From an uncultured Blautia sp. (GTDB lineage Bacteria > Bacillota > Clostridia > Lachnospirales > Lachnospiraceae), in assembly GCF_934424005.1 (NCBI RefSeq), contig NZ_CAKRXI010000015.1:1-64000 (forward strand): a stretch of 64,000 nucleotides of DNA, in the 5' to 3' direction. Of the stretch, positions 1 through 64,000 are shown one piece after another. The notes beneath the pieces were generated by a model. It was given only the letters and a program-made list of their open reading frames with translations, ran no database searches and was not told where the DNA came from. A program made the translations under genes and the position numbers. Each line of letters opens with the position of its first letter. Positions within the stretch are counted from its first letter, which is position 1.

Positions 1-73
1 CTATACACTTCCCACTATCTGGGCGTGTTCGGGACTTACACCCGTTAGAGCGCGCCCATGGCGCGCAAACTGA
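1..73 (-). mobile_element. Probable 5' end of a group II intron (partial)
   Basis: Read on the minus strand, this stretch starts with a GC-rich inverted repeat (GCGCGCC ATG GGCGCGC) followed by a GGGTGTAAGTCCCGAAC segment. From memory that segment resembles the 5' part of domain I in bacterial group II introns. It begins directly behind the terminator hairpin downstream of ybaK and has the same orientation. That is the preferred site of bacterial class C introns, which insert after intrinsic terminators. The rest of the element lies outside the window, so no reverse transcriptase or domain V can be checked. Another structured RNA or repeat remains possible. Confidence 0.42.
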
Positions 74-74
74 C

Positions 75-110
75 AAAAGCTCCCGTTTTTAATGATCGGG
101 AGCTTTTTTA
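75..110. terminator. Intrinsic terminator downstream of ybaK
   Basis: The arms AAAAGCTCCCG and CGGGAGCTTTT flank a short AT-rich loop. The T tract is six long on the plus strand but is cut to TTTTG on the minus strand, exactly where the putative intron begins. It would terminate ybaK on the minus strand. Confidence 0.8.
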
Positions 111-131
111 GCTTGCTGTTTACAGTATTTT

Positions 132-611
132 TTATTTCATTGTGATATCCGCCAGTTTTCCATTTGTCACTTTCAAAAGTGCAGCAAGCGGAACTTTCAG
201 CGTCAGTCCGACACGGCCTCCACTTACATATATTTCTTCAAACCCACCCGCGGATGCATCAAACACGACCGGATATGGTTTTTTCATTCCAAGCGGACTG
301 CAGCCGCCTCTTACATAGCCTGTAATTTTCAGAATATCTTTAACATGGATCATATCTACAGCCTTCTCTCCAACTGCTTTCGCAGCCGCCTTACGATCCA
401 CTTCTTTTTCGATCGGTACTACAAATACATAGTATCCGCCGCTTTTCCCTTCCATAACCAGTGTTTTAAAAGACTGTTCATATGGTGCCCCAATCAGATC
501 TGCACTGTGAAGTCCATCAATAAACTCATCACATTCATATGGAAATGCTTCATATTTCACTTTCTGACGATCCAGCATTCTCATCGCATTTGTCTTAGCT
601 TCTTTTGCCAT
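132..611 (-). CDS. ybaK: YbaK/EbsC-type Cys-tRNA(Pro) deacylase
   Basis: This 159-residue protein is full length for the YbaK/EbsC family. Members hydrolyse Cys wrongly attached to tRNA(Pro) in the cytoplasm and so act as a free-standing trans-editing factor for prolyl-tRNA synthetase. The family signature is visible: a lysine in the FKTLV segment near residue 49, where the family has its conserved active-site lysine, and the GGCSPLGMKK loop near residue 103. It starts at an ATG following the KEAKTNAMRML helix typical of the group. The neighbour upstream on the same strand is an unrelated membrane protein, so it is probably transcribed alone or as the last gene of a short run, and it ends at the hairpin at 75-110. 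Confidence 0.9.
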   Translation of the reverse strand: MAKEAKTNAMRMLDRQKVKYEAFPYECDEFIDGLHSADLIGAPYEQSFKTLVMEGKSGGYYVFVVPIEKEVDRKAAAKAVGEKAVDMIHVKDILKITGYVRGGCSPLGMKKPYPVVFDASAGGFEEIYVSGGRVGLTLKVPLAALLKVTNGKLADITMK

Positions 612-651
612 GTTGTCCTTCTTTCCTGCCTTCTACCCGGCATCTTTACTG

Positions 652-1764
652 TTACTTTCTTTTTTTATGTGTATCATCACGTCTGGATATCTTTTTCCAG
701 AGTTCTTCTCCCTCCCGGTCGTCTTCGTCCATCATTTCTCTCAGCACTTCCTCATCCAGTTCATCCTCATCAATTACAACCGGTTCTTCATAGTCATCAT
801 TCATTGGATGATAGGAATCTTCTGTATCAAAAGATCCCAGCGGAAGATCAATTTCTTTCTGTCTGCTCTTTCTCGGTCGGTACGGAATTGTTTTTTCTGA
901 TTCAGGTGCCACCGCATCCTTTTTATGTTTTCTTCCTTTATTTTTTTCAAGTCTAAAATCTACCTGCTGCGCACTCCGAGATGCTTTATGAGAACTGTTC
1001 TGCGCTCTTCCCGGCGTATGCTTCACATTTTGTCTCTGTGGTGTTTTTCTGACTTCTTTCTGTACTTTTCTTTCTGATTTTTGCGGCATATAATCCCGGA
1101 AATCCACATAATCGGAACTGTCCTGTCCATCCGCCTGCACATCCTCTTCGTATTCTTCTTCCTCGTCACCATCTTTGCGTCTGTTTGTCGCAAACTGAAT
1201 CAGCATTCCAAGAAGCGCAAATCCCGCACTCAGTCCCAGACCATACGGAATATCAGCAAGCCCGCCTAATTTCGCAGCAGAAAAGCCAGCCATTGCGCCT
1301 CCCAGAAGACTTGTCCCAATGATCAGGACTTCCCTCGCCTGCTTCATGGCCAGCACACCAAGACCTACCCCCAGAAGAAGGCAGAAAAAGAATACCAGCG
1401 AAGTAGTTGGATGAAAGACATAAATACCAAGTCCAATTCCAATGCCTGCTCCCAGAATAAAAATTCCAATCTTATAACTCAAAAATGCAATCACGGCCAG
1501 TAGTACCCCTGCTCCAACCATAAAAACTGCATACATATATTTCTCTGTCACACCACTGGTATACGCTGCACCAAATCCAATTCCAGCTCCAATGACAAAA
1601 CCACAGAGCATCATCCAGAAACGCAGAAGCCGATATCCCAAAATACAGTTGATCACTCCAAAAATCAGCAGTACTGCAAAACCGATCATCGAAAAACTGG
1701 ATATAGACGGTACTGTCCGTGTATTCTCAATCATATTCATAACCTGCTGCAAAATATCATTCAT
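652..1764 (-). CDS. Multispanning membrane protein (DUF4203-like) with charged tail
   Basis: This is a 370-residue protein of unknown function. Residues from about 20 to 195 hold seven or eight hydrophobic segments rich in Gly and Ala (for example GAGIGIGLGIYVF), which resembles the DUF4203/TM198 type of bacterial membrane proteins. From about residue 200 to the end it is hydrophilic: a run of acidic residues (DEEEEYEED), then a Lys/Arg-rich stretch, then a very acidic segment and a basic end (KKISRRDDTHKKRK). The tail is probably cytoplasmic. The gene is 15 bp downstream of the transglutaminase-like gene on the same strand, so the two are probably co-transcribed. The family link is by appearance only. 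Confidence 0.72.
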   Translation of the reverse strand: MNDILQQVMNMIENTRTVPSISSFSMIGFAVLLIFGVINCILGYRLLRFWMMLCGFVIGAGIGFGAAYTSGVTEKYMYAVFMVGAGVLLAVIAFLSYKIGIFILGAGIGIGLGIYVFHPTTSLVFFFCLLLGVGLGVLAMKQAREVLIIGTSLLGGAMAGFSAAKLGGLADIPYGLGLSAGFALLGMLIQFATNRRKDGDEEEEYEEDVQADGQDSSDYVDFRDYMPQKSERKVQKEVRKTPQRQNVKHTPGRAQNSSHKASRSAQQVDFRLEKNKGRKHKKDAVAPESEKTIPYRPRKSRQKEIDLPLGSFDTEDSYHPMNDDYEEPVVIDEDELDEEVLREMMDEDDREGEELWKKISRRDDTHKKRK

Positions 1765-1779
1765 AAAAAAATATCTCCT

Positions 1780-2952
1780 CTAAAACATAAAATATATCGT
1801 TTTCAGATTATCCAGAATACCATAATGATACTCTACTGTACTGAGCCCATACATTTTCAGATAATATTCAGCAATTTTCTGAACATATCCTTCCTGTATC
1901 CACTGCTGACATGCTGCGTCAAAAGCTTCCTGCGAAGTAAATTTGAAACGTACCACCGCTGCTCCATTCTCAAGACGCATACAGCAGAAATCATAAATCT
2001 GCTGTTCATCATATGTATCAAAACATGCCTGATTCAGCACATAAAAATTAAGATTCGTAGCAGTACACTCCGGAACCGGAAATTCATCGGATGCTGTATA
2101 TAATTGCTCATATTCCTGTGGAAAAGGACACAGATAATCATAAATTGTTGTCTTATGTTCTTCCAAAGAAACCGCACCGCCTTCCAGAAATCCCGGCTGA
2201 TCCCCGTTTGTAGCATCTACATAATATTGCTCGCCATTCATTTCTACGATATTCCAGGCATGTCCTTCGTCACTGTCCCTCGCATTTCCCTCTACATAAA
2301 TACACGGAACTCCAAGCTGCTCCAGAAGATATTGTACTGCCCTCGCATACCCGGCACACACAGCTTTCTTTTTCCAGAAAATGCCCGCAATATTCTGATC
2401 ATCATCCGATGCTTCATACTCTGCATGATCTATCAGATACGTATAAACTATTTTGACCTTATCATAGACAGACATATCCTGTGTAATTTGCGCTTTCACT
2501 TCATCCAGCGCATGTTCCATAGATACCGTAATTTCCTGAATTTCCTGATCTGTATAGGTATATCCCGGTGAAAATCTACAATAATCACTTCCTTTATACG
2601 CAGTCGTATATACTTCCTCACGATTGTGCACCCAGAAAAGTTCCGGATGATCTTTCAACAATGCATGGTAAACTTTGCTGATCAGTTGTTCATTTGAAGA
2701 TGTCAGATAAAACTCATCTTGTCTCTCCTGTATTCCGTTCAGCATTTCACGATATATTTTTTTCTCATCTTCTGTCAGCAATCCAAAATAATATTTCCTG
2801 CAATTATCATCGGTCTGCAGAATCTCCTGTTTTCTTAATGACCTGACTTCAGCAGGTTCCTGTGAAAGAAGATTACTCTGCCAAATGACACCCATAAACA
2901 GGACTATCAAAACGCAGAAGATTCTGCGTCCAAATCTTCTTTTTTTCTTCAT
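1780..2952 (-). CDS. Secreted or membrane-anchored transglutaminase-like protein
   Basis: This 390-residue protein has a basic N-terminus (MKKKRRFGRR) and one hydrophobic segment at about residues 11-25 that acts as a signal peptide or membrane anchor. A transglutaminase-like core follows with the catalytic triad in the expected order: Cys199 in AVCAGYA, His231 in EGHAWN and Asp246 in YVDATNGD. The roughly 140 residues after the core contain no motif I recognise. Bacterial members of this fold act as proteases, cross-linkers or amidases on the cell surface, and the substrate here is unknown. It ends just upstream of the DUF4203-like gene, suggesting a two-gene unit. Confidence 0.85.
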   Translation of the reverse strand: MKKKRRFGRRIFCVLIVLFMGVIWQSNLLSQEPAEVRSLRKQEILQTDDNCRKYYFGLLTEDEKKIYREMLNGIQERQDEFYLTSSNEQLISKVYHALLKDHPELFWVHNREEVYTTAYKGSDYCRFSPGYTYTDQEIQEITVSMEHALDEVKAQITQDMSVYDKVKIVYTYLIDHAEYEASDDDQNIAGIFWKKKAVCAGYARAVQYLLEQLGVPCIYVEGNARDSDEGHAWNIVEMNGEQYYVDATNGDQPGFLEGGAVSLEEHKTTIYDYLCPFPQEYEQLYTASDEFPVPECTATNLNFYVLNQACFDTYDEQQIYDFCCMRLENGAAVVRFKFTSQEAFDAACQQWIQEGYVQKIAEYYLKMYGLSTVEYHYGILDNLKTIYFMF

Positions 2953-3022
2953 CTGCCACTCCCTTATCTCTTGTACAGTCTTATATTATCAGACTTCTGT
3001 CATCAATAAAAGAGCTTGCTGT

Positions 3023-3055
3023 AAAAAACCGAACGACTCTTTCGAATCGTCCGGC
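3023..3055 (-). terminator. Intrinsic terminator of the NlpC/P60 gene
   Basis: On the minus strand the arms CCGGACGA and TCGTTCGG (one G-T pair) are followed by six T. It sits 11 bp past the stop codon of the NlpC/P60 gene. Confidence 0.9.
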
Positions 3056-3066
3056 TTTGTTTATTA

Positions 3067-5235
3067 TCAGTCTTCAAAAGTAACCTGAATATCGCTGTTA
3101 TCCGGTTTTTGCGGAAGAATTTCCGCAGAACTTCCAGAAACCGAAATATTCTGATTCAGGATTTCATCCAGTGTATCTGTTACTTCCACACTGCCAGTCG
3201 CAAAATCGGAAGTCGTCTGATCTCCGGATTCATTACCCATATCCTCAAATGTTATCTCAACATCCTCAGTCGCATCAGCAGGAGCTGTAATTGTTTCTGC
3301 TGTATCATCTGTCACTGTATCATTCATATTCAATCCATCACTGAGAGAGTTTGTTGTTTCTGCCACAAGTGTTGCTGATGTTGTTATATTATCTGTTATC
3401 AGATTTGTTTCTGCATTGTTTGCACTTGCACCCTGATTTTCCATCTCTGCAACTTCCGCCTGCGTAGGATAGAATGAAGGCTGACGGATATAACGGAAGC
3501 TTGCACCATAAGCTTCTCCGACTGTTACTCCATTCTTACTGGAAGAACAGTGCACTGCGATCCAGTCGCCTGCATCTGTCTTGCCACAGATAATACCTAC
3601 ATGGTTATTACTGCCCGCTTCCGGTCCATTCTGAAATACAAGGTCACCCGGCTGCGCATCCTGTTCACTGACAACATTGGCATTCTCCCACTGTTCAGAA
3701 GTACCGTCTCCCACACTGCTCTGCATACCCTGATTCAGATATCCATTGATCACTGACCATGTAACAAATCCACTGCAGTCAAGACCATATGCACGGACAG
3801 TTCCACTGCTAGCACTGCCTGCAGCAGATACTTTTGCAGCAGAACCCCAACTGGAGTCTTTACCGATCTGTGTTGATTTGCCACCCCAGAAATATCCAAC
3901 TTCACCTACCAGTGAATATGCTGCAGTAATGACATTTACACGTTCTTCAGAAACATCATCCCCGACACTCTGACGTACAAATCCTTTCGCATCTGTAACG
4001 ATCGCACAGAGCAGCTTGCAATCTGTTTCTACATATTTCTTAAGTACTGTCCTGTTTTCCTGTGAAATATTATTCTGTTTAATATAATGGTTAATGTGAT
4101 AGTTTCCATAAGAAACATGTGTAATGCTTTCTTTATCACGGACAACCGGATTCATCTCAGCAAAGATCTTTGCCAGTTCATCCTTCGCTGATGAATCAAG
4201 AGTGAACTCCGTGTTTCCTTCCTGGCTCTGCTCATAAACATAGATTGCCAGGATATCCTGCCAGTTACGCACGAGCAGAGAATCTGCTGAAGTCGTCAGG
4301 CCGTCAGCCCTGCTGTCGCTAGCGTCTGTCAGTTTGTTTTTTTCTTTATATTCTTTTTCAATTTCATCCATCACAGAAGAAAAATCATCAGAAAAAGAAA
4401 GCTGATAATTATTTTTCAGACTGTCCAGATAAAATTCTTTGCCTGCATGAAGGTTCGACACATAATAAACCGGTGTTCCTGTCTTGCCTGTAACATTTCC
4501 ACTTCCATCAGAAATATCTGTTGCATTCCCCGCATCCTTCTGATTCTTCTGCAATTCTGCAATCTTGCTTTCAAAACCAACAAGAAGATCGTAATTTGTA
4601 ATAAACTTCTTCTGGTCTTCCGGCAGGCTGTCATATTCTGCTCTGAGTTCTTTTACCCTTGCCGCATGATTTACTGTAAGTGTCTCCTTCGCAAGTGCAT
4701 TGATCTTTGCTACCAGATTCTTTGCAGCTTCAGATTCTGTTACATTTGTCGGTGCCGGACTCGGTGTTGCAGTTGGATCCGATGGTGTCACAGTCGGCTC
4801 CGGTGTTGCAGTTGGATCCGATGGCGTCACAGTCGGCTCCGGTGTTGCAGTTGGATCCGATGGCGTCACAGTCGGCTCTGGTGTCGGCGTATCTGGTTCC
4901 GGTGTTGGTGTATCTGGTTCTGGCGTCGGCGTATCTGGCTCCGGTGCCGGTGTGTTCGGTTCCGGTGCCGGTGTGTTCGGTTCCGGTGCCGGTGTGTTCG
5001 GTTCCGGTGCCGGTGTGTTCGGTTCCGGTGCCGGTGTGTCCGGTGTATCACTTCCATCAGAGATTACCTCACCACTTCCATCGCCCAAATCGCTTGCAGT
5101 TTCTATATTCTCATCCGCAGCCATGACTGACATCGGACTGGATAAAACCATTGCAGATAAAATTGTTACACATAAACTTCTGGTCAGATATTTGTTCTTC
5201 ATTCTGGTAAAATTGCTCCCTTCTGTCAAGAACAT
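3067..5235 (-). CDS. Secreted NlpC/P60 peptidoglycan endopeptidase with Pro-rich repeat linker
   Basis: This 722-residue exported cell-wall hydrolase is predicted to cut peptide stems in peptidoglycan. A signal peptide ends near residue 40 (MSVMAADE). Residues 65-160 are a Pro-rich spacer of two tandem repeat types, and an FIVAR-like helical segment follows at about 165-235. The NlpC/P60 domain lies near residues 435-590 with Cys487 (DCSGF), His545 (NHVGI) and His562 (VHCSS) as catalytic residues. The C-terminal 130 residues are acidic, Thr/Asp-rich and unmatched. Two starts are possible. The one used here has AAGGGG seven bases upstream. Met12 (5202) gives a shorter, more usual signal peptide but has AGGGAG about 13 bases away. 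No LPXTG motif or choline-binding repeats are present. Confidence 0.9.
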   Translation of the reverse strand: MFLTEGSNFTRMKNKYLTRSLCVTILSAMVLSSPMSVMAADENIETASDLGDGSGEVISDGSDTPDTPAPEPNTPAPEPNTPAPEPNTPAPEPNTPAPEPDTPTPEPDTPTPEPDTPTPEPTVTPSDPTATPEPTVTPSDPTATPEPTVTPSDPTATPSPAPTNVTESEAAKNLVAKINALAKETLTVNHAARVKELRAEYDSLPEDQKKFITNYDLLVGFESKIAELQKNQKDAGNATDISDGSGNVTGKTGTPVYYVSNLHAGKEFYLDSLKNNYQLSFSDDFSSVMDEIEKEYKEKNKLTDASDSRADGLTTSADSLLVRNWQDILAIYVYEQSQEGNTEFTLDSSAKDELAKIFAEMNPVVRDKESITHVSYGNYHINHYIKQNNISQENRTVLKKYVETDCKLLCAIVTDAKGFVRQSVGDDVSEERVNVITAAYSLVGEVGYFWGGKSTQIGKDSSWGSAAKVSAAGSASSGTVRAYGLDCSGFVTWSVINGYLNQGMQSSVGDGTSEQWENANVVSEQDAQPGDLVFQNGPEAGSNNHVGIICGKTDAGDWIAVHCSSSKNGVTVGEAYGASFRYIRQPSFYPTQAEVAEMENQGASANNAETNLITDNITTSATLVAETTNSLSDGLNMNDTVTDDTAETITAPADATEDVEITFEDMGNESGDQTTSDFATGSVEVTDTLDEILNQNISVSGSSAEILPQKPDNSDIQVTFED
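4762..5043 (-). repeat. In-gene tandem repeats coding a Pro-rich spacer
   Basis: Eight 21-bp units encode TPAPEP or TPTPEP followed by N, D or T. Three 39-bp units encoding VTPSDPTATPEPT or a close variant follow. The units are near identical in DNA and in frame, so copy number could change by slippage without breaking the gene. The coded spacer probably spans the wall. Confidence 0.92.
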
Positions 5236-5317
5236 ATCTTTATTCCCCTTATAAAGGTATGTTTCTCACTGCTAACTTACTTACACAATAACTGTGGTTA
5301 GTTTAGCATAAATTTCC

Positions 5318-5354
5318 AAAAAAATCAACCGTCGGGATAAATACCCCGACGGTT
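5318..5354 (-). terminator. Intrinsic terminator of the PLC-like gene
   Basis: On the minus strand AACCGTCGGGG pairs with CCCGACGGTT, followed by GA and seven T. Confidence 0.9.
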
Positions 5355-5383
5355 TCTGGATAAAATTCACATTCTTTTCATAT

Positions 5384-6016
5384 TTACATAACTGCATAAG
5401 CATAATCCGCTGCACCATTCTTCCGACATAACTGAAACAGTCCCTGAAATACCTGATAGCACACACTGAGGATATAATGAATATCATCATCTATATTTCT
5501 CTTACAGTTCAGATATCTCCTGTGATGTTCCTTAATGTACTGCAGAAGCTGGTTCAGCGTCTCAAAATGGATTTCATTCTCCGTATACACATCAGCCTTA
5601 CCTTCCAGAACAAATGCTTTCAGCTCGTTCTTCAGATGCTTTTCATAGGTGTTGTGCTGACGAAGTGTACCATCAAACGTCTTATTATGTGGAAAAGTAA
5701 AATAATCTGCTATATAATGCATGACCTCTCCGGATCTCCGCCAGAATACCCGGTCGTTATACCTGGCCCCTGACTGAACCAGTCGTCGTATCTTGCCCTG
5801 AACCTCATCAAAGGTACCGAAATACTCATGTCTCTTGGTTACAAATGAAGGCTGGATGTCCGGCAGGATATTGCCCAGACAAAATGCTTTTCTATGTGAC
5901 TGTAAACTTTCATTAGCCGGCATCTGGTCTGCCAGGTACCTTGCCAATAATATGTGCGATTTCTTACGCAAAATAAACACTTCTTTCTCTGATAAAAAAC
6001 AGTTTACCGTAACCAT
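5384..6016 (-). CDS. Zinc-dependent phospholipase C-like protein
   Basis: This 210-residue cytoplasmic-looking protein resembles the bacterial zinc-dependent phospholipase C / S1-P1 nuclease-like family. Histidine and aspartate motifs that would bind metals are visible: KKSHILLARYL near the start, GNILPDIQPS, HYIADYFTFPHN in the middle and YEKHLKNEL. There is no signal peptide, unlike secreted PLC toxins, so a lipid or nucleotide substrate inside the cell is possible. The ATG used has no ribosome site and lies on a TATAGT-like box. A TTG at 5971, just before RKKSHILL, has AGAAAGAAG eight bases upstream and may be the true start. The gene stands alone with its own terminator. Confidence 0.72.
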   Translation of the reverse strand: MVTVNCFLSEKEVFILRKKSHILLARYLADQMPANESLQSHRKAFCLGNILPDIQPSFVTKRHEYFGTFDEVQGKIRRLVQSGARYNDRVFWRRSGEVMHYIADYFTFPHNKTFDGTLRQHNTYEKHLKNELKAFVLEGKADVYTENEIHFETLNQLLQYIKEHHRRYLNCKRNIDDDIHYILSVCYQVFQGLFQLCRKNGAADYAYAVM

Positions 6017-6089
6017 ATCTACTATAGCAGATTTACTTTTTTAATTCAAATAAAGTTTTTATAAAATCCTGACACTTTTTGGTACAAAA

Positions 6090-6692
6090 TCATCTTTTCA
6101 AGACACCAAGTGCCATACTGTGCTGCGCAGCATGTCTTTTTTCAACCAGTGTTCTTGGATATCCAACTACTCCATTGTTATCATACGGATCATTAAAATA
6201 ATACTTTTCTTCATCATATCCCACCAGCAGCATACAATGTTCGTTCGATGTCCAGCAAAATCGTTCTCCTGTATCCAGAAGTTTCCATTCCGGTCCCTGG
6301 ATCTCCCTGCGCATGTTGATACATGCCCAGAATACCACCGGCATATCCTGATCGATATACTTTTTCAGAAGTGTCTCTGTCGATGTTCCCGTCTCATCCA
6401 GAAATTCATAATGATCCCCTGCGGCTTTTGCAAGCGCTTTCTGAAGTCCTCTCGCATAAATCCCATAAGATTCTTCATCATAAGGACTTCCACAGAAAAA
6501 TTTGTTCGGATCCGGGCCGTACAGAACACCATCCCGTATTTCCATCTCCCGGCACTCAAGACAGTTCTGAATAAACTCATCTACCGTAATCTCATAGCCA
6601 AGATACTTCAATAACATAACTGCCGAAACGCTCTCGCATCCGGTTGGATATTTTATGCTCTGGTCAATATATGGTACCTGAATCTTACGCAC
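6090..6692 (-). CDS. C39-like (peptidase_C39_2) cysteine peptidase, cytoplasmic
   Basis: This 200-residue protein has the papain-like C39_2 pattern: Gln11 in VPYIDQ, Cys19 in PTGCES, His152 in NEHCMLLVGYD and Asp168 in YYFNDPY. The family includes peptidases and inactive relatives. There is no signal peptide or transmembrane segment, so it would work in the cytoplasm, which is unusual for the family. The start codon is GTG, with GAGGAG ten bases upstream, and the first eight bases overlap the end of the NhaC antiporter gene, so translation of the two is probably coupled. The substrate is unknown. Confidence 0.82.
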   Translation of the reverse strand: MRKIQVPYIDQSIKYPTGCESVSAVMLLKYLGYEITVDEFIQNCLECREMEIRDGVLYGPDPNKFFCGSPYDEESYGIYARGLQKALAKAAGDHYEFLDETGTSTETLLKKYIDQDMPVVFWACINMRREIQGPEWKLLDTGERFCWTSNEHCMLLVGYDEEKYYFNDPYDNNGVVGYPRTLVEKRHAAQHSMALGVLKR

Positions 6693-8217
6693 CTGCTTTT
6701 GTCTCCTCTTCTTTGGAAGATGTGATTTTTTTGATCACTGTAAGCGTAAGCAGAAGCAGGATCAGGCTGATTCCAAGAACCGCCCACCAGATATGTACAA
6801 ATCCGGCAATGATATACCCGATAAAGGAGATCACTGCAACTACTGCTGCATACTGCATCTGCGTAGTTACGTGATTGATATGATTTGACTGTGCCCCTGC
6901 CGAAGACATAACTGTAGTATCAGAAATCGGAGAAACATGGTCACCACATACTGCTCCTGCCAGAACTGCTGATACAGAAATGATCATCATCTGAAGATTT
7001 TCAGACCCTGGGAACATTGCGATTGCGATCGGAACCAGGATTGCAAAAGTTCCCCAGCTTGTTCCTGTTGAAAAAGAAAGGAACACAGCAACTACAAACA
7101 GGATTGCCGGAAGGATCACACTTGCAGATGTATTACTTCCCACGATATTTTTAACAAAAGTACTGATTTCCAGTGCATCGCCCATACCTTTCAGTGACCA
7201 TGCAAAAATCAGAATCGCAATTGCAGGGATCATCATTTTGAATCCTTCTACAAAACTGTCCATAAAACCTTTAAAGGTAACCACTTTTCGTGGCAGATAA
7301 AGAATCAGCATAAAAAATACCGTGATCATCGTAGCAAAGATCAAGCTGGTCTCTGCATCACAACCGGAAAAAGCAGTCACAATATCTGTTGCACCGCCAA
7401 GGAATCCTGTATAGATCATTGCTCCGATTGCAGATACGATAAGTACCAGTACTGGCAGCACAAGATCCATGACTTTTCCGTTTGCTGAGATTTCTTCGTC
7501 TTTAACCTGATCAAATTCCTCTCCACCTGAAGTAAAAAGATCTCCCTTGGCCGCATTGCGTTCATGTACCTTCATCAGACCAAAATCAAGTCCGGTCACA
7601 ATGATGAAAACTACCATCACAAGTGTCAGGATTGCATACAGATTATATGGGATCGTTGACAGGAACAGCTGAAATCCTGTAATACCGGCATCATCCGGTA
7701 CATAAGAATTGACTGCCGCCGCCCAGCTGGAAATTGGTGCGATAATGCATACCGGTGCAGCTGTTGCATCAATAATGTATGCCAGTTTGGCTCTGGATAC
7801 CTTGTAACGGTCTGTGACAGGTCTCATAACAGAACCAACTGTCAGGCAGTTAAAATAATCATCCACAAAGATCAGGACACCAAGACCTGTCGTTGCCAGC
7901 ATTGCACTTTTCTTGGTCTTGATCTTACTTCCCGCCCATTTGCCATAAGCTGCCGATCCGCCTGATTTTGACATCAGGACAATGATCATTCCGAGCAGTA
8001 CATCAAAGATCAGAATATTCAGGTTCATACTGTTTTTCATGATATCAAAAAATGCCACAAATGCATTCCACGGATGAAAACCAGTATACAACAGTGCCCC
8101 TGCTGCTACCCCGATAAAAAGTGAACTGTATACTTCCTTTGTTACTAATGCCAGCACGATTGCCAGCAATGGCGGTACCAGTGACCACCATGTTCCGATA
8201 AACATCGAACCATCCAT
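6685..8217 (-). CDS. nhaC: NhaC-family Na+/H+ antiporter
   Basis: This integral membrane protein has about 12 hydrophobic segments and the NhaC-family signature region FVDDYFNCLTVG, followed by a charged, conserved Pro/Ala-rich helix (DATAAPVCIIAPISSW). It should exchange Na+ and H+, although some relatives exchange organic acids or amino acids, so the substrate is not certain. The start was set at the second ATG, because GGGGG lies eight bases before it, whereas an ATG six codons upstream has no ribosome site. The gene overlaps the downstream C39-like peptidase by eight bases. A promoter is visible at 8261-8289. Confidence 0.87.
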   Translation of the reverse strand: MDGSMFIGTWWSLVPPLLAIVLALVTKEVYSSLFIGVAAGALLYTGFHPWNAFVAFFDIMKNSMNLNILIFDVLLGMIIVLMSKSGGSAAYGKWAGSKIKTKKSAMLATTGLGVLIFVDDYFNCLTVGSVMRPVTDRYKVSRAKLAYIIDATAAPVCIIAPISSWAAAVNSYVPDDAGITGFQLFLSTIPYNLYAILTLVMVVFIIVTGLDFGLMKVHERNAAKGDLFTSGGEEFDQVKDEEISANGKVMDLVLPVLVLIVSAIGAMIYTGFLGGATDIVTAFSGCDAETSLIFATMITVFFMLILYLPRKVVTFKGFMDSFVEGFKMMIPAIAILIFAWSLKGMGDALEISTFVKNIVGSNTSASVILPAILFVVAVFLSFSTGTSWGTFAILVPIAIAMFPGSENLQMMIISVSAVLAGAVCGDHVSPISDTTVMSSAGAQSNHINHVTTQMQYAAVVAVISFIGYIIAGFVHIWWAVLGISLILLLLTLTVIKKITSSKEEETKAGA

Positions 8218-8260
8218 TTCATTTTCCCCCTGCATATTATATTTTCAATGCTTTAAATCT

Positions 8261-8289
8261 ATTATACACTACCATATTTGTCCTGTACA
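8261..8289 (-). promoter_or_regulatory. Promoter of the nhaC/C39 pair
   Basis: TGTACA and TATAAT are separated by 17 bases on the minus strand, about 45 bases before the chosen start codon. Confidence 0.6.
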
Positions 8290-8290
8290 C

Positions 8291-8338
8291 AAAAAAAGTG
8301 CGAAGCCCGGTGGAAATATTCTCCAGGTTTCGCACTTT
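8291..8338 (-). terminator. Intrinsic terminator of the rlu-ligA-metA operon
   Basis: On the minus strand the arms AAAGTGCGAAACCTGG and CCGGGCTTCGCACTTT are followed by a run of T. It lies 40 bp past the metA stop. Confidence 0.88.
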
Positions 8339-8378
8339 CTTTATAATATTCTTTAATCCATCAAACTACTCGGCCTTT

Positions 8379-9320
8379 TTACTCAAACGAAATACTGTCA
8401 AAATCCGGTGTTCCCATCAGGTCAAACGGAGTACTCTGGTATACGTAATAATTCAGCCAGTTTGTATACAGATTATTGGCATGAGCTCTCCAGAGAAGCA
8501 GCGGTTTGTTTTCCGGATCATCATCCTTATAATAGTTCTTCGGCAGATCAATCGGAAGTCCCTTTCCTACATCTCTCTTATATTCTCCATCCAGTGTCAC
8601 ACGGTCATATTCCGGATGTCCCATGACAAAAATCTTACGGCCGCCCTGTGCCATTGCCAGAAAAAGCCCCGCTTCTTCTGATTCTGCAAGAATCGTGATA
8701 TCTTTGCATGCACGGATATCTTCGATTGGAACTTCTGTATGTCTGGAATGTGGTGCAAGAAAAGCATCATCAAATCCTCTGACCAGCGGGATCTTACGAT
8801 TCAGAACTTTGTGCCAGAAAAGACCAAACATTTTGTGATCGAGCTGACGTTTCTGAAGTCCGTAAAAATAATACAGACTTGCCTGTGCAGCCCAGCACAG
8901 AAAAATCGTAGATGTCACATGGCTTTCTGTCCAGTCCATGATCTCTGTCAGCTCGTTCCAGTAATCCACTTCTTCAAACTCCATCTGTTCTACCGGTGCA
9001 CCTGTCACGATCATCCCATCAAACTTCATGTCTTTGAGTTCCGAAAAAGTCTGATAAAATTTATTCAGATGATTGGCAGAAGTATTTTTTGCCTGATGGC
9101 TCTCAACCGCCATAAAAGTCACATCCACCTGTAATGGTGTGTTTGACAGAGACCGCAAAAGCTGCAGTTCTGTTTCTTCTTTCAGCGGCATCAGATTCAG
9201 GATCAGAATCTGAAGTGGACGAATGTCCTGATGTACCGCTCTCCCCTCATCCATAACAAATATATTTTCTCTTTCAAGAATTTCTTTTACCGGTAAATCT
9301 CCCTGTATCTTAATCGGCAT
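8379..9320 (-). CDS. metA: Homoserine O-acyltransferase MetA (acetyl-CoA type predicted)
   Basis: This 313-residue enzyme acylates homoserine in the first committed step of methionine synthesis in the cytoplasm. The class I glutamine amidotransferase-like fold carries its catalytic residues at the standard numbers: Cys142 (FLCWAAQ), His235 and Glu237 (GHPEYDR). Position 111 is Glu (TGAPVEQ). Established work on this family links Glu111 with acetyl-CoA use and Gly111 with succinyl-CoA use, so despite the MetA name this is predicted to be an O-acetyltransferase. It is the last gene after rlu and ligA, 33 bp behind ligA. No S-box riboswitch is visible in front of it. Confidence 0.94.
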   Translation of the reverse strand: MPIKIQGDLPVKEILERENIFVMDEGRAVHQDIRPLQILILNLMPLKEETELQLLRSLSNTPLQVDVTFMAVESHQAKNTSANHLNKFYQTFSELKDMKFDGMIVTGAPVEQMEFEEVDYWNELTEIMDWTESHVTSTIFLCWAAQASLYYFYGLQKRQLDHKMFGLFWHKVLNRKIPLVRGFDDAFLAPHSRHTEVPIEDIRACKDITILAESEEAGLFLAMAQGGRKIFVMGHPEYDRVTLDGEYKRDVGKGLPIDLPKNYYKDDDPENKPLLLWRAHANNLYTNWLNYYVYQSTPFDLMGTPDFDSISFE

Positions 9321-9353
9321 TTTCTGTTCCTCCTTTTGTCCTGATATAATCTT

Positions 9354-11312
9354 TTATCTTTCTGCCAGCTTCAGGAAATCTTCCTCTGACAGAATCGGAA
9401 TTCCAAGTTCCCGGGCTTTTTTATTTTTTGATGAATTCGAAGTCACATCATTATTGATCAGATAATTTGTCTTACCTGTCACCGAACCGGTTACTTTGCC
9501 GCCCAGTGATTCGATCAGATTTTTGGCTTCTCCTCTGTTGCTGAAATGTTCCAGGCTTCCGGTAATGACAAAGTTCATTCCTGTAAAGATCTGCTCACCG
9601 GAAATTTCTTCTTTATTAATATGAAGATATTTCAGCAGATGATCTACTTTTTGATTATTCTCCGGATTACTGAAATACTTTGTCAGACTCTTTGCAATAA
9701 CCGATCCAATTCCATCAATTGCACTGATTTCTTCTTCATCTGCCGAACGGATCTTGTCCAGATTATCATCAAAATGACGGCAGATCACTTTTGCATTGGA
9801 AAGTCCGATATTTGCGATCCCAAGACTGTAGATTACTTTTGCAAGTGTTGTTTCTTTTGCCTTTTCAATACTGTTCACCAGATTTTCGTAAGACTTTTCT
9901 CCAAAGCCTTCCATCGTTACGATCTCATCTCGATATTTTTCTATCTCAAAGATATCTCCGAAGTTGTGTATAAAACCTTTTGCAATAAATTTCTCCAGCG
10001 TTGCCTCCGACAGTCCGTCAATGTTCATGGCATCTCTGCTTACAAACAAAGTAAATGCCTTGATCTTTTTGGCCGCACAGTCCGGATTCATACAGTAAAG
10101 CGCCTCTACATCATTTTCTCTGATCACTCTGGCTTCCTGGCCGCATGCCGGACAGATTTCCGGTATTTCCAGCTTACTGCTTCGGGTCAGATTCTCAGCA
10201 ATCTGCGGAATGATCATATTGGCTTTATATACCTGGATCGTATCCCCAATTCCCAGCTGCAGGTCTTTCACGATACTCACATTATGCACGCTGGCACGGC
10301 TGACTGTCGTTCCCTCCAGTTCAACCGGATCAAATATGGCAACCGGATTAATGAGCCCTGTCCTTGAAGGACTCCATTCAATTTCACGAAGTGTCGTCTC
10401 CCTCACTTCATCGGCCCATTTAAAAGCAAACGCATTTCGGGGAAATTTCGCAGTACTTCCAAGCGATTCTCCATAAGCAATATCATCATATAGTGCAACA
10501 AGTCCATCTGATGGAAAATCATTTTGCTCGATCGCATGCGCAAAGTAATCCATTGCTTCGTCCAGATTCTCTCCTGTAACCATACGATATTCCACCACTT
10601 CAAATCCCTGTTTTCCAAGCCATTCCATCTGATATTTTCTGGAATTATGCATATCTACATCCTGTGCAGAAACCAGAGCAAATGCATAAAAGCGTACATT
10701 TCTTTCTGCCGTGATCTGATTATTCAGCTGTCGGACCGAACCACTGCAGAGATTTCGAGGATTTTTGTATTTTGCATCGATATCTTCAATCGTATCATTG
10801 ATCTTTTCGAAATCAGAATACGTAATGATAGCTTCCCCACGCAGGACCAGTCTGCCCTGGTACGCAATTTTCAGCGGAATGTTCTTAAATACTTTTGCAT
10901 TATTTGTAATTACCTCTCCCACGATACCATTTCCTCTGGTAACGGCTTTAAGCAATTCTCCATTTTCATATGTGAGAACGATCGTAAGCCCATCCATCTT
11001 CCAGGAAAGCAGGGTTGGATGTGTCCCGATAAATGCCCTTAAAACTTCTCTGTCCTTAGTCTTATCCAACGAAAGCATTGGAGACTCATGTGTTTCCTTT
11101 GGCAGTGCATCGACCGCCTCATATCCCACATTAACAGTTGGACTGTCTGCCAGAACGATTCCTGTTTCCTTTTCCATTTTTTCCAGTTGATCGTACAGTG
11201 CGTCGTACTCTCTGTTGCTCATGATCTCCCGGTCTTCCTGATAGTATGCCTTTGCTGCTTCGTTCAGCTTCTGCACCAGTTCTTTTATTTGTTCTGCCGC
11301 TGATGTTTCCAT
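9354..11312 (-). CDS. ligA: NAD-dependent DNA ligase
   Basis: This 652-residue ligase seals nicks during replication and repair. The N-terminal Ia domain is followed by the adenylation motif with Lys105 in SWKMDGL, an OB fold, a four-cysteine zinc finger (CPACG and CMNPDC at about 390-415), helix-hairpin-helix repeats and a C-terminal BRCT domain (GMNFVITGSL near residue 575 onward). The length is normal. The start is an ATG with AGGAGG seven bases upstream. The first 182 bases overlap the 3' end of the upstream pseudouridine synthase frame, which is unusual. Confidence 0.96.
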   Translation of the reverse strand: METSAAEQIKELVQKLNEAAKAYYQEDREIMSNREYDALYDQLEKMEKETGIVLADSPTVNVGYEAVDALPKETHESPMLSLDKTKDREVLRAFIGTHPTLLSWKMDGLTIVLTYENGELLKAVTRGNGIVGEVITNNAKVFKNIPLKIAYQGRLVLRGEAIITYSDFEKINDTIEDIDAKYKNPRNLCSGSVRQLNNQITAERNVRFYAFALVSAQDVDMHNSRKYQMEWLGKQGFEVVEYRMVTGENLDEAMDYFAHAIEQNDFPSDGLVALYDDIAYGESLGSTAKFPRNAFAFKWADEVRETTLREIEWSPSRTGLINPVAIFDPVELEGTTVSRASVHNVSIVKDLQLGIGDTIQVYKANMIIPQIAENLTRSSKLEIPEICPACGQEARVIRENDVEALYCMNPDCAAKKIKAFTLFVSRDAMNIDGLSEATLEKFIAKGFIHNFGDIFEIEKYRDEIVTMEGFGEKSYENLVNSIEKAKETTLAKVIYSLGIANIGLSNAKVICRHFDDNLDKIRSADEEEISAIDGIGSVIAKSLTKYFSNPENNQKVDHLLKYLHINKEEISGEQIFTGMNFVITGSLEHFSNRGEAKNLIESLGGKVTGSVTGKTNYLINNDVTSNSSKNKKARELGIPILSEEDFLKLAER

Positions 11313-12078
11313 GCTGTCCTCCTGTTCTGATTACTGTCTCACTGGAAGAATCCCGTATCAGTTCATTCAGTTTCTTCCATTCATCTCCACGTATTTCCCG
11401 ATACTCTCCACATTTCAGACCGTCCAGTGTGAGATTCATGATACGGATACGTTTCAATGTACATACATGATATCCCAGATATTCACACATTCTTCTGATC
11501 TGGCGGTTCAATCCCTGGGTCAATATAATAGAAAAGCTTTTATCACCGGTCTTATATACCGTACACGGGCGCGTCACGGTTCCAAGGATTGGGACACCAC
11601 TGCTCATCTTTCTGATAAAAGTTTCTGTAATCTCTCTGTCTACGGTCACTTCATATTCTTTCTCATGGTAGTTTCCTGCACGCATGATACGATTAACCAG
11701 GTCACCCTGATTCGTCAGCAAAAGCAGTCCCTCCGAATCTTTGTCCAGACGTCCTACCGGATATATTCTCACCGGATAATCCAGGAACTCTGTTACTGTC
11801 GTTTCCTGTCGCTGCTTTTTTGTACTGCACACAATGCCCCTTGGCTTATAAAAGAGCAGAAGTACCTGCCTGGTCTCTGCCTTCACCGGTCTGCCATCCA
11901 AAAAAACCTCAGCATCTGCCGGAATCCTTTCTCCGGTACCGATCACTTTTCCAGCAACCGTGACCCGCCCGGCATCTGTCAGCTGATCTGCTTCTCTTCT
12001 TGAACATACTCCTGCCGCACTCAGGTATTTATTTATTCTTATTGTAGTCTGATCTGTTGCTATCTTTTTTTCGTCCAT
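11131..12078 (-). CDS. RluB/RluF-family pseudouridine synthase with run-on tail
   Basis: This enzyme isomerises uridine in 23S rRNA (or a related RNA). An S4 RNA-binding domain lies near residues 12-60 (INKYLSAAGVCSRREAD), and the catalytic domain carries the aspartate in VGRLDKDSEGLLLLTN. The RQIRRMCEYLGY motif confirms the RluB/E/F group. The start was placed at an internal ATG before the S4 domain, because the ATG 20 codons upstream overlaps a promoter and has no ribosome site. The recognisable domain ends near residue 245. About 70 more residues, Arg/Ser/Gly-rich, follow and overlap ligA by 182 bp. A +1 or -1 shift near 11330 would meet a stop at once, so a recent indel is possible. Confidence 0.86.
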   Translation of the reverse strand: MDEKKIATDQTTIRINKYLSAAGVCSRREADQLTDAGRVTVAGKVIGTGERIPADAEVFLDGRPVKAETRQVLLLFYKPRGIVCSTKKQRQETTVTEFLDYPVRIYPVGRLDKDSEGLLLLTNQGDLVNRIMRAGNYHEKEYEVTVDREITETFIRKMSSGVPILGTVTRPCTVYKTGDKSFSIILTQGLNRQIRRMCEYLGYHVCTLKRIRIMNLTLDGLKCGEYREIRGDEWKKLNELIRDSSSETVIRTGGQHGNISGRTNKRTGAEAERSSKGILSGRPGDHEQQRVRRTVRSTGKNGKGNRNRSGRQSNC

Positions 12079-12121
12079 TATTCCATTATATAGTTTTTTC
12101 TTTTTGTCCGCAACCGAGACC

Positions 12122-12150
12122 TTGTTTTTTTTTACCACATATTGTATGAT
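12122..12150 (+). promoter_or_regulatory. Promoter of the cell-wall-binding repeat gene
   Basis: TTGTTT and TATGAT are separated by 17 bases, and the AAAGGAGGG ribosome site of the next gene follows 33 bases later. Confidence 0.6.
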
Positions 12151-12194
12151 AAAGTTATTGTTTTATCATTTCAGATACACAAAGGAGGGAAATT

Positions 12195-12728
12195 ATGTCT
12201 GATAAGAAACGACGCCTGAATCCCCTGCTGCTTCTGATTGCAATTTTATTGTGTCTGTCTGCTGGATTTTTATTCCATCGAACTTCTTTTGATCCAAATT
12301 ACAAAATTCCTGTCAGACATGCATCTGTAATAAAAAAATCTCCGGTCACGCCAACACCTGTTCTCACCCAGAAGCCAAAGGCAAGCGTCAGCATTTCTGC
12401 TACACCTACCATTACGGTTGAGCCTTCTGCCTCTCCTTCTGAATCCATATCACAAGATGAGACATCTCCTGAGGCAAGCCTTGGAATCTGGACTTCAAGC
12501 GGCAGCAACTGGATGTTTATGGTTGACGGTGTTCCTTACACAGGCTGGCTGATCGATACCGACGGCAAGCACTATTTCTTTAATAAGGATGGTATCATGC
12601 AGACCGGATGGGTTGATGACAATGGCAAACGTTATTACATGGATCTGGATGGTATCATGCAGACCGGAACGATCACCGTAGATGGTCAAAATTATGAACT
12701 GCTGGCTGACGGCTCTCTTAAAAAATAA
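12195..12728 (+). CDS. Small membrane-anchored protein with cell-wall-binding repeats
   Basis: This 177-residue protein has an N-terminal hydrophobic segment (about residues 10-26) preceded by KKRR, a Thr/Pro/Ser-rich linker, then two to three choline-binding-type repeats (GWLIDTDGKHYFFNKDGIMQ, and GWVDDNGKRYYMDLDGIMQ). Such repeats bind teichoic acid choline or wall glycans in related proteins. There is no catalytic domain. It has a strong AGGAGG site and stands alone between a promoter and a terminator. Its function is unknown beyond surface location. Confidence 0.8.
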   Translation: MSDKKRRLNPLLLLIAILLCLSAGFLFHRTSFDPNYKIPVRHASVIKKSPVTPTPVLTQKPKASVSISATPTITVEPSASPSESISQDETSPEASLGIWTSSGSNWMFMVDGVPYTGWLIDTDGKHYFFNKDGIMQTGWVDDNGKRYYMDLDGIMQTGTITVDGQNYELLADGSLKK

Positions 12729-12734
12729 GCATTG

Positions 12735-12770
12735 AAAAAGACACAGGATTCATCCCGTGTCTTTTATTTT
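12735..12770. terminator. Bidirectional terminator between convergent genes
   Basis: The arms AAAAAGACAC and GTGTCTTTTA flank the loop AGGATTCATCCC, with T or A runs on both sides. It serves both the wall-binding gene and the SH3 gene. Confidence 0.88.
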
Positions 12771-12781
12771 GTCTAAATATT

Positions 12782-13702
12782 TTACTGAAGCAATCCACTG
12801 TATACATATCCGGTCTGACCATCATATTCAATCTGGATCCAGTCACCTTCCTGACCCATTTTCTGAACCTGATCCCCTTCGTCAAGACCACCAATAATTT
12901 CACTGTCACTATTTGCTTCAGCTCTGACATTACACCCTTCTGTAACTGTCAGCATCGTGCCGTCTGCACTCGTCTCAGAAGAAGAAGTATCTGCTTCTTC
13001 ACCCAGTCCGTCAAGGAACTGTGCAAGAGCTGTGTCATCCTTCTGTGCCTGCTCATATTCCGCCTGCACCTCAGCTGTAAGCTTCTTTACATCTTCATCA
13101 GATTTCAGCGAATCCATATAAGCGGAAACTGTTGTGTTCTGTTCAAGGTCACCCAATATTCTATAGGTACCATCGCTGTCTTTTACAACATAAGAACTCC
13201 AAAGAGACGGTGCCGGTGTATCAATCCCCTTACAGATGAAACTTCCTTTCGTATATACAACATACGAATTATCATCCAGTCCTTTCTTCATATACACTTT
13301 GCTGACTTGATATCCTTCAATATAATCCTTTGCATTTGTAATTCTGGATTCATCAGAAGGTGTCAGATTATTTACCAGTGTTCTTAATGTCGTAATATCT
13401 TTTTCCCCTAAAGCCTTGTAGTAGCTGTTCATAAGTGCAGTAACTTCTTCACTGCCATCCTCCAAGGGATTCGTGTCTTCTTCTTTCTTCCCGTCGTTTG
13501 TCTCCCCATCATCTTCCGGAGAAGAAGGATCATTTCCCTGGCTGTTGTCCTGTGCTGTAGTTTGTTCTCCGTCCGAAGTCCCCTTTCCACTTCCGGTACA
13601 AGCACGTATGCTAAAGAACAATACAGCTACGATTATCAAAATCACTCCGCCAAGCATAAAATAGCGAAGGTTATCTGATAACCATTCCCTGAAATTATCC
13701 AA
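12782..13702 (-). CDS. Membrane-anchored protein with C-terminal bacterial SH3 domain
   Basis: This 306-residue protein has one transmembrane segment at about residues 15-32 (YFMLGGVILIIVAVLFF), then an acidic, low-complexity linker, an NTF2-like or uncharacterised domain at about 85-200 (ALMNSYYKALGEKDITTL) and an SH3b domain at about 250-306 (GCNVRAEANSDSEIIGGL, ending GYVYSGLL). The outside part probably binds peptidoglycan or another wall component. The start codon is TTG, with GGAGG eight bases upstream. It is next to a tRNA gene, and no operon partner is apparent. Confidence 0.8.
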   Translation of the reverse strand: MDNFREWLSDNLRYFMLGGVILIIVAVLFFSIRACTGSGKGTSDGEQTTAQDNSQGNDPSSPEDDGETNDGKKEEDTNPLEDGSEEVTALMNSYYKALGEKDITTLRTLVNNLTPSDESRITNAKDYIEGYQVSKVYMKKGLDDNSYVVYTKGSFICKGIDTPAPSLWSSYVVKDSDGTYRILGDLEQNTTVSAYMDSLKSDEDVKKLTAEVQAEYEQAQKDDTALAQFLDGLGEEADTSSSETSADGTMLTVTEGCNVRAEANSDSEIIGGLDEGDQVQKMGQEGDWIQIEYDGQTGYVYSGLLQ

Positions 13703-13755
13703 GTTCTTGTCCTCCTTAATTATTACTGTTCACTTCGTTCACAGTAACTTACAAC

Positions 13756-13783
13756 GCACCGAGGCAGACCCATTACCTCGTGC
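13756..13783 (-). terminator. Hairpin after tRNA-Arg
   Basis: GCACGAGG pairs with CCTCGGTGC (one bulge) three bases behind the tRNA. There is no good T run, so it may be a processing stem or a weak terminator. A second smaller inverted repeat (TTACTGT/ACAGTAA) lies at about 13721-13746. Confidence 0.5.
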
Positions 13784-13785
13784 AA

Positions 13786-13857
13786 CACACCTGAAGGGAA
13801 TCGAACCCCCGCACATGGTACCGGAAACCACTGCTCTATCCACTGAGCTACAGGTGC
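13786..13857 (-). tRNA. tRNA-Arg (CCG)
   Basis: A 72-nt cloverleaf folds on the minus strand: acceptor GCACCTG with CAGGTGT, D stem GCTC/GAGC, anticodon stem GTGGT/ACCAT and loop TTCCGGT. The anticodon is therefore CCG (codon CGG). The T arm is GGGGG TTCGATT CCCTT. The CCA end is not encoded. Confidence 0.93.
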
Positions 13858-13979
13858 AAGCTTTTCCTAAAGCTTTTTATAATATAGCACATATTTGAGT
13901 ATTTGTAAAGTTTTTGAATTATTCCTACTTTTTCAACTATTAATTCAGAATATATGCATTTTTGTTTTAATACTACGAT

Positions 13980-14798
13980 TTATACTACTTTCCAGACACG
14001 GTAGTTTTCGGTCTGTCCAAGCACATACATAGTCGTCCCCGACAGATACTCATCCAGCTCCGGCGTTGCGGATATAATATAATCCACTTTACTTCCTCTG
14101 ACCAAACTCTGAAATTCTTCTGCCGGAAGAGAATAATCATGATAATAATAGACTGCTACGATTTTTTTCATCCAATCTTTGATCTTTTTCTTCTTCATAA
14201 ATTTTTCTTCTGAAGTTTTTTCAATCTTCTGAAGTATACGACGACTCACATAAGATCTCACATCCGGATCATACTGCCTGTAAACAAGAAGCAGACCATC
14301 ACTCAGTATTCTTGGCTGTTCAATTCCTTCACTGTGCATAATACTGGAAAGATCCAGAATCTCCTGTCCGATAAAATACGCATTGGTTGCCTTTTTATAT
14401 GGAAAATCTTCTGTTCCCTTGAAAACAGGAATTCCCAGTGTTACGATCAATGCAAGACAGATTCCACCCGTCAAAATCCGTAGCCATGTTTTTGCAGATG
14501 CAAAAATGAGTAAAGTCAGAGCATAACCTATTGTAATAAAGAAGACAATGATCCACAGAAATCTGACAAAACGTGTTCCAAATCCAAATATATCCAGAAG
14601 GACTTTCACAACAAACGGATTAAAGATCGTAAGACATTCTGTTACAAAAACACCGATAAATAATTTTCGATCTCCTTTTTTTCCAAGAAACCAGATTAGA
14701 ATCATCGCCACCGGATAAAGGATCCAAATCGGATTGTTTCCCGTATAGGTCTGGAGGGACTGTATCAGAAACTGTATTGTTTCATTTAAATTTTCCAA
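13980..14798 (-). CDS. Membrane protein of unknown function, partner of the DUF6077-like gene
   Basis: This 272-residue protein has four or five transmembrane segments in its first half (for example ILYPVAMILIWFLG and WIIVFFITIGYALTLLIF) and a roughly 150-residue soluble part with no catalytic motif I can name. The soluble part has an alternating fold ending in DYIISATPELDEYLSGTTMYVLGQ. The start codon is TTG, with GGAGG eight bases upstream. It follows the DUF6077-like gene by 15 bp. Together they look like two pieces of a GT-C-like membrane protein, with this one supplying the last helices and the outer domain. This is inference. Confidence 0.6.
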   Translation of the reverse strand: MENLNETIQFLIQSLQTYTGNNPIWILYPVAMILIWFLGKKGDRKLFIGVFVTECLTIFNPFVVKVLLDIFGFGTRFVRFLWIIVFFITIGYALTLLIFASAKTWLRILTGGICLALIVTLGIPVFKGTEDFPYKKATNAYFIGQEILDLSSIMHSEGIEQPRILSDGLLLVYRQYDPDVRSYVSRRILQKIEKTSEEKFMKKKKIKDWMKKIVAVYYYHDYSLPAEEFQSLVRGSKVDYIISATPELDEYLSGTTMYVLGQTENYRVWKVV

Positions 14799-14813
14799 TC
14801 ATTCTTCCTCCTT

Positions 14814-15857
14814 TTATACCAGGTGGCTGATCAGCATCCAAAATGCTGATGGCAGCAACACAATTATATATCTTTTCAGCAGATGCCACTGTTTTTTCAG
14901 TATTCCATCACATAAAACATACGGAAATAATGTAGCCCCGATCATACATGGCACAATAAACAGTGCAGAATTACTGAACGCAATTCCACCTGTTCCACAC
15001 AGAAACAGTCCGCACCATGGCCACAGACTCGTCTCCTTTCTGTATATTGCCAGACAGAATCCAAAAATCACAGTCATATACAGATATGCAATGATTGCTT
15101 TTCCTTCATAAGTTCGATATGCAAAATACTGAGAAACCCCACCAAGACTGTACGAAAACAAAAGCACCAGATCTGCCAGTATCACAAACACTGTTTTTTC
15201 TGCTTCCTTTTTCTTAAAAAATCCATTTGCACACTGGTACAGTCCCATCTCAAAAAGAATCACCATCGCAATCGTAAAGCTCCATTTACGTTCCATAAGT
15301 GGATGAATATTCAGTACCTGATAAACAATTGCACTCTGCAACGTATCTGTATTCATAATATAGAACTGTTCCGGTGCCTCCAACAGGGTTCCTGAATAAG
15401 GTGCCACTCTGTCCAGTGTATTAGAATACACGGATGCTACCGGCAGTCCAATATAATTGTTTGAATCATACGTTGACAGTGTATTGGTATTAAATCCAAG
15501 CAACACTGCGAGACCTACTGCTGCCAGCAACAGAATAAGCACAGATATATTCTTTTGCGTACTGCCCGGTATTGTCCTGACACTGTCTGCCAGAACTCTC
15601 CGTCTTTTCCATATTACAAAGAGAAAGAGAAGGATCAGCAGGCATCCCCAGATTACCGTCAACTGTTTCAGCGAACAGCACAGATATTTCATTGGAAATG
15701 CCACAATCTCAAACAGAGTATAATAAAGCAAAAATCCGGTAATACACATAATCGGGAATTTCCCTGACTGGAACTTTTCCGGGATCAGTGCTCCAAACAC
15801 CCAGAACACAACAAGATATCCCACCGCCAGCAGGGTTCCCATTATCATATTTGTCAT
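14814..15857 (-). CDS. Multispanning membrane protein, DUF6077-like
   Basis: This 347-residue protein is almost entirely hydrophobic, with about ten transmembrane segments. An outside loop carries STYDSNNYIGLPVASV and EQFYIMNTDTLQSAIVYQV, reminiscent of DUF6077 and GT-C glycosyltransferase-like membrane proteins in Lachnospiraceae. Its ATG overlaps the stop codon of the molybdenum hydroxylase large subunit by four bases (ATGA), so translation is coupled to an operon with no obvious link. The substrate and activity are unknown. Confidence 0.62.
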   Translation of the reverse strand: MTNMIMGTLLAVGYLVVFWVFGALIPEKFQSGKFPIMCITGFLLYYTLFEIVAFPMKYLCCSLKQLTVIWGCLLILLFLFVIWKRRRVLADSVRTIPGSTQKNISVLILLLAAVGLAVLLGFNTNTLSTYDSNNYIGLPVASVYSNTLDRVAPYSGTLLEAPEQFYIMNTDTLQSAIVYQVLNIHPLMERKWSFTIAMVILFEMGLYQCANGFFKKKEAEKTVFVILADLVLLFSYSLGGVSQYFAYRTYEGKAIIAYLYMTVIFGFCLAIYRKETSLWPWCGLFLCGTGGIAFSNSALFIVPCMIGATLFPYVLCDGILKKQWHLLKRYIIVLLPSAFWMLISHLV

Positions 15858-18163
15858 GAATTTTCGTCGGTTCCTTTCTTTTTCAGGATTCCCATCGCTA
15901 TTTTTTCAGGTGTGATCGGAAGTTCTCGAAACCGTACTCCGGTTGCATTATAAATAGCTTCCGCAAGCACCGGACATGGTGTATCGATCACAAGTTCTCC
16001 GATAGATTTGGCTCCAAACGGTCCACTCTCTTCATAACTGCTTTCAAAATCCACTCGGATCTTTCCGATATCCATTCTGGTTGGAATCTTATACTGCATA
16101 AAGGAGTTATTTCGGATTTTTCCTTTATCGGTATACTGTACGTCTTCAAAAAGGGCCATACCAATTCCCTGCGCAATGCCACCTTCTGTCTGTACACGTG
16201 CCAGATTCGGATTGATCGGGGTACCACAGTCAACGACTGCCACGTAATCCAGCACATCCACCTCACCTGTCTCTGTATCCACCTCAACTTCTGCCATGCC
16301 AACCATAAACGGCGGCGGTGACAACGGTGAAGAATGCTGTTTGACCACCTGCAGTTCAATATTATTAAAGAAGGTGCCTTTCAACGCCACCTGTTCCAGA
16401 GAAACTTTTTTCTCTTCTTCCTCATCCTCATCCACAAATACATACGAACCGTCAAACGCAACCTTATCTACATCTGTTCCCAACATCTGTGCACCAACTT
16501 CACATATTTTACCTCGAAGCTCTTTGCAGGCTTTCATGACTGCCATACCTGTCGTATAAGTAGTGGCGGATGCATAAGATCCTGAATCATATGGTGAAAT
16601 ATCAGTATCTACACTGAATACAACAATGTTTTCCATCGGAGTTTCCAGACAGTCAGCCGCGATCTGCGCCATGATCGTATCACAGCCAGTTCCCATATCC
16701 GTACATCCAAGTGCAAGAGTATATGAACCATCCTCGTTCAATTTGATATCTGCACCACCAACATCAACACCGGCAATAGAAGATCCCTGCATGGCCATTG
16801 CCACTCCGACTCCACGGACTTTACCATTTCCCATATCACGGAATGGATACTTAGAATCCCAGTCCATCATTTCTTTTGCTCTGGCCATACATTTATCCAT
16901 CGTACAACTCTGTGCATAAGGTACATCCGGATAACCCGGAAGCGGTCCACCTTCAACTGGCATGTTTAATTCCTTGATTCTTACCGGATCCATTCCCATT
17001 TTGTGAGCCAGCTCATTTACTGCAGATTCAACAGCAAAAATTCCCTGCGTTGCACCATATCCACGATAAGCCCCTGCTGCCTGCACATTCGTATAAACAA
17101 CATCAAATGCAAAACGATAAGCTTCTGTGTGTCTGTAAAGGCCAATTGATTTGTGTCCGCTCAGTCCCACTGTAGTAGAACTGTGTTCACCATAAGCCCC
17201 CGTATTAGACAACGTATAGACATCAATTGCTCTAATGATACCATTTTCATCTGCACCTGCACGCACGGTAATTTCCATTTCATGGCGTGGTGAGGAGCAG
17301 ATCATAGATTCATACCTGGAAAAGATCATCTTGGACGGACGACCGGTCTTCCATGTAACAATTGCCGGATAAATTTCACTGACGGAAGTCTGTTTTGCTC
17401 CAAATCCTCCACCAATTCGTGGTTTGATAACACGCACTTTGGAGGCCGGAATATCCAGTGCTCTTCCAACAATTCGTCTTACGTGGAAAGGAATCTGCGT
17501 AGAAGAAAGTACGATCAGTCTTCCAAAATGATCCATATAACAGGCTGTACGGAAGGTTTCCATCATAGTCTGCTGGTTCGCTCTGGTATGATAAGTATGT
17601 TCTACTGTGTATTTGCATTCGCTGAGCACCTTGTCCACATCTCCATGCTCTTCCAGTGCAGTTGCACACAGATTTCTCTTATGGTCTCCACCAAGCGGAA
17701 TCTTTAGTTTCCAGTCTTCTTCCGGATGTACAAGAATCGGATTATCTTTTGCTTTATGCATATCCAATACTGGTGCTTCCACTCGATATTGTACCTTAAT
17801 TCTTTTTAATGCTTTGTCTACTGCATCTTCTGTCTCTCCTGCTACAATTGCAACCGCATCTCCGATAAATCGAACATGACGATCCAGAATCAGGCGATCA
17901 TCCGGGCTCATTTCCGGTGCAGTTTGTCCTGCCAGAGTAAAACGCTTCTGTGGAACATCTTTATAAGTAAGAACACATGCGATACCTGCAACTTTTTCTG
18001 CATTTCCGGTCTTGATCTCTTCTACCCATGCATTTGCATACGGACTTCTTAATATCTTAACGATCAGGCAGTCCTTTGGTGCCAGATCATCCGTATAAAC
18101 TGGTTTTCCTGTCACCAGCGACATTGCATCTGTTTTACGTACAGGCTGATTTACATATTTCAT
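15854..18163 (-). CDS. Xanthine dehydrogenase-family molybdenum hydroxylase, large (Moco) subunit
   Basis: This 769-residue catalytic subunit resembles XdhA/CoxL. It should bind molybdopterin and hydroxylate a purine or another N-heterocycle or aldehyde. The Moco motifs are in order: GGGFGAK near residue 248, AYRGYGATQG near 366, and a C-terminal ESGPFGAKSIGEL that holds the conserved catalytic Glu. The order of transcription is FAD, Fe-S, Moco subunit, with two bases between the Fe-S and Moco genes. No Moco-insertion factor, purine permease or selenium gene is seen nearby, so the substrate cannot be inferred from context. The last four bases overlap the DUF6077-like gene. Confidence 0.92.
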   Translation of the reverse strand: MKYVNQPVRKTDAMSLVTGKPVYTDDLAPKDCLIVKILRSPYANAWVEEIKTGNAEKVAGIACVLTYKDVPQKRFTLAGQTAPEMSPDDRLILDRHVRFIGDAVAIVAGETEDAVDKALKRIKVQYRVEAPVLDMHKAKDNPILVHPEEDWKLKIPLGGDHKRNLCATALEEHGDVDKVLSECKYTVEHTYHTRANQQTMMETFRTACYMDHFGRLIVLSSTQIPFHVRRIVGRALDIPASKVRVIKPRIGGGFGAKQTSVSEIYPAIVTWKTGRPSKMIFSRYESMICSSPRHEMEITVRAGADENGIIRAIDVYTLSNTGAYGEHSSTTVGLSGHKSIGLYRHTEAYRFAFDVVYTNVQAAGAYRGYGATQGIFAVESAVNELAHKMGMDPVRIKELNMPVEGGPLPGYPDVPYAQSCTMDKCMARAKEMMDWDSKYPFRDMGNGKVRGVGVAMAMQGSSIAGVDVGGADIKLNEDGSYTLALGCTDMGTGCDTIMAQIAADCLETPMENIVVFSVDTDISPYDSGSYASATTYTTGMAVMKACKELRGKICEVGAQMLGTDVDKVAFDGSYVFVDEDEEEEKKVSLEQVALKGTFFNNIELQVVKQHSSPLSPPPFMVGMAEVEVDTETGEVDVLDYVAVVDCGTPINPNLARVQTEGGIAQGIGMALFEDVQYTDKGKIRNNSFMQYKIPTRMDIGKIRVDFESSYEESGPFGAKSIGELVIDTPCPVLAEAIYNATGVRFRELPITPEKIAMGILKKKGTDENS

Positions 18164-18165
18164 TT

Positions 18166-18633
18166 TTATGCGTCCTCCTGTGCTTTTTTATATTTTAAAA
18201 ACTTGAGGATACTTGTTGCCTGAGAAACAAACCCAGAACATCTGCACAGATTTCCGGCAAGATATTCCTTGATCTGTTCTTCCGTCGGCTCTTTGATCTC
18301 ATGAAGCATGGCAAATACATTCATAATAAATCCAGGATTACAGAAGCCACACTGTTCTGCACCCTCATTTGCAAGAAAGCTCCCGAATTCCTGTGCTTCT
18401 CTCTGCATTCCTTCCATCGTCACTACTTTTTTTCCATCAATACGAGCAGCCAATGTGGAACATGAAAGAATCGGTCTGTCTTCAACCAACACTGTACAAA
18501 GTCCACAGTTTGCAGTTTCGCAGCCTCTTTTGACGCTATAACATCCTTTTTCTCTCAGAAAATCAATCAGCAACATTCCAGGCTCGATTTCTTCCTGTCG
18601 GTAAACTCCGTTCAGCCAGAAACTAATATTCAT
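18166..18633 (-). CDS. Molybdenum hydroxylase, 2Fe-2S subunit
   Basis: This 155-residue small subunit carries electrons from the Moco site to FAD through two [2Fe-2S] centres. The plant-ferredoxin-like motif (GCETANCGLCTV, later SC) and the second domain (QCGFCNPGF, then LCRCSGF) are complete. The length is usual for XdhC/CoxS. It overlaps the upstream FAD subunit gene by 11 bp and is followed after two bases by the Moco subunit gene, as expected for one heterotrimer. Confidence 0.94.
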   Translation of the reverse strand: MNISFWLNGVYRQEEIEPGMLLIDFLREKGCYSVKRGCETANCGLCTVLVEDRPILSCSTLAARIDGKKVVTMEGMQREAQEFGSFLANEGAEQCGFCNPGFIMNVFAMLHEIKEPTEEQIKEYLAGNLCRCSGFVSQATSILKFLKYKKAQEDA

Positions 18634-19441
18634 TCTTCATTCCTCCTACTGCTTCCCAGGTTCTTCTTATCAATACCTTTACCAGAAGAGTCCTGTATTC
18701 TGCGGAAGCCCGCATATTACCTGCTGTAGTCACATGTTCTGCCGCATATTCAGTAAACTTTTCAATTGCTTCTCCGCGCTGTTTGTTGGTCATATGCTTG
18801 AAATTTTTAAGGATACTTTCCTTATCTTCCACAACAACCGCACGTGCCGGTCTCGCACCAATAACAGTTCTCACTTCTTCGCCGATCAGAGACGCCGCAC
18901 AAGTCAGTACCGGAAAATCCGTCTTTGAATTTCGCTGACTCATATAACAGACAAACAACGGCTGTTTACGTACAATGATATTCACAAGAATATCATTATC
19001 TTTTTTACGGTTTACAAATTCTGTCAGTGGAATTCTTCCTGCATCATACAATTCCACCCATGTATCCATTGCCAGAAACATTGTCAGTACATCCGAGAAT
19101 CCATACCGTCCCCAGATACTTCCTCCAATTGTTGCACAGTTTCGAAACTGTACGCCAACTATATGGCGCAGACTTTCTCTGACTGCTCCATGTGTATACT
19201 CATTCAGTCTCTCATTTATTTCAAGTTCTCTCAGCGGTGTCATGCAACCGATCACAAACTCATCATCTGTTTCCTGCACTGTATCCAGCCCCAGGCCGGA
19301 AAGATCGATCGCTGTAGAAATATTACGATTTCCCATCTTCAGCCAGACCATACCGCCAAGAACAAGTGCTGTTTTTTTCTGATTCAGTTCATACGCTTCT
19401 GCAATGCTTTTTACCTTCACATAGCTTTTAATCTTTAGCAT
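18623..19441 (-). CDS. Molybdenum hydroxylase, FAD-binding subunit
   Basis: This is the CoxM/XdhB-type FAD subunit. The segments ALVLGGMVWLKMG and RNCATIGGSIWGRYGFSD match the two conserved FAD-binding loops, although the usual first loop GGTDL is changed to GGMVW. The start was set at the internal ATG before LKIKSYVKVKS, which has AAGGAA about 11 bases upstream. An ATG 17 codons earlier has no ribosome site. It is the first gene of the hydroxylase operon, which then runs through the Fe-S and Moco subunits into two membrane-protein genes. Confidence 0.9.
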   Translation of the reverse strand: MLKIKSYVKVKSIAEAYELNQKKTALVLGGMVWLKMGNRNISTAIDLSGLGLDTVQETDDEFVIGCMTPLRELEINERLNEYTHGAVRESLRHIVGVQFRNCATIGGSIWGRYGFSDVLTMFLAMDTWVELYDAGRIPLTEFVNRKKDNDILVNIIVRKQPLFVCYMSQRNSKTDFPVLTCAASLIGEEVRTVIGARPARAVVVEDKESILKNFKHMTNKQRGEAIEKFTEYAAEHVTTAGNMRASAEYRTLLVKVLIRRTWEAVGGMKNEY

Positions 19442-19561
19442 CTGTGTACCGATTCCTTTCTTATTCATCCAAACTTCAATATGTATAGGCATATGTTATT
19501 TAATTTTAGCAGAAATTTTATCATTTTTCCATAGAAACAATTTATTCTGTGAAACATGCAT

Positions 19562-19620
19562 AAAAAAGCCCTGTCCTTAACAACAGTTTTTACAACTAAC
19601 TGTTGAAAAGGAAAGGGCTG
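19562..19620 (-). terminator. Intrinsic terminator of leuA
   Basis: On the minus strand AGCCCTTTCCTTT with an inner stem CAACAGTTAG/AACTGTTG closes on AAGGACAGGGCT, followed by six T. Confidence 0.9.
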
Positions 19621-19632
19621 TTCTGATTGTGA

Positions 19633-21288
19633 TTATCGGTTGTTGATTGCAGTTACCAGCGCATCAATGGATGCACGAATGATATCCGGATCAACGCCAG
19701 CACCCCAGGAAAGTGTTCCGTCCGGTTTCTGGATACCTACATATGCGATTGCCTTGGAACTACTGCTCTTTTCGAGTGCATGCTCCTGATAGGTTACCAG
19801 CGTAAATTTCATTTCGTATGCCTTCTTCAGTGCATTGCTGACCGCATCCAGACGTCCGTTTCCGGTTGCCTCTGTAATAATAGTCTTTCCGTTAAAGGTA
19901 GATGTTACCTGTGTCGTAATGCCTCCATCTTTCTGCTGGAAATGCACCTCATTGATACTATATGGTTCTACAACATTCTCAAATGTAGATTTAAACAGAT
20001 TAAAGATTTCATCCGGATGAAGTTCTTTATGGCTGTGATCGGAAACAGCTTTTGCTGCATACCCCATAGCTTCACGCATCTTAGGCGGCAGGTTCAGGCC
20101 GTATTTTGTTTCCAGAATATAGCCAACTCCACCTTTACCTGACTGACTGTTGATACGAATAACATCTGCATCGTAATTTCTTCCAACATCAGTCGGATCG
20201 ATCGGCAGATATGGTACCGTCCAGCGATTCGGATCTTTTTCATCTCTCCAGTGCATTCCTTTTGCAATTGCATCCTGGTGAGATCCTGAGAATGCCGCAA
20301 ATACCAGTGCTCCACTGTATGGACTTCTTTCATCCACTTTCATTCCGGTACATTCTTCATATACTTCACAGATATGTGGCATATCAGAGAAATCCAGTTC
20401 CGGATCAACTCCCTGTGCAAACATATTCATGGCAAGTGTCACTACATCCACATTTCCTGTACGCTCTCCGTTTCCAAACAACGTACCTTCTACTCTGTCT
20501 GCACCAGCAAGCAGACCAAGTTCAGAGTCTGCAACGCCACATCCACGGTCATTATGTGGATGCTGAGAAAGAATTACATTTTCACGATATTTCATATTCT
20601 CACTCATGTATTCAATCTGACTCGCATACACATGTGGCATAGACAGTTCTACAGTTACAGGCAGATTAATGATTGCCTTATTCTCCGGTGTTGGCTGCCA
20701 TACATCAAGAACTGCATTACATACTTCCAATGCATATTCAGGTTCTGTTCCGGTAAAACTTTCCGGGCTGTATTCAAACTGGAAATTCCCCTCTGTTTCA
20801 TCAGCCAGTTCTTTCAGAAGCTTGGCACCATCGACAGCAATTTTCAGGATCTCTTCTTTTGATTTTCTGAATACCTGCTCACGCTGTGCTACAGATGTTG
20901 AGTTATAAACATGCACGATTGCCTTCGGCGCACCTTTGACCGCTTCAAAAGTCTTACGGATAATGTGTTCTCTGGCCTGTGTCAGAACCTGAATCGTTAC
21001 ATCATCCGGAATAAGATTCTGCTCGATCAGTGTACGTACAAATGTATACTCTGTTTCAGAAGCTGCCGGAAAACCTACCTCAATTTCTTTAAATCCGATT
21101 TTTACAAGAAGTTTGAAAAACTCGATTTTCTGTTCCAGACTCATCGGAATGACCAGTGCCTGGTTTCCGTCACGAAGGTCTACGCTGCACCAGATCGGAG
21201 CTTTGTCCACATATTCCTTCTCTGCCCATTTCATACATTTCATTGGCGGCATATAATACTGTCTCTGGTATTTTGTTACGTTTTTCAT
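19633..21288 (-). CDS. leuA: 2-isopropylmalate synthase (LeuA type 2)
   Basis: This enzyme condenses 2-oxoisovalerate and acetyl-CoA, the first step of leucine synthesis. The HMGL-like TIM barrel contains VDLRDGNQAL near residue 40 and the metal-binding HPHNDRGCG near residue 240. The C-terminal LeuA regulatory domain, which binds leucine, starts near residue 440. The start at MKNVTKYQRQYYMP has GGAGG eight bases upstream, and 25 upstream codons are discarded. This longer form is the actinobacterial/fungal type of LeuA. The gene stands alone behind a T-box leader. Confidence 0.95.
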   Translation of the reverse strand: MKNVTKYQRQYYMPPMKCMKWAEKEYVDKAPIWCSVDLRDGNQALVIPMSLEQKIEFFKLLVKIGFKEIEVGFPAASETEYTFVRTLIEQNLIPDDVTIQVLTQAREHIIRKTFEAVKGAPKAIVHVYNSTSVAQREQVFRKSKEEILKIAVDGAKLLKELADETEGNFQFEYSPESFTGTEPEYALEVCNAVLDVWQPTPENKAIINLPVTVELSMPHVYASQIEYMSENMKYRENVILSQHPHNDRGCGVADSELGLLAGADRVEGTLFGNGERTGNVDVVTLAMNMFAQGVDPELDFSDMPHICEVYEECTGMKVDERSPYSGALVFAAFSGSHQDAIAKGMHWRDEKDPNRWTVPYLPIDPTDVGRNYDADVIRINSQSGKGGVGYILETKYGLNLPPKMREAMGYAAKAVSDHSHKELHPDEIFNLFKSTFENVVEPYSINEVHFQQKDGGITTQVTSTFNGKTIITEATGNGRLDAVSNALKKAYEMKFTLVTYQEHALEKSSSSKAIAYVGIQKPDGTLSWGAGVDPDIIRASIDALVTAINNR

Positions 21289-21346
21289 GTTTTTTCCTCC
21301 TGTTTCTCTAACATATAAATTCTCTGTATGTTTTCTGTTTCTGAAC

Positions 21347-21645
21347 AAAAAAAAATCTCTCATCTCTACAGACTACTGTAAGAGACGAAAGACATCTGTC
21401 TTCGCGGTACCACTCTTATTTATGAACGGTTCATACACTCATGGGATACGGAATATTTTGTATAATTCTTATATCCTCTCCATATAACGGTGGATACCGT
21501 CTGCGCCTACTTTCCGGATATTCGTGAGTTCGGACAGATGCTCCAAGGCGAGTTCCATGACTTCTTTCTACTGTCTCACACCACCCGACAGTTCTCTGTG
21601 CTCCGGTCCTCATGTACTATTCCTCATCAAAGCATTTTGCATATT
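21347..21645 (-). promoter_or_regulatory. T-box leader of leuA (Leu, specifier CTC)
   Basis: On the minus strand a Stem I region (ATGAGGACCGGAGC, GAACTGTCGGGTGGTG) leads to a specifier loop GGAACTC, whose CTC codon (21550-21552) means leucine. Stem III follows, then the T-box AGAGTGGTACCGCG (21403-21416), and a terminator hairpin TCTCTTACAG/CTGTAGAGA with nine T (21347-21386). Uncharged tRNA-Leu should pair with specifier and T-box bulge and let transcription enter leuA. Confidence 0.93.
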
Positions 21646-21716
21646 TTTTCGATGACTAAAGACTAACATGTCCACTGCTCCTTGTCAAGAGTGAATTTTT
21701 GTCTCAGTCTTTCTGG

Positions 21717-21753
21717 TTCAATCGGGGCAACAGGATTTGAACCTGCGACCTCA
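21717..21753 (-). repeat. attL: tRNA-Pro 3' fragment
   Basis: This 37-bp sequence is identical to 29434-29470. It spans the T arm, 3' acceptor strand and a few bases downstream of tRNA-Pro and is followed by unrelated sequence instead of the anticodon arm. This is the pre-integration 3' end of the tRNA gene. Confidence 0.9.
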
Positions 21754-21856
21754 CGGGAATTTAGCAAAATTGCCAGACCTTGATTTTACTGGTTTTTTCG
21801 ACTGTGCAAAAAAAGCGTAATCATCGACGTAATCATTTTGGGCAAAAAAGTGCCAT

Positions 21857-22643
21857 TTACAGCCCCACAGTCTCTTTGTTAACCACTGACACAATTTGTA
21901 TCTTCTGGCTGAAATCACTCACATCATATGTGTAATATTTTCTGTTAACTTCTTCCGAATGTCCAAGTAATGATGCTGCTACAGTTGTAGGCACTCCATT
22001 ACATTTCATCTTGGAATTCAGTGTTCTTCTTAATGAATGGCTTCTTTTCATAATCTGCTTCAAATTGTCTGTACAAACGTTTCATATCAAAATCAGAGAC
22101 TATTCTTTGTTCAGCTGTCTTTTTCTCATCGTGACAATACTGATAAAACATTTTTGCCCTCAGGAATTCCATAGGATTGTCTGTTATGTACTTGTTTATC
22201 ATAGCACTCCTGATAATATTGTTAATATCACCATATAGCGTTTTACATGCCTGCTTGCATAGCTTTTTCTTCTTTACAGACTGACAGATGAATACCTTCA
22301 CTGTTTCTTCAGTTATTTCAGTAATCGGAGTATCAGAAAACTCTTCATCCTTGAAATATCTTTTGTAGTCACTGTCATATTTTGTAATTGTATTGTCACT
22401 GACAAGTTGATCTTGAACATTTCTCCACTTGAAATACATTTCATCAAACGTGATAACTTTTTTATCGCCTGTACCACAATAGAATTCGACAATGTAGCCT
22501 TCTAGCGACTCTTTCTTCTTTCGTCTGACTAGATTTCGGCCATTCGGACTATCTGAATCTGGAAGGTATGTATACCAGTATTCATTCTTTCCTTTCCATA
22601 TAGAGTATGGATGCTGATTAAGAATTCTTTCTTTTTGTTTCAT
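21857..22643 (-). pseudogene. Tyrosine integrase, internally deleted and frameshifted
   Basis: Two frames together give a phage/ICE-type tyrosine recombinase. The first frame (stop at 21999) has the N-terminal arm-binding part and the SAM-like core-binding domain up to FEADYEKK. The second frame (starting near 22040) supplies only the C-terminal end with HSLRRT, ASLLGHSEE and the tyrosine in RKYYTYD. About 110 residues that normally hold the first catalytic Arg (TGMRVGE-like) and the Lys are missing at the junction, and the frame shifts there. It reads outward toward the attachment site, as usual for an integrase. The protein cannot be active. Confidence 0.88.
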
Positions 22644-22774
22644 TTCAAATTTTTCTTCAACACTTGCCACATTTATTATAACAACATGACTGCTGTTGTA
22701 AGCATTCAGCACTATACAGATTATCACTTCATCGTCAAGGATCACAAGATTTCACTGAAGGCATAACATTGTGA

Positions 22775-22809
22775 ATACCTGCTGCTAGATCTTCCAAGGC
22801 AGCAGGTAT
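22775..22809. repeat. 11-bp perfect inverted repeat between divergent genes
   Basis: The arms ATACCTGCTGC and GCAGCAGGTAT are separated by 13 bases. It lies between the integrase remnant and the small gene at 22852. There is no T run. It could be an operator, a recombinase site or a processing stem. Confidence 0.6.
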
Positions 22810-22851
22810 CACTGCAAAGCAAATGAACATATTCAGAAGGGCGGTTTTATT

Positions 22852-23070
22852 ATGGCAAAAGTAAAAATTGAAAAAGATATGCGGCCACACGAAACATCTT
22901 CGCAATGGAAGGAAGATCTTCTTGCTCTTATGTCTGACTTCTGCATCTCACCAGATATTGCAACGTATATCATTTATAAAACAGAAAAAGAAGCTGCTGC
23001 CGGTGAACCATGCTGTGAGATGTACCGGAGAGGATGGCGAAAATTCAGAGCTGTCTTTCTGAAGATGTAG
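22852..23070 (+). CDS. Small hypothetical protein in the element
   Basis: This 72-residue protein has a ribosome site AGAAGGGCGG nine bases upstream of ATG. The sequence is amphipathic, with RPHETSSQWKEDLLALMSDFCISPDIATYII and a basic end (YRRGWRKFR); I do not recognise it. Its place between integrase and recombinase is where excisionase or regulator genes often lie, but no helix-turn-helix is clear. An inverted repeat AGAAAAGT/ACTTTTCT at 23089-23117 may end its transcript. Confidence 0.55.
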   Translation: MAKVKIEKDMRPHETSSQWKEDLLALMSDFCISPDIATYIIYKTEKEAAAGEPCCEMYRRGWRKFRAVFLKM

Positions 23071-23191
23071 TCATTCTAACGTATCACCAGAAAAGTAGTA
23101 AAACTGTTAACTTTTCTTACCTTTGCAACAGATATAATCCCGTATACATTTAAAGGAGCCTTAGATTTACCACATAGGGAAGTAAAAAGAA

Positions 23192-23911
23192 ATGAACAGA
23201 TATTTTGGTTATGTCAGGATCAGCACACCTCAACAGAATCTTCAGCGTCAGATTCGTAACATTCTTGCTGTATATCCTCAAGCTGAAATCATAGAAGAAA
23301 TCTTTTCTGGAAGGAAATTCCAGGGTCGAAAAGAATTTGATAAGCTTATAAAAAAAGTAAATACCGGAGATACGATCATTTTTGATTCTGTCAGCAGAAT
23401 GTCCCGTGATGCTGAAGAAGGCTTTGCCATGTACAATACTCTTTTCAGCAAAGGGATCAATCTGATCTTCCTGAAGGAACCTCATATCAATACAGATACC
23501 TATAAGTCTGCACTTCATGGTGGCATTCCTTCAACCGGTACAAACATTGATTGTATCCTAGAAGGAATCAATAAATATCTCCTGGCACTTGCCAAAGAAC
23601 AGATCAGGCTTGCATTCGAACAGTCAGAAAAAGAAGTGCAAGACCTCAGGCAGAGAACCAAAGAAGGATTGCAGACCGCCAGACTTAATGGTAAACAGAT
23701 CGGACAAATCTCAGGAAAAAAGCTCACAACAAAAAAGTCTGTTGCTGCTAAAGCAATCATTCTGAAGCACAATAAAGCTTTTGGCGGTTCATTGAATGAT
23801 GTTGAGACAATACAACAGACCGGAATCTCAAAGAAGACATTCTACAAATATAAGAAGGAATTGTTGACAGAATCAACATCCATGTTCACAGAGTCAACTT
23901 CTGCTTGTTGA
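23192..23911 (+). CDS. Serine recombinase (resolvase/invertase type)
   Basis: This 239-residue recombinase has the full resolvase catalytic domain: the active serine in YVRISTPQQN near residue 11, FDSVSRMSRDAEEG with the conserved Arg residues, then a long helix. A short C-terminal helix-turn-helix (DVETIQQTGISKKTFYKYKKE) is typical of small invertases and resolvases. The size is somewhat longer than Hin or Tn3 resolvase. Ribosome site AGGGAAG precedes the ATG. It may resolve or invert DNA in the element. It looks intact, unlike the integrase. No pair of inverted recombination sites was found by eye. Confidence 0.88.
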   Translation: MNRYFGYVRISTPQQNLQRQIRNILAVYPQAEIIEEIFSGRKFQGRKEFDKLIKKVNTGDTIIFDSVSRMSRDAEEGFAMYNTLFSKGINLIFLKEPHINTDTYKSALHGGIPSTGTNIDCILEGINKYLLALAKEQIRLAFEQSEKEVQDLRQRTKEGLQTARLNGKQIGQISGKKLTTKKSVAAKAIILKHNKAFGGSLNDVETIQQTGISKKTFYKYKKELLTESTSMFTESTSAC

Positions 23912-23976
23912 TTCTGGTGCAATCGGCTATAATATTGATAACGACAATACAGTTTTTGAAGGGAGTGTTATATACA

Positions 23977-24237
23977 ATGCCAGAAATATCTTTATTCTAT
24001 GGAATACGTGTAACAATGTACTACCGTGACCATATGCCACCACATTTTCATGCAGAATATAACGGCAAAAAAGCCTTGATTGATATTACCAACATTCAGG
24101 TTATAAAAGGTGCTTTACCAAATAAACAGCTTCGCCTGATTCTGGCATGGTGTACAATTCATCAGGATGAACTGATGCAGAACTGGGAACTTGCTAAAGA
24201 TATGAAGCCTTTAAATAGAATTAATCCACTTATATAA
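23977..24237 (+). CDS. DUF4160 protein (putative toxin-antitoxin component)
   Basis: This 86-residue protein carries the DUF4160 signature GIRVTMYYRDHMPPHFHAEY. The start is an ATG with AAGGGAG ten bases before it. The gene ends 13 bp before a DUF2442 gene. These two families are very often found as a pair on mobile and chromosomal islands and have been proposed as a toxin-antitoxin or stress module. I know of no firm biochemical function. Confidence 0.85.
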   Translation: MPEISLFYGIRVTMYYRDHMPPHFHAEYNGKKALIDITNIQVIKGALPNKQLRLILAWCTIHQDELMQNWELAKDMKPLNRINPLI

Positions 24238-24250
24238 GGAGGTAATCTTT

Positions 24251-24535
24251 ATGGATGAATATTTTCCGACAGTTGTACAGGTAGTTCCACTAGATAACTT
24301 CCATGTGCAAGTCTTTTTTGATGATGGAAAAATTGTTGAATATGACGCATCCGCTGATCTACAAACAGAATTATTTGCTCCATTAAAAGAAATAGAAGCA
24401 TTTAAAGAAGCATGTACTGTAATGAATGGTACATTGGCATGGGATTTATCAGGAAATCGAGATGAATCAAATTGTATTGATATTGACCCATTTACACTGT
24501 ATGAGCTAGATTCCATCAATAATCTGATTGCTTGA
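24251..24535 (+). CDS. DUF2442 protein (putative partner of DUF4160)
   Basis: This 94-residue protein has the DUF2442 pattern PTVVQVVPLDNFHVQVFFDDG, ending in NCIDIDPFTLYELDS. It has an AAGGAGG ribosome site seven bases upstream of ATG and is followed by a terminator at 24581-24632, so the DUF4160-DUF2442 pair is one transcription unit. It is predicted to be cytoplasmic and to act together with DUF4160. Confidence 0.85.
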   Translation: MDEYFPTVVQVVPLDNFHVQVFFDDGKIVEYDASADLQTELFAPLKEIEAFKEACTVMNGTLAWDLSGNRDESNCIDIDPFTLYELDSINNLIA

Positions 24536-24580
24536 AGGTTGTTTTCCTCTACCTTCAAAAATCAGCACTTTTCCAAAAAC

Positions 24581-24632
24581 AAAAAGTTGACGTTTGTCCC
24601 TTATATTTCAAAGGATTTGCGTCAACTTTTTT
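24581..24632 (+). terminator. Intrinsic terminator of the DUF4160/DUF2442 unit
   Basis: AAAGTTGACG pairs with CGTCAACTTT through a longer imperfect stem, followed by six T. Confidence 0.78.
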
Positions 24633-24639
24633 CGTTCTA

Positions 24640-25050
24640 AAAAATCATGTTTCTGTTCTGGTCAGATTTCATATACGATTCTGGCCATGTTTTTTTCGTT
24701 CATTTCTTGCATGAATCACAATGCATTTTTCCAACTTTTTATATTCTGCTTATGATGTATCGTATTTAGAATCGTGTGCGGCAGGACATTGTAGTTACTA
24801 CGTTTTATAATTCCTACTCTTTTAGTCGGATTTATTTTTTCTTGTGATGTAGTTACTATGTTGATTCTGACCAATCATATCAACAGATCTTCTTCTCGAA
24901 ATCATGCAACGTACTGCTGCCGATCTGGAAGATGATCTGCTGATAATGTTAGTTGTGATTAATCATTAAAATACGCTGTGATTACTTGGATTGTTAAGCT
25001 AATAGACAGTGTGTCTATTATCGTAGATGGTGGGTGATGTAGAGTGAGAC
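24640..25050. other. Gene-poor stretch in the element
   Basis: I see no intact gene here. It holds two copies of GTAGTTACTA (near 24791 and 24850), an open but startless run near 24888 (STDLLLEIMQRTAADLEDDL) that could be a gene remnant, and a small stem AATAGACA/TGTCTATT near 25001 that may help end the gene at 25051. Confidence 0.4.
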
Positions 25051-26160
25051 TTATTCAATCGGAGTTCCTGTATAAACCGAACTCTGGCTATATTCCACTA
25101 CCGCATCCCAATCAATGGTATTTTCTGCTGAATGTTCATAATAAGACTCTGCAATATCAGAGACACTTGATGGCATTACCTTTCCACCTGAATACATGAT
25201 ATAATCTGTAACTGTCCCTCCAAAACTATTAGTGGCAGTACATCTAAATATTAAATCCGAATCATGTTCTCTTACTCCATATACCTTAATGCTATTAGGA
25301 TCTTTTAATGAATCTTTAACAGCAAAATACGCTTTAATAACTTCCTCATATTGTGTATTACGCTCATCCGTAACATTTTCTGTCTGCTCTTGTTCTTGTT
25401 GAATATTTTCGTCAACCGTAGTCTTTTCGTTATCTTCAATAGCTACATTTTCGTCATCTGGCTCTACTTCAAAAGAAATTGTAGTTCCATCATTATTGAA
25501 AATATATTTGAGACCATCTTGTGAAAATTCTCCATGTGGATTTAAGTCAGTCATCTTTGATAAAATCTCTTTAGCTGCATCTATTGTATGTTCCTTACTT
25601 ACAGTTGCAATTACAGTTGCAGCCGGTGAAGCTAAAAGACCTCCCTGAGTTCCCTGAACTTTAATTTTACCAAAAGATTCTGCATCTTTATTTGAATTAA
25701 ATCCAATCTTCTCAAGTAATACTTCTACCGTTCCATCATTATATGATATTGTAATTGTATCTGTTGTTCCGTCTTCAGGAGTTGTTGTTCCACCAGTAAC
25801 ATCAATATTTGTGTAATCGTCCTCTAAAGCTAGCAGATTTTGTTTTAACACCTGCACATACTCCTGCGGCTGCCAATAAAATTTACCATCTATATATCTT
25901 GTTGTTTTCATTTTTTCGTAGCGTTCTATCAATTCACTACTATCTTTATAACCTTCAATGTCTTTCAACAATTCTTCTGCCTTACTATAGGCAAAATTTT
26001 GTTTAACCTCTTGATAAGCTTCTTGATAAACACTTTCTTTCTCTGCATCCACATTATTTTCTACAGCTTCACTGGCATCTGCATAAACAATTTGCATAGT
26101 TTCCGGTAATATGGTTGTTACCATACCCCCAATCAATAACATTGCAATTATTTTTTTCAT
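25051..26160 (-). CDS. Secreted protein of unknown function in the element
   Basis: This roughly 369-residue protein starts with a signal peptide (MKKIIAMLLIGGMVTTILPE, cut near VYADAS). A helical region with EVKQNFAYSKAEELLKDIEGYKDS resembles tetratricopeptide-like or DUF-type segments of Firmicutes exported proteins, followed by a beta-rich domain and a C-terminal segment YFAVKDSLKDPNSIKVYGVRE. The internal ATG was chosen because AGGGAG lies nine bases before it; eight upstream codons are dropped. It starts 13 bp after the coiled-coil gene and is probably controlled with it by the c-di-GMP riboswitch at 27731. Confidence 0.75.
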   Translation of the reverse strand: MKKIIAMLLIGGMVTTILPETMQIVYADASEAVENNVDAEKESVYQEAYQEVKQNFAYSKAEELLKDIEGYKDSSELIERYEKMKTTRYIDGKFYWQPQEYVQVLKQNLLALEDDYTNIDVTGGTTTPEDGTTDTITISYNDGTVEVLLEKIGFNSNKDAESFGKIKVQGTQGGLLASPAATVIATVSKEHTIDAAKEILSKMTDLNPHGEFSQDGLKYIFNNDGTTISFEVEPDDENVAIEDNEKTTVDENIQQEQEQTENVTDERNTQYEEVIKAYFAVKDSLKDPNSIKVYGVREHDSDLIFRCTATNSFGGTVTDYIMYSGGKVMPSSVSDIAESYYEHSAENTIDWDAVVEYSQSSVYTGTPIE

Positions 26161-26173
26161 CGTTATACACTCC

Positions 26174-27655
26174 CTACATCTCAATCATATCAGCATTTAA
26201 CCACGGAATTGTTATTGTTCCTGCTCCTACAGATTTATAACTATAAACTCCAAGTGATGTACCATATACAGTAATGTTATCATCATCTAACAGTCTATAT
26301 CCTAATAAATCGCTTTTATATGTTACAAACAAAACTGTATCAATGTTAGAATTTAACTCAATTCGTGCATAACAAATATCATCATCATTTCCAGCTTCAA
26401 GCACTTTACCTGTAAATTTCATTTTTTGACCTTTATATGTATCAGGATTTCGTGCTAACTGATCGTATGTATAGTCACTGCTATACTCAGCTTTCGAAGC
26501 TTCTTTTTGCACTGCATCCTGTACCTTCTCTACAACATTCAGTGACTGTAACAATTCATCTGTCACAAGCCCATTAACCGTTAATCCTTTATCGGTCTGA
26601 TATTTCGTAACCGCTTCTGTTGTTTTACCGCCCGCAACACCGTCTGGATTTCCACAGTTATATCCTGCATCATTCAATGCTTGCTGTACAATTCTGATGG
26701 TAGTCGCATCTTTGTATTCTACTACAGGTTTCTGCTCTGTTTCTGGTGCTACTTCTTCCTGTGCAGGTTCCTCTGTTGTTTCTGCTGTCGGCTCCGGTGT
26801 AGGTGTATCTTCAGTAGGAGCTGCTGTTGGTGCAGCAGTTGGTTCAGTCTCTTCCTGTTTCTTTTCCTCTTCCGCTTGATTCAACTTATCTTCTAATTCT
26901 TTATTTTTAGATTCCAGCTCACTATTTTTATTTTCTAATTCTTGATTTTTGCTTTCAAGTTCACTATTTTTACTTTCCAATTCGTTATTCTTGTTTTCTA
27001 ATTCCTTATTTTTATCTTCTAACTCTGTATTTTGAGTTTCAAGAGTTTCAATCTTCTGAGATAATTCATCATTCTTGGCATCTACTTCTGTTCCTTCAGT
27101 GTCAGATTCTTGAGTATCACCTGCCGCTGAGTCTCCCGTAAATGCATCTCTTTGAGCAACAACATTAGTCTCTAGTAATACATCATCTGTATCAGAAATT
27201 TTTAAGGTTGCGTCCCAAATTTTAAAATCTTCTATATCATATGGCTTAAAATCATTCTCCCATACAGATAAATCAGCAATTCCTTTTTTGCCTGCATTTA
27301 CTGTATTTCCACCATATGTACTAACATTAAAATCATCCACATATGAATCATACATACTTATAGTAACATCTTTGGATGAATTATTTTCTATCATATATTC
27401 AATCTGAAAAAATGGATTTCCATAGTTTTCTTCGTGCGATAATTTTTGAATCGTTACCTTCACATCATTCTCATCATAAACAGTCGTTCCAACGCTGTCT
27501 TTTGTAATTTCTATACCACCATCTTTCTTCTCTTCTTTACTGGATTCCTCTGTTTTCTTCTTGCCGTCTGCTGCCCAGCTCGCCATTGGCATGCTCACAG
27601 ATAACACTGTAGTCATACAAACCATTAATAATTGCCTTACTATTTTGTTCTTCAT
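26174..27655 (-). CDS. Secreted coiled-coil protein with peptidoglycan-binding and OB-like domains
   Basis: This roughly 493-residue protein has a signal peptide (to about AASWAADG), a DUF4352-like Ig-type domain (VTIQKLSHEENYGNPFFQIE), and a strict seven-residue coiled coil built from ELENKN/ELESKN repeats. A Thr/Pro/Glu linker leads to a PG_binding_1 domain (IRIVQQALNDAGYNCGNPDG) and a C-terminal OB-like domain (YKGQKMKFTGKVLEAGND). The coiled coil should hold the outer domain away from the wall. The start has GGAGG eight bases upstream; 13 upstream codons are dropped. It is the first gene behind the c-di-GMP riboswitch. Confidence 0.84.
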   Translation of the reverse strand: MKNKIVRQLLMVCMTTVLSVSMPMASWAADGKKKTEESSKEEKKDGGIEITKDSVGTTVYDENDVKVTIQKLSHEENYGNPFFQIEYMIENNSSKDVTISMYDSYVDDFNVSTYGGNTVNAGKKGIADLSVWENDFKPYDIEDFKIWDATLKISDTDDVLLETNVVAQRDAFTGDSAAGDTQESDTEGTEVDAKNDELSQKIETLETQNTELEDKNKELENKNNELESKNSELESKNQELENKNSELESKNKELEDKLNQAEEEKKQEETEPTAAPTAAPTEDTPTPEPTAETTEEPAQEEVAPETEQKPVVEYKDATTIRIVQQALNDAGYNCGNPDGVAGGKTTEAVTKYQTDKGLTVNGLVTDELLQSLNVVEKVQDAVQKEASKAEYSSDYTYDQLARNPDTYKGQKMKFTGKVLEAGNDDDICYARIELNSNIDTVLFVTYKSDLLGYRLLDDDNITVYGTSLGVYSYKSVGAGTITIPWLNADMIEM

Positions 27656-27681
27656 ACCCATATCCTCCATTTTTTGATTAT

Positions 27682-27720
27682 AAAAAAGCATCACAATTCC
27701 ATTCAGGAAAAGTAATGCTT
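27682..27720 (-). terminator. Terminator in the c-di-GMP riboswitch expression platform
   Basis: On the minus strand AAGCATTAC and GTGATGCTT form a stem with inner TTCC/GGAA pairs, followed by six T, about 25 bases before the ribosome site of the coiled-coil gene. Confidence 0.85.
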
Positions 27721-27730
27721 AATTATCATA

Positions 27731-27801
27731 AGTGCAACTGGCTATCATACATTCGCTTAGACCCTGTAGTTTTGCGTCACCGGATTTCCCCGGCTATGCC
27801 C
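27731..27801 (-). promoter_or_regulatory. Class I cyclic di-GMP riboswitch aptamer (GEMM-I)
   Basis: On the minus strand the order is AGGGCATAGCCGGGG, AAATCCGG, TGACGCAAAAC, TACAGGGTCTAAG, then ATGATAGCCAGTTGCAC. The GACGCAAA core, the GGGTCTAAG segment and the ATGATAGCC segment are conserved GEMM-I features. A terminator follows at 27682-27720, so the second messenger should switch transcription of the two secreted proteins. The direction (on or off) cannot be read by eye. Confidence 0.88.
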
Positions 27802-27809
27802 TATTCAGT

Positions 27810-27838
27810 TTTATATGAAATTCACAAACATTTCACAA
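27810..27838 (-). promoter_or_regulatory. Promoter of the c-di-GMP-controlled secreted pair
   Basis: TTGTGA and TATAAA are separated by 17 bases. The predicted start lies at the 5' end of the aptamer. Confidence 0.68.
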
Positions 27839-27945
27839 TTCGCTATAACGAATTATACTCCTTCAGTGCATAAATGTAAATATGCTGTGAGTATATTCTA
27901 AGAAGATCATGTCAACTTTCACATCCAAAGATTCTGTACACTCAG

Positions 27946-28218
27946 AACATTTCAGAGATCCAGACCTTCAACTCTAATCTTCATCCAGAATTCGGAAATC
28001 TCCGTATTCTTACTATTGATGGAGAGCCTTGGTTCGTAGGTAAGGATGTGGCAGAGGCTCTGGGATATAGCGCAGAAAGAAATGCAATTTCTCGACATGT
28101 TTCAAATGAAGATAAGCTGACGCACCGAATCAGTGCGTCAGGTCAGATGAGGACGGTCACAATTATCAACGAATCCGGCCTCTACTCTCTCATTCTCAGC
28201 AGCAAGCTAGAGAAAGCT
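27946..28218 (+). pseudogene. Bro-N antirepressor domain remnant
   Basis: An open frame reads GNLRILTIDGEPWFVGKDVA and then ALGYSAERNAISRHV, NEDKLTHRISASGQ and IINESGLYSLILSSKLEKA, a good Bro-N domain of phage antirepressors. There is no in-frame ATG at the right place. The usual continuation (RRWVTSEVLP-like) is absent after KLEKA, and the frame then runs through unrelated sequence. A stem GATGGGGT/ACCCCATC at 28220-28247 marks the break. It is a phage-derived fragment. Confidence 0.78.
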
Positions 28219-28368
28219 TCGATGGGGTACTCATCTGACACCCCATCATTAGTATTAGCAAAGTACTCCATCCTGCTGCCACTCCCTAGAATCTCTTCAC
28301 CATTCTTCTTGTGCAATCTCTCAATTTGCAGTATTCTTATATTATCAAGATCCGAAGGAGGAATCGAC

Positions 28369-28992
28369 ATGAAAAAGAATCTCAAAAAATACCTTGTCAT
28401 TCTTCTTGCTGCAATCATGATATTCTCACTTCCACTTTCAGCATCAGCGGCAACTAAGAAGAATGTCACAAAAACGTACAAGAAATCTGTAACCAGAATG
28501 TTACGAGGATTTGACAGTTATTTTGGCTATTGCTGTGGCAAGAATCAGTACTTTAAATTTGACAACTATGCAAGAACAACTATGGTTCTTATGCGTAATT
28601 ATCCTTCCGATAACAGATTATCTACCGTCAAGAAAAAACTCCGTCCACAGCTGAAATTATATTTCAACACTTCAACTGTTAAATTCAAGAAATTTACCAA
28701 GTACGAGTTTCCAAGAAATCCTTCTTACTTATTCTGCAATAAAAATGGAAGGATTGTCTATAACGGTGGCAACTGGGGTGAAGTTGTTCCAAAAGGATTT
28801 GTTAAGAAGATCGTCCGAACCAGTTCAAAAAGATACGAAGTAACTTACAGCATATATATGTACGATGATTGGGCTAAAAAGAATTACGGCCATATAGGAA
28901 CATACAAAATATACCTCAAGAAGGCTAAAAATAAGAACGGCTTCGTCATTACTAACATCAAGCAAACAGCTAGTAAAAAGATTTGGCTATAA
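28369..28992 (+). CDS. Small secreted basic protein
   Basis: This 207-residue protein begins with a clear signal peptide (MKKNLKKYLVILLAAIMIF, cut near ASAATKK). The mature part is very lysine-rich and tyrosine-rich, with two Cys (FGYCCGKNQ) and no motif I know. The start was set at the ATG with a perfect AAGGAGG site eight bases upstream. The same frame is open upstream into the Bro-N remnant, but that part is not likely to be translated with it. It ends before the terminator at 29006. Its function is unknown; a positively charged wall- or DNA-binding role is only a guess. Confidence 0.78.
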   Translation: MKKNLKKYLVILLAAIMIFSLPLSASAATKKNVTKTYKKSVTRMLRGFDSYFGYCCGKNQYFKFDNYARTTMVLMRNYPSDNRLSTVKKKLRPQLKLYFNTSTVKFKKFTKYEFPRNPSYLFCNKNGRIVYNGGNWGEVVPKGFVKKIVRTSSKRYEVTYSIYMYDDWAKKNYGHIGTYKIYLKKAKNKNGFVITNIKQTASKKIWL

Positions 28993-29005
28993 GATTATAC
29001 TGAAG

Positions 29006-29036
29006 GCACATCCGCTATTCTGGGATGTGCTTTTTT
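29006..29036 (+). terminator. Intrinsic terminator of the secreted basic protein gene
   Basis: GCACATCC and GGGATGTGC form the stem, followed by six T. Confidence 0.9.
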
Positions 29037-29433
29037 ATGTTCTACGTTATTTCATACTCTTTCCTCCGACTCGTCATAGTACTAGTTCTATTCGTCTGTA
29101 TGTACTCTAGAATCGTTTCGGTGATCGTTCATGTAAACTTCTCTGGCTTTTAGCATAAAACGGCTTGCAGGACAAAATACAAGGTCATATGAAAAATAAA
29201 AGTAAAAAAAGGCTCATAAACTATCAGTTTTCGTTCTGATAATCTATGAGCCTAGATATACTCTGCTATTAAATTGTATTTCATCATATCTTATTTTTTA
29301 TCCTTCCATTCGTCAGATGTACAGAATTTCCTCCTTATTTTTTCATAAGACCATAAAAGGTAATAGAAAAGGTAATAAAAGTAATAAAAATTACAAATTC
29401 CTAAAAGTCTGGAAACCCTTGATTTTACTAGCT
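29037..29433. other. Right end of the element, no gene seen
   Basis: There is no coding frame I can support. Near 29349-29389 are three imperfect repeats of GGTAATAAAA, and 29417-29429 repeats the 13-mer found inside the left end (CCTTGATTTTACT). They may be arm-type sites for the lost integrase or excisionase. Confidence 0.5.
29204..29253 (-). terminator. Intrinsic terminator downstream of tRNA-Pro
   Basis: On the minus strand AGGCTCATA and TATGAGCCT with an inner stem close a hairpin followed by seven T. It lies about 185 bases past the tRNA, inside the element. Confidence 0.78.
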
Positions 29434-29470
29434 TTCAATCGGGGCAACAGGATTTGAACCTGCGACCTCA
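29434..29470 (-). repeat. attR: tRNA-Pro 3' part regenerated by integration
   Basis: This 37-bp sequence is identical to 21717-21753 and supplies the 3' half of the intact tRNA-Pro. Confidence 0.9.
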
Positions 29471-29512
29471 TGGCCCCCAGCCGTGCGCGCTACCAAGCTA
29501 CGCCATACCCCG
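29439..29512 (-). tRNA. tRNA-Pro (GGG), integration site
   Basis: A 74-nt cloverleaf folds on the minus strand: acceptor CGGGGTA/TGCCCCG, D stem GCGT/GCGC, anticodon loop CTGGGGG and T arm GCAGG TTCAAAT CCTGT. The anticodon is GGG. The anticodon stem CACGG/CCATG has one C-A mismatch in the third pair. The CCA end is not encoded. Its 3' half comes from the integrated element. Confidence 0.92.
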
Positions 29513-29560
29513 ATGGATGTTATTATAACAATCCGTTTTTTATTTTGCAACTATTTTTTA

Positions 29561-29587
29561 GATTGAGAGAGGGCAGATGCCCCTCTC
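29561..29587 (-). terminator. Hairpin at the end of the adhesin operon
   Basis: GAGAGAGGGGC and GCCCTCTCTC form a strong stem directly behind the stop codon. No T run follows on either strand, so termination is uncertain. Confidence 0.5.
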
Positions 29588-31729
29588 TCATGATACCGGA
29601 ACTATATTTGTAACTACATCTGTATGACTGTAACGATCATACCTTGTTTTCTTATTTTTAAAAGTTAACGCAGCTTTTCTCTGCGCCAGGCTTATCGAAA
29701 CAATTCCCGTTTTATCAGAAGCGGTCACATTGGCTGTATCCGGTAAAATATACTCAAACTGATAGCGCAATGTCGGCAATTCACTGACCGTATATCTGCC
29801 TGGCTGAATTCCGGTAAAAGAACATTTCATCACAGCATCTTCTCCTGCCATTGCATATTTTCCAGGTTTAAATTCCACATATTTTTCATAAACATGCGTT
29901 GTTCCCAATTGATCTTTTCCCGTTATTCTGAAACGAAATACCGGGTTTCCGTGTGCCCACGTGATATCTGCTTCTCTGATTCTTTTTGTCACAGTGATCT
30001 CGCCGTCAGTAAGCACTGTATTTCCTTTTACCCACGACTGATTTGTATTCTGCGTGTCCTGCATCCTGTCTGAAACAATTGTTCTCGATGCCGTATTTTC
30101 AATCGCATAAAACTCATTCGATCTCTGATAATGATTATGCGAATCAATTTCCTGGTTGCTTCCTGCCTGTACTTTTATCCTGAAATAATACGTCACATTG
30201 TTATATGCTTCGTCTGTTTTGAGGAAACTAGGATCAGCACGAAAAACAATCGTATTGGAACGATTTTCAATATTAAAGAAACGTGTCACATCATTTCCCA
30301 GTGCAGTCATGACACTGGCACTTCGATATTTCAGGCAGGAATCCAGAACATCTTTCAATTCAAAAGAGCTGTAATTTCCCGGAAGAAGCTGCTGTCTGAT
30401 AACATAATCAAAGTTTTTTCCCTCTGTGATCTCATATGCCGGATCATTATCTGTGAATGTATGCCTTGCCATGGAATCAAAGGAAGCATTTTCATCTCCA
30501 ACCCTTTTTTCGGGTCCCGGATTCGGTTCATAGCTTCCAATCGTCTGTCCCGTTGAAAGGTAAAATGCATTCTGCGCGCCTGTACTGTTTTTCCATGAAT
30601 CCTGGGCCAGCCAGTTGATAACAAAAGAGCCATTAAAGTCCAGCTGGCACCAGCCTTCCACATCATCTGTAGTTATATTTCCTCCATCTGCTTTTCCGCG
30701 TATCTCGCGAAATGCATTTCCATTTGCTGTCGTTCCCTCTGTTGCTCTCAGATAATCATAACCACTCCTGAGGTATATGTGATCAACACCCCAACTGTCA
30801 TATGTCCGGATTCCCTGCCCGCTGTCCAGATCTACTGCCGTTATATGTCCTTTGGGATAAATCTGCACACTTGTATTATGCTTCAGGAATTCAAACTGAA
30901 ATCTTACCGATCCAACTGAAATGGTATTAAATGCAATTCTGTCTTTGTAAAACAGCACACATGGTGTAATCTTTGTTTTATCTTTTCCGACATGGCCATT
31001 GTTCACGGTTCCCCAGGCCGGTACGGTCACTTTCAGATCTACGATCTGTCCCTGATACTCACCTACATTGCTATAGATTGCTGTAATGGCATCCGTATTA
31101 CTTGTATTGCCAATTGCACAGGCATAAAAACTCTGACAATATTCTGTCGTATATCCCTTATTGTCTCCAAACCAGTTGTGTATTTTATTGTTCAGGCTGT
31201 CGTTTTTTCTGCTTATATAAGAAAGCTGTGTAACTCCTTTCCGGAAAGCATAGGTAAAAGCATATTCCGGTCGCATTTTGTAATTCGGCCCTACCCAGTC
31301 TACGGGAATACCGCTTCCTGCATATGTAGCAATTGATTTTTCATTATCCATGAAAAGATCTTCTTCTCCCATTTCTGCATCCAGTTCCAGCTCCTGTTCT
31401 GGATTCTCTTCTACTTCAGTCTCTATGCTCTCCTGTTCTTCTTCAAAAGAAATTTCTGTCTCTTCTTTTACTTCCGATGGATTTTCCTCAACCTCTGTAT
31501 CATTTTCGGGCGAATCAACTCCTTCATTTTCAGTATTTTCCTCGTTGTCTTCGGATGTCGAATCATCATCATCTTTCACTTCTGTCTGGTTTTGCGAAAT
31601 ATCATCTTCCATACCATCTGCCTCCATACTGTTTTCCCACAGCCTGTCTTCTGCAGATGCCTGAACTCCTGCCATCGCAGAAAATGTCAGCACCGAGGCC
31701 AATATGATTCCCGCTATTTTTTTCTTCAT
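29588..31729 (-). CDS. Large secreted pilin-like adhesin in the sipW operon
   Basis: This 713-residue protein has a signal peptide (cut near VQASAED), a very acidic Glu/Asp-rich segment at about residues 30-130, then a globular beta-rich part. The last third resembles isopeptide-forming pilin and Cna-B domains: FDYVIRQQLLPGNYSSFELKD is a SpaA-like backbone segment, and GEITVTKRIREAD, then TGIQPGRYTVSELP, is a Cna-B-type domain. There is no LPXTG motif or C-terminal anchor, so it may be held by partner proteins. Its ATG overlaps the stop of the preceding gene by four bases, so it belongs to the sipW operon as last gene. Confidence 0.8.
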   Translation of the reverse strand: MKKKIAGIILASVLTFSAMAGVQASAEDRLWENSMEADGMEDDISQNQTEVKDDDDSTSEDNEENTENEGVDSPENDTEVEENPSEVKEETEISFEEEQESIETEVEENPEQELELDAEMGEEDLFMDNEKSIATYAGSGIPVDWVGPNYKMRPEYAFTYAFRKGVTQLSYISRKNDSLNNKIHNWFGDNKGYTTEYCQSFYACAIGNTSNTDAITAIYSNVGEYQGQIVDLKVTVPAWGTVNNGHVGKDKTKITPCVLFYKDRIAFNTISVGSVRFQFEFLKHNTSVQIYPKGHITAVDLDSGQGIRTYDSWGVDHIYLRSGYDYLRATEGTTANGNAFREIRGKADGGNITTDDVEGWCQLDFNGSFVINWLAQDSWKNSTGAQNAFYLSTGQTIGSYEPNPGPEKRVGDENASFDSMARHTFTDNDPAYEITEGKNFDYVIRQQLLPGNYSSFELKDVLDSCLKYRSASVMTALGNDVTRFFNIENRSNTIVFRADPSFLKTDEAYNNVTYYFRIKVQAGSNQEIDSHNHYQRSNEFYAIENTASRTIVSDRMQDTQNTNQSWVKGNTVLTDGEITVTKRIREADITWAHGNPVFRFRITGKDQLGTTHVYEKYVEFKPGKYAMAGEDAVMKCSFTGIQPGRYTVSELPTLRYQFEYILPDTANVTASDKTGIVSISLAQRKAALTFKNKKTRYDRYSHTDVVTNIVPVS

Positions 31730-32940
31730 GATTCGTTTCCTCCTTTAAAGCATCTGATACACAAAGTGATTGCTCCGGAACCCAGAAGAAGAATGAGCAT
31801 TACCAACGGTTCAGAATCATCTCCTGTCCTGACGGGATTTTTTCTCCGTGTTTTTATATCTTTTTCTTGTGCAGTTCCACCAGCACTCTCACTACCCATG
31901 TTCTCATAAGAAGAGGACTCTTTTTTTTCACTTTCTTTTACCGCAAATATCCATGTGATATCTGTTTTTTTCAATGCATACGCATTATCCCATTCCCGTG
32001 GAATTTCAAGCTGAAACTCCAGACTTCCTTTCTGCCCGCTTTTGAATTTTCCAAGGGATCTCGCCTTTGCGAGTTCAGCGGCATCAAGAGTTCCTTTATA
32101 AAGGACTTTTTTGTTTTGACTGATTTCAAAACGAACTTTTTTCAACAGATTCATCTGTTCTTCTGATCTTCCATCCGTATTCGTCTGAAAAAAGAGTTCT
32201 GCTTCCTGATCTGTTGTGTTTGCAATCTGAACAGTATCCTTCAGTATATCTCCTGGCATGGCAGATTCCAGATTTGTAAAAAAATCATCCGGTACAGCAA
32301 TCAATTTGTGTGCTTTTCCATTAAATTCTACAGATAATTTTGTATTGCCTTTTTTACAGGTCAATGTACCATCCTGCTCATGCACACATTTCTGTATCAC
32401 CTGATTTCCCCATGGTGACATTGCACTGAAATCCGGTTTGAAATTAGCAGCCTGAATCGCATCAGCCTGAATATCCACTGCAATTTTCTGTTTTGCATGT
32501 TCTTCCGTCCAGGTATCTGGAATTGAAATATTCTGAAACAGATCTATGCTCTCCTGTTTTTTCAATACTTTCGTGTAATAATAATATTCTCCACGTTTTA
32601 CCCATTCACCTGATATTCCTCCAATGTTTTCATCTTTCAGACATTCCAGTTTTCCGTCTTCCCCGGCATATGTGATTCTGGCCCTGATCCAGCAAGGAAG
32701 TGCATTGTTTTTTATTCTCGGGATTTTGGATATCGTCTGACCGGGAACCACCTCCGATGGCTGCGTGTACTTTACCTCGCCCTTTCCCTTCCTGGCATAT
32801 TCCGAAATAGATATACTGATATCTCCCACGGAAATATGATTCACTACAGCCAGCCTGTCCGAAAAAGATGCGAAGACCGCCGCTGCCGAAAGGGTAGCCG
32901 TCAAAAGAAAACCTGTTATGATTTTTACTGATTTTCTCAT
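31726..32940 (-). CDS. SipW-type secreted protein with C-terminal sorting-like anchor
   Basis: This 404-residue protein has an N-terminal segment AAVFASFSDRLAVVNHISVGDISIS, which matches the SipW-dependent signal peptide and TasA/camelysin start. A beta-rich part contains KYTQPSEVVPGQTISKIPRIKN, a motif shared with the gene at 33539 (PGKVISKDPRIKN). The C-terminus has VRTGDDSEP, a hydrophobic segment and a short basic tail, like the sorting signals of Lachnospiraceae that vary from LPXTG. It is probably covalently attached to the wall and could anchor a TasA-like fibre or the adhesin encoded next. No sortase gene is present in the window. Confidence 0.8.
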   Translation of the reverse strand: MRKSVKIITGFLLTATLSAAAVFASFSDRLAVVNHISVGDISISISEYARKGKGEVKYTQPSEVVPGQTISKIPRIKNNALPCWIRARITYAGEDGKLECLKDENIGGISGEWVKRGEYYYYTKVLKKQESIDLFQNISIPDTWTEEHAKQKIAVDIQADAIQAANFKPDFSAMSPWGNQVIQKCVHEQDGTLTCKKGNTKLSVEFNGKAHKLIAVPDDFFTNLESAMPGDILKDTVQIANTTDQEAELFFQTNTDGRSEEQMNLLKKVRFEISQNKKVLYKGTLDAAELAKARSLGKFKSGQKGSLEFQLEIPREWDNAYALKKTDITWIFAVKESEKKESSSYENMGSESAGGTAQEKDIKTRRKNPVRTGDDSEPLVMLILLLGSGAITLCIRCFKGGNES

Positions 32941-32955
32941 ATTTTCACCTGCCTT

Positions 32956-33513
32956 TTATAATTCACCAGTATAATACTCCCAGGCTTTCTGATAATTTTC
33001 AAACGGTCCTGCTTCTACAGATTCCTGATATACCTGTATTTGGAATTCATTCAACAGTTTCCAGTATTTTTTGTCAACTCTGGCATGATCAATAAGAAAT
33101 CCTGTACAAAGCTGTGTTGTTGCCTCGCCTTCCCTGAGGATCTTTTTGTAATAATAAAATCCATCATCTCCGAAGATCCAATTTTCGCTATCTGTATTTT
33201 TCATAGTAACAGCTTTTCCAATATCGCTGTTTGAATATCCGACAGCCACACGTACATAACAGTCTGTACTGGTCTGATTCTGTCCGGAAGGATTGTTTGA
33301 CACCCATATTTTCTTGGCTATGTCAATATCCTTATCCGGAACGATCGTGGGTGGATTCGGAAAATCCTCTCCAATTTCTGATGAAATATTTCCTGGTGTC
33401 ACAATATTTCCAGCCTTATCATATGCAGACTGATAAGCAGCGGTTCCCTGCACTCCGACAAGGACTCCCAGTAAAATCCCCATACCGGCAAATATTCTTT
33501 TTTTGCCTGTCAT
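32956..33513 (-). CDS. SipW-dependent secreted protein, second TasA-like member
   Basis: This 185-residue protein has a SipW-type signal (GMGILLGVLVGVQGTAAYQSA) and a beta-rich part with DIDIAKKIWVSNNPSG and CYVRVAVGYSNSDIG, which parallels the TasA/camelysin group. The pattern YYYKKILREGEATTQLCTGF is shared in form with the other two members. It is the third gene of the operon and is probably a minor fibre or surface subunit. Confidence 0.78.
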   Translation of the reverse strand: MTGKKRIFAGMGILLGVLVGVQGTAAYQSAYDKAGNIVTPGNISSEIGEDFPNPPTIVPDKDIDIAKKIWVSNNPSGQNQTSTDCYVRVAVGYSNSDIGKAVTMKNTDSENWIFGDDGFYYYKKILREGEATTQLCTGFLIDHARVDKKYWKLLNEFQIQVYQESVEAGPFENYQKAWEYYTGEL

Positions 33514-33538
33514 ATGTTGTCACCTGCTTTCCACATTA

Positions 33539-34180
33539 TTATTCTGTAACTTGTCCCGGCTGGTTTTTGTTCTGATCTACATATTTCTGATATGCATTTC
33601 TTGCCTGTTCAACCACATTCTCAGCATCACCACCGGTATAGGATGCCTGGATCGCATAAGCTCTTACCGGAATTTCCAGTTGCTGACCATCCAGCTGTCC
33701 TTCAATGATATTCAGGAATTTCACCGTGTCAAACAGCGATTCTGTTGTTTCCTGCGGTTTGAGAATTTTATTATACGCAAAAACATATACCTGATTGTTT
33801 CCACTCTTCTGTGAATTCAGTTTTGTCCAGCTGGCTTTTGACTGAAATGTAAAAAGTTCCTGTACCCTTTTTTCCAGTCGGCTTCCATTATCTGCCGCTG
33901 CAATCACATTTGCTGTCGGTATTGAAATTTCCAGATATGCATAAGCATCATTAATTCCGGTATTTTTAATTCTCGGATCTTTACTGATTACCTTTCCCGG
34001 CTCTATCTTTTTATGGTCATCAGGTTTCCAGTTATCTTCTGTCAGTTCCACATCTACCTTTCCTACTGTAAACTGATTGGAAACCTTATCATAGTCTGTC
34101 AGATATGCGGATACTCCACCAACTGAAGCCAGACATAAAACACCTGTCAAAAGTAAAATTTTTTTCATGTTATTTTTCAT
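33539..34180 (-). CDS. TasA/camelysin-like SipW-dependent surface protein
   Basis: This 213-residue protein carries a SipW signal (LCLASVGGVSAYLTDYDKVSN) and the TasA-like start of the mature domain, FTVGKVDVELTEDNW. PGKVISKDPRIKNTG is a typical motif of this family. It starts inside the sipW gene (11-bp overlap) and so is tightly coupled to the signal peptidase that should process it. TasA relatives form matrix fibres in Bacillus; the role in this anaerobe is inferred. Confidence 0.86.
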   Translation of the reverse strand: MKNNMKKILLLTGVLCLASVGGVSAYLTDYDKVSNQFTVGKVDVELTEDNWKPDDHKKIEPGKVISKDPRIKNTGINDAYAYLEISIPTANVIAAADNGSRLEKRVQELFTFQSKASWTKLNSQKSGNNQVYVFAYNKILKPQETTESLFDTVKFLNIIEGQLDGQQLEIPVRAYAIQASYTGGDAENVVEQARNAYQKYVDQNKNQPGQVTE

Positions 34181-34661
34181 AGATTCTTTCTGCGCTTTTT
34201 CTGCTGCGCTCTCCTTTCCATTGTATAAGTAGGAAGAATATTTCCTGTAAGATCATGACTGTCAGTATTCCAAATATCGTTCTCTGTCTGACAAATACTG
34301 CTGCATAACCAAGACAGGGAAGCGAAAAAATCACTTTACCTATAATCTGATCTGCAGTCACAACCGTCGGATCTTCCCTATTATTTGCATCACCTTTTGT
34401 TACATATCCTTTGTGTTCTTTTCGGATTACTCTGTGTGTCACCCTGGTTTCACCGACCTGATAAGTAACAATATCACCAATTTCCGGTCTTCGTTCCTTC
34501 GTATCCGTAAAAACGATACCCCCTGTTCTCAGTACCGGCTCCATCGACCCTGACATGATCGAATCAACAGAAATACCAATCTGTGGAAGAAACAGTAACA
34601 TCACACCCAATATCCCGATCAGTGTAAAAAAAATTCTTCCGGCTTTTTCTGCCGTTCTCAT
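34170..34661 (-). CDS. sipW: SipW-type signal peptidase I
   Basis: This 163-residue membrane signal peptidase is of the archaeal/ER-like type. The catalytic pair is Ser39 (SGSMEP) and His76 (VTHRVI) in place of the Ser-Lys pair, and VTKGDANNREDP is conserved in SipW proteins. Transmembrane segments lie at the N-terminus (FFTLIGILGVMLLFLP) and near the C-terminus. It should cut the special signal peptides of the three downstream proteins. The gene is first in the operon, behind a promoter at 34753-34781. Confidence 0.93.
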   Translation of the reverse strand: MRTAEKAGRIFFTLIGILGVMLLFLPQIGISVDSIMSGSMEPVLRTGGIVFTDTKERRPEIGDIVTYQVGETRVTHRVIRKEHKGYVTKGDANNREDPTVVTADQIIGKVIFSLPCLGYAAVFVRQRTIFGILTVMILQEIFFLLIQWKGERSRKSAERIYEK

Positions 34662-34752
34662 ATTTCTCCTTTCCTGTGTTATTTTGTAAATCTAAAATGG
34701 ATTGTTTGCAGATCTGCATGAATTGATAAAAAGATTGTCTTAAGATGCCTTT

Positions 34753-34781
34753 ATCTTATGCTCTGTGGAATTAAATGTCAA
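34753..34781 (-). promoter_or_regulatory. Promoter of the sipW operon
   Basis: TTGACA and TAAGAT are separated by 17 bases. The -10 element is the left arm of the inverted repeat TAAGAT-AAAGGC-ATCTTA, which could bind a regulator. About 90 bases of untranslated leader follow. Confidence 0.62.
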
Positions 34782-34819
34782 TAAAATTCGTTCGTCATAT
34801 TCTGACAGAAGAATATAAC

Positions 34820-34963
34820 AAAAAACGACATGTCCAACCAAAATTGAACATGTCGTTTTGGAACTTCAAATTACGCTTCGCTCCATTTGAAGAGCGCAGG
34901 TATTGAACCTCAAACTCCGTTACACTTCGTTTGAGTAGCGTAAATTTCCTTACGGAAATTTAC
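34820..34963 (-). terminator. Terminator of ilvC with three preceding hairpins
   Basis: Reading from the ilvC stop, three inverted repeats follow each other: GTAAATTTCC/GGAAATTTAC (34940-34963), CTCAAAC/GTTTGAG (34909-34935) and CTTCAAAT/ATTTGAAG (34864-34892). Then comes a true terminator, AAAACGACATGTTC/GGACATGTCGTTTT with six T (34820-34859). The extra stems may protect the 3' end. Together with the sipW leader this fills the 300-base gap. Confidence 0.85.
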
Positions 34964-35995
<1,032 letters not shown>

Positions 35996-36072
35996 CTAAG
36001 CTATTCGTAAAATAATATTTATCGTTAAAGGGCTGTACCCCTTAGCAAACTAAAATCAGTATGTAAAATATC

Positions 36073-36570
36073 CTACAGGAATTTTACATCACTGGCACCT
36101 CTGGAAAGTCCTGTGATACCAGTTCTTGCAAGTTCGAGTATCTCATATTCACCAAGAAGATCAATAAAAGCCCCTAACTTACTCTTACTTCCTGTCATCT
36201 CAATGACCAGAGAAGTCTTACCAACATCAATGACATTGGCACGAAAAATATTTGCAATAGAAATGATTCCCTCTCGCTGCTCCGGTCTGGCTGCAACTTT
36301 GACAAGAACCAGTTCTCTGCTCACACTGTTATCAGGTTCAAGAACCTTAATGTCTCTTACATCAACCAGCTTCGCAAGCTGTTTGGTAATCTGTTCGAGA
36401 ATCATGGAATCACCACTGCATACAACAGTCATTCTGGAATAACGTTCATCCGCAGTCACACCGACTGTCAGGCTGTCAATATTATAACCTCTGCGGCTAA
36501 ACAGTCCGGAAATACGGCTCAGTACACCTGCAGTGTTATCTACTAACAGGGACAAAATTCTCTTCTGCAT
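36073..36570 (-). CDS. ilvN: Acetolactate synthase regulatory (small) subunit
   Basis: This 165-residue regulatory subunit binds valine and controls the catalytic acetolactate synthase. An N-terminal ACT domain (ILSLLVDNTAGVLSRISGLFSRRGYNIDSL) and a C-terminal domain ending in ELARTGITGLSRG are complete. The catalytic ilvB gene is not in this window, which is unusual because the two normally adjoin. The last codons form the inverted repeat ATGTAAAAT/ATTTTACAT (about 36061-36089). It is the first gene of the ilvN-ilvC unit. Confidence 0.94.
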   Translation of the reverse strand: MQKRILSLLVDNTAGVLSRISGLFSRRGYNIDSLTVGVTADERYSRMTVVCSGDSMILEQITKQLAKLVDVRDIKVLEPDNSVSRELVLVKVAARPEQREGIISIANIFRANVIDVGKTSLVIEMTGSKSKLGAFIDLLGEYEILELARTGITGLSRGASDVKFL

Positions 36571-36601
36571 AACGCACCTGCTTTCAGCACTTTAAACTTG
36601 T

Positions 36602-36665
36602 AAACAATTCCATTGTAAAATTGTTTGCATGTTTTTTATTATAGCAATATTAAATCGTTTGTCAA
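36602..36665 (-). promoter_or_regulatory. ilvN-ilvC promoter with downstream inverted repeat
   Basis: A near-perfect promoter, TTGACA (36660-36665), 16 bases, TATAAT (36638-36643), starts transcription near 36631. Directly downstream, AAACAATT and AATTGTTT form an inverted repeat with a nine-base centre (36602-36630), a possible repressor operator or leader hairpin. No T-box is present. Confidence 0.8.
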
Positions 36666-36711
36666 CGAAAAATTTTGTATACATTGCATTTTTTTGACAT
36701 TTTATGCATTT

Positions 36712-37764
36712 TTATACAAGATATTTTTTTCGTAAGACTTCGATGTTTTTGGGATTCATATAAAGAGCCTTTTTCATAAACATATCCATGGATCCGAAAT
36801 CTTTTTTTATTGTTTCAAATACGATATCCAGATACTCTTCCTTGACTCTGTAAAACAGACGTATCTTATCCATGATCTGATTGTCCACGATCATTTTGGT
36901 TTCAAGAAAACGAATCATATATTCCATTTCTTTATCCAGATACATGTTTGTTTTCATAAAATCCTCGTAAATCGTTTTTTTCGGTACTCCCAATGCGCAG
37001 AGAAGAAGAGCGGTTCCTACACCGACACGGTCTTTCCCTGCACTGCAATGCCAGAGCACTGCACCCTCATTCTGATGTAGAAGTACATCCAGAAAACGTG
37101 CATACTGTTTGATGCTGTATTCATCATGAACCAGTGATTCATATTGCTTCAGCATGAATTCTTCAGGAATTTCTTTAAAATTCCTCAGAAGTTCTGTCAG
37201 GCTTCCTGATCTGGTAATTCCCAGTGTTTCCTCATCAACGATCGGAATCTCATGGTATTGTACACCCTCTATAATAGTATCCGGCTTTTCCAGACATTCC
37301 ATCCGGGTTCTGAAATCCACAACCGTAGAAAGATGATATTCATGTGTCAGCATATCCTGATCCGTAATAGATATATGATACAGACTTCCGCTACGAAGAA
37401 GGCGTTTCGGCAGAATATGTCTGCCATCCTCTGTCTCCAGTGCACCAAGATCTCTGGTATTCGGAAGACTTTGCATCGGAATCCGGATTCCCTGCGGAAA
37501 CCCTGTCACCATCTGAGGATTCAGAGCCCGCATAAGCTGTATACAGTTCTGTATCTCCCTGTCCGTCATCTCAAACTGGTATCTTTTCTTTCTTCGTGTA
37601 ATGATCACCAGTGAACTGGTACTGTATTGCTTCTGTGCCCCACCTTCTACGCCTTCTTTTCGTTTGTATGCCCAGATGATATCTTTACACGGCAGATAAT
37701 TCATCATCATATGTTTGGAAAAAATAAAGTTGCCATCCTCTATTCTTATTTTCCCGTATTTCAT
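36712..37764 (-). CDS. Protein tyrosine phosphatase-like protein
   Basis: This 350-residue cytoplasmic protein has a classical P-loop CSAGKDR, with nucleophile Cys240 and Arg246, inside a Y_phosphatase3-type domain (PNTRDLGALETEDGR to about residue 330). The first 90 residues form a PH-like or unknown domain (DGNFIFSKHMMMNYLPCKDI). Relatives act on phosphotyrosine or phosphoinositides; the substrate here is unknown. It is the last gene after the M18 peptidase and HAD genes, 46 bp behind the latter. Confidence 0.86.
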   Translation of the reverse strand: MKYGKIRIEDGNFIFSKHMMMNYLPCKDIIWAYKRKEGVEGGAQKQYSTSSLVIITRRKKRYQFEMTDREIQNCIQLMRALNPQMVTGFPQGIRIPMQSLPNTRDLGALETEDGRHILPKRLLRSGSLYHISITDQDMLTHEYHLSTVVDFRTRMECLEKPDTIIEGVQYHEIPIVDEETLGITRSGSLTELLRNFKEIPEEFMLKQYESLVHDEYSIKQYARFLDVLLHQNEGAVLWHCSAGKDRVGVGTALLLCALGVPKKTIYEDFMKTNMYLDKEMEYMIRFLETKMIVDNQIMDKIRLFYRVKEEYLDIVFETIKKDFGSMDMFMKKALYMNPKNIEVLRKKYLV

Positions 37765-37810
37765 AATCTCTCCCTCTATATAACTCTACTGTACACTGCA
37801 TTTACACTGC

Positions 37811-38620
37811 TCAGATAAGTCCAAGTTTTGTAAGCCCGTTTTGAATCCCATAGTGGAACATATCTGTTGTAACATAATCTGCCAGTTCCCGGATTTTAGG
37901 CGACCCATTGCCCATAGCAACTTTTGTGGACGCATATTCAAACATAGAAAGGTCATTATTGCTGTCTCCAAATACTACGGTATCTTCCCATTCTATTCCA
38001 AAGATTCTGCACACCGCAGCAATTCCAACTGCCTTATTGCATCCCTTTGGAACCAGTTCAATCGTAGTTCCGACAAATGCATTATTTTCGTGGCGGATCA
38101 CATCATAGTATGGAGACAGTTCTCTGCATGCCTGATCCGCATCACATCCGTCCTGCATCTTGGCACTGATCTTATTGATATGCATGCAGTGTTCATTACC
38201 TCTGATCGGACGCCATTTTGGTCCAAGAGCTTCTGTGATCAGATCAGTATACCAGTTTACTTCTGTGGTATATTCATCTTTGTCATAATACATATAATCT
38301 GCACCTTCCATTACTGGAATCAGTCCGTATTTTCGAAGAATCTCCACAGACTTTTCAGCTACTTCCGGTGTCATTTCATTGTTATAAAGTCTTTTTCCAT
38401 CTTTTTCAATCGTAGCACCACATGCGCTGATCATCCCTGTAAATGGAATCCGTTCAAGATACCATGGCACAAATGCACGGCTTCTGCCCGTACACAACCA
38501 TGCCTGATGTCCATTTGCGATCAGTTTCTTAATTGATTCTATCGCACTGTCCGGTACTCCTTTTTCTATATCACAGATTGTCCCATCTGCATCAAAAAAA
38601 ACTGCTTTTTTATCACTCAT
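37811..38620 (-). CDS. HAD-superfamily Cof-type phosphatase
   Basis: This roughly 269-residue type IIB HAD hydrolase probably dephosphorylates a sugar phosphate or nucleotide. The four motifs are visible: FFDADGT with nucleophile Asp10, WLCTGRS, the Lys in PKGCNKAVG and GDSNNDLSMFE. The start is the ATG at 38620, with AAGGACAG seven bases upstream; 13 upstream codons without a better site are dropped. It lies between the M18 peptidase and the phosphatase on the same strand. Confidence 0.88.
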   Translation of the reverse strand: MSDKKAVFFDADGTICDIEKGVPDSAIESIKKLIANGHQAWLCTGRSRAFVPWYLERIPFTGMISACGATIEKDGKRLYNNEMTPEVAEKSVEILRKYGLIPVMEGADYMYYDKDEYTTEVNWYTDLITEALGPKWRPIRGNEHCMHINKISAKMQDGCDADQACRELSPYYDVIRHENNAFVGTTIELVPKGCNKAVGIAAVCRIFGIEWEDTVVFGDSNNDLSMFEYASTKVAMGNGSPKIRELADYVTTDMFHYGIQNGLTKLGLI

Positions 38621-38678
38621 CATTCTGTCCTTCTTTTCGTTCTGCCGTTTCATCTGCATAATATTTCATCCAAAACTT

Positions 38679-39947
38679 TTACGCAAAAAGTCCTTCTGCT
38701 GCTCTGACCAGATATTCTGTATCCTTCACACCAGCAGTTTCATATGGTGAATGCATGGCCAGCTGAGGCAGACCGATATCCACCGTATTCATCGGAACCT
38801 GCGTATTGGAAATATTTCCCAGAGTTGAGCCCCCTGCAATGTCAGAACGGTTTACAAAAGTCTGATATGGCACGCCGGCTTTTGTACACAGCTCCTTAAA
38901 TATCGCTGCTGATACTGCATCTGTACAGTATTTCTGGTTTGCATTAAATTTAATGACAATTCCCTTGTTCAGTACCGGATGATTGGTCGGATCTGTCTTA
39001 TCCATATAGTTCGGATGAAGTGCATGTGCATTATCCGCAGAAACCATAAAACTTCCAGCCAATGTCATCAGGTATTCTTCGTAAGTCCTTCCAAGTCCCA
39101 TATTGATACGAAGAAGTGTATCTTTCAGGAATGTTGACGCAGCTCCCTGCTTTGTTCCGCTTCCAACTTCCTCATTATCCATCACACAATGCACTGCAAT
39201 TGATCCATGATTCTGCGCACGGAGTAATCCTTCCATGGAGGCAAATGCACACTGCAGATCATCCAGACGGGCAGATGAAACAAATTCCTTATCCGCCCCC
39301 CAGATGGTTCCCGGCATACGATTGTACAAAAACAGATCATGGCTGATAATGTCTTCCTTTTTAACGCCAGTCTGTTCAGCAATGATTTCAAGCAATGTCC
39401 GATCTGTATTTTCCGCTGCAAATAATGGCAGAAGATCTTTCTGTGGATTATAAGCCACCCCATTATTCGCTTCACGATTCATATGGATTGCAAGATTCGG
39501 AATCATTACCAGATCACGCTTTATATCTACCAGTTTTTCTTCCAGTCCGTCATTTCTGCGGATGATCACTCTTCCAGCAACCGAAAGTGGTCTGTCAAAC
39601 CATGGTGCCATCAGCATTCCGCCATATTTTTCCACATTTAGTTTTACATAACTGTTATCTACTTTTATTTCCGGATTTTCCTTGACTTTAAAAGATGGTG
39701 AATCGCTGTGACTCGCCATGATATGAAATACCCTGGATTCCTTTTCCGGTATACAGAAAGCAATCAGTGCAGAATGATTTCTGGTCACCAGATATTTTCC
39801 TCCCGGAACCAGTTTCCAGTATTTTTTTTCCGAAAGCACCTCAAATCCATTTTCTGTTAATCTCTTCTGCATTTCGTCCACTGCCTGAAATGCTGTTGGA
39901 CTTTTCTTTATAAAATCAAGCAGTTTTTCTGTTGTTTCTATGTACAT
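38679..39947 (-). CDS. apeB: M18-family aminopeptidase
   Basis: This 422-residue cytoplasmic zinc aminopeptidase is predicted to prefer acidic or hydrophobic N-terminal residues. The M18 motifs are intact: the first metal ligand in MASHSDSPSFKVK, the general base in VMDNEEVGSGTKQ, and later MVSADNAHALHPNY and NRSDIAGGSTLGNI. The last ligand is the His in LAMHSPYETAG. The ribosome site is AAAGGAG nine bases upstream. It is the first gene of a likely three-gene unit with the HAD and tyrosine phosphatase genes. Confidence 0.93.
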   Translation of the reverse strand: MYIETTEKLLDFIKKSPTAFQAVDEMQKRLTENGFEVLSEKKYWKLVPGGKYLVTRNHSALIAFCIPEKESRVFHIMASHSDSPSFKVKENPEIKVDNSYVKLNVEKYGGMLMAPWFDRPLSVAGRVIIRRNDGLEEKLVDIKRDLVMIPNLAIHMNREANNGVAYNPQKDLLPLFAAENTDRTLLEIIAEQTGVKKEDIISHDLFLYNRMPGTIWGADKEFVSSARLDDLQCAFASMEGLLRAQNHGSIAVHCVMDNEEVGSGTKQGAASTFLKDTLLRINMGLGRTYEEYLMTLAGSFMVSADNAHALHPNYMDKTDPTNHPVLNKGIVIKFNANQKYCTDAVSAAIFKELCTKAGVPYQTFVNRSDIAGGSTLGNISNTQVPMNTVDIGLPQLAMHSPYETAGVKDTEYLVRAAEGLFA

Positions 39948-40058
39948 CTGCTACAACTCCTTTGACCGGTATCCGGTTGTATTTCATAAAATCCGGCTAC
40001 GTTCTTAATAAAAATATATGTATTAAGATTATACGGTATATTTTTTTGTATGGCAACG

Positions 40059-40092
40059 AAAAAGAGGCAGTTTGTCAAAAACCACCTCTTTT
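40059..40092 (-). terminator. Intrinsic terminator of dapL
   Basis: AAAAGAGGTGG and TGCCTCTTTTT on the minus strand form the stem with a T run, 32 bp past the dapL stop. Confidence 0.75.
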
Positions 40093-40123
40093 GAATCTTT
40101 TTCTCTCTATTCTTTATACAAAT

Positions 40124-41338
40124 TTATAAGGCCTTGATTCTTCTAAGTGCCTCCTGTGTATTCTCATAGCTTCCAAACGCAGTCAGTCGGAAGAAGCCTT
40201 CTCCATGTGCACCGAAACCTGAACCAGGAGTTCCAACTACATGTGCATTCTCAAGAAGATAATCAAAGAAGTCCCAGGAACTCATATTGTTTGGTGTCTT
40301 CAGCCAGATATATGGAGCATTTACACCACCGGATACAGAATATCCTGCCTCTTTGAGTCCGTTATAGATCGTATGTGCGTTTCTCATATAATATGCAACC
40401 TGTTCTTTCAGCTGTGCTTTTCCTTCTGGTGAATAAACAGCTTCACCTGCACGCTGTACGATATATGGTGCACCATTAAATTTAGTTCCATGACGTCTTT
40501 CCCACAGATCATGCAGTGCAACGCCCTCTCTTACCAGATCTTTCGGAACGACCGTAAATCCAAGGCGAACACCTGTAAATCCGGCATTTTTGGAAAAGCT
40601 GCGAAGTTCGATTGCACAGGTACGTGCACCTTCACACTCATAAATACTGTGCGGAACATCTTCTTCTGTAATGTATGCTTCATAAGCCGCATCGTAAATG
40701 ATCACTGAACCATTTTGGTTTGCATAATCTACCCATTCCTGCAGCTTATCTTTTGTGATTGCTGCACCACTTGGATTATTCGGGAAACAGAGATAGATCA
40801 GATCTGGCGTCTCCACAGGCAGTTCCGGAAGGAATCCATTTGATTCCAGACAAGGCATATAGATCACACCATCAAAGTTTTCATTTTTCTTATTGTAATC
40901 ACCGGTGCGTCCTGCCATAACATTCGTATCTACATATACCGGATATACCGGGTCACAAACTGCTACTTTGTTCTCTGTACCAAAAATTTCCTGAATATTT
41001 CCGGAATCACTTTTTGCACCATCAGATACAAAGATTTCATCGGCACTGATCTGGCAGCCACGTGCTTCATAATCATTTTTTGCAATCGCACTTCTTAAAA
41101 ATTCATATCCAAGATCCGGCGCATAGCCATGAAATGTTTCTGCATGAGCCATCTCATCTACAGATTTGTGAAGTGCATCTATGATTGCCGGGGCCAGAGG
41201 CTGTGTGACATCACCAATTCCAAGACGGACGATCTGAACATCCGGGTTTGTTTCCTGATAGGCGGCTACTTTTTTTGCAATTGTGGAAAAAAGATAACTG
41301 CCTGGTAATTTCAGATAATTTTTGTTAACCGTTACCAT
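40124..41338 (-). CDS. dapL: LL-diaminopimelate aminotransferase
   Basis: This 404-residue PLP enzyme converts tetrahydrodipicolinate directly to LL-diaminopimelate, bypassing the succinyl or acetyl route, for lysine and peptidoglycan. The DapL pattern is clear: [26 protein letters not shown], the PLP-binding lysine in [18 protein letters not shown], and [12 protein letters not shown] near the end. The gene is 20 bp downstream of gatB and may be the last gene of the glnA-ANTAR-aspS-gatCAB transcript. Confidence 0.95.
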
Positions 41339-41358
41339 AATATTTATTCTCCTGTAAT

Positions 41359-42804
41359 TTACTGATTTTTTCTTTTTTCAACTTCTTTAACAAGTGCCTC
41401 ACGCACTGCATCCGGACTTGCCTTGCCTTTCAGTTCACGCATCATCTTTCCAACAAAGAAACCAAAGACTTTTTCTTTACCGCCAAGCAGCTCCTCAAGT
41501 GGTCCCGGGTTCTCTTCCAGGATCTTCTGAAGAGTATCATTGAGCAGACCGGTATCTTCAACGATCTTCAGACCATGTTCCTCAATGTAACTTACCGGAT
41601 CAATATCTTCCTCAAAAACTTTTTCAAAAACTTTCTTTGCGTTCTGTGCACTGACTTCTTTCTTTTCCACCATCTGAATCAGATCCGCCAGATGCTCCGG
41701 TGTAAAGGAAACTTTTTCCACATCCATTCCTTTATCCTTGGTCAGGCGAAGAACTTCTCCCATAAACCAGTTTGCTGCTTTTTTCGGGCTGCCACAAAGT
41801 TTTGCCACTTCTTCAAACAACATGGACAGGTGTCTGGATTCCGTAAGGATTCCTGCATCATACACCGGAAGATCATATTCAGACTGATAGCGAAGCTGTT
41901 TTTCTTCACGAAGTTCCGGCTGTGATTCACGGAGTTCTTCAATCCATGCATCGGAGATATGGATTGGCGGAAGATCCGGATCCGGGAAATAGCGATAATC
42001 TTTTGCATCTTCTTTGGAACGCATTGCATGAGAAGATTCTTTGTTATCATCCCAACGCCGTGTTTCCTGTACAACAGATCTGCCCTCTTCGATCAGTTCG
42101 ATCTGACGTTCTCTTTCTCCTTCTATCGCTCTTGCAATCGCTTTGAAAGAGTTCAGGTTTTTCATCTCAGTTCTGGTTCCGAATGTTTCACTTCCTACCT
42201 CACGCACAGAAAGGTTGACATCTGCACGCATAGATCCTTCCTGCAGCTTACAGTCAGATACATCAAGGTACTGCATCATACAGCGAAGTTTTTCCAGATA
42301 AGCAATAACTTCCTCTGAACTTCTCATATCTGGTTCAGATACGATCTCGATCAGTGGAACACCACTTCGGTTATAATCCACAAGAGAACAGTCTTCCCAT
42401 TCATCGTGAATCAGTTTGCCGGCATCCTCTTCCATATGCATCTCATGGATACGTACCTTTTTCTTTCCGGCAGATGTCTCAATCTCTACCCAGCCATCAT
42501 GACAGATTGGCAGATACAGCTGAGAAATCTGATAGTTCTGCGGGTTATCTGGATAGAAATAATTCTTTCTGTCAAATTTGCAATACTGATTGATCTGGCA
42601 GTTTGCTGCGATTCCTGCTTTGAGTGCAAATTCTACTACTTTCTTATTCAGTACCGGCAGAGACCCTGGCATACCGGTGCAGACCGGGCAAGTATGTGTA
42701 TTCGGTGCTCCTCCGAATTCCGTGGAGCATCCGCAGAAAATTTTTGTTTTTGTCGCAAGTTCTACATGGACCTCAAGACCAATAACTGTTTCATACTGTT
42801 TCAT
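41359..42804 (-). CDS. gatB: Asp/Glu-tRNA amidotransferase subunit B
   Basis: This 481-residue subunit binds the mischarged tRNA and activates the side-chain carboxylate with ATP. The signature [18 protein letters not shown] lies at the start. The metal or tRNA-binding region ([14 protein letters not shown]), the kinase-like cradle and the C-terminal YqeY-like tail domain are all present. The gene overlaps gatA by four bases. With gatC, gatA and a probable non-discriminating AspRS upstream, it should make Asn-tRNA and Gln-tRNA, using glutamine as nitrogen donor. Confidence 0.96.
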
Positions 42805-44276
42805 GCCTTTTTGCCTCCTTTCTCCGGAGCAGGGAAAGCTCCCCTCACTGCTTCATAAGCAGCTGCTGCACGGAGAATCTTATGTTCTCCAAAACAGTCA
42901 CCGATCATCTGAATACCAATCGGCATTCCGGCTTTATCCTGACCGCACGGAACTGTGATTCCCGGAAGGCCGCATAAGTTTACGGCAACCGTATAAATAT
43001 CACCAAGATACATTGCAAGCGGATCTTTGAGGCTCTCTCCAATCTTCGGTGCTGTATATGGAGCAGCCGGAGCCAGGATCACATCATATTTTTCAAATGC
43101 CTGATCAAATTCATGCTTGATCAGAGCTTTTGTACGAAGTGCCTTCAGATAATATGCATCATAATAACCGGAACTTAAAACAAACGATCCAAGCATGATA
43201 CGACGTTTTACTTCTTCACCGAATCCTTCTGTTCTTGTCTTTTTGTACATATCATGCAGTCCTTCATATTCAGCTGCACGATATCCATATTTTACGCCGT
43301 CAAAACGTTCCAGGTTAGAGCTTGCCTCTGCACTTGCAATAATGTAATATGCAGGAATCATATATTCCATCGTTTCTACTGAGAAAAATTCAACGATTGC
43401 TCCCTGTTCCGTCAATGTTTTCAGTGTATTCATGAAAGATTCTTTAACTTCCGAATCAAGGCCCTTGGCAAGGAATTCTTTCGGTACACCAAACTTCATT
43501 CCCAGAAGTTTCTTTTCTTCCACGCTCCTGGAGAAGGTCAGATCTGTTCTGCCCAGAGATGTGCTGTCTTTTGGATCATGTCCGGAAATCACTTCCAGAA
43601 GTGCCGCACAATCTGCTACATTTTTTCCCACCGGCCCAATCTGATCCAGTGAAGAAGCGTAGGCAACCAGACCATAACGGGATACGGTTCCATACGTTGG
43701 CTTGATTCCGGTCACACCGCAGAAAGAACTTGGCTGACGAATAGAACCACCTGTATCAGAGCCAAGTGCCATAAACGTTTCTCCCGCTGCTACAGCAGCA
43801 CAGGAACCACCGGAGGAGCCCCCCGGCACGTGTTCCAGATTCCATGGATTTCTTGTAACTCCATAGGCAGAAGTCTCTGTAGTACTTCCCATTGCAAATT
43901 CATCCATGTTTGTCTTTCCGATAATGATCATACCCGCTTTTTCCAAACGATCAATTACTTCTGCATTATACTGCGGCACAAAATTCTCAAGTATCTTTGA
44001 TGCACAGGTCGTTTTTTTACCTTTTATGCAAATATTGTCTTTCACCGCAATTGGAACACCGGCCAGCGGTCCAGTATATGTTCCATCCTGAATTCCTTTT
44101 TCTACTTCTTTTGCGCGTGCATATGCTTCTTTTTTATACGTATCAAGATATGCATGCACTTTATCTTCTTTGCTCTCAATCTGGTCAAAGACTTCCTTCA
44201 CACCATCCAGGACGCTGACTTCCCGCTGTCTGATCTTTGCCGCCAGCTCCAGAGCTGTCATCGATTCCAATTCCAT
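42801..44276 (-). CDS. gatA: Asp/Glu-tRNA amidotransferase subunit A
   Basis: This 491-residue glutaminase subunit releases ammonia from glutamine for the GatB site. The amidase Ser-cisSer-Lys triad sits at the family numbers: Lys79 (AVKDN), Ser154 (GGSSGGS) and Ser178 (GGSIRQP). Its length is full. GAGGAG lies seven bases upstream of the ATG. It overlaps gatB by four bases and follows gatC by 44 bp. Confidence 0.97.
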   Translation of the reverse strand: MELESMTALELAAKIRQREVSVLDGVKEVFDQIESKEDKVHAYLDTYKKEAYARAKEVEKGIQDGTYTGPLAGVPIAVKDNICIKGKKTTCASKILENFVPQYNAEVIDRLEKAGMIIIGKTNMDEFAMGSTTETSAYGVTRNPWNLEHVPGGSSGGSCAAVAAGETFMALGSDTGGSIRQPSSFCGVTGIKPTYGTVSRYGLVAYASSLDQIGPVGKNVADCAALLEVISGHDPKDSTSLGRTDLTFSRSVEEKKLLGMKFGVPKEFLAKGLDSEVKESFMNTLKTLTEQGAIVEFFSVETMEYMIPAYYIIASAEASSNLERFDGVKYGYRAAEYEGLHDMYKKTRTEGFGEEVKRRIMLGSFVLSSGYYDAYYLKALRTKALIKHEFDQAFEKYDVILAPAAPYTAPKIGESLKDPLAMYLGDIYTVAVNLCGLPGITVPCGQDKAGMPIGIQMIGDCFGEHKILRAAAAYEAVRGAFPAPEKGGKKA

Positions 44277-44320
44277 AATCTTTCTCCTCTATATGAATTC
44301 TCTGTCTGAATTCCTTTTCA

Positions 44321-44614
44321 TTATCCGATCGTCTTCGGTACCTGATACTGTCCTTCTTTTGCTTTTGGTGCATTTGCAAGCATTGCTTCTTTGTTATCCC
44401 CGTTTGTCACCACATCTTCGCGGAAAACATTCTGATCACCAAAGATATGAGACAGTGGTTCTACACCCTCTGTATCCAGTTCATCCAGTTTTTCTACATA
44501 ATCCAGCATTTTCTGCATGTCTTCTTTTGCTTTTTCCCGGGCCTCATCGCTGAGAGAAAGTTTCGCCAAAATACATACATTTTCAATTGTTTCATCATCT
44601 ATGATCTTTGCCAT
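44321..44614 (-). CDS. gatC: Asp/Glu-tRNA amidotransferase subunit C
   Basis: This 97-residue belt subunit holds GatA and GatB together. The typical sequence is TIENVCILAKLSLSDEAREK at the start and LDELDTEGVEPLSHIFG in the middle. The start at MAKIIDDETI has GGGAGG eight bases upstream; the longer frame would overlap aspS and is discarded. Confidence 0.94.
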   Translation of the reverse strand: MAKIIDDETIENVCILAKLSLSDEAREKAKEDMQKMLDYVEKLDELDTEGVEPLSHIFGDQNVFREDVVTNGDNKEAMLANAPKAKEGQYQVPKTIG

Positions 44615-44637
44615 TATTTTTTCCTCCCTGTAAACAG

Positions 44638-45969
44638 TTACGGTTCCAGTCTGTTCAGATCTCTCGGGAACAGACATGCCTCACGGACATTTTCCTCACC
44701 GAGAAGCTGCATAGTCAGACGTTCCAGACCGATACCAAGTCCTCCATGAGGCGGCATACCATGTTTGAATGTATCCAGATACTGTTCCATGCCTTCTTCT
44801 TCCATGCCTCGTGCAGCAATCTTTGCTTTCAGCTGATTGTAGTCGTGGATTCGCTGACCGCCTGTTGTAACTTCCAGTCCATGAAACAGAAGGTCAAAAC
44901 TCAGCGTAAATTTATCATCCTGTGGATCATCCATTGCATAGAACGGACGTTTCTTCGACGGATAATGTGTAACAAACACAAAATCTGCATCGTATTCTTC
45001 TTTGAAATATCTTCCGATCAGAGCTTCTTCTTCCGGTTCCAGATCATATGGATTGCGGATCTTACGATTATATTTTTCGGAAACCAGTTCCTTTGCTTTA
45101 TCAAAACGAACTGTTGGAATCTGATCTACTTTTGGAAGCTGAATCTTCAGAATCTGAAGTTCTTTTGCATAATCCTTCTTCAGAAGTTCCATTGCATACT
45201 GAAGGAATCCCGTTTCCATACCCATGATGTCTTCAAATCCATCAATATAACCCATTTCAAAATCGAGACTTGTATATTCGTTCAAATGACGTTTCGTATT
45301 ATGTTTTTCTGCACGGAATACCGGCCCTGTTTCAAATACCCTGTCAAACACACCCACCATCATCTGTTTATAAAACTGTGGGCTCTGTGCCAATACAGCC
45401 GGTTTGTGGAAATAGCTGAATTTAAACAGGTTTGCTCCACCCTCGGCACCTCTTGCTCCGATCTTAGGTGTATGAATTTCTGTAAAGCCCTGCTCATAGA
45501 GGAAATCACGGAATGCACGTACCAGAGCTTCCTGAATCTTGAATTTAGAACGCTCCTGAATATTACGGAGTGCGATCGGACGTAAATTCAGTTTTGCCTC
45601 CAGAGATGTATTTAATTTCCATTTATCAATTGCCAACGGCATTGGTTCCGCCGGTGATGAAAGAATCTCGATCTCCTGAACACGGACTTCTCTTCCATGA
45701 GGTGCTCGTTCTTCCTCATGGAGAATTCCTTTCACACGGAGAGTCATAGCCTCTTTCAGATCATGAATGGAAAGATTTGCTTTTTCATTTTCTACAACAG
45801 TCTGAAAAAGTCCCTCTCTTCTTCTCAGGATCACAAAAGCCACATCGCCCATATTACGGATGCTGTGAACGGCTCCTTCCAGAACTACTTCCTGATTTAA
45901 GAGAGAAGTACCAGTCAGTTCATCCCACTCGGTTACTTCTTTTTTGCAAATACCGTTCAAAAACTCCAT
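44638..45969 (-). CDS. aspS: Aspartyl-tRNA synthetase, archaeal-type, probably non-discriminating
   Basis: This roughly 443-residue class II enzyme is the short archaeal/eukaryal type, lacking the bacterial GAD insertion. An OB-fold anticodon domain (LEGAVHSIRNMGDVAFVIL) is followed by motif 2 (VFRAEKHNTKRHLNEYTSLDFEM) and motif 3 (GGLGIGLERLTMQLLG). In the OB fold, His and Pro (ILHEEERAPHG) are at positions that, from memory, carry Trp and Lys in discriminating enzymes. It would then charge both tRNA-Asp and tRNA-Asn. GatCAB encoded next would convert the Asp-tRNA(Asn). The start has GGAGG eight bases upstream; five earlier codons are dropped. Confidence 0.88.
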   Translation of the reverse strand: MEFLNGICKKEVTEWDELTGTSLLNQEVVLEGAVHSIRNMGDVAFVILRRREGLFQTVVENEKANLSIHDLKEAMTLRVKGILHEEERAPHGREVRVQEIEILSSPAEPMPLAIDKWKLNTSLEAKLNLRPIALRNIQERSKFKIQEALVRAFRDFLYEQGFTEIHTPKIGARGAEGGANLFKFSYFHKPAVLAQSPQFYKQMMVGVFDRVFETGPVFRAEKHNTKRHLNEYTSLDFEMGYIDGFEDIMGMETGFLQYAMELLKKDYAKELQILKIQLPKVDQIPTVRFDKAKELVSEKYNRKIRNPYDLEPEEEALIGRYFKEEYDADFVFVTHYPSKKRPFYAMDDPQDDKFTLSFDLLFHGLEVTTGGQRIHDYNQLKAKIAARGMEEEGMEQYLDTFKHGMPPHGGLGIGLERLTMQLLGEENVREACLFPRDLNRLEP

Positions 45970-46002
45970 TTCCTCATCCTCCATATATCTAGTCTTTTTT
46001 AT

Positions 46003-46551
46003 TTAACTTTCGTATAACAGCATCAGAAGCATCTGTGCTGTTTCTACCATATTGGTTCCGGAATCCATACTTGATTTCTGGATATACCGGTATGCATCGT
46101 CCTCACTCAGGTGATTTCGCTGCATCAGCATCATTTTTGCATTGGATATATAATTCTGTTCTTTCTCGGAACGAAGCTTTGGTTTCTTTTTCTCTTTACG
46201 CCGCTTACGTTCCTGCTGTATGAGAATCATATTTACCGTATTGATCAGGTCACTGGCTTTCATTGGCATTTCTACTGACAGAATCGATGGTGGTACTTCA
46301 CATATCACCCTCGCAGACGCCAGAAGCAACATTTCAAAATCTTTTGGCATACACTCTGACAGATCCAGATAATTCATATCAGGAAGACGATGCCCACAGA
46401 TCAAAACACCATTTCCTAATTCAGATGCGCTGGAAAGAGCATTCGATGCAGTACTGCATACAGAGGCTACCGCTAATCCGTGGCGTTCCAGAACACTGCG
46501 GATTTTTCTGGCATCTTCTATTTTGGGTAATGCAATAACAATGCTGCTCAT
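46003..46551 (-). CDS. ANTAR RNA-binding antiterminator with degenerate receiver
   Basis: This 182-residue regulator has an N-terminal receiver-like domain in which the phosphorylated Asp is replaced (VLICGHRLPDM, Gly in its place) and the acidic pair is missing, so phosphorylation is unlikely. A Lys/Arg-rich linker (RKRRKEKKKPK) leads to a C-terminal ANTAR domain (YISNAKMMLMQRNHLSEDDAYRYIQ, then NMVETAQMLL). ANTAR proteins bind hexaloop hairpins in leaders and prevent termination. It lies 53 bp behind glnA and 18 bp before aspS, inside the nitrogen operon, and four nearby leaders have suitable hexaloops. Its signal is unknown. Confidence 0.9.
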   Translation of the reverse strand: MSSIVIALPKIEDARKIRSVLERHGLAVASVCSTASNALSSASELGNGVLICGHRLPDMNYLDLSECMPKDFEMLLLASARVICEVPPSILSVEMPMKASDLINTVNMILIQQERKRRKEKKKPKLRSEKEQNYISNAKMMLMQRNHLSEDDAYRYIQKSSMDSGTNMVETAQMLLMLLYES

Positions 46552-46604
46552 ACCAGTGTCTCTCCTCCTTCAGACCTCATACATTTCTCCTACAAGGCAC
46601 ATGC

Positions 46605-47912
46605 TTACAGGCGATACAGATATTCTGCAATTTCCCAGTCAGTTACCTGCTGTATATATCGCAGCCATTCATTTTTCTTGGCTGCAACATACTGTTTGCA
46701 GAACTCTTCTCCCAGCACGTCCTTTACCCATGTACTTTCCTCAAAATAGTCAATTGCCTCTTTCAGCGTTGACGGAAGATGCTCCGCCTGTTGTCCCTGC
46801 ATTGCAAGGTTTGATGATTTCGTCGGCGTGATCTTGTTTTTGATTCCATCCAGACCTGCTGCCAGGCAGATTGCCAGAACAACATACGGATTCGCGGAAG
46901 TATCAGGACTTCGAAGTTCTACTCTGATTCCTTCGCCTCTGGTAACCGGAATGCGAACAAGTGAATTCTGATTATTCTCTGTCCAGGTAAGTTCTGTCGG
47001 AGCATCATATCCTGGAACAAGTCGTTTGTATGAATTAACGATCGGATTCGTGATCAGTGCCATTTCCTTACTGTGTGCAAGCAGGCCTCCAATAAAATAG
47101 TAAGCCTCCTGGCTGAGTTCTCCATGATTTGACTGACTCTCAAACACATTCTTTCCGTCTTTAATCAGCGAAAACTGAATATGCATTCCTGATCCATTTA
47201 CTTCTGCCTTTGGTTTCGGCATAAATGTCGCATGAAGGCCATGTCTCTTTGCCACAATACGAACAGCCATCTTAAAAGTAGTAATGCAGTCCGCAATCTT
47301 ACGGATCTCGCCATAACGAAAATCAATTTCATGCTGAGCTGGTGCTGCCTCATGATGAGAGGATTCAACTTCCATTCCCATATCTTCCAATGTAAGCACC
47401 ATATCTCTTCTTGCATTTTCTCCAAGATCCAGCGGACTGATATCCAGATATCCGGCCTGCTCGTGTGTCACCGTTGTTGGATTTCCATTATCTTCTGTAT
47501 GGAACAGGAAAAATTCACATTCCGGATCAATGTAGCAGGTATAGCCCTCAGCCTGCGCTTTTCCGGCAACATTTTCCAGAATATATCTTGGACTGTTTTT
47601 GTATGGCGTTCCATCAGGAAAATACAGATCACAGATCATTCGTGCCACTTTTCCCTGCTGTGGACGCCACGGCAGGATTGCAAATGTATCAAGTACAGGT
47701 CTGAGATACAGATCTGCATCTTTTAATCCGGAGGTTCCTGCAATCTGTTCTCCATCTATCACACACTGATTATTCAACGCCCGGGGAAGTTCCCGAGCGG
47801 TTACAGCGATATTTTTGATTGCCCCAAACATATCGGTAAACTGAAGACGGATAAATTCTACGTCTTCATCCTCAACCATCTGTAATATTTCCTCTCTGGT
47901 ATAATTCCCCAT
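46605..47912 (-). CDS. glnA: Glutamine synthetase type I
   Basis: This 435-residue enzyme makes glutamine from glutamate, ammonium and ATP. The GSI-alpha type length and motifs are present: VDPECEF-like IDPECEFFLF, the NGSGMHIQ segment, and PGYDAPTELTW. The adenylation Tyr region of GSI-beta is absent, so control should be feedback and transcriptional. The ribosome site AAGGAGAG lies seven bases upstream. It is preceded by a promoter with operator-like repeat and an attenuator, and followed by the ANTAR gene. A second, type III enzyme is encoded at 57677. Confidence 0.96.
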   Translation of the reverse strand: MGNYTREEILQMVEDEDVEFIRLQFTDMFGAIKNIAVTARELPRALNNQCVIDGEQIAGTSGLKDADLYLRPVLDTFAILPWRPQQGKVARMICDLYFPDGTPYKNSPRYILENVAGKAQAEGYTCYIDPECEFFLFHTEDNGNPTTVTHEQAGYLDISPLDLGENARRDMVLTLEDMGMEVESSHHEAAPAQHEIDFRYGEIRKIADCITTFKMAVRIVAKRHGLHATFMPKPKAEVNGSGMHIQFSLIKDGKNVFESQSNHGELSQEAYYFIGGLLAHSKEMALITNPIVNSYKRLVPGYDAPTELTWTENNQNSLVRIPVTRGEGIRVELRSPDTSANPYVVLAICLAAGLDGIKNKITPTKSSNLAMQGQQAEHLPSTLKEAIDYFEESTWVKDVLGEEFCKQYVAAKKNEWLRYIQQVTDWEIAEYLYRL

Positions 47913-47943
47913 AACATTCTCTCCTTATAATTTAAAAATAAAT

Positions 47944-48032
47944 AAAAAAGGGGCGCACTTTCGGAGGGTTACCCTCCAAAAGAACGCCCTTGTTCATGCA
48001 GGTATTATAGCAACCTGCATGATCTTTGTCAA
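47944..48032 (-). promoter_or_regulatory. glnA leader: promoter, palindrome, hexaloop antiterminator and terminator
   Basis: TTGACA (48027-48032), 17 bases, TATAAT (48004-48009). The -10 box sits in the centre of a perfect inverted repeat CATGCAGGT/ACCTGCATG (47995-48021). Just downstream, GAAC-AAGGGC-GTTC (47982-47995) forms a hairpin with a six-base loop. It overlaps the 5' arm of a strong terminator (GGGCG ... CGCCC with inner GGAGGG/CCCTCC, T run at 47944-47949). The hairpin and terminator exclude each other. ANTAR-mediated antitermination is the likely mechanism. Confidence 0.82.
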
Positions 48033-48040
48033 CTCTCTTT

Positions 48041-49525
48041 TTACAGATTTGTATATCCCATCAGGGACTCATCAACAGCTCTTGCTGCCTCACGGCCCTC
48101 ACGGATTGCCCATACAACCAGCGACTGTCCCCGGTGCATATCGCCTGCCGTGAAGACTCTTGGTACAGAAGTTTCATAAGCTTCTGGTTTTGTTTCAACG
48201 TTTGTCCGTCCGGTAAGTGCTACTTTAAATGCATCTGTTACATACTTTTGGCTTCCCAGAAATCCAGCTGCGATCAGAACCACATCTGCCGGAATGACTT
48301 CTTCCGTTCCTTCTACCGGAACCATCATCATTCTTCCTGTCTTTTCATCTTTCTGACTTTTTAGTTTAACGATCTTCGCCTTGCAGACATTTCCTTTCTT
48401 ATCTGCAATAAACTCCGTAACCGTTGTCTGATATACACGCGGATCATGGCCAAACACTGCAATTGCCTCTTCCTGGCCATAGTCCGTTTTGAGGATTCTC
48501 GGCCACTCAGGCCATGGATTATTCGCTGCACGTTCTACCGGCGGCTTCGGCATCATTTCAAGCTGTGTAACAGATTTTGCTCCCAGGCGGATACTTGTTC
48601 CAACACAGTCATTACCGGTATCGCCACCACCGATCACAAGTACATGTTTATCTTTTGCAAGTTCATATGGCGTTTTTTCAAAATTGGAATCCAAAAGTGT
48701 CTTGGTGACTTTTCCAAGAAAATCTACAGCAAAGTAAATACCTTTTGCTTCTCGTCCCGGAACTTTGATGTCTCTCGGATTAGATGCTCCACATGCAAGG
48801 ATCACGCGGTCATATTTCTTAAGAAGTTCTTCCGCAGTGGTATCTTTTCCGACATTGGTATTCAGAACAAATTTCACACCTTCTTCTTCCATCAGATGAA
48901 TTCTTCTGTCTACGACAGATTTTTCCAGTTTCATATTCGGAATACCGTAACGGAGAAGTCCGCCAGGTCTGTCACTTCTTTCATAAACTGTAACACTGTG
49001 TCCTCTTCGGTTCAGTTGCTGTGCCGCTGCCAGACCGGATGGACCACTTCCGACTACTGCGATTGTCTTTCCTGTACGAACGCGTGGAATCTGTGGTTTT
49101 ACCCATCCTTCCTGCCACGCAGTTTCAATGATTGCTCTTTCATTTTCTTTTGTAGATACCGGCTCACTGTCCAGATTACAGGTACATGCCGCCTCACAAA
49201 GAGCCGGACACACTCTGGAAGTAAACTCCGGAAAACTATGTGTCTTGGAAAGTCTTAAATATGCCTGTTTCCAGTTTCCTGTATATACCAGATCATTTGT
49301 TTCCGGTACGAGGTTATGCAGTGGACAGCCGGAAGCCATTCCATTAAGCATCATACCTGACTGGCAGAAAGGTACGCCGCAGGCCATGCAGCGCGCCCCC
49401 TGTGTTTTCTGTTTTTCTTTGCTGAGAGGAGTCCGGAACTCATTGAAGTTGGCAATCCGGACCTTTGGCGGCAGCACTCTGGCTGTCTCTCTTTTATACT
49501 CTAAAAATCCTGTTGGCTTTCCCAT
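48041..49525 (-). CDS. gltD: Glutamate synthase small subunit
   Basis: This 494-residue NADPH-dependent subunit passes electrons to GltB. N-terminal cysteine clusters (RCMACGVPFCQSG and RVCPALCEAACTC) bind two [4Fe-4S] centres. An FAD motif VVGSGPSGLAAAQQ lies near residue 155 and an NADP motif VIGGGDTGNDCVG near 300, followed by the conserved TAGDMHRGQSLVVWAI. It follows gltB by 15 bp and is its co-transcribed partner. Confidence 0.96.
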   Translation of the reverse strand: MGKPTGFLEYKRETARVLPPKVRIANFNEFRTPLSKEKQKTQGARCMACGVPFCQSGMMLNGMASGCPLHNLVPETNDLVYTGNWKQAYLRLSKTHSFPEFTSRVCPALCEAACTCNLDSEPVSTKENERAIIETAWQEGWVKPQIPRVRTGKTIAVVGSGPSGLAAAQQLNRRGHSVTVYERSDRPGGLLRYGIPNMKLEKSVVDRRIHLMEEEGVKFVLNTNVGKDTTAEELLKKYDRVILACGASNPRDIKVPGREAKGIYFAVDFLGKVTKTLLDSNFEKTPYELAKDKHVLVIGGGDTGNDCVGTSIRLGAKSVTQLEMMPKPPVERAANNPWPEWPRILKTDYGQEEAIAVFGHDPRVYQTTVTEFIADKKGNVCKAKIVKLKSQKDEKTGRMMMVPVEGTEEVIPADVVLIAAGFLGSQKYVTDAFKVALTGRTNVETKPEAYETSVPRVFTAGDMHRGQSLVVWAIREGREAARAVDESLMGYTNL

Positions 49526-49540
49526 GTTTCCTCATCCTCC

Positions 49541-52500
49541 TTAATGCTTTGCTCCAATGCTTTCGTAAAATGCTTCCATCTGCGCCTGCTCACTTGTCAG
49601 TCCTTTTTCTTCCAGTTTGGCGCTGAGTGTGATCATCTTCTTATATTCATTTGGAATAAGTTTCTTAAAGTGCGGCAGATAATAGTCAAAGTCATCAAGT
49701 ACTTTTGTTCCCAGTTTAGAACCGGTAGCCGCAACATGGGCTTCGATCAGATCACGAAGTTCTTTTTTATCATATTTATTCTCTACTTTTTCAATAGAGA
49801 TCATTGCTTTATTAATATTCTTATACAGTTTGTTATCCACATCCAGCACGTATGCAATACCACCGCTCATACCTGCTGCAAAGTTCTTTCCGGTTCGTCC
49901 AAGGACTACAACACGGCCACCTGTCATATATTCACAGCCATGTTCACCAACACCTTCGACAACTGCATATGCACCAGAGTTACGAACTGCAAAACGTTCT
50001 CCTGCAACACCGTTGATAAAAGCATAACCGCTGGTAGCACCATAAAGGGCAACGTTTCCAATGATGATATTCTCTTCTGGTTTATAAGCTGCTTTTTCAG
50101 GTACTTTCACGATCAGCTTACCACCTGACAGACCTTTACCAAAATAATCATTACTGTCACCAGTAAGATTCAAGGTAAGTCCCTTAGGAATAAATGCACC
50201 AAAGCTCTGTCCGCCTGCTCCGTGGCAATTGATCACAATTGTATCATCCGGAAGTCCTGTTCCTGTCTGTCTGGTGATCTCAGCACCGAGGATCGTACCA
50301 AATGTACGGTCAGTATTAGTGACATCCACATCCAGTTCTACATGCTCAGCCTTAGATATTGCTCTCGCACATTTTTTGAGAAGGACTTTCTCATCCAGAG
50401 TCTTTTCCAGTTCGAAGTTATAAACAGCCTTCGGATCAAAAGTAACCTTCTGTCCGTTTCCTGCATATGGGTTATTCAGAATTGCACTGAGGTCCAGTTT
50501 GCCTTTATGTGGTTCTGCTGCAACTGCTTCTGCAGACTGTTTAAGAAGCTCAGTATGTCCAACCATTTCATCAACAGTACGAACGCCAAGACGTGCCATG
50601 TATTCTCGCATTTCCTGAGCAATAAATCTCATAAAGTTCTCTACGTATTCAGGTTTACCACGGAAACGTTTACGAAGCTCTGGATTCTGTGTTGCCACAC
50701 CGACCGGACATGTATCCAGATTACATACACGCATCATTACACAGCCCATAGTTACAAGCGGAGCGGTGGCAAATCCAAATTCCTCTGCTCCGAGAAGAGC
50801 TGCGATCACTACATCACGTCCACTCATAAGCTTTCCATCTGTCTCGATTCGTACACGGTTTCGCAGTCCGTTCATGATCAATGTCTGATGAGTTTCTGCC
50901 AGTCCAAGCTCCCATGGAAGTCCTGCATTGTGGATGGAGCTTCGCGGAGCTGCTCCTGTTCCTCCGTCATAACCGGAGATCAGAACTGTCTGTGCACCGG
51001 CTTTCGCAACACCTGCTGCGACTGTACCAACACCTGCCTCAGATACAAGCTTTACTGAAATGTCTGCATAAACATTAGAGTTTTTCAGGTCATAGATCAG
51101 CTGAGCCAGATCCTCGATTGAATAAATATCATGGTGCGGCGGTGGGGAGATCAGTGATACCCCCGGTGTTGAATGACGTGTCTTTGCAATCCACGGATAT
51201 ACTTTTTTAGCCGGAAGATGTCCACCTTCACCTGGTTTTGCACCCTGAGCCATCTTGATCTGGATTTCTCTTGCTGATACCAGATAACGGCTTGTTACTC
51301 CAAATCGTCCGCTCGCTACCTGTTTGATTGCAGAACAACGATCGTCTTTACTGCCGGCAGATGCAATACGTTCAGCACTTTCACCACCTTCACCTGTATT
51401 GGATTTTCCATGCAGATGGTTCATTGCAATTGCAAGTGTCTCATGTGCTTCCTGTGAAATAGATCCATAAGACATAGCTCCTGTCTTAAATCTTTTAACG
51501 ATCTCGTCAACACTCTCAACCTCTTCGATCGGAATAGCATTTTCCGGATAATTAAATTCCAGAAGTCCACGAAGAGCTCCATGACTTTCTTTGTCTACCA
51601 GCGCTGTATACTGTTTAAACAGATCATAGCTGCCTGTCCAGGTAGATTCCTGAAGCAGATGAATTGTCTGTGGATTGTACTTATGCTCTTCACCCTGGCT
51701 TCTCATCTTATGTGCACCGACACTGTCAAGAGTAAGATCATTATCAAGACCAAGCGGATCAAATGCTTCTGAATGCAGTTTTTCAACATTATCTTCAATA
51801 TCTTCCAGAGTAATTCCACCTACACGGCTTACAGTACCTGTAAAGTACTTATCGATCACATCCTGAGAAACACCGATTGCCTCAAATATCTGTGAACCCT
51901 GATAAGACTGGATCGTTGAGATACCCATTTTAGATGCAATCTTTACAATACCACTTAAGACTGCATGATTATAATCTTCTACAGCAGCATAGTAATCTTT
52001 ATCAAGCATACGATTATCAATCAGTTCACGTATCGTCTCAAGTGCAAGATACGGATTGATTGCACTTGCTCCATAACCAAGAAGTGTTGCAAAATGATGT
52101 ACCTCTCTTGGCTCTCCCGATTCCAGAATAATTGCGAGTGAAGTACTTTTTTTCGTTTTTACAAGATGCTGATGTACTGCGGAAACAGCCAGCAGTGACG
52201 GAATCGGCATATGATTTTCGTCTACTCCACGGTCTGAAAGTACAAGGATGTTTGCACCATCACGATATGCTTTATCAACTTCAACAAAAAGACGATCGAT
52301 TGCTCTCTCAAGCTTTGTACTCTTATAATAAAGGGTAGAAACAACTGCAACTTTAAAGCCTTCGTGATTCATGTTTTTGATCTTGAGCATATCTGTATTT
52401 GTAAGGATCGGATGCACGATCTTCAGCACATGACAGTTTTCAGGCTGCTGCACAAGTAAATTTCCGTCTTTTCCAACATATACACTGGTAGAGGTAACAA

Positions 52501-54100
52501 TTTCTTCACGAATTGCATCAATTGGCGGGTTTGTAACCTGTGCAAAAAGCTGTTTGAAATAGTCAAACAACGGACGATGCTGATCAGAAAGAACTGCCAG
52601 AGGAGTATCTACACCCATGGCACCGATACTTTCTGCACCATTTAAGGCCATATTTCTGATTGAAGTACGGTACTGTTCATAGGTATATCCAAATGCTTTC
52701 TGCAGACGTGCACGCTGCTCCGGTGTATATTCTTCCATACGTACATTCGGAATTTTGATATCTTTCAGTTTAACCAGATTGCTGTTCAGCCATTCTCCAT
52801 ACGGCTGCATAGCTGCATATTTTTCTTTAAGTTCATCATCATCCACTACCTTACCTGCAACGGTATCTACCAGAAGCATTTTTCCAGGATGAAGTCTCTC
52901 TTTCAGAACAATCTTCTCTTCTGGGATTGGCATAACACCAACTTCTGAAGACAGGATCATGTAGCCGTCAGAGGTGATATAATATCTTGACGGACGCAGA
53001 CCATTACGGTCAAGTACAGCTCCCATGACATCACCATCAGAGAAAAGAATAGACGCCGGTCCATCCCATGGCTCCATCATAGTCGCATAATACTGATAAA
53101 AATCTCTCTTATCCTGTGAGATTGTATCATTGTTAGCCCACGGTTCCGGAATAGTGATCATCACTGCAAGTGGGAGTTCCATTCCACTCATTACAAGGAA
53201 TTCCAGAGTATTGTCAAGCATAGCTGAGTCAGATCCCTTACGGTCAATGACCGGAAGAACCTTATGAAGCTGTCCCTTCAGATATGGAGATTCCATATTT
53301 TCTTCTCTGGCAAGCATCTTATCTGCATTTCCACGGATTGTATTGATCTCACCATTGTGAACCATAAAACGGTTCGGATGAGCTCTCTCCCAGCTCGGAT
53401 TTGTATTCGTACTGAATCTCGAATGAACCATCGCAATTGCTGATTCATAATCAGGGTTCTGAAGATCAGCAAAGAATGTTCTCAGCTGTCCTACCAGGAA
53501 CATACCTTTGTATACGATCGTACGGCTGCTCATAGATACTACATAAGTATTGTCGTTACTCTGTTCAAACTCACGACGTGCAATATAGAGCATACGGTCA
53601 AACGGAAGTCCTTTTTCTACCTCTTCCGGTTTTTTGATAAATGCCTGCATAATGTAAGGCATACATTCTCTGGCTTTATGTCCAAGCACCTCCGGGATTA
53701 CCGGAACAGTTCTCCAGCCAAGAAGTTCCAGACCTTCTTTTTCCACAATGATCTCGAACATTTTCTTTGCCTGTGCACGTTTGATCTCATGCTGTGGGAA
53801 AAAGAACTGTGCAATACCATATTCTCTTTCTCCACCAATATCAAAGCCCTCTTTCTTACAGGCTTTTTTGAAAAATTTATGTGAGATCTGCAGAAGGATT
53901 CCGACACCGTCACCGGTCTTACCTTCTGCATCTTTACCTGCACGGTGCTCCAGATGTTCTACGATTCTAAGCGCATTGGCAACCGTATCATGGGTCTTTT
54001 TACCTTTTATATTTACAACCGCACCGATGCCGCAGTTATCATGCTCGAATTCGCGACGGTACAGTCCCTGATCTTCTCTCCTTACTTCCTGCATGGTCAT
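49541..54100 (-). CDS. gltB: Glutamate synthase large subunit
   Basis: This 1519-residue glutamine amidotransferase makes two glutamates from glutamine and 2-oxoglutarate. The mature N-terminus is expected at Cys23 (DNCGIGAVV) after removal of a 22-residue propeptide. The domain order is class II amidotransferase, central domain, FMN-binding synthase domain (PPPHHDIYSIEDLAQLIYDL), the [3Fe-4S] cluster (CNLDTCPVGVATQ) and the C-terminal beta-helix (GxxGG repeats). The ribosome site AAAGGA precedes the ATG. The gene lies 74 bp after pyrG, and a stem without T run sits between them, so read-through from the pyrG promoter is likely. Confidence 0.97.
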   Translation of the reverse strand: MTMQEVRREDQGLYRREFEHDNCGIGAVVNIKGKKTHDTVANALRIVEHLEHRAGKDAEGKTGDGVGILLQISHKFFKKACKKEGFDIGGEREYGIAQFFFPQHEIKRAQAKKMFEIIVEKEGLELLGWRTVPVIPEVLGHKARECMPYIMQAFIKKPEEVEKGLPFDRMLYIARREFEQSNDNTYVVSMSSRTIVYKGMFLVGQLRTFFADLQNPDYESAIAMVHSRFSTNTNPSWERAHPNRFMVHNGEINTIRGNADKMLAREENMESPYLKGQLHKVLPVIDRKGSDSAMLDNTLEFLVMSGMELPLAVMITIPEPWANNDTISQDKRDFYQYYATMMEPWDGPASILFSDGDVMGAVLDRNGLRPSRYYITSDGYMILSSEVGVMPIPEEKIVLKERLHPGKMLLVDTVAGKVVDDDELKEKYAAMQPYGEWLNSNLVKLKDIKIPNVRMEEYTPEQRARLQKAFGYTYEQYRTSIRNMALNGAESIGAMGVDTPLAVLSDQHRPLFDYFKQLFAQVTNPPIDAIREEIVTSTSVYVGKDGNLLVQQPENCHVLKIVHPILTNTDMLKIKNMNHEGFKVAVVSTLYYKSTKLERAIDRLFVEVDKAYRDGANILVLSDRGVDENHMPIPSLLAVSAVHQHLVKTKKSTSLAIILESGEPREVHHFATLLGYGASAINPYLALETIRELIDNRMLDKDYYAAVEDYNHAVLSGIVKIASKMGISTIQSYQGSQIFEAIGVSQDVIDKYFTGTVSRVGGITLEDIEDNVEKLHSEAFDPLGLDNDLTLDSVGAHKMRSQGEEHKYNPQTIHLLQESTWTGSYDLFKQYTALVDKESHGALRGLLEFNYPENAIPIEEVESVDEIVKRFKTGAMSYGSISQEAHETLAIAMNHLHGKSNTGEGGESAERIASAGSKDDRCSAIKQVASGRFGVTSRYLVSAREIQIKMAQGAKPGEGGHLPAKKVYPWIAKTRHSTPGVSLISPPPHHDIYSIEDLAQLIYDLKNSNVYADISVKLVSEAGVGTVAAGVAKAGAQTVLISGYDGGTGAAPRSSIHNAGLPWELGLAETHQTLIMNGLRNRVRIETDGKLMSGRDVVIAALLGAEEFGFATAPLVTMGCVMMRVCNLDTCPVGVATQNPELRKRFRGKPEYVENFMRFIAQEMREYMARLGVRTVDEMVGHTELLKQSAEAVAAEPHKGKLDLSAILNNPYAGNGQKVTFDPKAVYNFELEKTLDEKVLLKKCARAISKAEHVELDVDVTNTDRTFGTILGAEITRQTGTGLPDDTIVINCHGAGGQSFGAFIPKGLTLNLTGDSNDYFGKGLSGGKLIVKVPEKAAYKPEENIIIGNVALYGATSGYAFINGVAGERFAVRNSGAYAVVEGVGEHGCEYMTGGRVVVLGRTGKNFAAGMSGGIAYVLDVDNKLYKNINKAMISIEKVENKYDKKELRDLIEAHVAATGSKLGTKVLDDFDYYLPHFKKLIPNEYKKMITLSAKLEEKGLTSEQAQMEAFYESIGAKH

Positions 54101-54174
54101 TTATCCTTTCTATCTGTGACAGGAATGAAACAAAACTTTTTCTCATCCTGTCTCACTCCTTTTATTTTTTATTC

Positions 54175-55806
54175 CTAATTTTGTGCCTGTCGGCTCAGTT
54201 TCAGCTTTGCATATTCATCTGCGGCTTTTACAAATCCACGGAACAGTGGGTGTGCATGGTTCGGTCTTGATTTAAATTCCGGATGTCCCTGTGTTCCTTC
54301 ATAAAATGGATGATCTTTAATCTCTATCATCTCTACGATATGTCCGTCCGGTGAAGTTCCTGCAATCGTCATTCCTTTCGCTGCAAGTTCTTCTCGATAT
54401 GCATTGTTTACCTCATAACGATGTCTGTGACGTTCCTGAATTTCTTTCTTTCCAAAAAGTTCAAGTGCTCTGGAACTGTCAGCCAATACACACGGATAAC
54501 TTCCAAGTCTCAACGTACCGCCCAGATCTTCTACGCTCTCCTGATCCGGCATCAGTGCAATTACCGGATGTTTGGTTGCAGGATCCAGTTCTATACTGTT
54601 CGCATCTTCATATCCCAGAACATGTCTTGCGAATTCAACAATTGCCATCTGCATGCCAAGGCAGATTCCAAGATATGGAATCTTGTGTACACGGGCATAC
54701 TGTGCTGCCAGGATCATACCTTCGGTACCTCTGTTTCCAAATCCACCCGGAACCAGAATACCGTCTACTTTATGAAGCATCTGATCCAGATTCTTTTCAT
54801 TCAGTTCTTCAGAATCGATCCATGTGATCTCTACCTTTGCTTTGCATGAAATCCCACCATGTTTCAATGCTTCCACAACACTCAGATATGCATCGTGAAG
54901 CTGTGTATATTTTCCTACCATGGCAATATTTACAGTGCTTTCCGGATTGCGCAGGTCATTGACCATCTGCGTCCATTCGGTAAGATCCGGTTTACGGTTC
55001 TCCAGTCTTAAAGATTCCAGCACCACATCTGCCAGTTTTTCACGCTCCATGGCAAGAGGTGCTTCATAAAGATATTCTACATCAAGATTCTGCAGCACAT
55101 GGCTGACCGGTACATTACAGAATAGTGCAATCTTTCCTTTGATTTCATCAGTCAGTGGATGCTCACTTCTGCATACCAGAACATCCGGCTGAATTCCCAT
55201 TCCCTGAAGTTCTTTTACACTGGCCTGGGTCGGTTTTGTCTTCATCTCTTCAGATGCTTTCAAATAAGGAATCAGTGTTACATGAATCAGAATCGCGTTG
55301 TCATGTCCCACATCATGCTGGAACTGACGAATAGACTCAAGAAACGGCTGACTTTCAATATCGCCAACAGTTCCACCAACCTCAATGATCGCAATCTTTT
55401 CTTCATCCTGTTCCTTCGCTCTGTAGAAGCGGCTCTTTATCTCATTGGTGATGTGAGGGATGACCTGCACAGTACCTCCGCCAAAGTCTCCATGACGTTC
55501 TTTCTGTAATACAGACCAGTAGACCTTTCCAGTCGTTACATTCGAGTTTTTATCAAGGCTCTCATCAATAAATCTCTCATAATGTCCAAGATCCAGATCT
55601 GTCTCTGTACCATCATCTGTGACAAAAACCTCTCCATGCTGGATCGGATTCATGGTACCCGGGTCAATATTGATATAAGGATCAAACTTCTGCATTGTTA
55701 CCTGATATCCACGTGCTTTCAGAAGTCTTCCAAGGGAAGCTGCTGTGATTCCTTTACCAAGGCCGGATACAACACCACCTGTAACAAAAACGTATTTTAC
55801 TGCCAT
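54175..55806 (-). CDS. pyrG: CTP synthase
   Basis: This 543-residue enzyme aminates UTP to CTP with glutamine. The synthetase domain begins [14 protein letters not shown], and the class I glutamine amidotransferase domain has the nucleophile in GICLGMQM near residue 380 and His-Glu in QGHPEF near residue 515. AGGAGG lies eight bases upstream of ATG. It has its own promoter and an attenuator-like leader, and is followed by gltB, an uncommon neighbour. The leader is not the reiterative-transcription type known in Bacillus pyrG. Confidence 0.97.
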
Positions 55807-55839
55807 TATCGATTTCCTCCTCCATTTTATATCTTAAAC

Positions 55840-55953
55840 AAAAGGCGCCAGAAGCAGACAAAGGGGCAATTCCCTCTATCGCTTCTGACGCCTTTGTCAG
55901 ATAAGATCTTAAAATATGAACTTTACTATACCTTATTTTTTTTCGTTTGTAAA
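55840..55953 (-). promoter_or_regulatory. pyrG leader: promoter, hexaloop hairpin and terminator
   Basis: TTTACA (55948-55953), 17 bases, TATAGT (55925-55930). The RNA then has TCTGAC-AAAGGC-GTCAGA (55884-55901), a six-pair stem with a six-base loop. It overlaps the 5' arm of a terminator, AAAGGCGTCAGAAGC (55881-55895), which pairs with GCTTCTGGCGCCTTTT ending at 55840. The T tract is short (TTTTGTTT). The arrangement matches the glnA, glnN and amt leaders. Confidence 0.8.
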
Positions 55954-55972
55954 TATGTAATTTCTATAATTT

Positions 55973-57382
55973 TCAACATCCGCAGTCAATTTTTTTGTTC
56001 AGTTCTGCTTCCACATCCATCGGATATTTACCATCAAAGCAGGCTTTACATAATGGAAGGTGACCTGCCATTCCCTCCAGGTAATCACTCTGCATATATC
56101 CAAGAGAATCTGCTCCGATCATCTCACAGATTTCCTGTGTACTGTGATTGCTGGCAATCAGCTGATCATTAGATGGTACATCTGTTCCAAAATAGCATGG
56201 ATGCAGGAACGGCGGAGAACTGATCCGTACATGTACCTCCAGTGCACCTGCTTTTTTAAGCATACGGATAAGGTTTGCAATCGTTGTTCCACGGACAATG
56301 GAATCATCCACCAGAACGATTCGTTTGCCTTTGACCGCAGAATCAAGAACACTGAGTTTCAAATGTACACTTGACTCTCGTTCTTTCTGCGTTGGTTTGA
56401 TAAATGTTCTTCCAATATAGCTGTTCTTATAAAAAGCAAAGCCAAACGGTATACCCGATTCTTCCGAATATCCCTTTGCTGCCGGGATACCAGATTCCGG
56501 CACACCGGTAACAAGATCAGCCTCTACCGGATAGGATTTTGCAAGTGATTTACCGCCTCGGATACGAGCATCATAAATCTTCACTCCATCCATCATACTG
56601 TCCAGTCTTGCGAAATAAATATATTCGAATACACAATGGGCATGTTTACCGGTACTCAATTCTTTATTAGACTCAATACCATTTCTGGAGATCGTAATCA
56701 TCTCTCCTGGCTCAATATCTCTTATAAACTCAGCTCCCACAGAGGTAAGTGCACAGCTCTCAGATGCAAGTACATAAGTATTATCGCGTTTTCCAAGACA
56801 CAATGGTTTCAGTCCAAGCGGATCCCTGACACCAATCAATTTTCTCGGACTCATGATCACAAGAGCATAACCGCCTTTCAGCTTACGGGCAGTTTTGAGA
56901 ACAGCCTCTTCTACTGTTTTGGAGTGTACTCGCTCACGTGCTACATGAAAAGCAATGACTTCTGAATCAGTCGTTGTATGGAAAATCGCTCCATTCTGAA
57001 TCAGTTCCCATTTCAGTTCCGGGGTATTGATCAGATTTCCGTTATGTGCCAGTGCAAGCGTCCCTTTAATATAGGACAATACCAGAGGCTGTGCATTTTC
57101 TGCCACAGATGCGCCTGTCGTAGAATAACGTACATGTCCGATTCCGAGATCACCTTCCATATTCCGTATGGTATCTTCCCTGAGAACTTCACTTACCAGT
57201 CCCAGATTCTTATGAAACTGGACGTTGCCACGCTCTCCGTCTGTTCTGGAAACTGCAAGTCCGCAAGACTCCTGTCCACGATGCTGAAGTGATGTAAGGC
57301 CATAATAAATGGATGGAACAACATTTCCTCCATCCAGATCATAAATACCAAATACACCACAGGCTTCCTTAATTCCTGCCAT
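55973..57382 (-). CDS. purF: Amidophosphoribosyltransferase
   Basis: This 469-residue enzyme takes the amide of glutamine to make phosphoribosylamine, first step of purine synthesis. It is the Bacillus type: a seven-residue propeptide before Cys8 (EACGVFGIYD), a class II glutaminase domain, a PRPP-binding loop (VLVDDSIVRGTT) near residue 355, and cysteines for a [4Fe-4S] cluster (CVFEY, HPCYFG, LCKACF). The gene has its own promoter and lies upstream of pyrG on the same strand. Confidence 0.96.
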   Translation of the reverse strand: MAGIKEACGVFGIYDLDGGNVVPSIYYGLTSLQHRGQESCGLAVSRTDGERGNVQFHKNLGLVSEVLREDTIRNMEGDLGIGHVRYSTTGASVAENAQPLVLSYIKGTLALAHNGNLINTPELKWELIQNGAIFHTTTDSEVIAFHVARERVHSKTVEEAVLKTARKLKGGYALVIMSPRKLIGVRDPLGLKPLCLGKRDNTYVLASESCALTSVGAEFIRDIEPGEMITISRNGIESNKELSTGKHAHCVFEYIYFARLDSMMDGVKIYDARIRGGKSLAKSYPVEADLVTGVPESGIPAAKGYSEESGIPFGFAFYKNSYIGRTFIKPTQKERESSVHLKLSVLDSAVKGKRIVLVDDSIVRGTTIANLIRMLKKAGALEVHVRISSPPFLHPCYFGTDVPSNDQLIASNHSTQEICEMIGADSLGYMQSDYLEGMAGHLPLCKACFDGKYPMDVEAELNKKIDCGC

Positions 57383-57443
57383 CAGAATTTCCTCCCATTA
57401 TCAATGTTTATCAATGTGAATTTCACCTGTGAATCTATCTGAA

Positions 57444-57471
57444 ATTATAATAGAAGATCGACTTTTGTCAA
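57444..57471 (-). promoter_or_regulatory. purF promoter
   Basis: TTGACA (57466-57471), 16 bases, TATAAT (57444-57449). The leader has ATTCACAGGTGAAATTCAC and a direct repeat ATTGATAA but no terminator. It is divergent from the glnN promoter. Confidence 0.82.
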
Positions 57472-57549
57472 CCCTTGTCCCTTCAAAAATCCATACAAAT
57501 AAATTCATTTACCCAAACAAAAAATTTGAAATTTTTTTCACAAAAATTA

Positions 57550-57628
57550 TTGACATCCTGATTTTTTTGTGTATACTACATCACATAAGCAACGGCGCTT
57601 TGGATTAAATTCCAAGGCGCCTTTTTTG
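57550..57628 (+). promoter_or_regulatory. glnN leader: promoter, hexaloop hairpin and terminator
   Basis: TTGACA (57550-57555), 16 bases, TATACT (57572-57577). The RNA begins near 57584 and forms AAGC-AACGGC-GCTT (57587-57600), with a six-base loop, which overlaps the 5' arm of the terminator GGCGCTTTGGA/TCCAAGGCGCC (57594-57621) with six T. A start in the terminated state and release by an RNA-binding protein are likely. This region and the purF promoter fill the 290-base gap. Confidence 0.85.
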
Positions 57629-57676
57629 TTTATCTGAGGATAATAAGATTAATGGAATCGAAAGGAGATTTTAATT

Positions 57677-59788
57677 ATGGCACAGAGCATTCCTGAACTT
57701 TACGGCAGTCTTGTTTTTAATGACAAGATCATGCGTGAGAAATTACCAAAAGATATGTACAAAGCGCTGAAAAAAACAATCGAGAACGGCACTCATCTTG
57801 AACTTGATGTTGCCAACTCCGTAGCAGTTGCCATGAAAGAATGGGCACTGGAACATGGTGCTACTCATTATACTCACTGGTTTCAGCCAATGACTAACTT
57901 TACAGCAGAAAAACATGACAGTTTCATTTCCCCTACAGTAGATGGACAGGTGATCATGGATTTCTCCGGCAAAGAACTTGTAAAAGGTGAACCGGATGCT
58001 TCCAGTTTTCCGTCAGGCGGTCTTCGTGCTACATTTGAAGCAAGAGGTTATACAGCCTGGGATCCTACTTCACCGGCATTTATTAAAGACCGTACACTTT
58101 ACATCCCGACAGCATTCTGTTCTTACAGCGGCGAGGCACTGGATAAGAAGACACCTCTTCTTCGTTCCATGGATACTCTGAATAAAGAAGCAGTGAAAAT
58201 TCTTCGTCTTCTCGGAAATACCGAAGTTAAACACATCAACACAACCGTAGGTCCTGAACAGGAATACTTCCTGGTAGACAAAGATCTTTATAATAAGAGA
58301 AAAGACCTGATTTTCTGTGGACGTACACTGATCGGTGCTCCGGCTCCAAAAGGTCAGGAAATGGAAGATCATTATTTCGGAACTCTGAAGCCTCGTGTAT
58401 CTGCTTATATGCACGATCTTGATGAAGAGCTCTGGAAACTTGGAATTCCGGCCAAAACAAAACATAATGAAGTTGCTCCTGCTCAGCATGAGCTGGCTCC
58501 GGTATTCGATACAACAAACGTTGCAGTCGATCATAACCAGCTGACAATGGAAATCATGAAAAAAGTTGCTGCCAAGCATAATATGGTATGCCTGCTTCAT
58601 GAAAAACCATTTGAAGGTATCAACGGAAGTGGTAAACACAATAACTGGTCCATGAGTACAGATACCGGCGTCAACCTTCTTGATCCTGGCAAAACACCTG
58701 CTGAAAATACTCAGTTCCTGGTATTTCTTGTAGCTGTTATTAAAGCAGTTGATGATTATGCAGATCTGCTCCGTATTTCCGTTGCAAGTGCAGGAAACGA
58801 CCATCGTCTTGGTGCTAACGAAGCTCCGCCGGCAGTTGTTTCTATCTTCCTTGGAGATGAACTGACAGAAGTCCTCAAAGCAATCGAAAACGATGAATTC
58901 TTCGCAGGACACGGTGCTGTTCAGATGGATATCGGTGCAAAAGTACTTCCACACTTTGTAAAAGATAATACGGACAGAAACCGTACTTCTCCGTTTGCAT
59001 TCACAGGAAACAAATTCGAATTCCGTATGCTTGGATCTTCTTCCTCTGTTGCAAATCCGAACATTATTCTCAACACTGCTGTTGCAGAAGTTCTGCGTCA
59101 GTTCTATGAGAAACTGAAAGATGTTCCTGCAGATGAAATGGAATCTGCCATACATGAATTACTGAAACAGACAATCATCGACCACAAACGTGTTATCTTC
59201 AATGGAAACGGTTATACCGATGAATGGCTGGAAGAAGCAGAAAAACGTGGTCTTTATAATCTGGTATCCACACCGGATGCACTGCCGCACTTCATCGATG
59301 AAAAGAATGAAAGACTTCTTACAAACCATCATATTTTCACAGATGCAGAGCTGCATTCCCGTTATGAGATCAAACTGGAAAACTATGTAAAAACTCTTCA
59401 CATTGAAGCAAATACACTGGTTGAGATCATTCAGAAAGATCTTCTTCCAAGTATTACTACATATATGGAAAAACTTGCTCAGACAGCGTCTCTCAAGAAA
59501 TCTGTTGTTCCGGATATCTCTGTATCCACAGAAGCATCTCTTCTTTCCAGACTGACTGAGCTTGCCGAAACAATGACCAAAGATCTGGAAACACTGAAAG
59601 CAGATACTGCAATGGCCGAATATGAAGTTGGCAAAGATCTTCTCAAGAGTGCAAAGCTCTACCAGAGCGTTGTTCTCACCGATATGGAAAAAGTTCGTGT
59701 TTCTGCGGATGCAGCTGAAGCGCTCATTCCGGATTCTATTCTTCCATATCCAACCTATGGCAAACTGTTATTCTCCATCTCCGACTGA
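57677..59788 (+). CDS. glnN: Glutamine synthetase type III
   Basis: This 703-residue type III enzyme is much longer than GlnA. The family motifs are present: GGLRATFEARGYTAWDPTSPAF near residue 120, VGPEQEYFLVD, KHNEVAPAQHELAPVF, HEKPFEGINGSGKHNNWS and the later VASAGNDHRLGANEAPPA. It makes glutamine in the cytoplasm. The start has AAAGGAG nine bases upstream. It is transcribed alone from an attenuated promoter. The type III enzyme is typical of gut Bacteroides and Clostridia. Coexistence with a type I enzyme suggests division of labour by nitrogen supply. Confidence 0.96.
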   Translation: MAQSIPELYGSLVFNDKIMREKLPKDMYKALKKTIENGTHLELDVANSVAVAMKEWALEHGATHYTHWFQPMTNFTAEKHDSFISPTVDGQVIMDFSGKELVKGEPDASSFPSGGLRATFEARGYTAWDPTSPAFIKDRTLYIPTAFCSYSGEALDKKTPLLRSMDTLNKEAVKILRLLGNTEVKHINTTVGPEQEYFLVDKDLYNKRKDLIFCGRTLIGAPAPKGQEMEDHYFGTLKPRVSAYMHDLDEELWKLGIPAKTKHNEVAPAQHELAPVFDTTNVAVDHNQLTMEIMKKVAAKHNMVCLLHEKPFEGINGSGKHNNWSMSTDTGVNLLDPGKTPAENTQFLVFLVAVIKAVDDYADLLRISVASAGNDHRLGANEAPPAVVSIFLGDELTEVLKAIENDEFFAGHGAVQMDIGAKVLPHFVKDNTDRNRTSPFAFTGNKFEFRMLGSSSSVANPNIILNTAVAEVLRQFYEKLKDVPADEMESAIHELLKQTIIDHKRVIFNGNGYTDEWLEEAEKRGLYNLVSTPDALPHFIDEKNERLLTNHHIFTDAELHSRYEIKLENYVKTLHIEANTLVEIIQKDLLPSITTYMEKLAQTASLKKSVVPDISVSTEASLLSRLTELAETMTKDLETLKADTAMAEYEVGKDLLKSAKLYQSVVLTDMEKVRVSADAAEALIPDSILPYPTYGKLLFSISD

Positions 59789-59820
59789 GAATAAGAGAGT
59801 ACATTGATAATTTCACAATG

Positions 59821-59920
59821 GTAAAACCGGGGGATGTCATTATGAACATGAACTACTTCATAATTCATTATCGATTTCCTCATCCATTAATCACACGATA
59901 CAAGACATCCCCTGTTTTAC
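59821..59920. other. Three-stem structured element between glnN and amt
   Basis: Arms GTAAAACCGGGGGATGTC (59821-59838) and GACATCCCCTGTTTTAC (59904-59920) pair over 16 bases with one bulge. Inside are ATTATGAA/TTCATAAT (59839-59864) and TATCG/CGATA (59869-59900), so it folds as a three-way junction. It may be a structured RNA, the 3' end of glnN mRNA or a short terminal-repeat element (MITE). No target duplication is visible, and no T run follows. Confidence 0.55.
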
Positions 59921-59977
59921 ATATATATTTGATTCGTAAAGGCGCGAGAATGATTTTTCATCATTCCCGTGCCTTTT
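59902..59977 (+). promoter_or_regulatory. amt leader: promoter, hexaloop hairpin and terminator
   Basis: A possible promoter is AAGACA (59902-59907), 16 bases, TATATT (59924-59929). Then TTCGT-AAAGGC-GCGAG (59933-59948, with two G-U pairs) forms a six-base loop hairpin. It overlaps the 5' arm of the terminator AAAGGCGCGAGAATGAT/ATCATTCCCGTGCCTTTT (59938-59977), which is followed by T-rich sequence. The architecture is the same as in glnA, glnN and pyrG. Confidence 0.75.
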
Positions 59978-60037
59978 CAGTTTTATTTTGAGGAACTATT
60001 AAACTGTTAAACTTTTAAGGGAAAGAGAGGTAACTTT

Positions 60038-61780
60038 ATGGACTATTCATCAGTAAACACAATCTGGGTACTTTTAGGTGCCGCGCTTGTCTTCTTTATG
60101 CAGGCAGGCTTCGCTATGGTAGAGACTGGCTTTACCAGAGCAAAAAATGCAGGTAACATCATTATGAAAAACCTTATGGACTTCTGTATTGGTACTCCTA
60201 CCTTCTGGATTGTCGGATTTGGTATCATGTTTGGAGCCGGAAACGGATTCTTTGGAAAGATTGGTGGTATTGCCACTGAAGCAAACTATGGTTCCGCAAT
60301 GCTTCCTGACGGTGTTCCGTTCTGGGCATTCCTGATCTTCCAGACAGTGTTCTGTGCAACTTCAGCAACAATCGTCTCAGGAGCAATGGCTGAACGTACT
60401 AAGTTTTCTTCCTACTGTATCTACAGCTTCCTGATCAGCCTGATTGTTTACCCTGTATCCGGTCACTGGATCTGGGGCGGCGGTTTTATCAGCCAGATGG
60501 GATTTCATGATTTTGCTGGTTCCTGTGCCGTACATATGGTTGGTGGTGTTGCAGCCTTTATCGGTGCCATCATCCTTGGACCTCGTATTGGAAAATATTC
60601 CAAGAGCGGTAAATCAAAAGCTATTCCTGGACACAACCTTACCATCGGTGCTTTAGGTGTATTCATCCTCTGGTTCTGCTGGTTCGGATTTAACGGTGCA
60701 TCTACTGTAAGCATGGAAGGTGATGCAATCGTAACAGCAGGTAAGATTTTTGTAACTACCAACCTTGCAGCTGCTGTTGCTACAGTTACTGTTCTTATCA
60801 TCACATGGATAAGATACAAAAAACCAGATGTTTCTATGTCACTGAACGGATCTCTTGCAGGTCTTGTAGCTATCACAGCAGGTTGTGATACTGTTTCACC
60901 TACATCTGCTGCTATCATTGGTATCATCTCTGGTTTTGTAGTTGTATTCGGTATTGAATTTATTGACAAAGTGCTTAAAGTCGATGACCCGGTTGGTGCT
61001 GTTGGTGTACATGGTTTAAATGGTGCATTCGGAACTCTCGCTGTTGGTCTTTTCTCAGATGGTACAGGCACAGAATGGAAAGGTCTTCTTGTTGGCGGTG
61101 GATTCCATGGCTTCGGTGTTCAGTTTATCGGTATGATCATTACAATCGCATGGGTTGCTGTAACTATGACCATCATCTTCCAGGCGATCAAACATACTGT
61201 TGGTCTCCGTGTAACTGCTGAAGAAGAAATCGAAGGTCTTGATTCCAAAGAACACGGTCTTACAAGTGCTTACGATGGATTTGTTGTACATGATACAATG
61301 ACAGTTCCGGCACCTATGGGTGTTACCAAAAAATCTGTTTCTTCAAATACTTCCGCAAATGTTGCACCTGCTGAAGTTGCTGACACCATTCCTGAACTTC
61401 CAAGAGAAGGCGTACATAAACTGACAAAAGTTGTTATCATCACACGTCAGAGCAAACTTGAAGAATTCATGCATGCAATGAACGAAATCGGTGTTACCGG
61501 TATCACTATTACAAATGTTATGGGATGTGGTGTACAGAAAGGTGCCCGCTCCTACTACCGTGGTGTTGAAATGGATATGAACCTGCTGCCAAAGATTAAG
61601 ATTGAGATTGTTGTCAGTCTGGTACCAGTCAAAACAGTTATTGACACTGCTAAAAAAGTTCTTCATACCGGCCAGTATGGTGACGGCAAGGTATTCGTAT
61701 ATGATATCGAAAATGTTGTTAAGATCCGTACCGGTGAAGAAGGATTCGAGGCACTTCAGGACACACAGCCTCTTGAATGA
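60038..61780 (+). CDS. amtB: Ammonium transporter fused to a PII (GlnK) domain
   Basis: This 580-residue protein joins an Amt/Mep/Rh channel of 11 transmembrane segments (residues about 1-400; family motifs [15 protein letters not shown] and [20 protein letters not shown]) to a complete PII protein (about 460-575). The PII part starts [17 protein letters not shown], the T-loop is [26 protein letters not shown] and the end has [21 protein letters not shown] normally is a separate protein that blocks AmtB; here channel and gate are tied, through a roughly 50-residue linker. Ribosome site GAGAGG, nine bases. No separate glnK gene is nearby. The leader carries an attenuator. Confidence 0.95.
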
Positions 61781-61821
61781 TCTCTCGGTAAAAAATATAT
61801 TGATTCCCCTTTTTAGCACTG

Positions 61822-61853
61822 AAAAACAGCTCTTCAACTGAAGGGCTGTTTTT
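61822..61853. terminator. Bidirectional terminator between amt and the TRIC-like gene
   Basis: GAAAAACAGC and GCTGTTTTTC are perfect inverted arms with A and T runs. It serves amt and the convergent gene at 61882. Confidence 0.9.
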
Positions 61854-61881
61854 CTATGTTTATGATCTTATTTTTTCTTTA

Positions 61882-62535
61882 CTATTCTTCTCGGGTAAGC
61901 TTCGGAAGATTCCATCTGTAATGTGCCGCAAGATATCTGATCAATATGACTACTGCTGACGCTCCTACCATTGACACCACTGCACCAAAATTCCGATACA
62001 GCACCACACAGACGATTGCTCCCACGATTGAAGCACAGGCATAGATATGTCTCACCAGAATATACGGAGGTACTCCGGCCATAATATCTCGCAGTAATCC
62101 ACCGCCAACCCCGGTAATCGTTCCCAGAAACACCAGCAGAAACATGTAATCCACATATCCATGTGAAATTCCTGTATTCACTCCTACTACAGTAAAAATT
62201 CCAAGGCCGATTGAGTCCATAACCAGCATGATCTTGTCGTATGTTTCACGGTTATGTCCCTGCAGAAATTCTTTTTTTAAATAAAGTATCAGAAACACGA
62301 TACAGGCGGTAAGTGTGGCTACAATAGTATAAATTGGCCTCTGAAACATTGCCGGTGGAACAATTCCTAATATCACATCTCTAACTGCACCTCCACCCAC
62401 TGCCGTTGTCACCCCCAGTACGATCACTCCAAAAATATCCATTGCACGATCTACCGCCACCATTGCTCCTGATGCTGCAAATGCAATCGTTCCGATCATT
62501 TCCATTATAAAGGTAATAATCTGTTGATAATCCAT
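61882..62535 (-). CDS. TRIC-type (UPF0126) membrane protein
   Basis: This 217-residue protein has seven transmembrane segments with an internal duplication. Both halves carry the family motif (GVTTAVGGGAVRDVILG and GTITGVGGGLLRDIMAG). Bacterial relatives form trimeric intracellular cation (K+) channels, and some have been linked to glycine transport. The substrate is not shown by sequence. The C-terminus is short and basic. It stands alone, convergent with amt. Confidence 0.9.
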   Translation of the reverse strand: MDYQQIITFIMEMIGTIAFAASGAMVAVDRAMDIFGVIVLGVTTAVGGGAVRDVILGIVPPAMFQRPIYTIVATLTACIVFLILYLKKEFLQGHNRETYDKIMLVMDSIGLGIFTVVGVNTGISHGYVDYMFLLVFLGTITGVGGGLLRDIMAGVPPYILVRHIYACASIVGAIVCVVLYRNFGAVVSMVGASAVVILIRYLAAHYRWNLPKLTREE

Positions 62536-62672
62536 ATTTTCCCTCTCCAGTTTTCCCCATTAATCTTCTTTTTAAGAAGTTCTGAGATTCATTATAACTG
62601 CATAAGGAGCAGGATGCAATTGTATATTGCAAAGAATTTGGTTAGACGAAAATTTTTTTAATTCTTGCATAT

Positions 62673-62701
62673 TTGACATCAAAATCGCGATTTGATATCA
62701 T
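62673..62701 (+). promoter_or_regulatory. Promoter with palindromic operator, P1 peptidase gene
   Basis: TTGACA (62673-62678), 17 bases, TATCAT (62696-62701). The spacer holds the perfect palindrome AAATCGCGATTT (62682-62693), partly extended to ATCAAA/TTGAT, a probable repressor site. Confidence 0.72.
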
Positions 62702-62731
62702 TAGCATAATTTAAAAAACAGGAGAAATTCA

Positions 62732-63700
62732 ATGAAAACTATTTCTATTAAGGATATTGGAGGCATTCGAATCGGTAATGCCCAAAATTTCACAGGCGGA
62801 ACAGGATGTACCGTTATTTTGAGTGAAACCGGAATGTGTGCCGGACTGGATGTCCGTGGGGGCGGACCAGCTTCCCGTGAAAGTGAACTCTTAAAACCAT
62901 TAGCTGCCGCTCAATCCATTCATGCAGTTCTTCTTGGAGGTGGAAGTGCTTTTGGACTGGATGCTGCAGGAGGTGTTATGCAGTTTCTTGAAGAAAAAGG
63001 AATCGGATTTGACGTTGGTGTTACCAAAGTCCCACTGGTATGTCAGTCAGATATTTTTGATCTGACGGTAGCAGATGCTCATGTACGCCCGGACAAAGAA
63101 ATGGGCTATGAAGCATGTAAAGGTGCTTACGCAGACAATTATCAGGATGGAAGCTTTGGAGTCGGAACCGGTGCTACCGTTGGTAAATTCAGAGGAATGG
63201 ACTATTGCATGAAATCCGGTATCGGAAGCTACGCTGTTCAAATTGGTGAACTCAAAGTAGGTGCCATTGTTGCTGTGAATGCTCTTGGCGACATTTATGA
63301 TCATCACTCCGGCAGAATCATTGCTGGTATGCTTAATGAAGAACATAGTGCATTTGCAGATACTGCAAAATTACTTTATAGTTCTTATGAAGTACATGAT
63401 AACAAGTTTGTCGGTAATACTACGATCGGAGCGATCATCACCAATGCCAGATTTGACAAAAGTCAGCTCTGCAAGATTGCCGGCATGGCTCACAATGGTT
63501 ATGCACGTTCTATCCGTCCGGTTCATACTTCTGCGGATGGTGACAGTATTTATGCATTATCTGTCGGAAACATTGCCGCTGACTGCGACATGGTTGGTAC
63601 CCTCGCCGCAGATGTTATGTCTGAAGCAATCCTTGCCGCTGTAAAGAATGCAGAATCTGCTTATGGCTATCCGGCTTATAAAGATCTGAATTTCATATAA
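62732..63700 (+). CDS. P1-family (DmpA/S58) peptidase
   Basis: This 322-residue protein belongs to the DmpA/BapA family of N-terminal nucleophile aminopeptidases, which self-cleave into two chains. The proposed nucleophile is Thr230 or Thr231 in VGNTTIGAIIT. Other motifs are GLDVRGGGPASRESELL, VLLGGGSAFGLDAAGGV and GVGTGATVGK. Members hydrolyse small peptides or beta-peptides, and some act as D-aminopeptidases. Ribosome site AGGAG lies eight bases upstream. It stands alone, with its own promoter and operator, and ends before a terminator at 63754. Confidence 0.92.
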   Translation: MKTISIKDIGGIRIGNAQNFTGGTGCTVILSETGMCAGLDVRGGGPASRESELLKPLAAAQSIHAVLLGGGSAFGLDAAGGVMQFLEEKGIGFDVGVTKVPLVCQSDIFDLTVADAHVRPDKEMGYEACKGAYADNYQDGSFGVGTGATVGKFRGMDYCMKSGIGSYAVQIGELKVGAIVAVNALGDIYDHHSGRIIAGMLNEEHSAFADTAKLLYSSYEVHDNKFVGNTTIGAIITNARFDKSQLCKIAGMAHNGYARSIRPVHTSADGDSIYALSVGNIAADCDMVGTLAADVMSEAILAAVKNAESAYGYPAYKDLNFI

Positions 63701-63753
63701 AATCAACTGTATCACAGAAACATAAGTAATAAGTAATTTCCTATTACATAAAC

Positions 63754-63803
63754 AAAAGCCACATTACAGGAGCATGGCAGTGAATCCTGTTGTGTGGCTT
63801 TTG
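63754..63803. terminator. Bidirectional terminator
   Basis: CAAAAGCCACA with an inner ACAGGA and TCCTGT closes on TGTGGCTTTTG. It could end both the P1 peptidase and the gene entering from the right. Confidence 0.82.
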
Positions 63804-63910
63804 CTATGGCATTATTTTTGGCAAAAATTTTGGTTTATTTTAACTAAGTATGTGGATAAAAACTGATTTTGAGGAATTTATCTCTGTCCGAGATAATATT
63901 AATTATAATA

Positions 63911-64000
63911 TTATTTGATAAAACTTACGTGCTTGCAGATTTCTTCTACAGCCTTATCTTTTCTCTGATTGAAGATAACTTTATTCTCTTCAAATAAGTT
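63911..64000 (-). CDS. 3' end of a gene cut by the window edge
   Basis: An open frame on the minus strand runs from the window edge and reads LFEENKVIFNQRKDKAVEEI, then ICKHVSFIK, and a TAA at 63911-63913. The composition looks like a real C-terminal helix, and the terminator at 63754 fits as its end. The 29 residues are too few to name the protein. Confidence 0.5.
   Translation of the reverse strand, partial: NLFEENKVIFNQRKDKAVEEICKHVSFIK

Follow-up and report, generated by a model that had tools for sequence, protein, structure and literature searches.

Can a single hexaloop hairpin at the start of a transcript serve as a complete antiterminator for an ANTAR protein? This question is raised by four short leaders within a 64,000-nucleotide stretch of DNA (termed here the window), which looks, judging by its sequence, like part of a Blautia-like genome; the closest relatives found for its ANTAR protein are from Blautia (92 and 90% identity). 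In the passages of PMC3369931 (Ramesh et al. 2012) and PMC3369936 that deal with them, ANTAR targets are defined as dual hexaloops and adjoin nitrogen genes, including those for glutamine and glutamate synthases and for ammonium transporters; the target searches outlined in parts of PMC3369931 and PMC8164766 demanded two stem-loops. For EutV, passages of PMC3369931 and PMC8934654 report that both hexaloops are required in vivo, and the part of PMC8934654 concerned with structure gives as the minimal binding motif a single hexaloop, one being contacted by the dimer and two being kept for function; it also asks why two hairpins are needed if the dimer holds one. Another ANTAR protein, NitR of Clostridium saccharobutylicum, is said in part of PMC6316151 to induce GS/GOGAT genes upon nitrogen limitation, and a C. 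thermocellum ANTAR gene is discussed likewise in part of PMC4676874.

Four leaders among nitrogen genes

The minus strand of the window carries aspS, the ANTAR gene, glnA, gltD, gltB and pyrG, with purF upstream of these; the plus strand carries glnN and then amt (gltB, gltD, aspS and purF being the names that we take to apply). The features that matter here are the following.

46003..46551, minus strand: gene for the ANTAR protein (182 aa, pseudo-receiver plus ANTAR domain; Pfam PF03861, E 4.9e-15), the proposed regulator
46605..47912, minus strand: glnA, glutamine synthetase (Pfam), presumably of type I
47948..47991, minus strand: competing intrinsic terminator of the glnA leader, T run to about 47942 (fold prediction and model match)
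47982..47995, minus strand: glnA leader hexaloop hairpin GAAC-AAGGGC-GTTC, the proposed antiterminator (sequence; conserved in relatives)
48004..48032, minus strand: predicted glnA promoter TTGACA-17-TATAAT, 12/12, ending 8 nt before the stem
48041..49525, minus strand: gltD-like gene (named partly from gene order, which is seen in relatives)
49541..54100, minus strand: gltB, presumably glutamate synthase large subunit, 1519 aa
54175..55806, minus strand: pyrG, CTP synthase (Pfam)
55841..55895, minus strand: competing intrinsic terminator of the pyrG leader (fold prediction)
55884..55901, minus strand: pyrG leader hexaloop hairpin TCTGAC-AAAGGC-GTCAGA (sequence, fold)
55925..55953, minus strand: predicted pyrG promoter TTTACA-17-TATAGT, 10/12, ending 23 nt before the stem
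57550..57577, plus strand: predicted glnN promoter TTGACA-16-TATACT, 11/12, ending 9 nt before the stem
57587..57600, plus strand: glnN leader hexaloop hairpin AAGC-AACGGC-GCTT (sequence, fold)
57594..57621, plus strand: competing intrinsic terminator of the glnN leader (fold prediction)
57677..59788, plus strand: glnN, type III glutamine synthetase (Pfam)
59902..59929, plus strand: predicted promoter-like sequence of amt, AAGACA-16-TATATT, 9/12, ending 3 nt before the stem
59933..59948, plus strand: amt leader hexaloop hairpin TTCGT-AAAGGC-GCGAG, with a U-G closing pair, the weakest of the four (sequence, fold)
59938..59976, plus strand: competing terminator of the amt leader, one mismatch (fold prediction)
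60038..61780, plus strand: amt, ammonium transporter with a fused P-II domain (Pfam)

An earlier, sequence-only reading described a hairpin with A at loop position 1 and G at position 4 before pyrG, glnA, glnN and amt, whose loop and 3' strand double as the 5' arm of the following terminator. All four hairpins are in place, and in predicted folds the overlap holds in 4/4 leaders. The leaders were folded from the predicted RNA start, both entire and as growing prefixes. The best fold of the entire leader is the terminator, at -31.0 (glnA), -42.2 (pyrG), -21.9 (glnN) and -21.3 kcal/mol (amt), versus predicted values of -16.8, -23.4, -6.6 and -5.3 kcal/mol, respectively, with the hexaloop enforced. 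As the prefix grows, the hexaloop ranks first in glnA at 22-26 and 34-40 nt (with another fold at 30), in pyrG at 34-58 nt (with a small other hairpin earlier), in glnN at 22-30 nt and in amt at 22-34 nt; it yields to the terminator, or to the upper part of it, at 46 nt, beyond 58 nt, at 34 nt and at 40 nt, respectively. Hexaloop and intrinsic terminator are thus mutually exclusive in the predicted folds of all four leaders. Because the isolated hairpin is worth just -1.6 to -6.8 kcal/mol, it would prevail only with help.

A covariance model of the terminator fold, built from 63 leaders, matches the window at E<=1 in exactly these four places (three of the four, those of pyrG, glnN and amt, belonged to its training set). 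The amt leader has the lowest model score (22.2 bits, E 0.11), is missed by a script that searches for gapless hairpin-terminator pairs, and is the weakest case among the four. No Rfam family matched at the leaders at gathering cut-offs.

Conservation, covariation and promoter position in relatives

Conservation was assessed in a locus set consisting of the window and the best 80 of 310 loci that carry a related ANTAR gene. Within this set the gapless script finds an A..G.. hexaloop on the terminator arm upstream of glnA in 47/76 cases, of pyrG in 34/40, of glnN in 7/8 and of gltB in 2/42; for gltD it finds no own leader (0/52), and for amt it scores 0/2, missing the window's amt leader. The own leaders of gltB (L035 and L040 by the script, L060 by the covariance model) lie in loci where no pyrG was seen. 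Upstream of glnA an AANGG[C/T] hexaloop occurs in 48/75 loci drawn from the best 80 of 310, and the presence of the glnA leader depends on the measured upstream gap: 36/41 loci with a gap of more than 102 nt have it, versus 0/18 with a shorter one, as expected if glnA is cotranscribed with gltD or pyrG where it follows them closely. One of the five long-gap misses, L007, has the loop AAGGAC.

Two further samples address the hairpin itself. In one, 109 sites were picked by loop and terminator only, ignoring the 5' strand, with A or G allowed at loop position 1, A or C at position 2, and G4-G5 fixed. This pick retains false positives, most of them stretches of pyrG coding sequence that precede gltB; 102/109 sites have A1, the 5' strand pairs at positions 1-4 in 95, 98, 92 and 103 of them, and positions 3 and 4 exchange G-C, A-U, U-A and G-U. 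The other is an alignment of 63 non-redundant leaders filtered for stems of at least four pairs, relative to which the 109-site count is the fairer. In this alignment cells with both sides of the stem changed number 100, versus 45.0 (sd 7.3) after shuffling; the covariation score is 0.627, versus 0.297 for the best slid register; and the terminator likewise covaries above controls. What had been claimed for the four leaders, namely that stems differ while the loop is kept, therefore extends to relatives, in which the loop AANGG[C/T] and the C-G closing pair recur and the stems covary. Loss of the loop in homologous leaders had been named as a refuting outcome; the loop is instead retained, A1 being found also in 77/80 fetched matches from a family-wide sample described below (again with A or G allowed at position 1 and G4 fixed). 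Position 1 is G in 3/80 of those matches and also in the glnA leader of L074 and the pyrG leader of L058. By itself, however, loop conservation is weak evidence, A1, A2 and GGC being favoured in a terminator 5' arm as well.

The same bases can also pair in other registers. When the first hairpin of at least four pairs after the -10 box was taken irrespective of pattern (a rule that favours early-ending hairpins), it was the hexaloop in 27/45 glnA leaders, all 27 with A1, A2, G4 and C6, and in 1/8 glnN leaders; it was a register-shifted triloop from the same bases (e.g., CAAAG-GCG-CTTTG) in 13/45 and 5/8, and another hairpin or none in the other 5 and 2. Picking the longest stem at the start of the terminator gave the hexaloop in 19/37 glnA and 5/8 glnN leaders, with 19/56 glnA leaders dropped for want of a gapless terminator. 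The sequence comparisons thus indicate that the hexaloop is a covarying, loop-conserved fold that has a rival, shifted register in some leaders; because such shifted hairpins compete, confidence that the leaders are ANTAR attenuators is slightly lowered.

Where the RNA starts matters for what can lie upstream of the hairpin. RNA starts mapped downstream of the hairpin had been named as counting against the proposal; the predicted promoters lie upstream of it. Considering relatives with predicted promoters scoring at least 10/12, the -10 box ends within 15 nt of the stem (<=15 nt before it) in 45/46 glnA, 6/7 glnN, 2/26 pyrG and 0/2 gltB leaders; for those 45 glnA and 6 type III glutamine synthetase (GSIII) leaders the distance is 5-11 nt. 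The pyrG promoters lie mostly (24/26) 16-70 nt before it, the full range of gaps being 13-70 nt. Within the family sample the -10 box ends <=15 nt before the stem in 37/50 matches, the other 30/80 being without such a promoter or stem. The suggestion that the hairpin sits close to the RNA 5' end fits the nearby predicted promoters of glnA and glnN best; the pyrG promoter ends 23 nt before the stem.

The sequence-only reading saw only one hexaloop per leader. As far as predicted promoters allow, this is borne out for the family: an upstream, P1-like A..G.. hexaloop of at least four pairs occurs within 60 nt upstream (<=60 nt) in 5/90 and 5/65 leaders, which is a background rate (8.1 and 9.6% of random windows). 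For comparison, nine stretches of three eut loci were read by eye, and P1-like hexaloops of 4-5 pairs were found in four of them (4/9), preceding eutP/eutA-like genes of two class genomes (L291 and L292) and none at L293; these by-eye hairpins serve as the positive control, since the automatic hairpin-terminator finder returned nothing convincing in the eut loci. Among class-level matches 5/20 have a P1-like hexaloop, which looks convincing in the GSIII leaders L296 and L312, and the glnA leaders L270, L272 and L281 from class genomes have one strong hexaloop and a longer 5' stretch. These few class-level sequences suggest that the single-hexaloop form may be derived.

Proposed regulon, ANTAR gene and ANTAR protein

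Searches with the covariance model, proposed at the outset as a check, recover further leaders before glnA, GSIII, gltB, pyrG, asnB, purF, carA, PII and gdh genes; the asnB, purF, carA, PII and gdh leaders were found though outside the training set, which held one amt member. At E<=1 the window and the best 80 of 310 loci contain 117 matches, almost all of them at leaders of this type; whole genomes chosen as carriers of related loci contain 122 (20/20 with matches). Within a family sample of 150 genomes (the family of G001, the genome of locus L001), 84 genomes were matched at E<=1e-3, with 139 matches. Genes were called for the tops of the last two lists (60/122 and 80/139), skipping already-included loci and some at contig ends. 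The 80 family matches gave 72 proteins of at least 100 aa, unfiltered by gene and named, in part tentatively, after one member per cluster: glnA 14, GSIII 10, gltB 8, pyrG 7, asnB 7, amt 6; two each of PII, class II amidotransferase, amino-acid binding protein, circularly permuted ATP-grasp, ABC ATPase and diaminopimelate aminotransferase; one each of purF and gdh; and six singletons. The other 60 matches add GSIII, pyrG, asnB, amt and PII cases, carA (2), purF (1), gdh (1), ornithine/GABA-type aminotransferases (4), amino-acid transport genes and others; their counts lean to nitrogen genes, 20 sites having been removed by eye (19 at <=27.8 bits plus L121, a GSIII-type leader with a miscalled ORF) while other low-scoring sites with a relevant-looking gene were retained.

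These results bear on the proposal of a regulon tying ammonium uptake, two glutamine synthetases, GOGAT and, unexpectedly, CTP synthase. Each having its leader, amt, glnA, glnN and pyrG would be members, but gltB, 74 nt behind pyrG, lacks a hexaloop leader of its own in the window. CTP synthase would likewise belong by its leader and is less surprising there than at first sight: in relatives other glutamine-using amidotransferase genes (asnB, purF and carA) have the leader too, and the gene order pyrG-gltB-gltD-glnA-ANTAR recurs, being seen in 36/80 related loci (the best 80 of 310, many remaining loci being truncated). The gene for glnA lies upstream of the ANTAR gene in 79/80 of these best 80 of 310, L054 being cut by a contig end; hence the window and its relatives both show the linkage of an ANTAR-domain protein to glnA that marks the NitR type.

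Leaders follow ANTAR genes. An ANTAR match is found in 131/150 family genomes (one in 128, two in 3), and leaders occur in 83/131 ANTAR-bearing versus 1/19 ANTAR-lacking genomes (Fisher p 1.1e-6, kinship ignored). One of the three second ANTAR matches is below the Pfam cut-off. The single exception is G154, whose contig breaks off within glnA and so does not cover the neighbouring sequence. Across a class sample leaders occur in 29/73 ANTAR-bearing genomes (one ANTAR match of the 73 being below cut-off) versus 3/75 lacking (p 5.5e-8, kinship ignored), the exceptions, in which no ANTAR gene was detected, being G204 (amidotransferase gene), G208 (no ORF found) and G281 (GSIII). These p values treat as independent genomes that are related and whose completeness is not established. 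No leader matched at E<=1e-3 in 48/131 ANTAR-bearing family genomes, the search filters losing weak matches.

In an AlphaFold2 model of the window's ANTAR protein (mean pLDDT 90.9, pTM 0.67) a receiver-like domain is followed by a bundle of helices at the C terminus; the model's best Foldseek matches are RNA-bound EutV (6ww6, TM 0.65 by query), EutV and Rv1626. In an alignment to two EutV-like proteins the phospho-acceptor Asp and the acidic pair are absent, with Gly and Leu-Pro at those columns; judged by its sequence, the protein is a pseudo-receiver and not a phosphorylated response regulator. As for the RNA-contact residues of EutV listed in part of PMC8934654, those of the G4 pocket (K149, E160 and M172) are kept in 50/50 aligned proteins, and the column of position 164 holds Tyr (19), Phe (17) or His (14). 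Six others, R142, K143, K147, R168, R175 and R177, are Q, N, N, Q, G and N in the window protein, and the 50 relatives largely agree (R168 to Gln in 50, R175 to Gly in 45, R177 to Asn in 49, K143 to Asn in 43, K147 to Asn in 43, R142 to Gln or Glu in 44). All 18 ANTAR proteins aligned from the class sample have Q168 and G175, and R or K is common in them at 142, 143 and 147; this alignment omits L257, and its L263 and L267 showed no adjoining glnA.

Proposed mechanism, rivals and known systems

The leaders are probably ANTAR-controlled transcription attenuators of a nitrogen/glutamine regulon in which one hexaloop suffices, binding and read-through being putative. The computed basis comprises exclusive folds, conservation, covariation, the predicted placement of promoters, the lack of P1, the co-occurrence of leaders with ANTAR genes and regulon content; inference supplies the start sites, the binding of the protein, the direction of control and the signal. 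The RNA would start a few nt before the hairpin in glnA, glnN and probably amt, and roughly 16 nt before it in pyrG, so that the hairpin would form early in the nascent RNA. Left unbound, it would give way to the terminator, into which its loop and 3' strand are drawn. When nitrogen is short, the ANTAR protein encoded beside glnA (pseudo-receiver plus ANTAR, of the NitR kind) would bind the hexaloop and hold the hairpin, and transcription would pass the terminator; one hexaloop per leader would be enough, the upstream P1 of the textbook target being absent. The signal may perhaps reach the pseudo-receiver through glutamine synthetase or PII.

Three other explanations were weighed. An A-rich, GC-started terminator arm could yield AANGGC as a by-product, with the 5' complement arising by chance, in which case these would be plain terminators or constitutive attenuators. 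Consistent with this, in almost every one of the 63 aligned leaders the U tract is the partner of positions 1-2 and the 3' arm that of GGC, shifted hairpins from the same bases are common, and an A..G.. hexaloop occurs at 45/1426 other terminator-like sites in the window and 80 related loci; yet the 5' strand, which lies outside the terminator, covaries with the 3' strand, matches mostly precede nitrogen genes, and leader presence follows the ANTAR gene. This is the least probable of the three explanations; it was set aside after the background count had been made, on covariation and ANTAR co-occurrence. (By eye, nine of those 45 sites resemble the present leaders and may be additional ones.)

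Stuttering, or a choice between start sites, at the 5' end of the transcript is known for Bacillus pyrG. Some such effect, altering the 5' strand, or a different RNA-binding protein or ligand might thus read the hairpin, given that pyrG is among the leader-bearing genes and that in glnA, glnN and amt no more than a few nt separate the predicted start from the 5' strand; this is very unlikely in view of the co-occurrence with an ANTAR gene, as a rule one per genome, and of the pyrG and gltB leaders, which have longer 5' ends and the same hairpin. The remaining explanation, a conventional ANTAR target whose second hexaloop was missed (through starts lying further upstream or a P1 with an odd loop), is rated slightly higher, as unlikely: promoters are predicted, pyrG leaders have room for a P1, and some class-level leaders appear to possess one; against it, P1-like hexaloops do not exceed background in the 155 leaders compared, and with a start 6-7 nt after the -10 box most consensus promoters of glnA and glnN would place the stem only about 1-5 nt into the RNA.

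ANTAR nitrogen regulons are already known; relative to the systems as described, the single 5'-terminal hexaloop is a variant. The leaders resemble dual-hexaloop targets (EutV/eut, NasR/nasF, AmiR/amiE) in their A1/G4 hexaloop, conserved closing pair, terminator exclusion, nitrogen genes, regulon spread over several operons and presence in ANTAR-bearing genomes, but they differ in having one hexaloop, at or near the predicted RNA 5' end and mostly AANGG[C/T]. As in NitR, an ANTAR protein is tied to glutamine/glutamate synthase genes, and antitermination on nitrogen limitation is proposed likewise; in contrast to the part of PMC6316151 that describes NitR (citing Stutz 2007, with whose leaders there may be overlap), the present account covers a leader structure, its single hexaloop and a larger number of genes. 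The closest solved structure is the EutV-RNA complex (6ww6), as presented in part of PMC8934654, whose G4-pocket residues are kept here; EutV, however, is phosphorylated, uses two hexaloops in vivo and needs loop A1, whereas the protein here has no phospho-acceptor Asp and six differing RNA contacts, and some leaders have G at position 1. In BglG/SacY/LicT (RAT RNA), according to a passage of PMC3369936, one protein-stabilised hairpin likewise excludes a terminator; these systems are set apart, by description only, through protein family, RNA shape and signal.

A broader proposition is favoured, with less assurance than that of ANTAR-controlled attenuation: that one hexaloop at the very start of the RNA makes up a complete ANTAR antiterminator; that one pseudo-receiver ANTAR protein with altered contacts runs a family-wide, global nitrogen/glutamine regulon; and that promoter placement makes P1 dispensable, the hairpin being the first RNA to leave the polymerase. 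If so, class-level GSIII leaders with a P1 (L296, L312) would represent the older state. Single-hexaloop leaders would escape searches of the kind described in parts of PMC3369931 and PMC8164766, and, occurring naturally, they make the two-hairpin question posed in PMC8934654 directly testable. More generally, the leaders offer a concrete nitrogen-control circuit for common gut bacteria.

purF and other RNA elements in the window

A promoter-like site (12/12) lies upstream of purF, at 57444-57471 on the minus strand, and the covariance model of the terminator fold, built on 63 leaders, finds no match there; by contrast, the leader is present at purF-like genes in two loci from related genomes (L115 and L218). 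Two RNA elements of other kinds occur in the window, both on the minus strand:

T-box leader at 21378-21639 (-), scoring 120.7 bits against Rfam RF00230
c-di-GMP-I riboswitch at 27730-27810 (-), scoring 61 bits against Rfam RF01051

Other genes behind the leader

In some relatives, aspS-like genes have the same type of hexaloop leader immediately 5':

Leaders just upstream of aspS-like genes (locus: coordinates)
L029: 10752-10825
L030: 4921-4994
L069: 3924-3979
L075: 3937-3991

A circularly permuted ATP-grasp gene recurs behind the leader (L114, L189, L214 and L305). At L132 and L152 the gene following the model match is presumably cytidylate-kinase-like; an NCBIfam scan of the L152 gene returned no match.

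Single, dual and tandem hexaloops

At L197, a single hexaloop leader precedes a eutA-like gene, which is broken in the available assembly; the sole ANTAR match in this genome is located on a different contig from the leader. Two class-level matches (L296 and L312) carry two hexaloops per leader of type III glutamine synthetase, and a search of the L296 source genome found no ANTAR domain. The amt genes at L225 and L237 are preceded by two complete hexaloop-terminator units in series, with loop-to-loop spacings of 112 and 75 nt, respectively.
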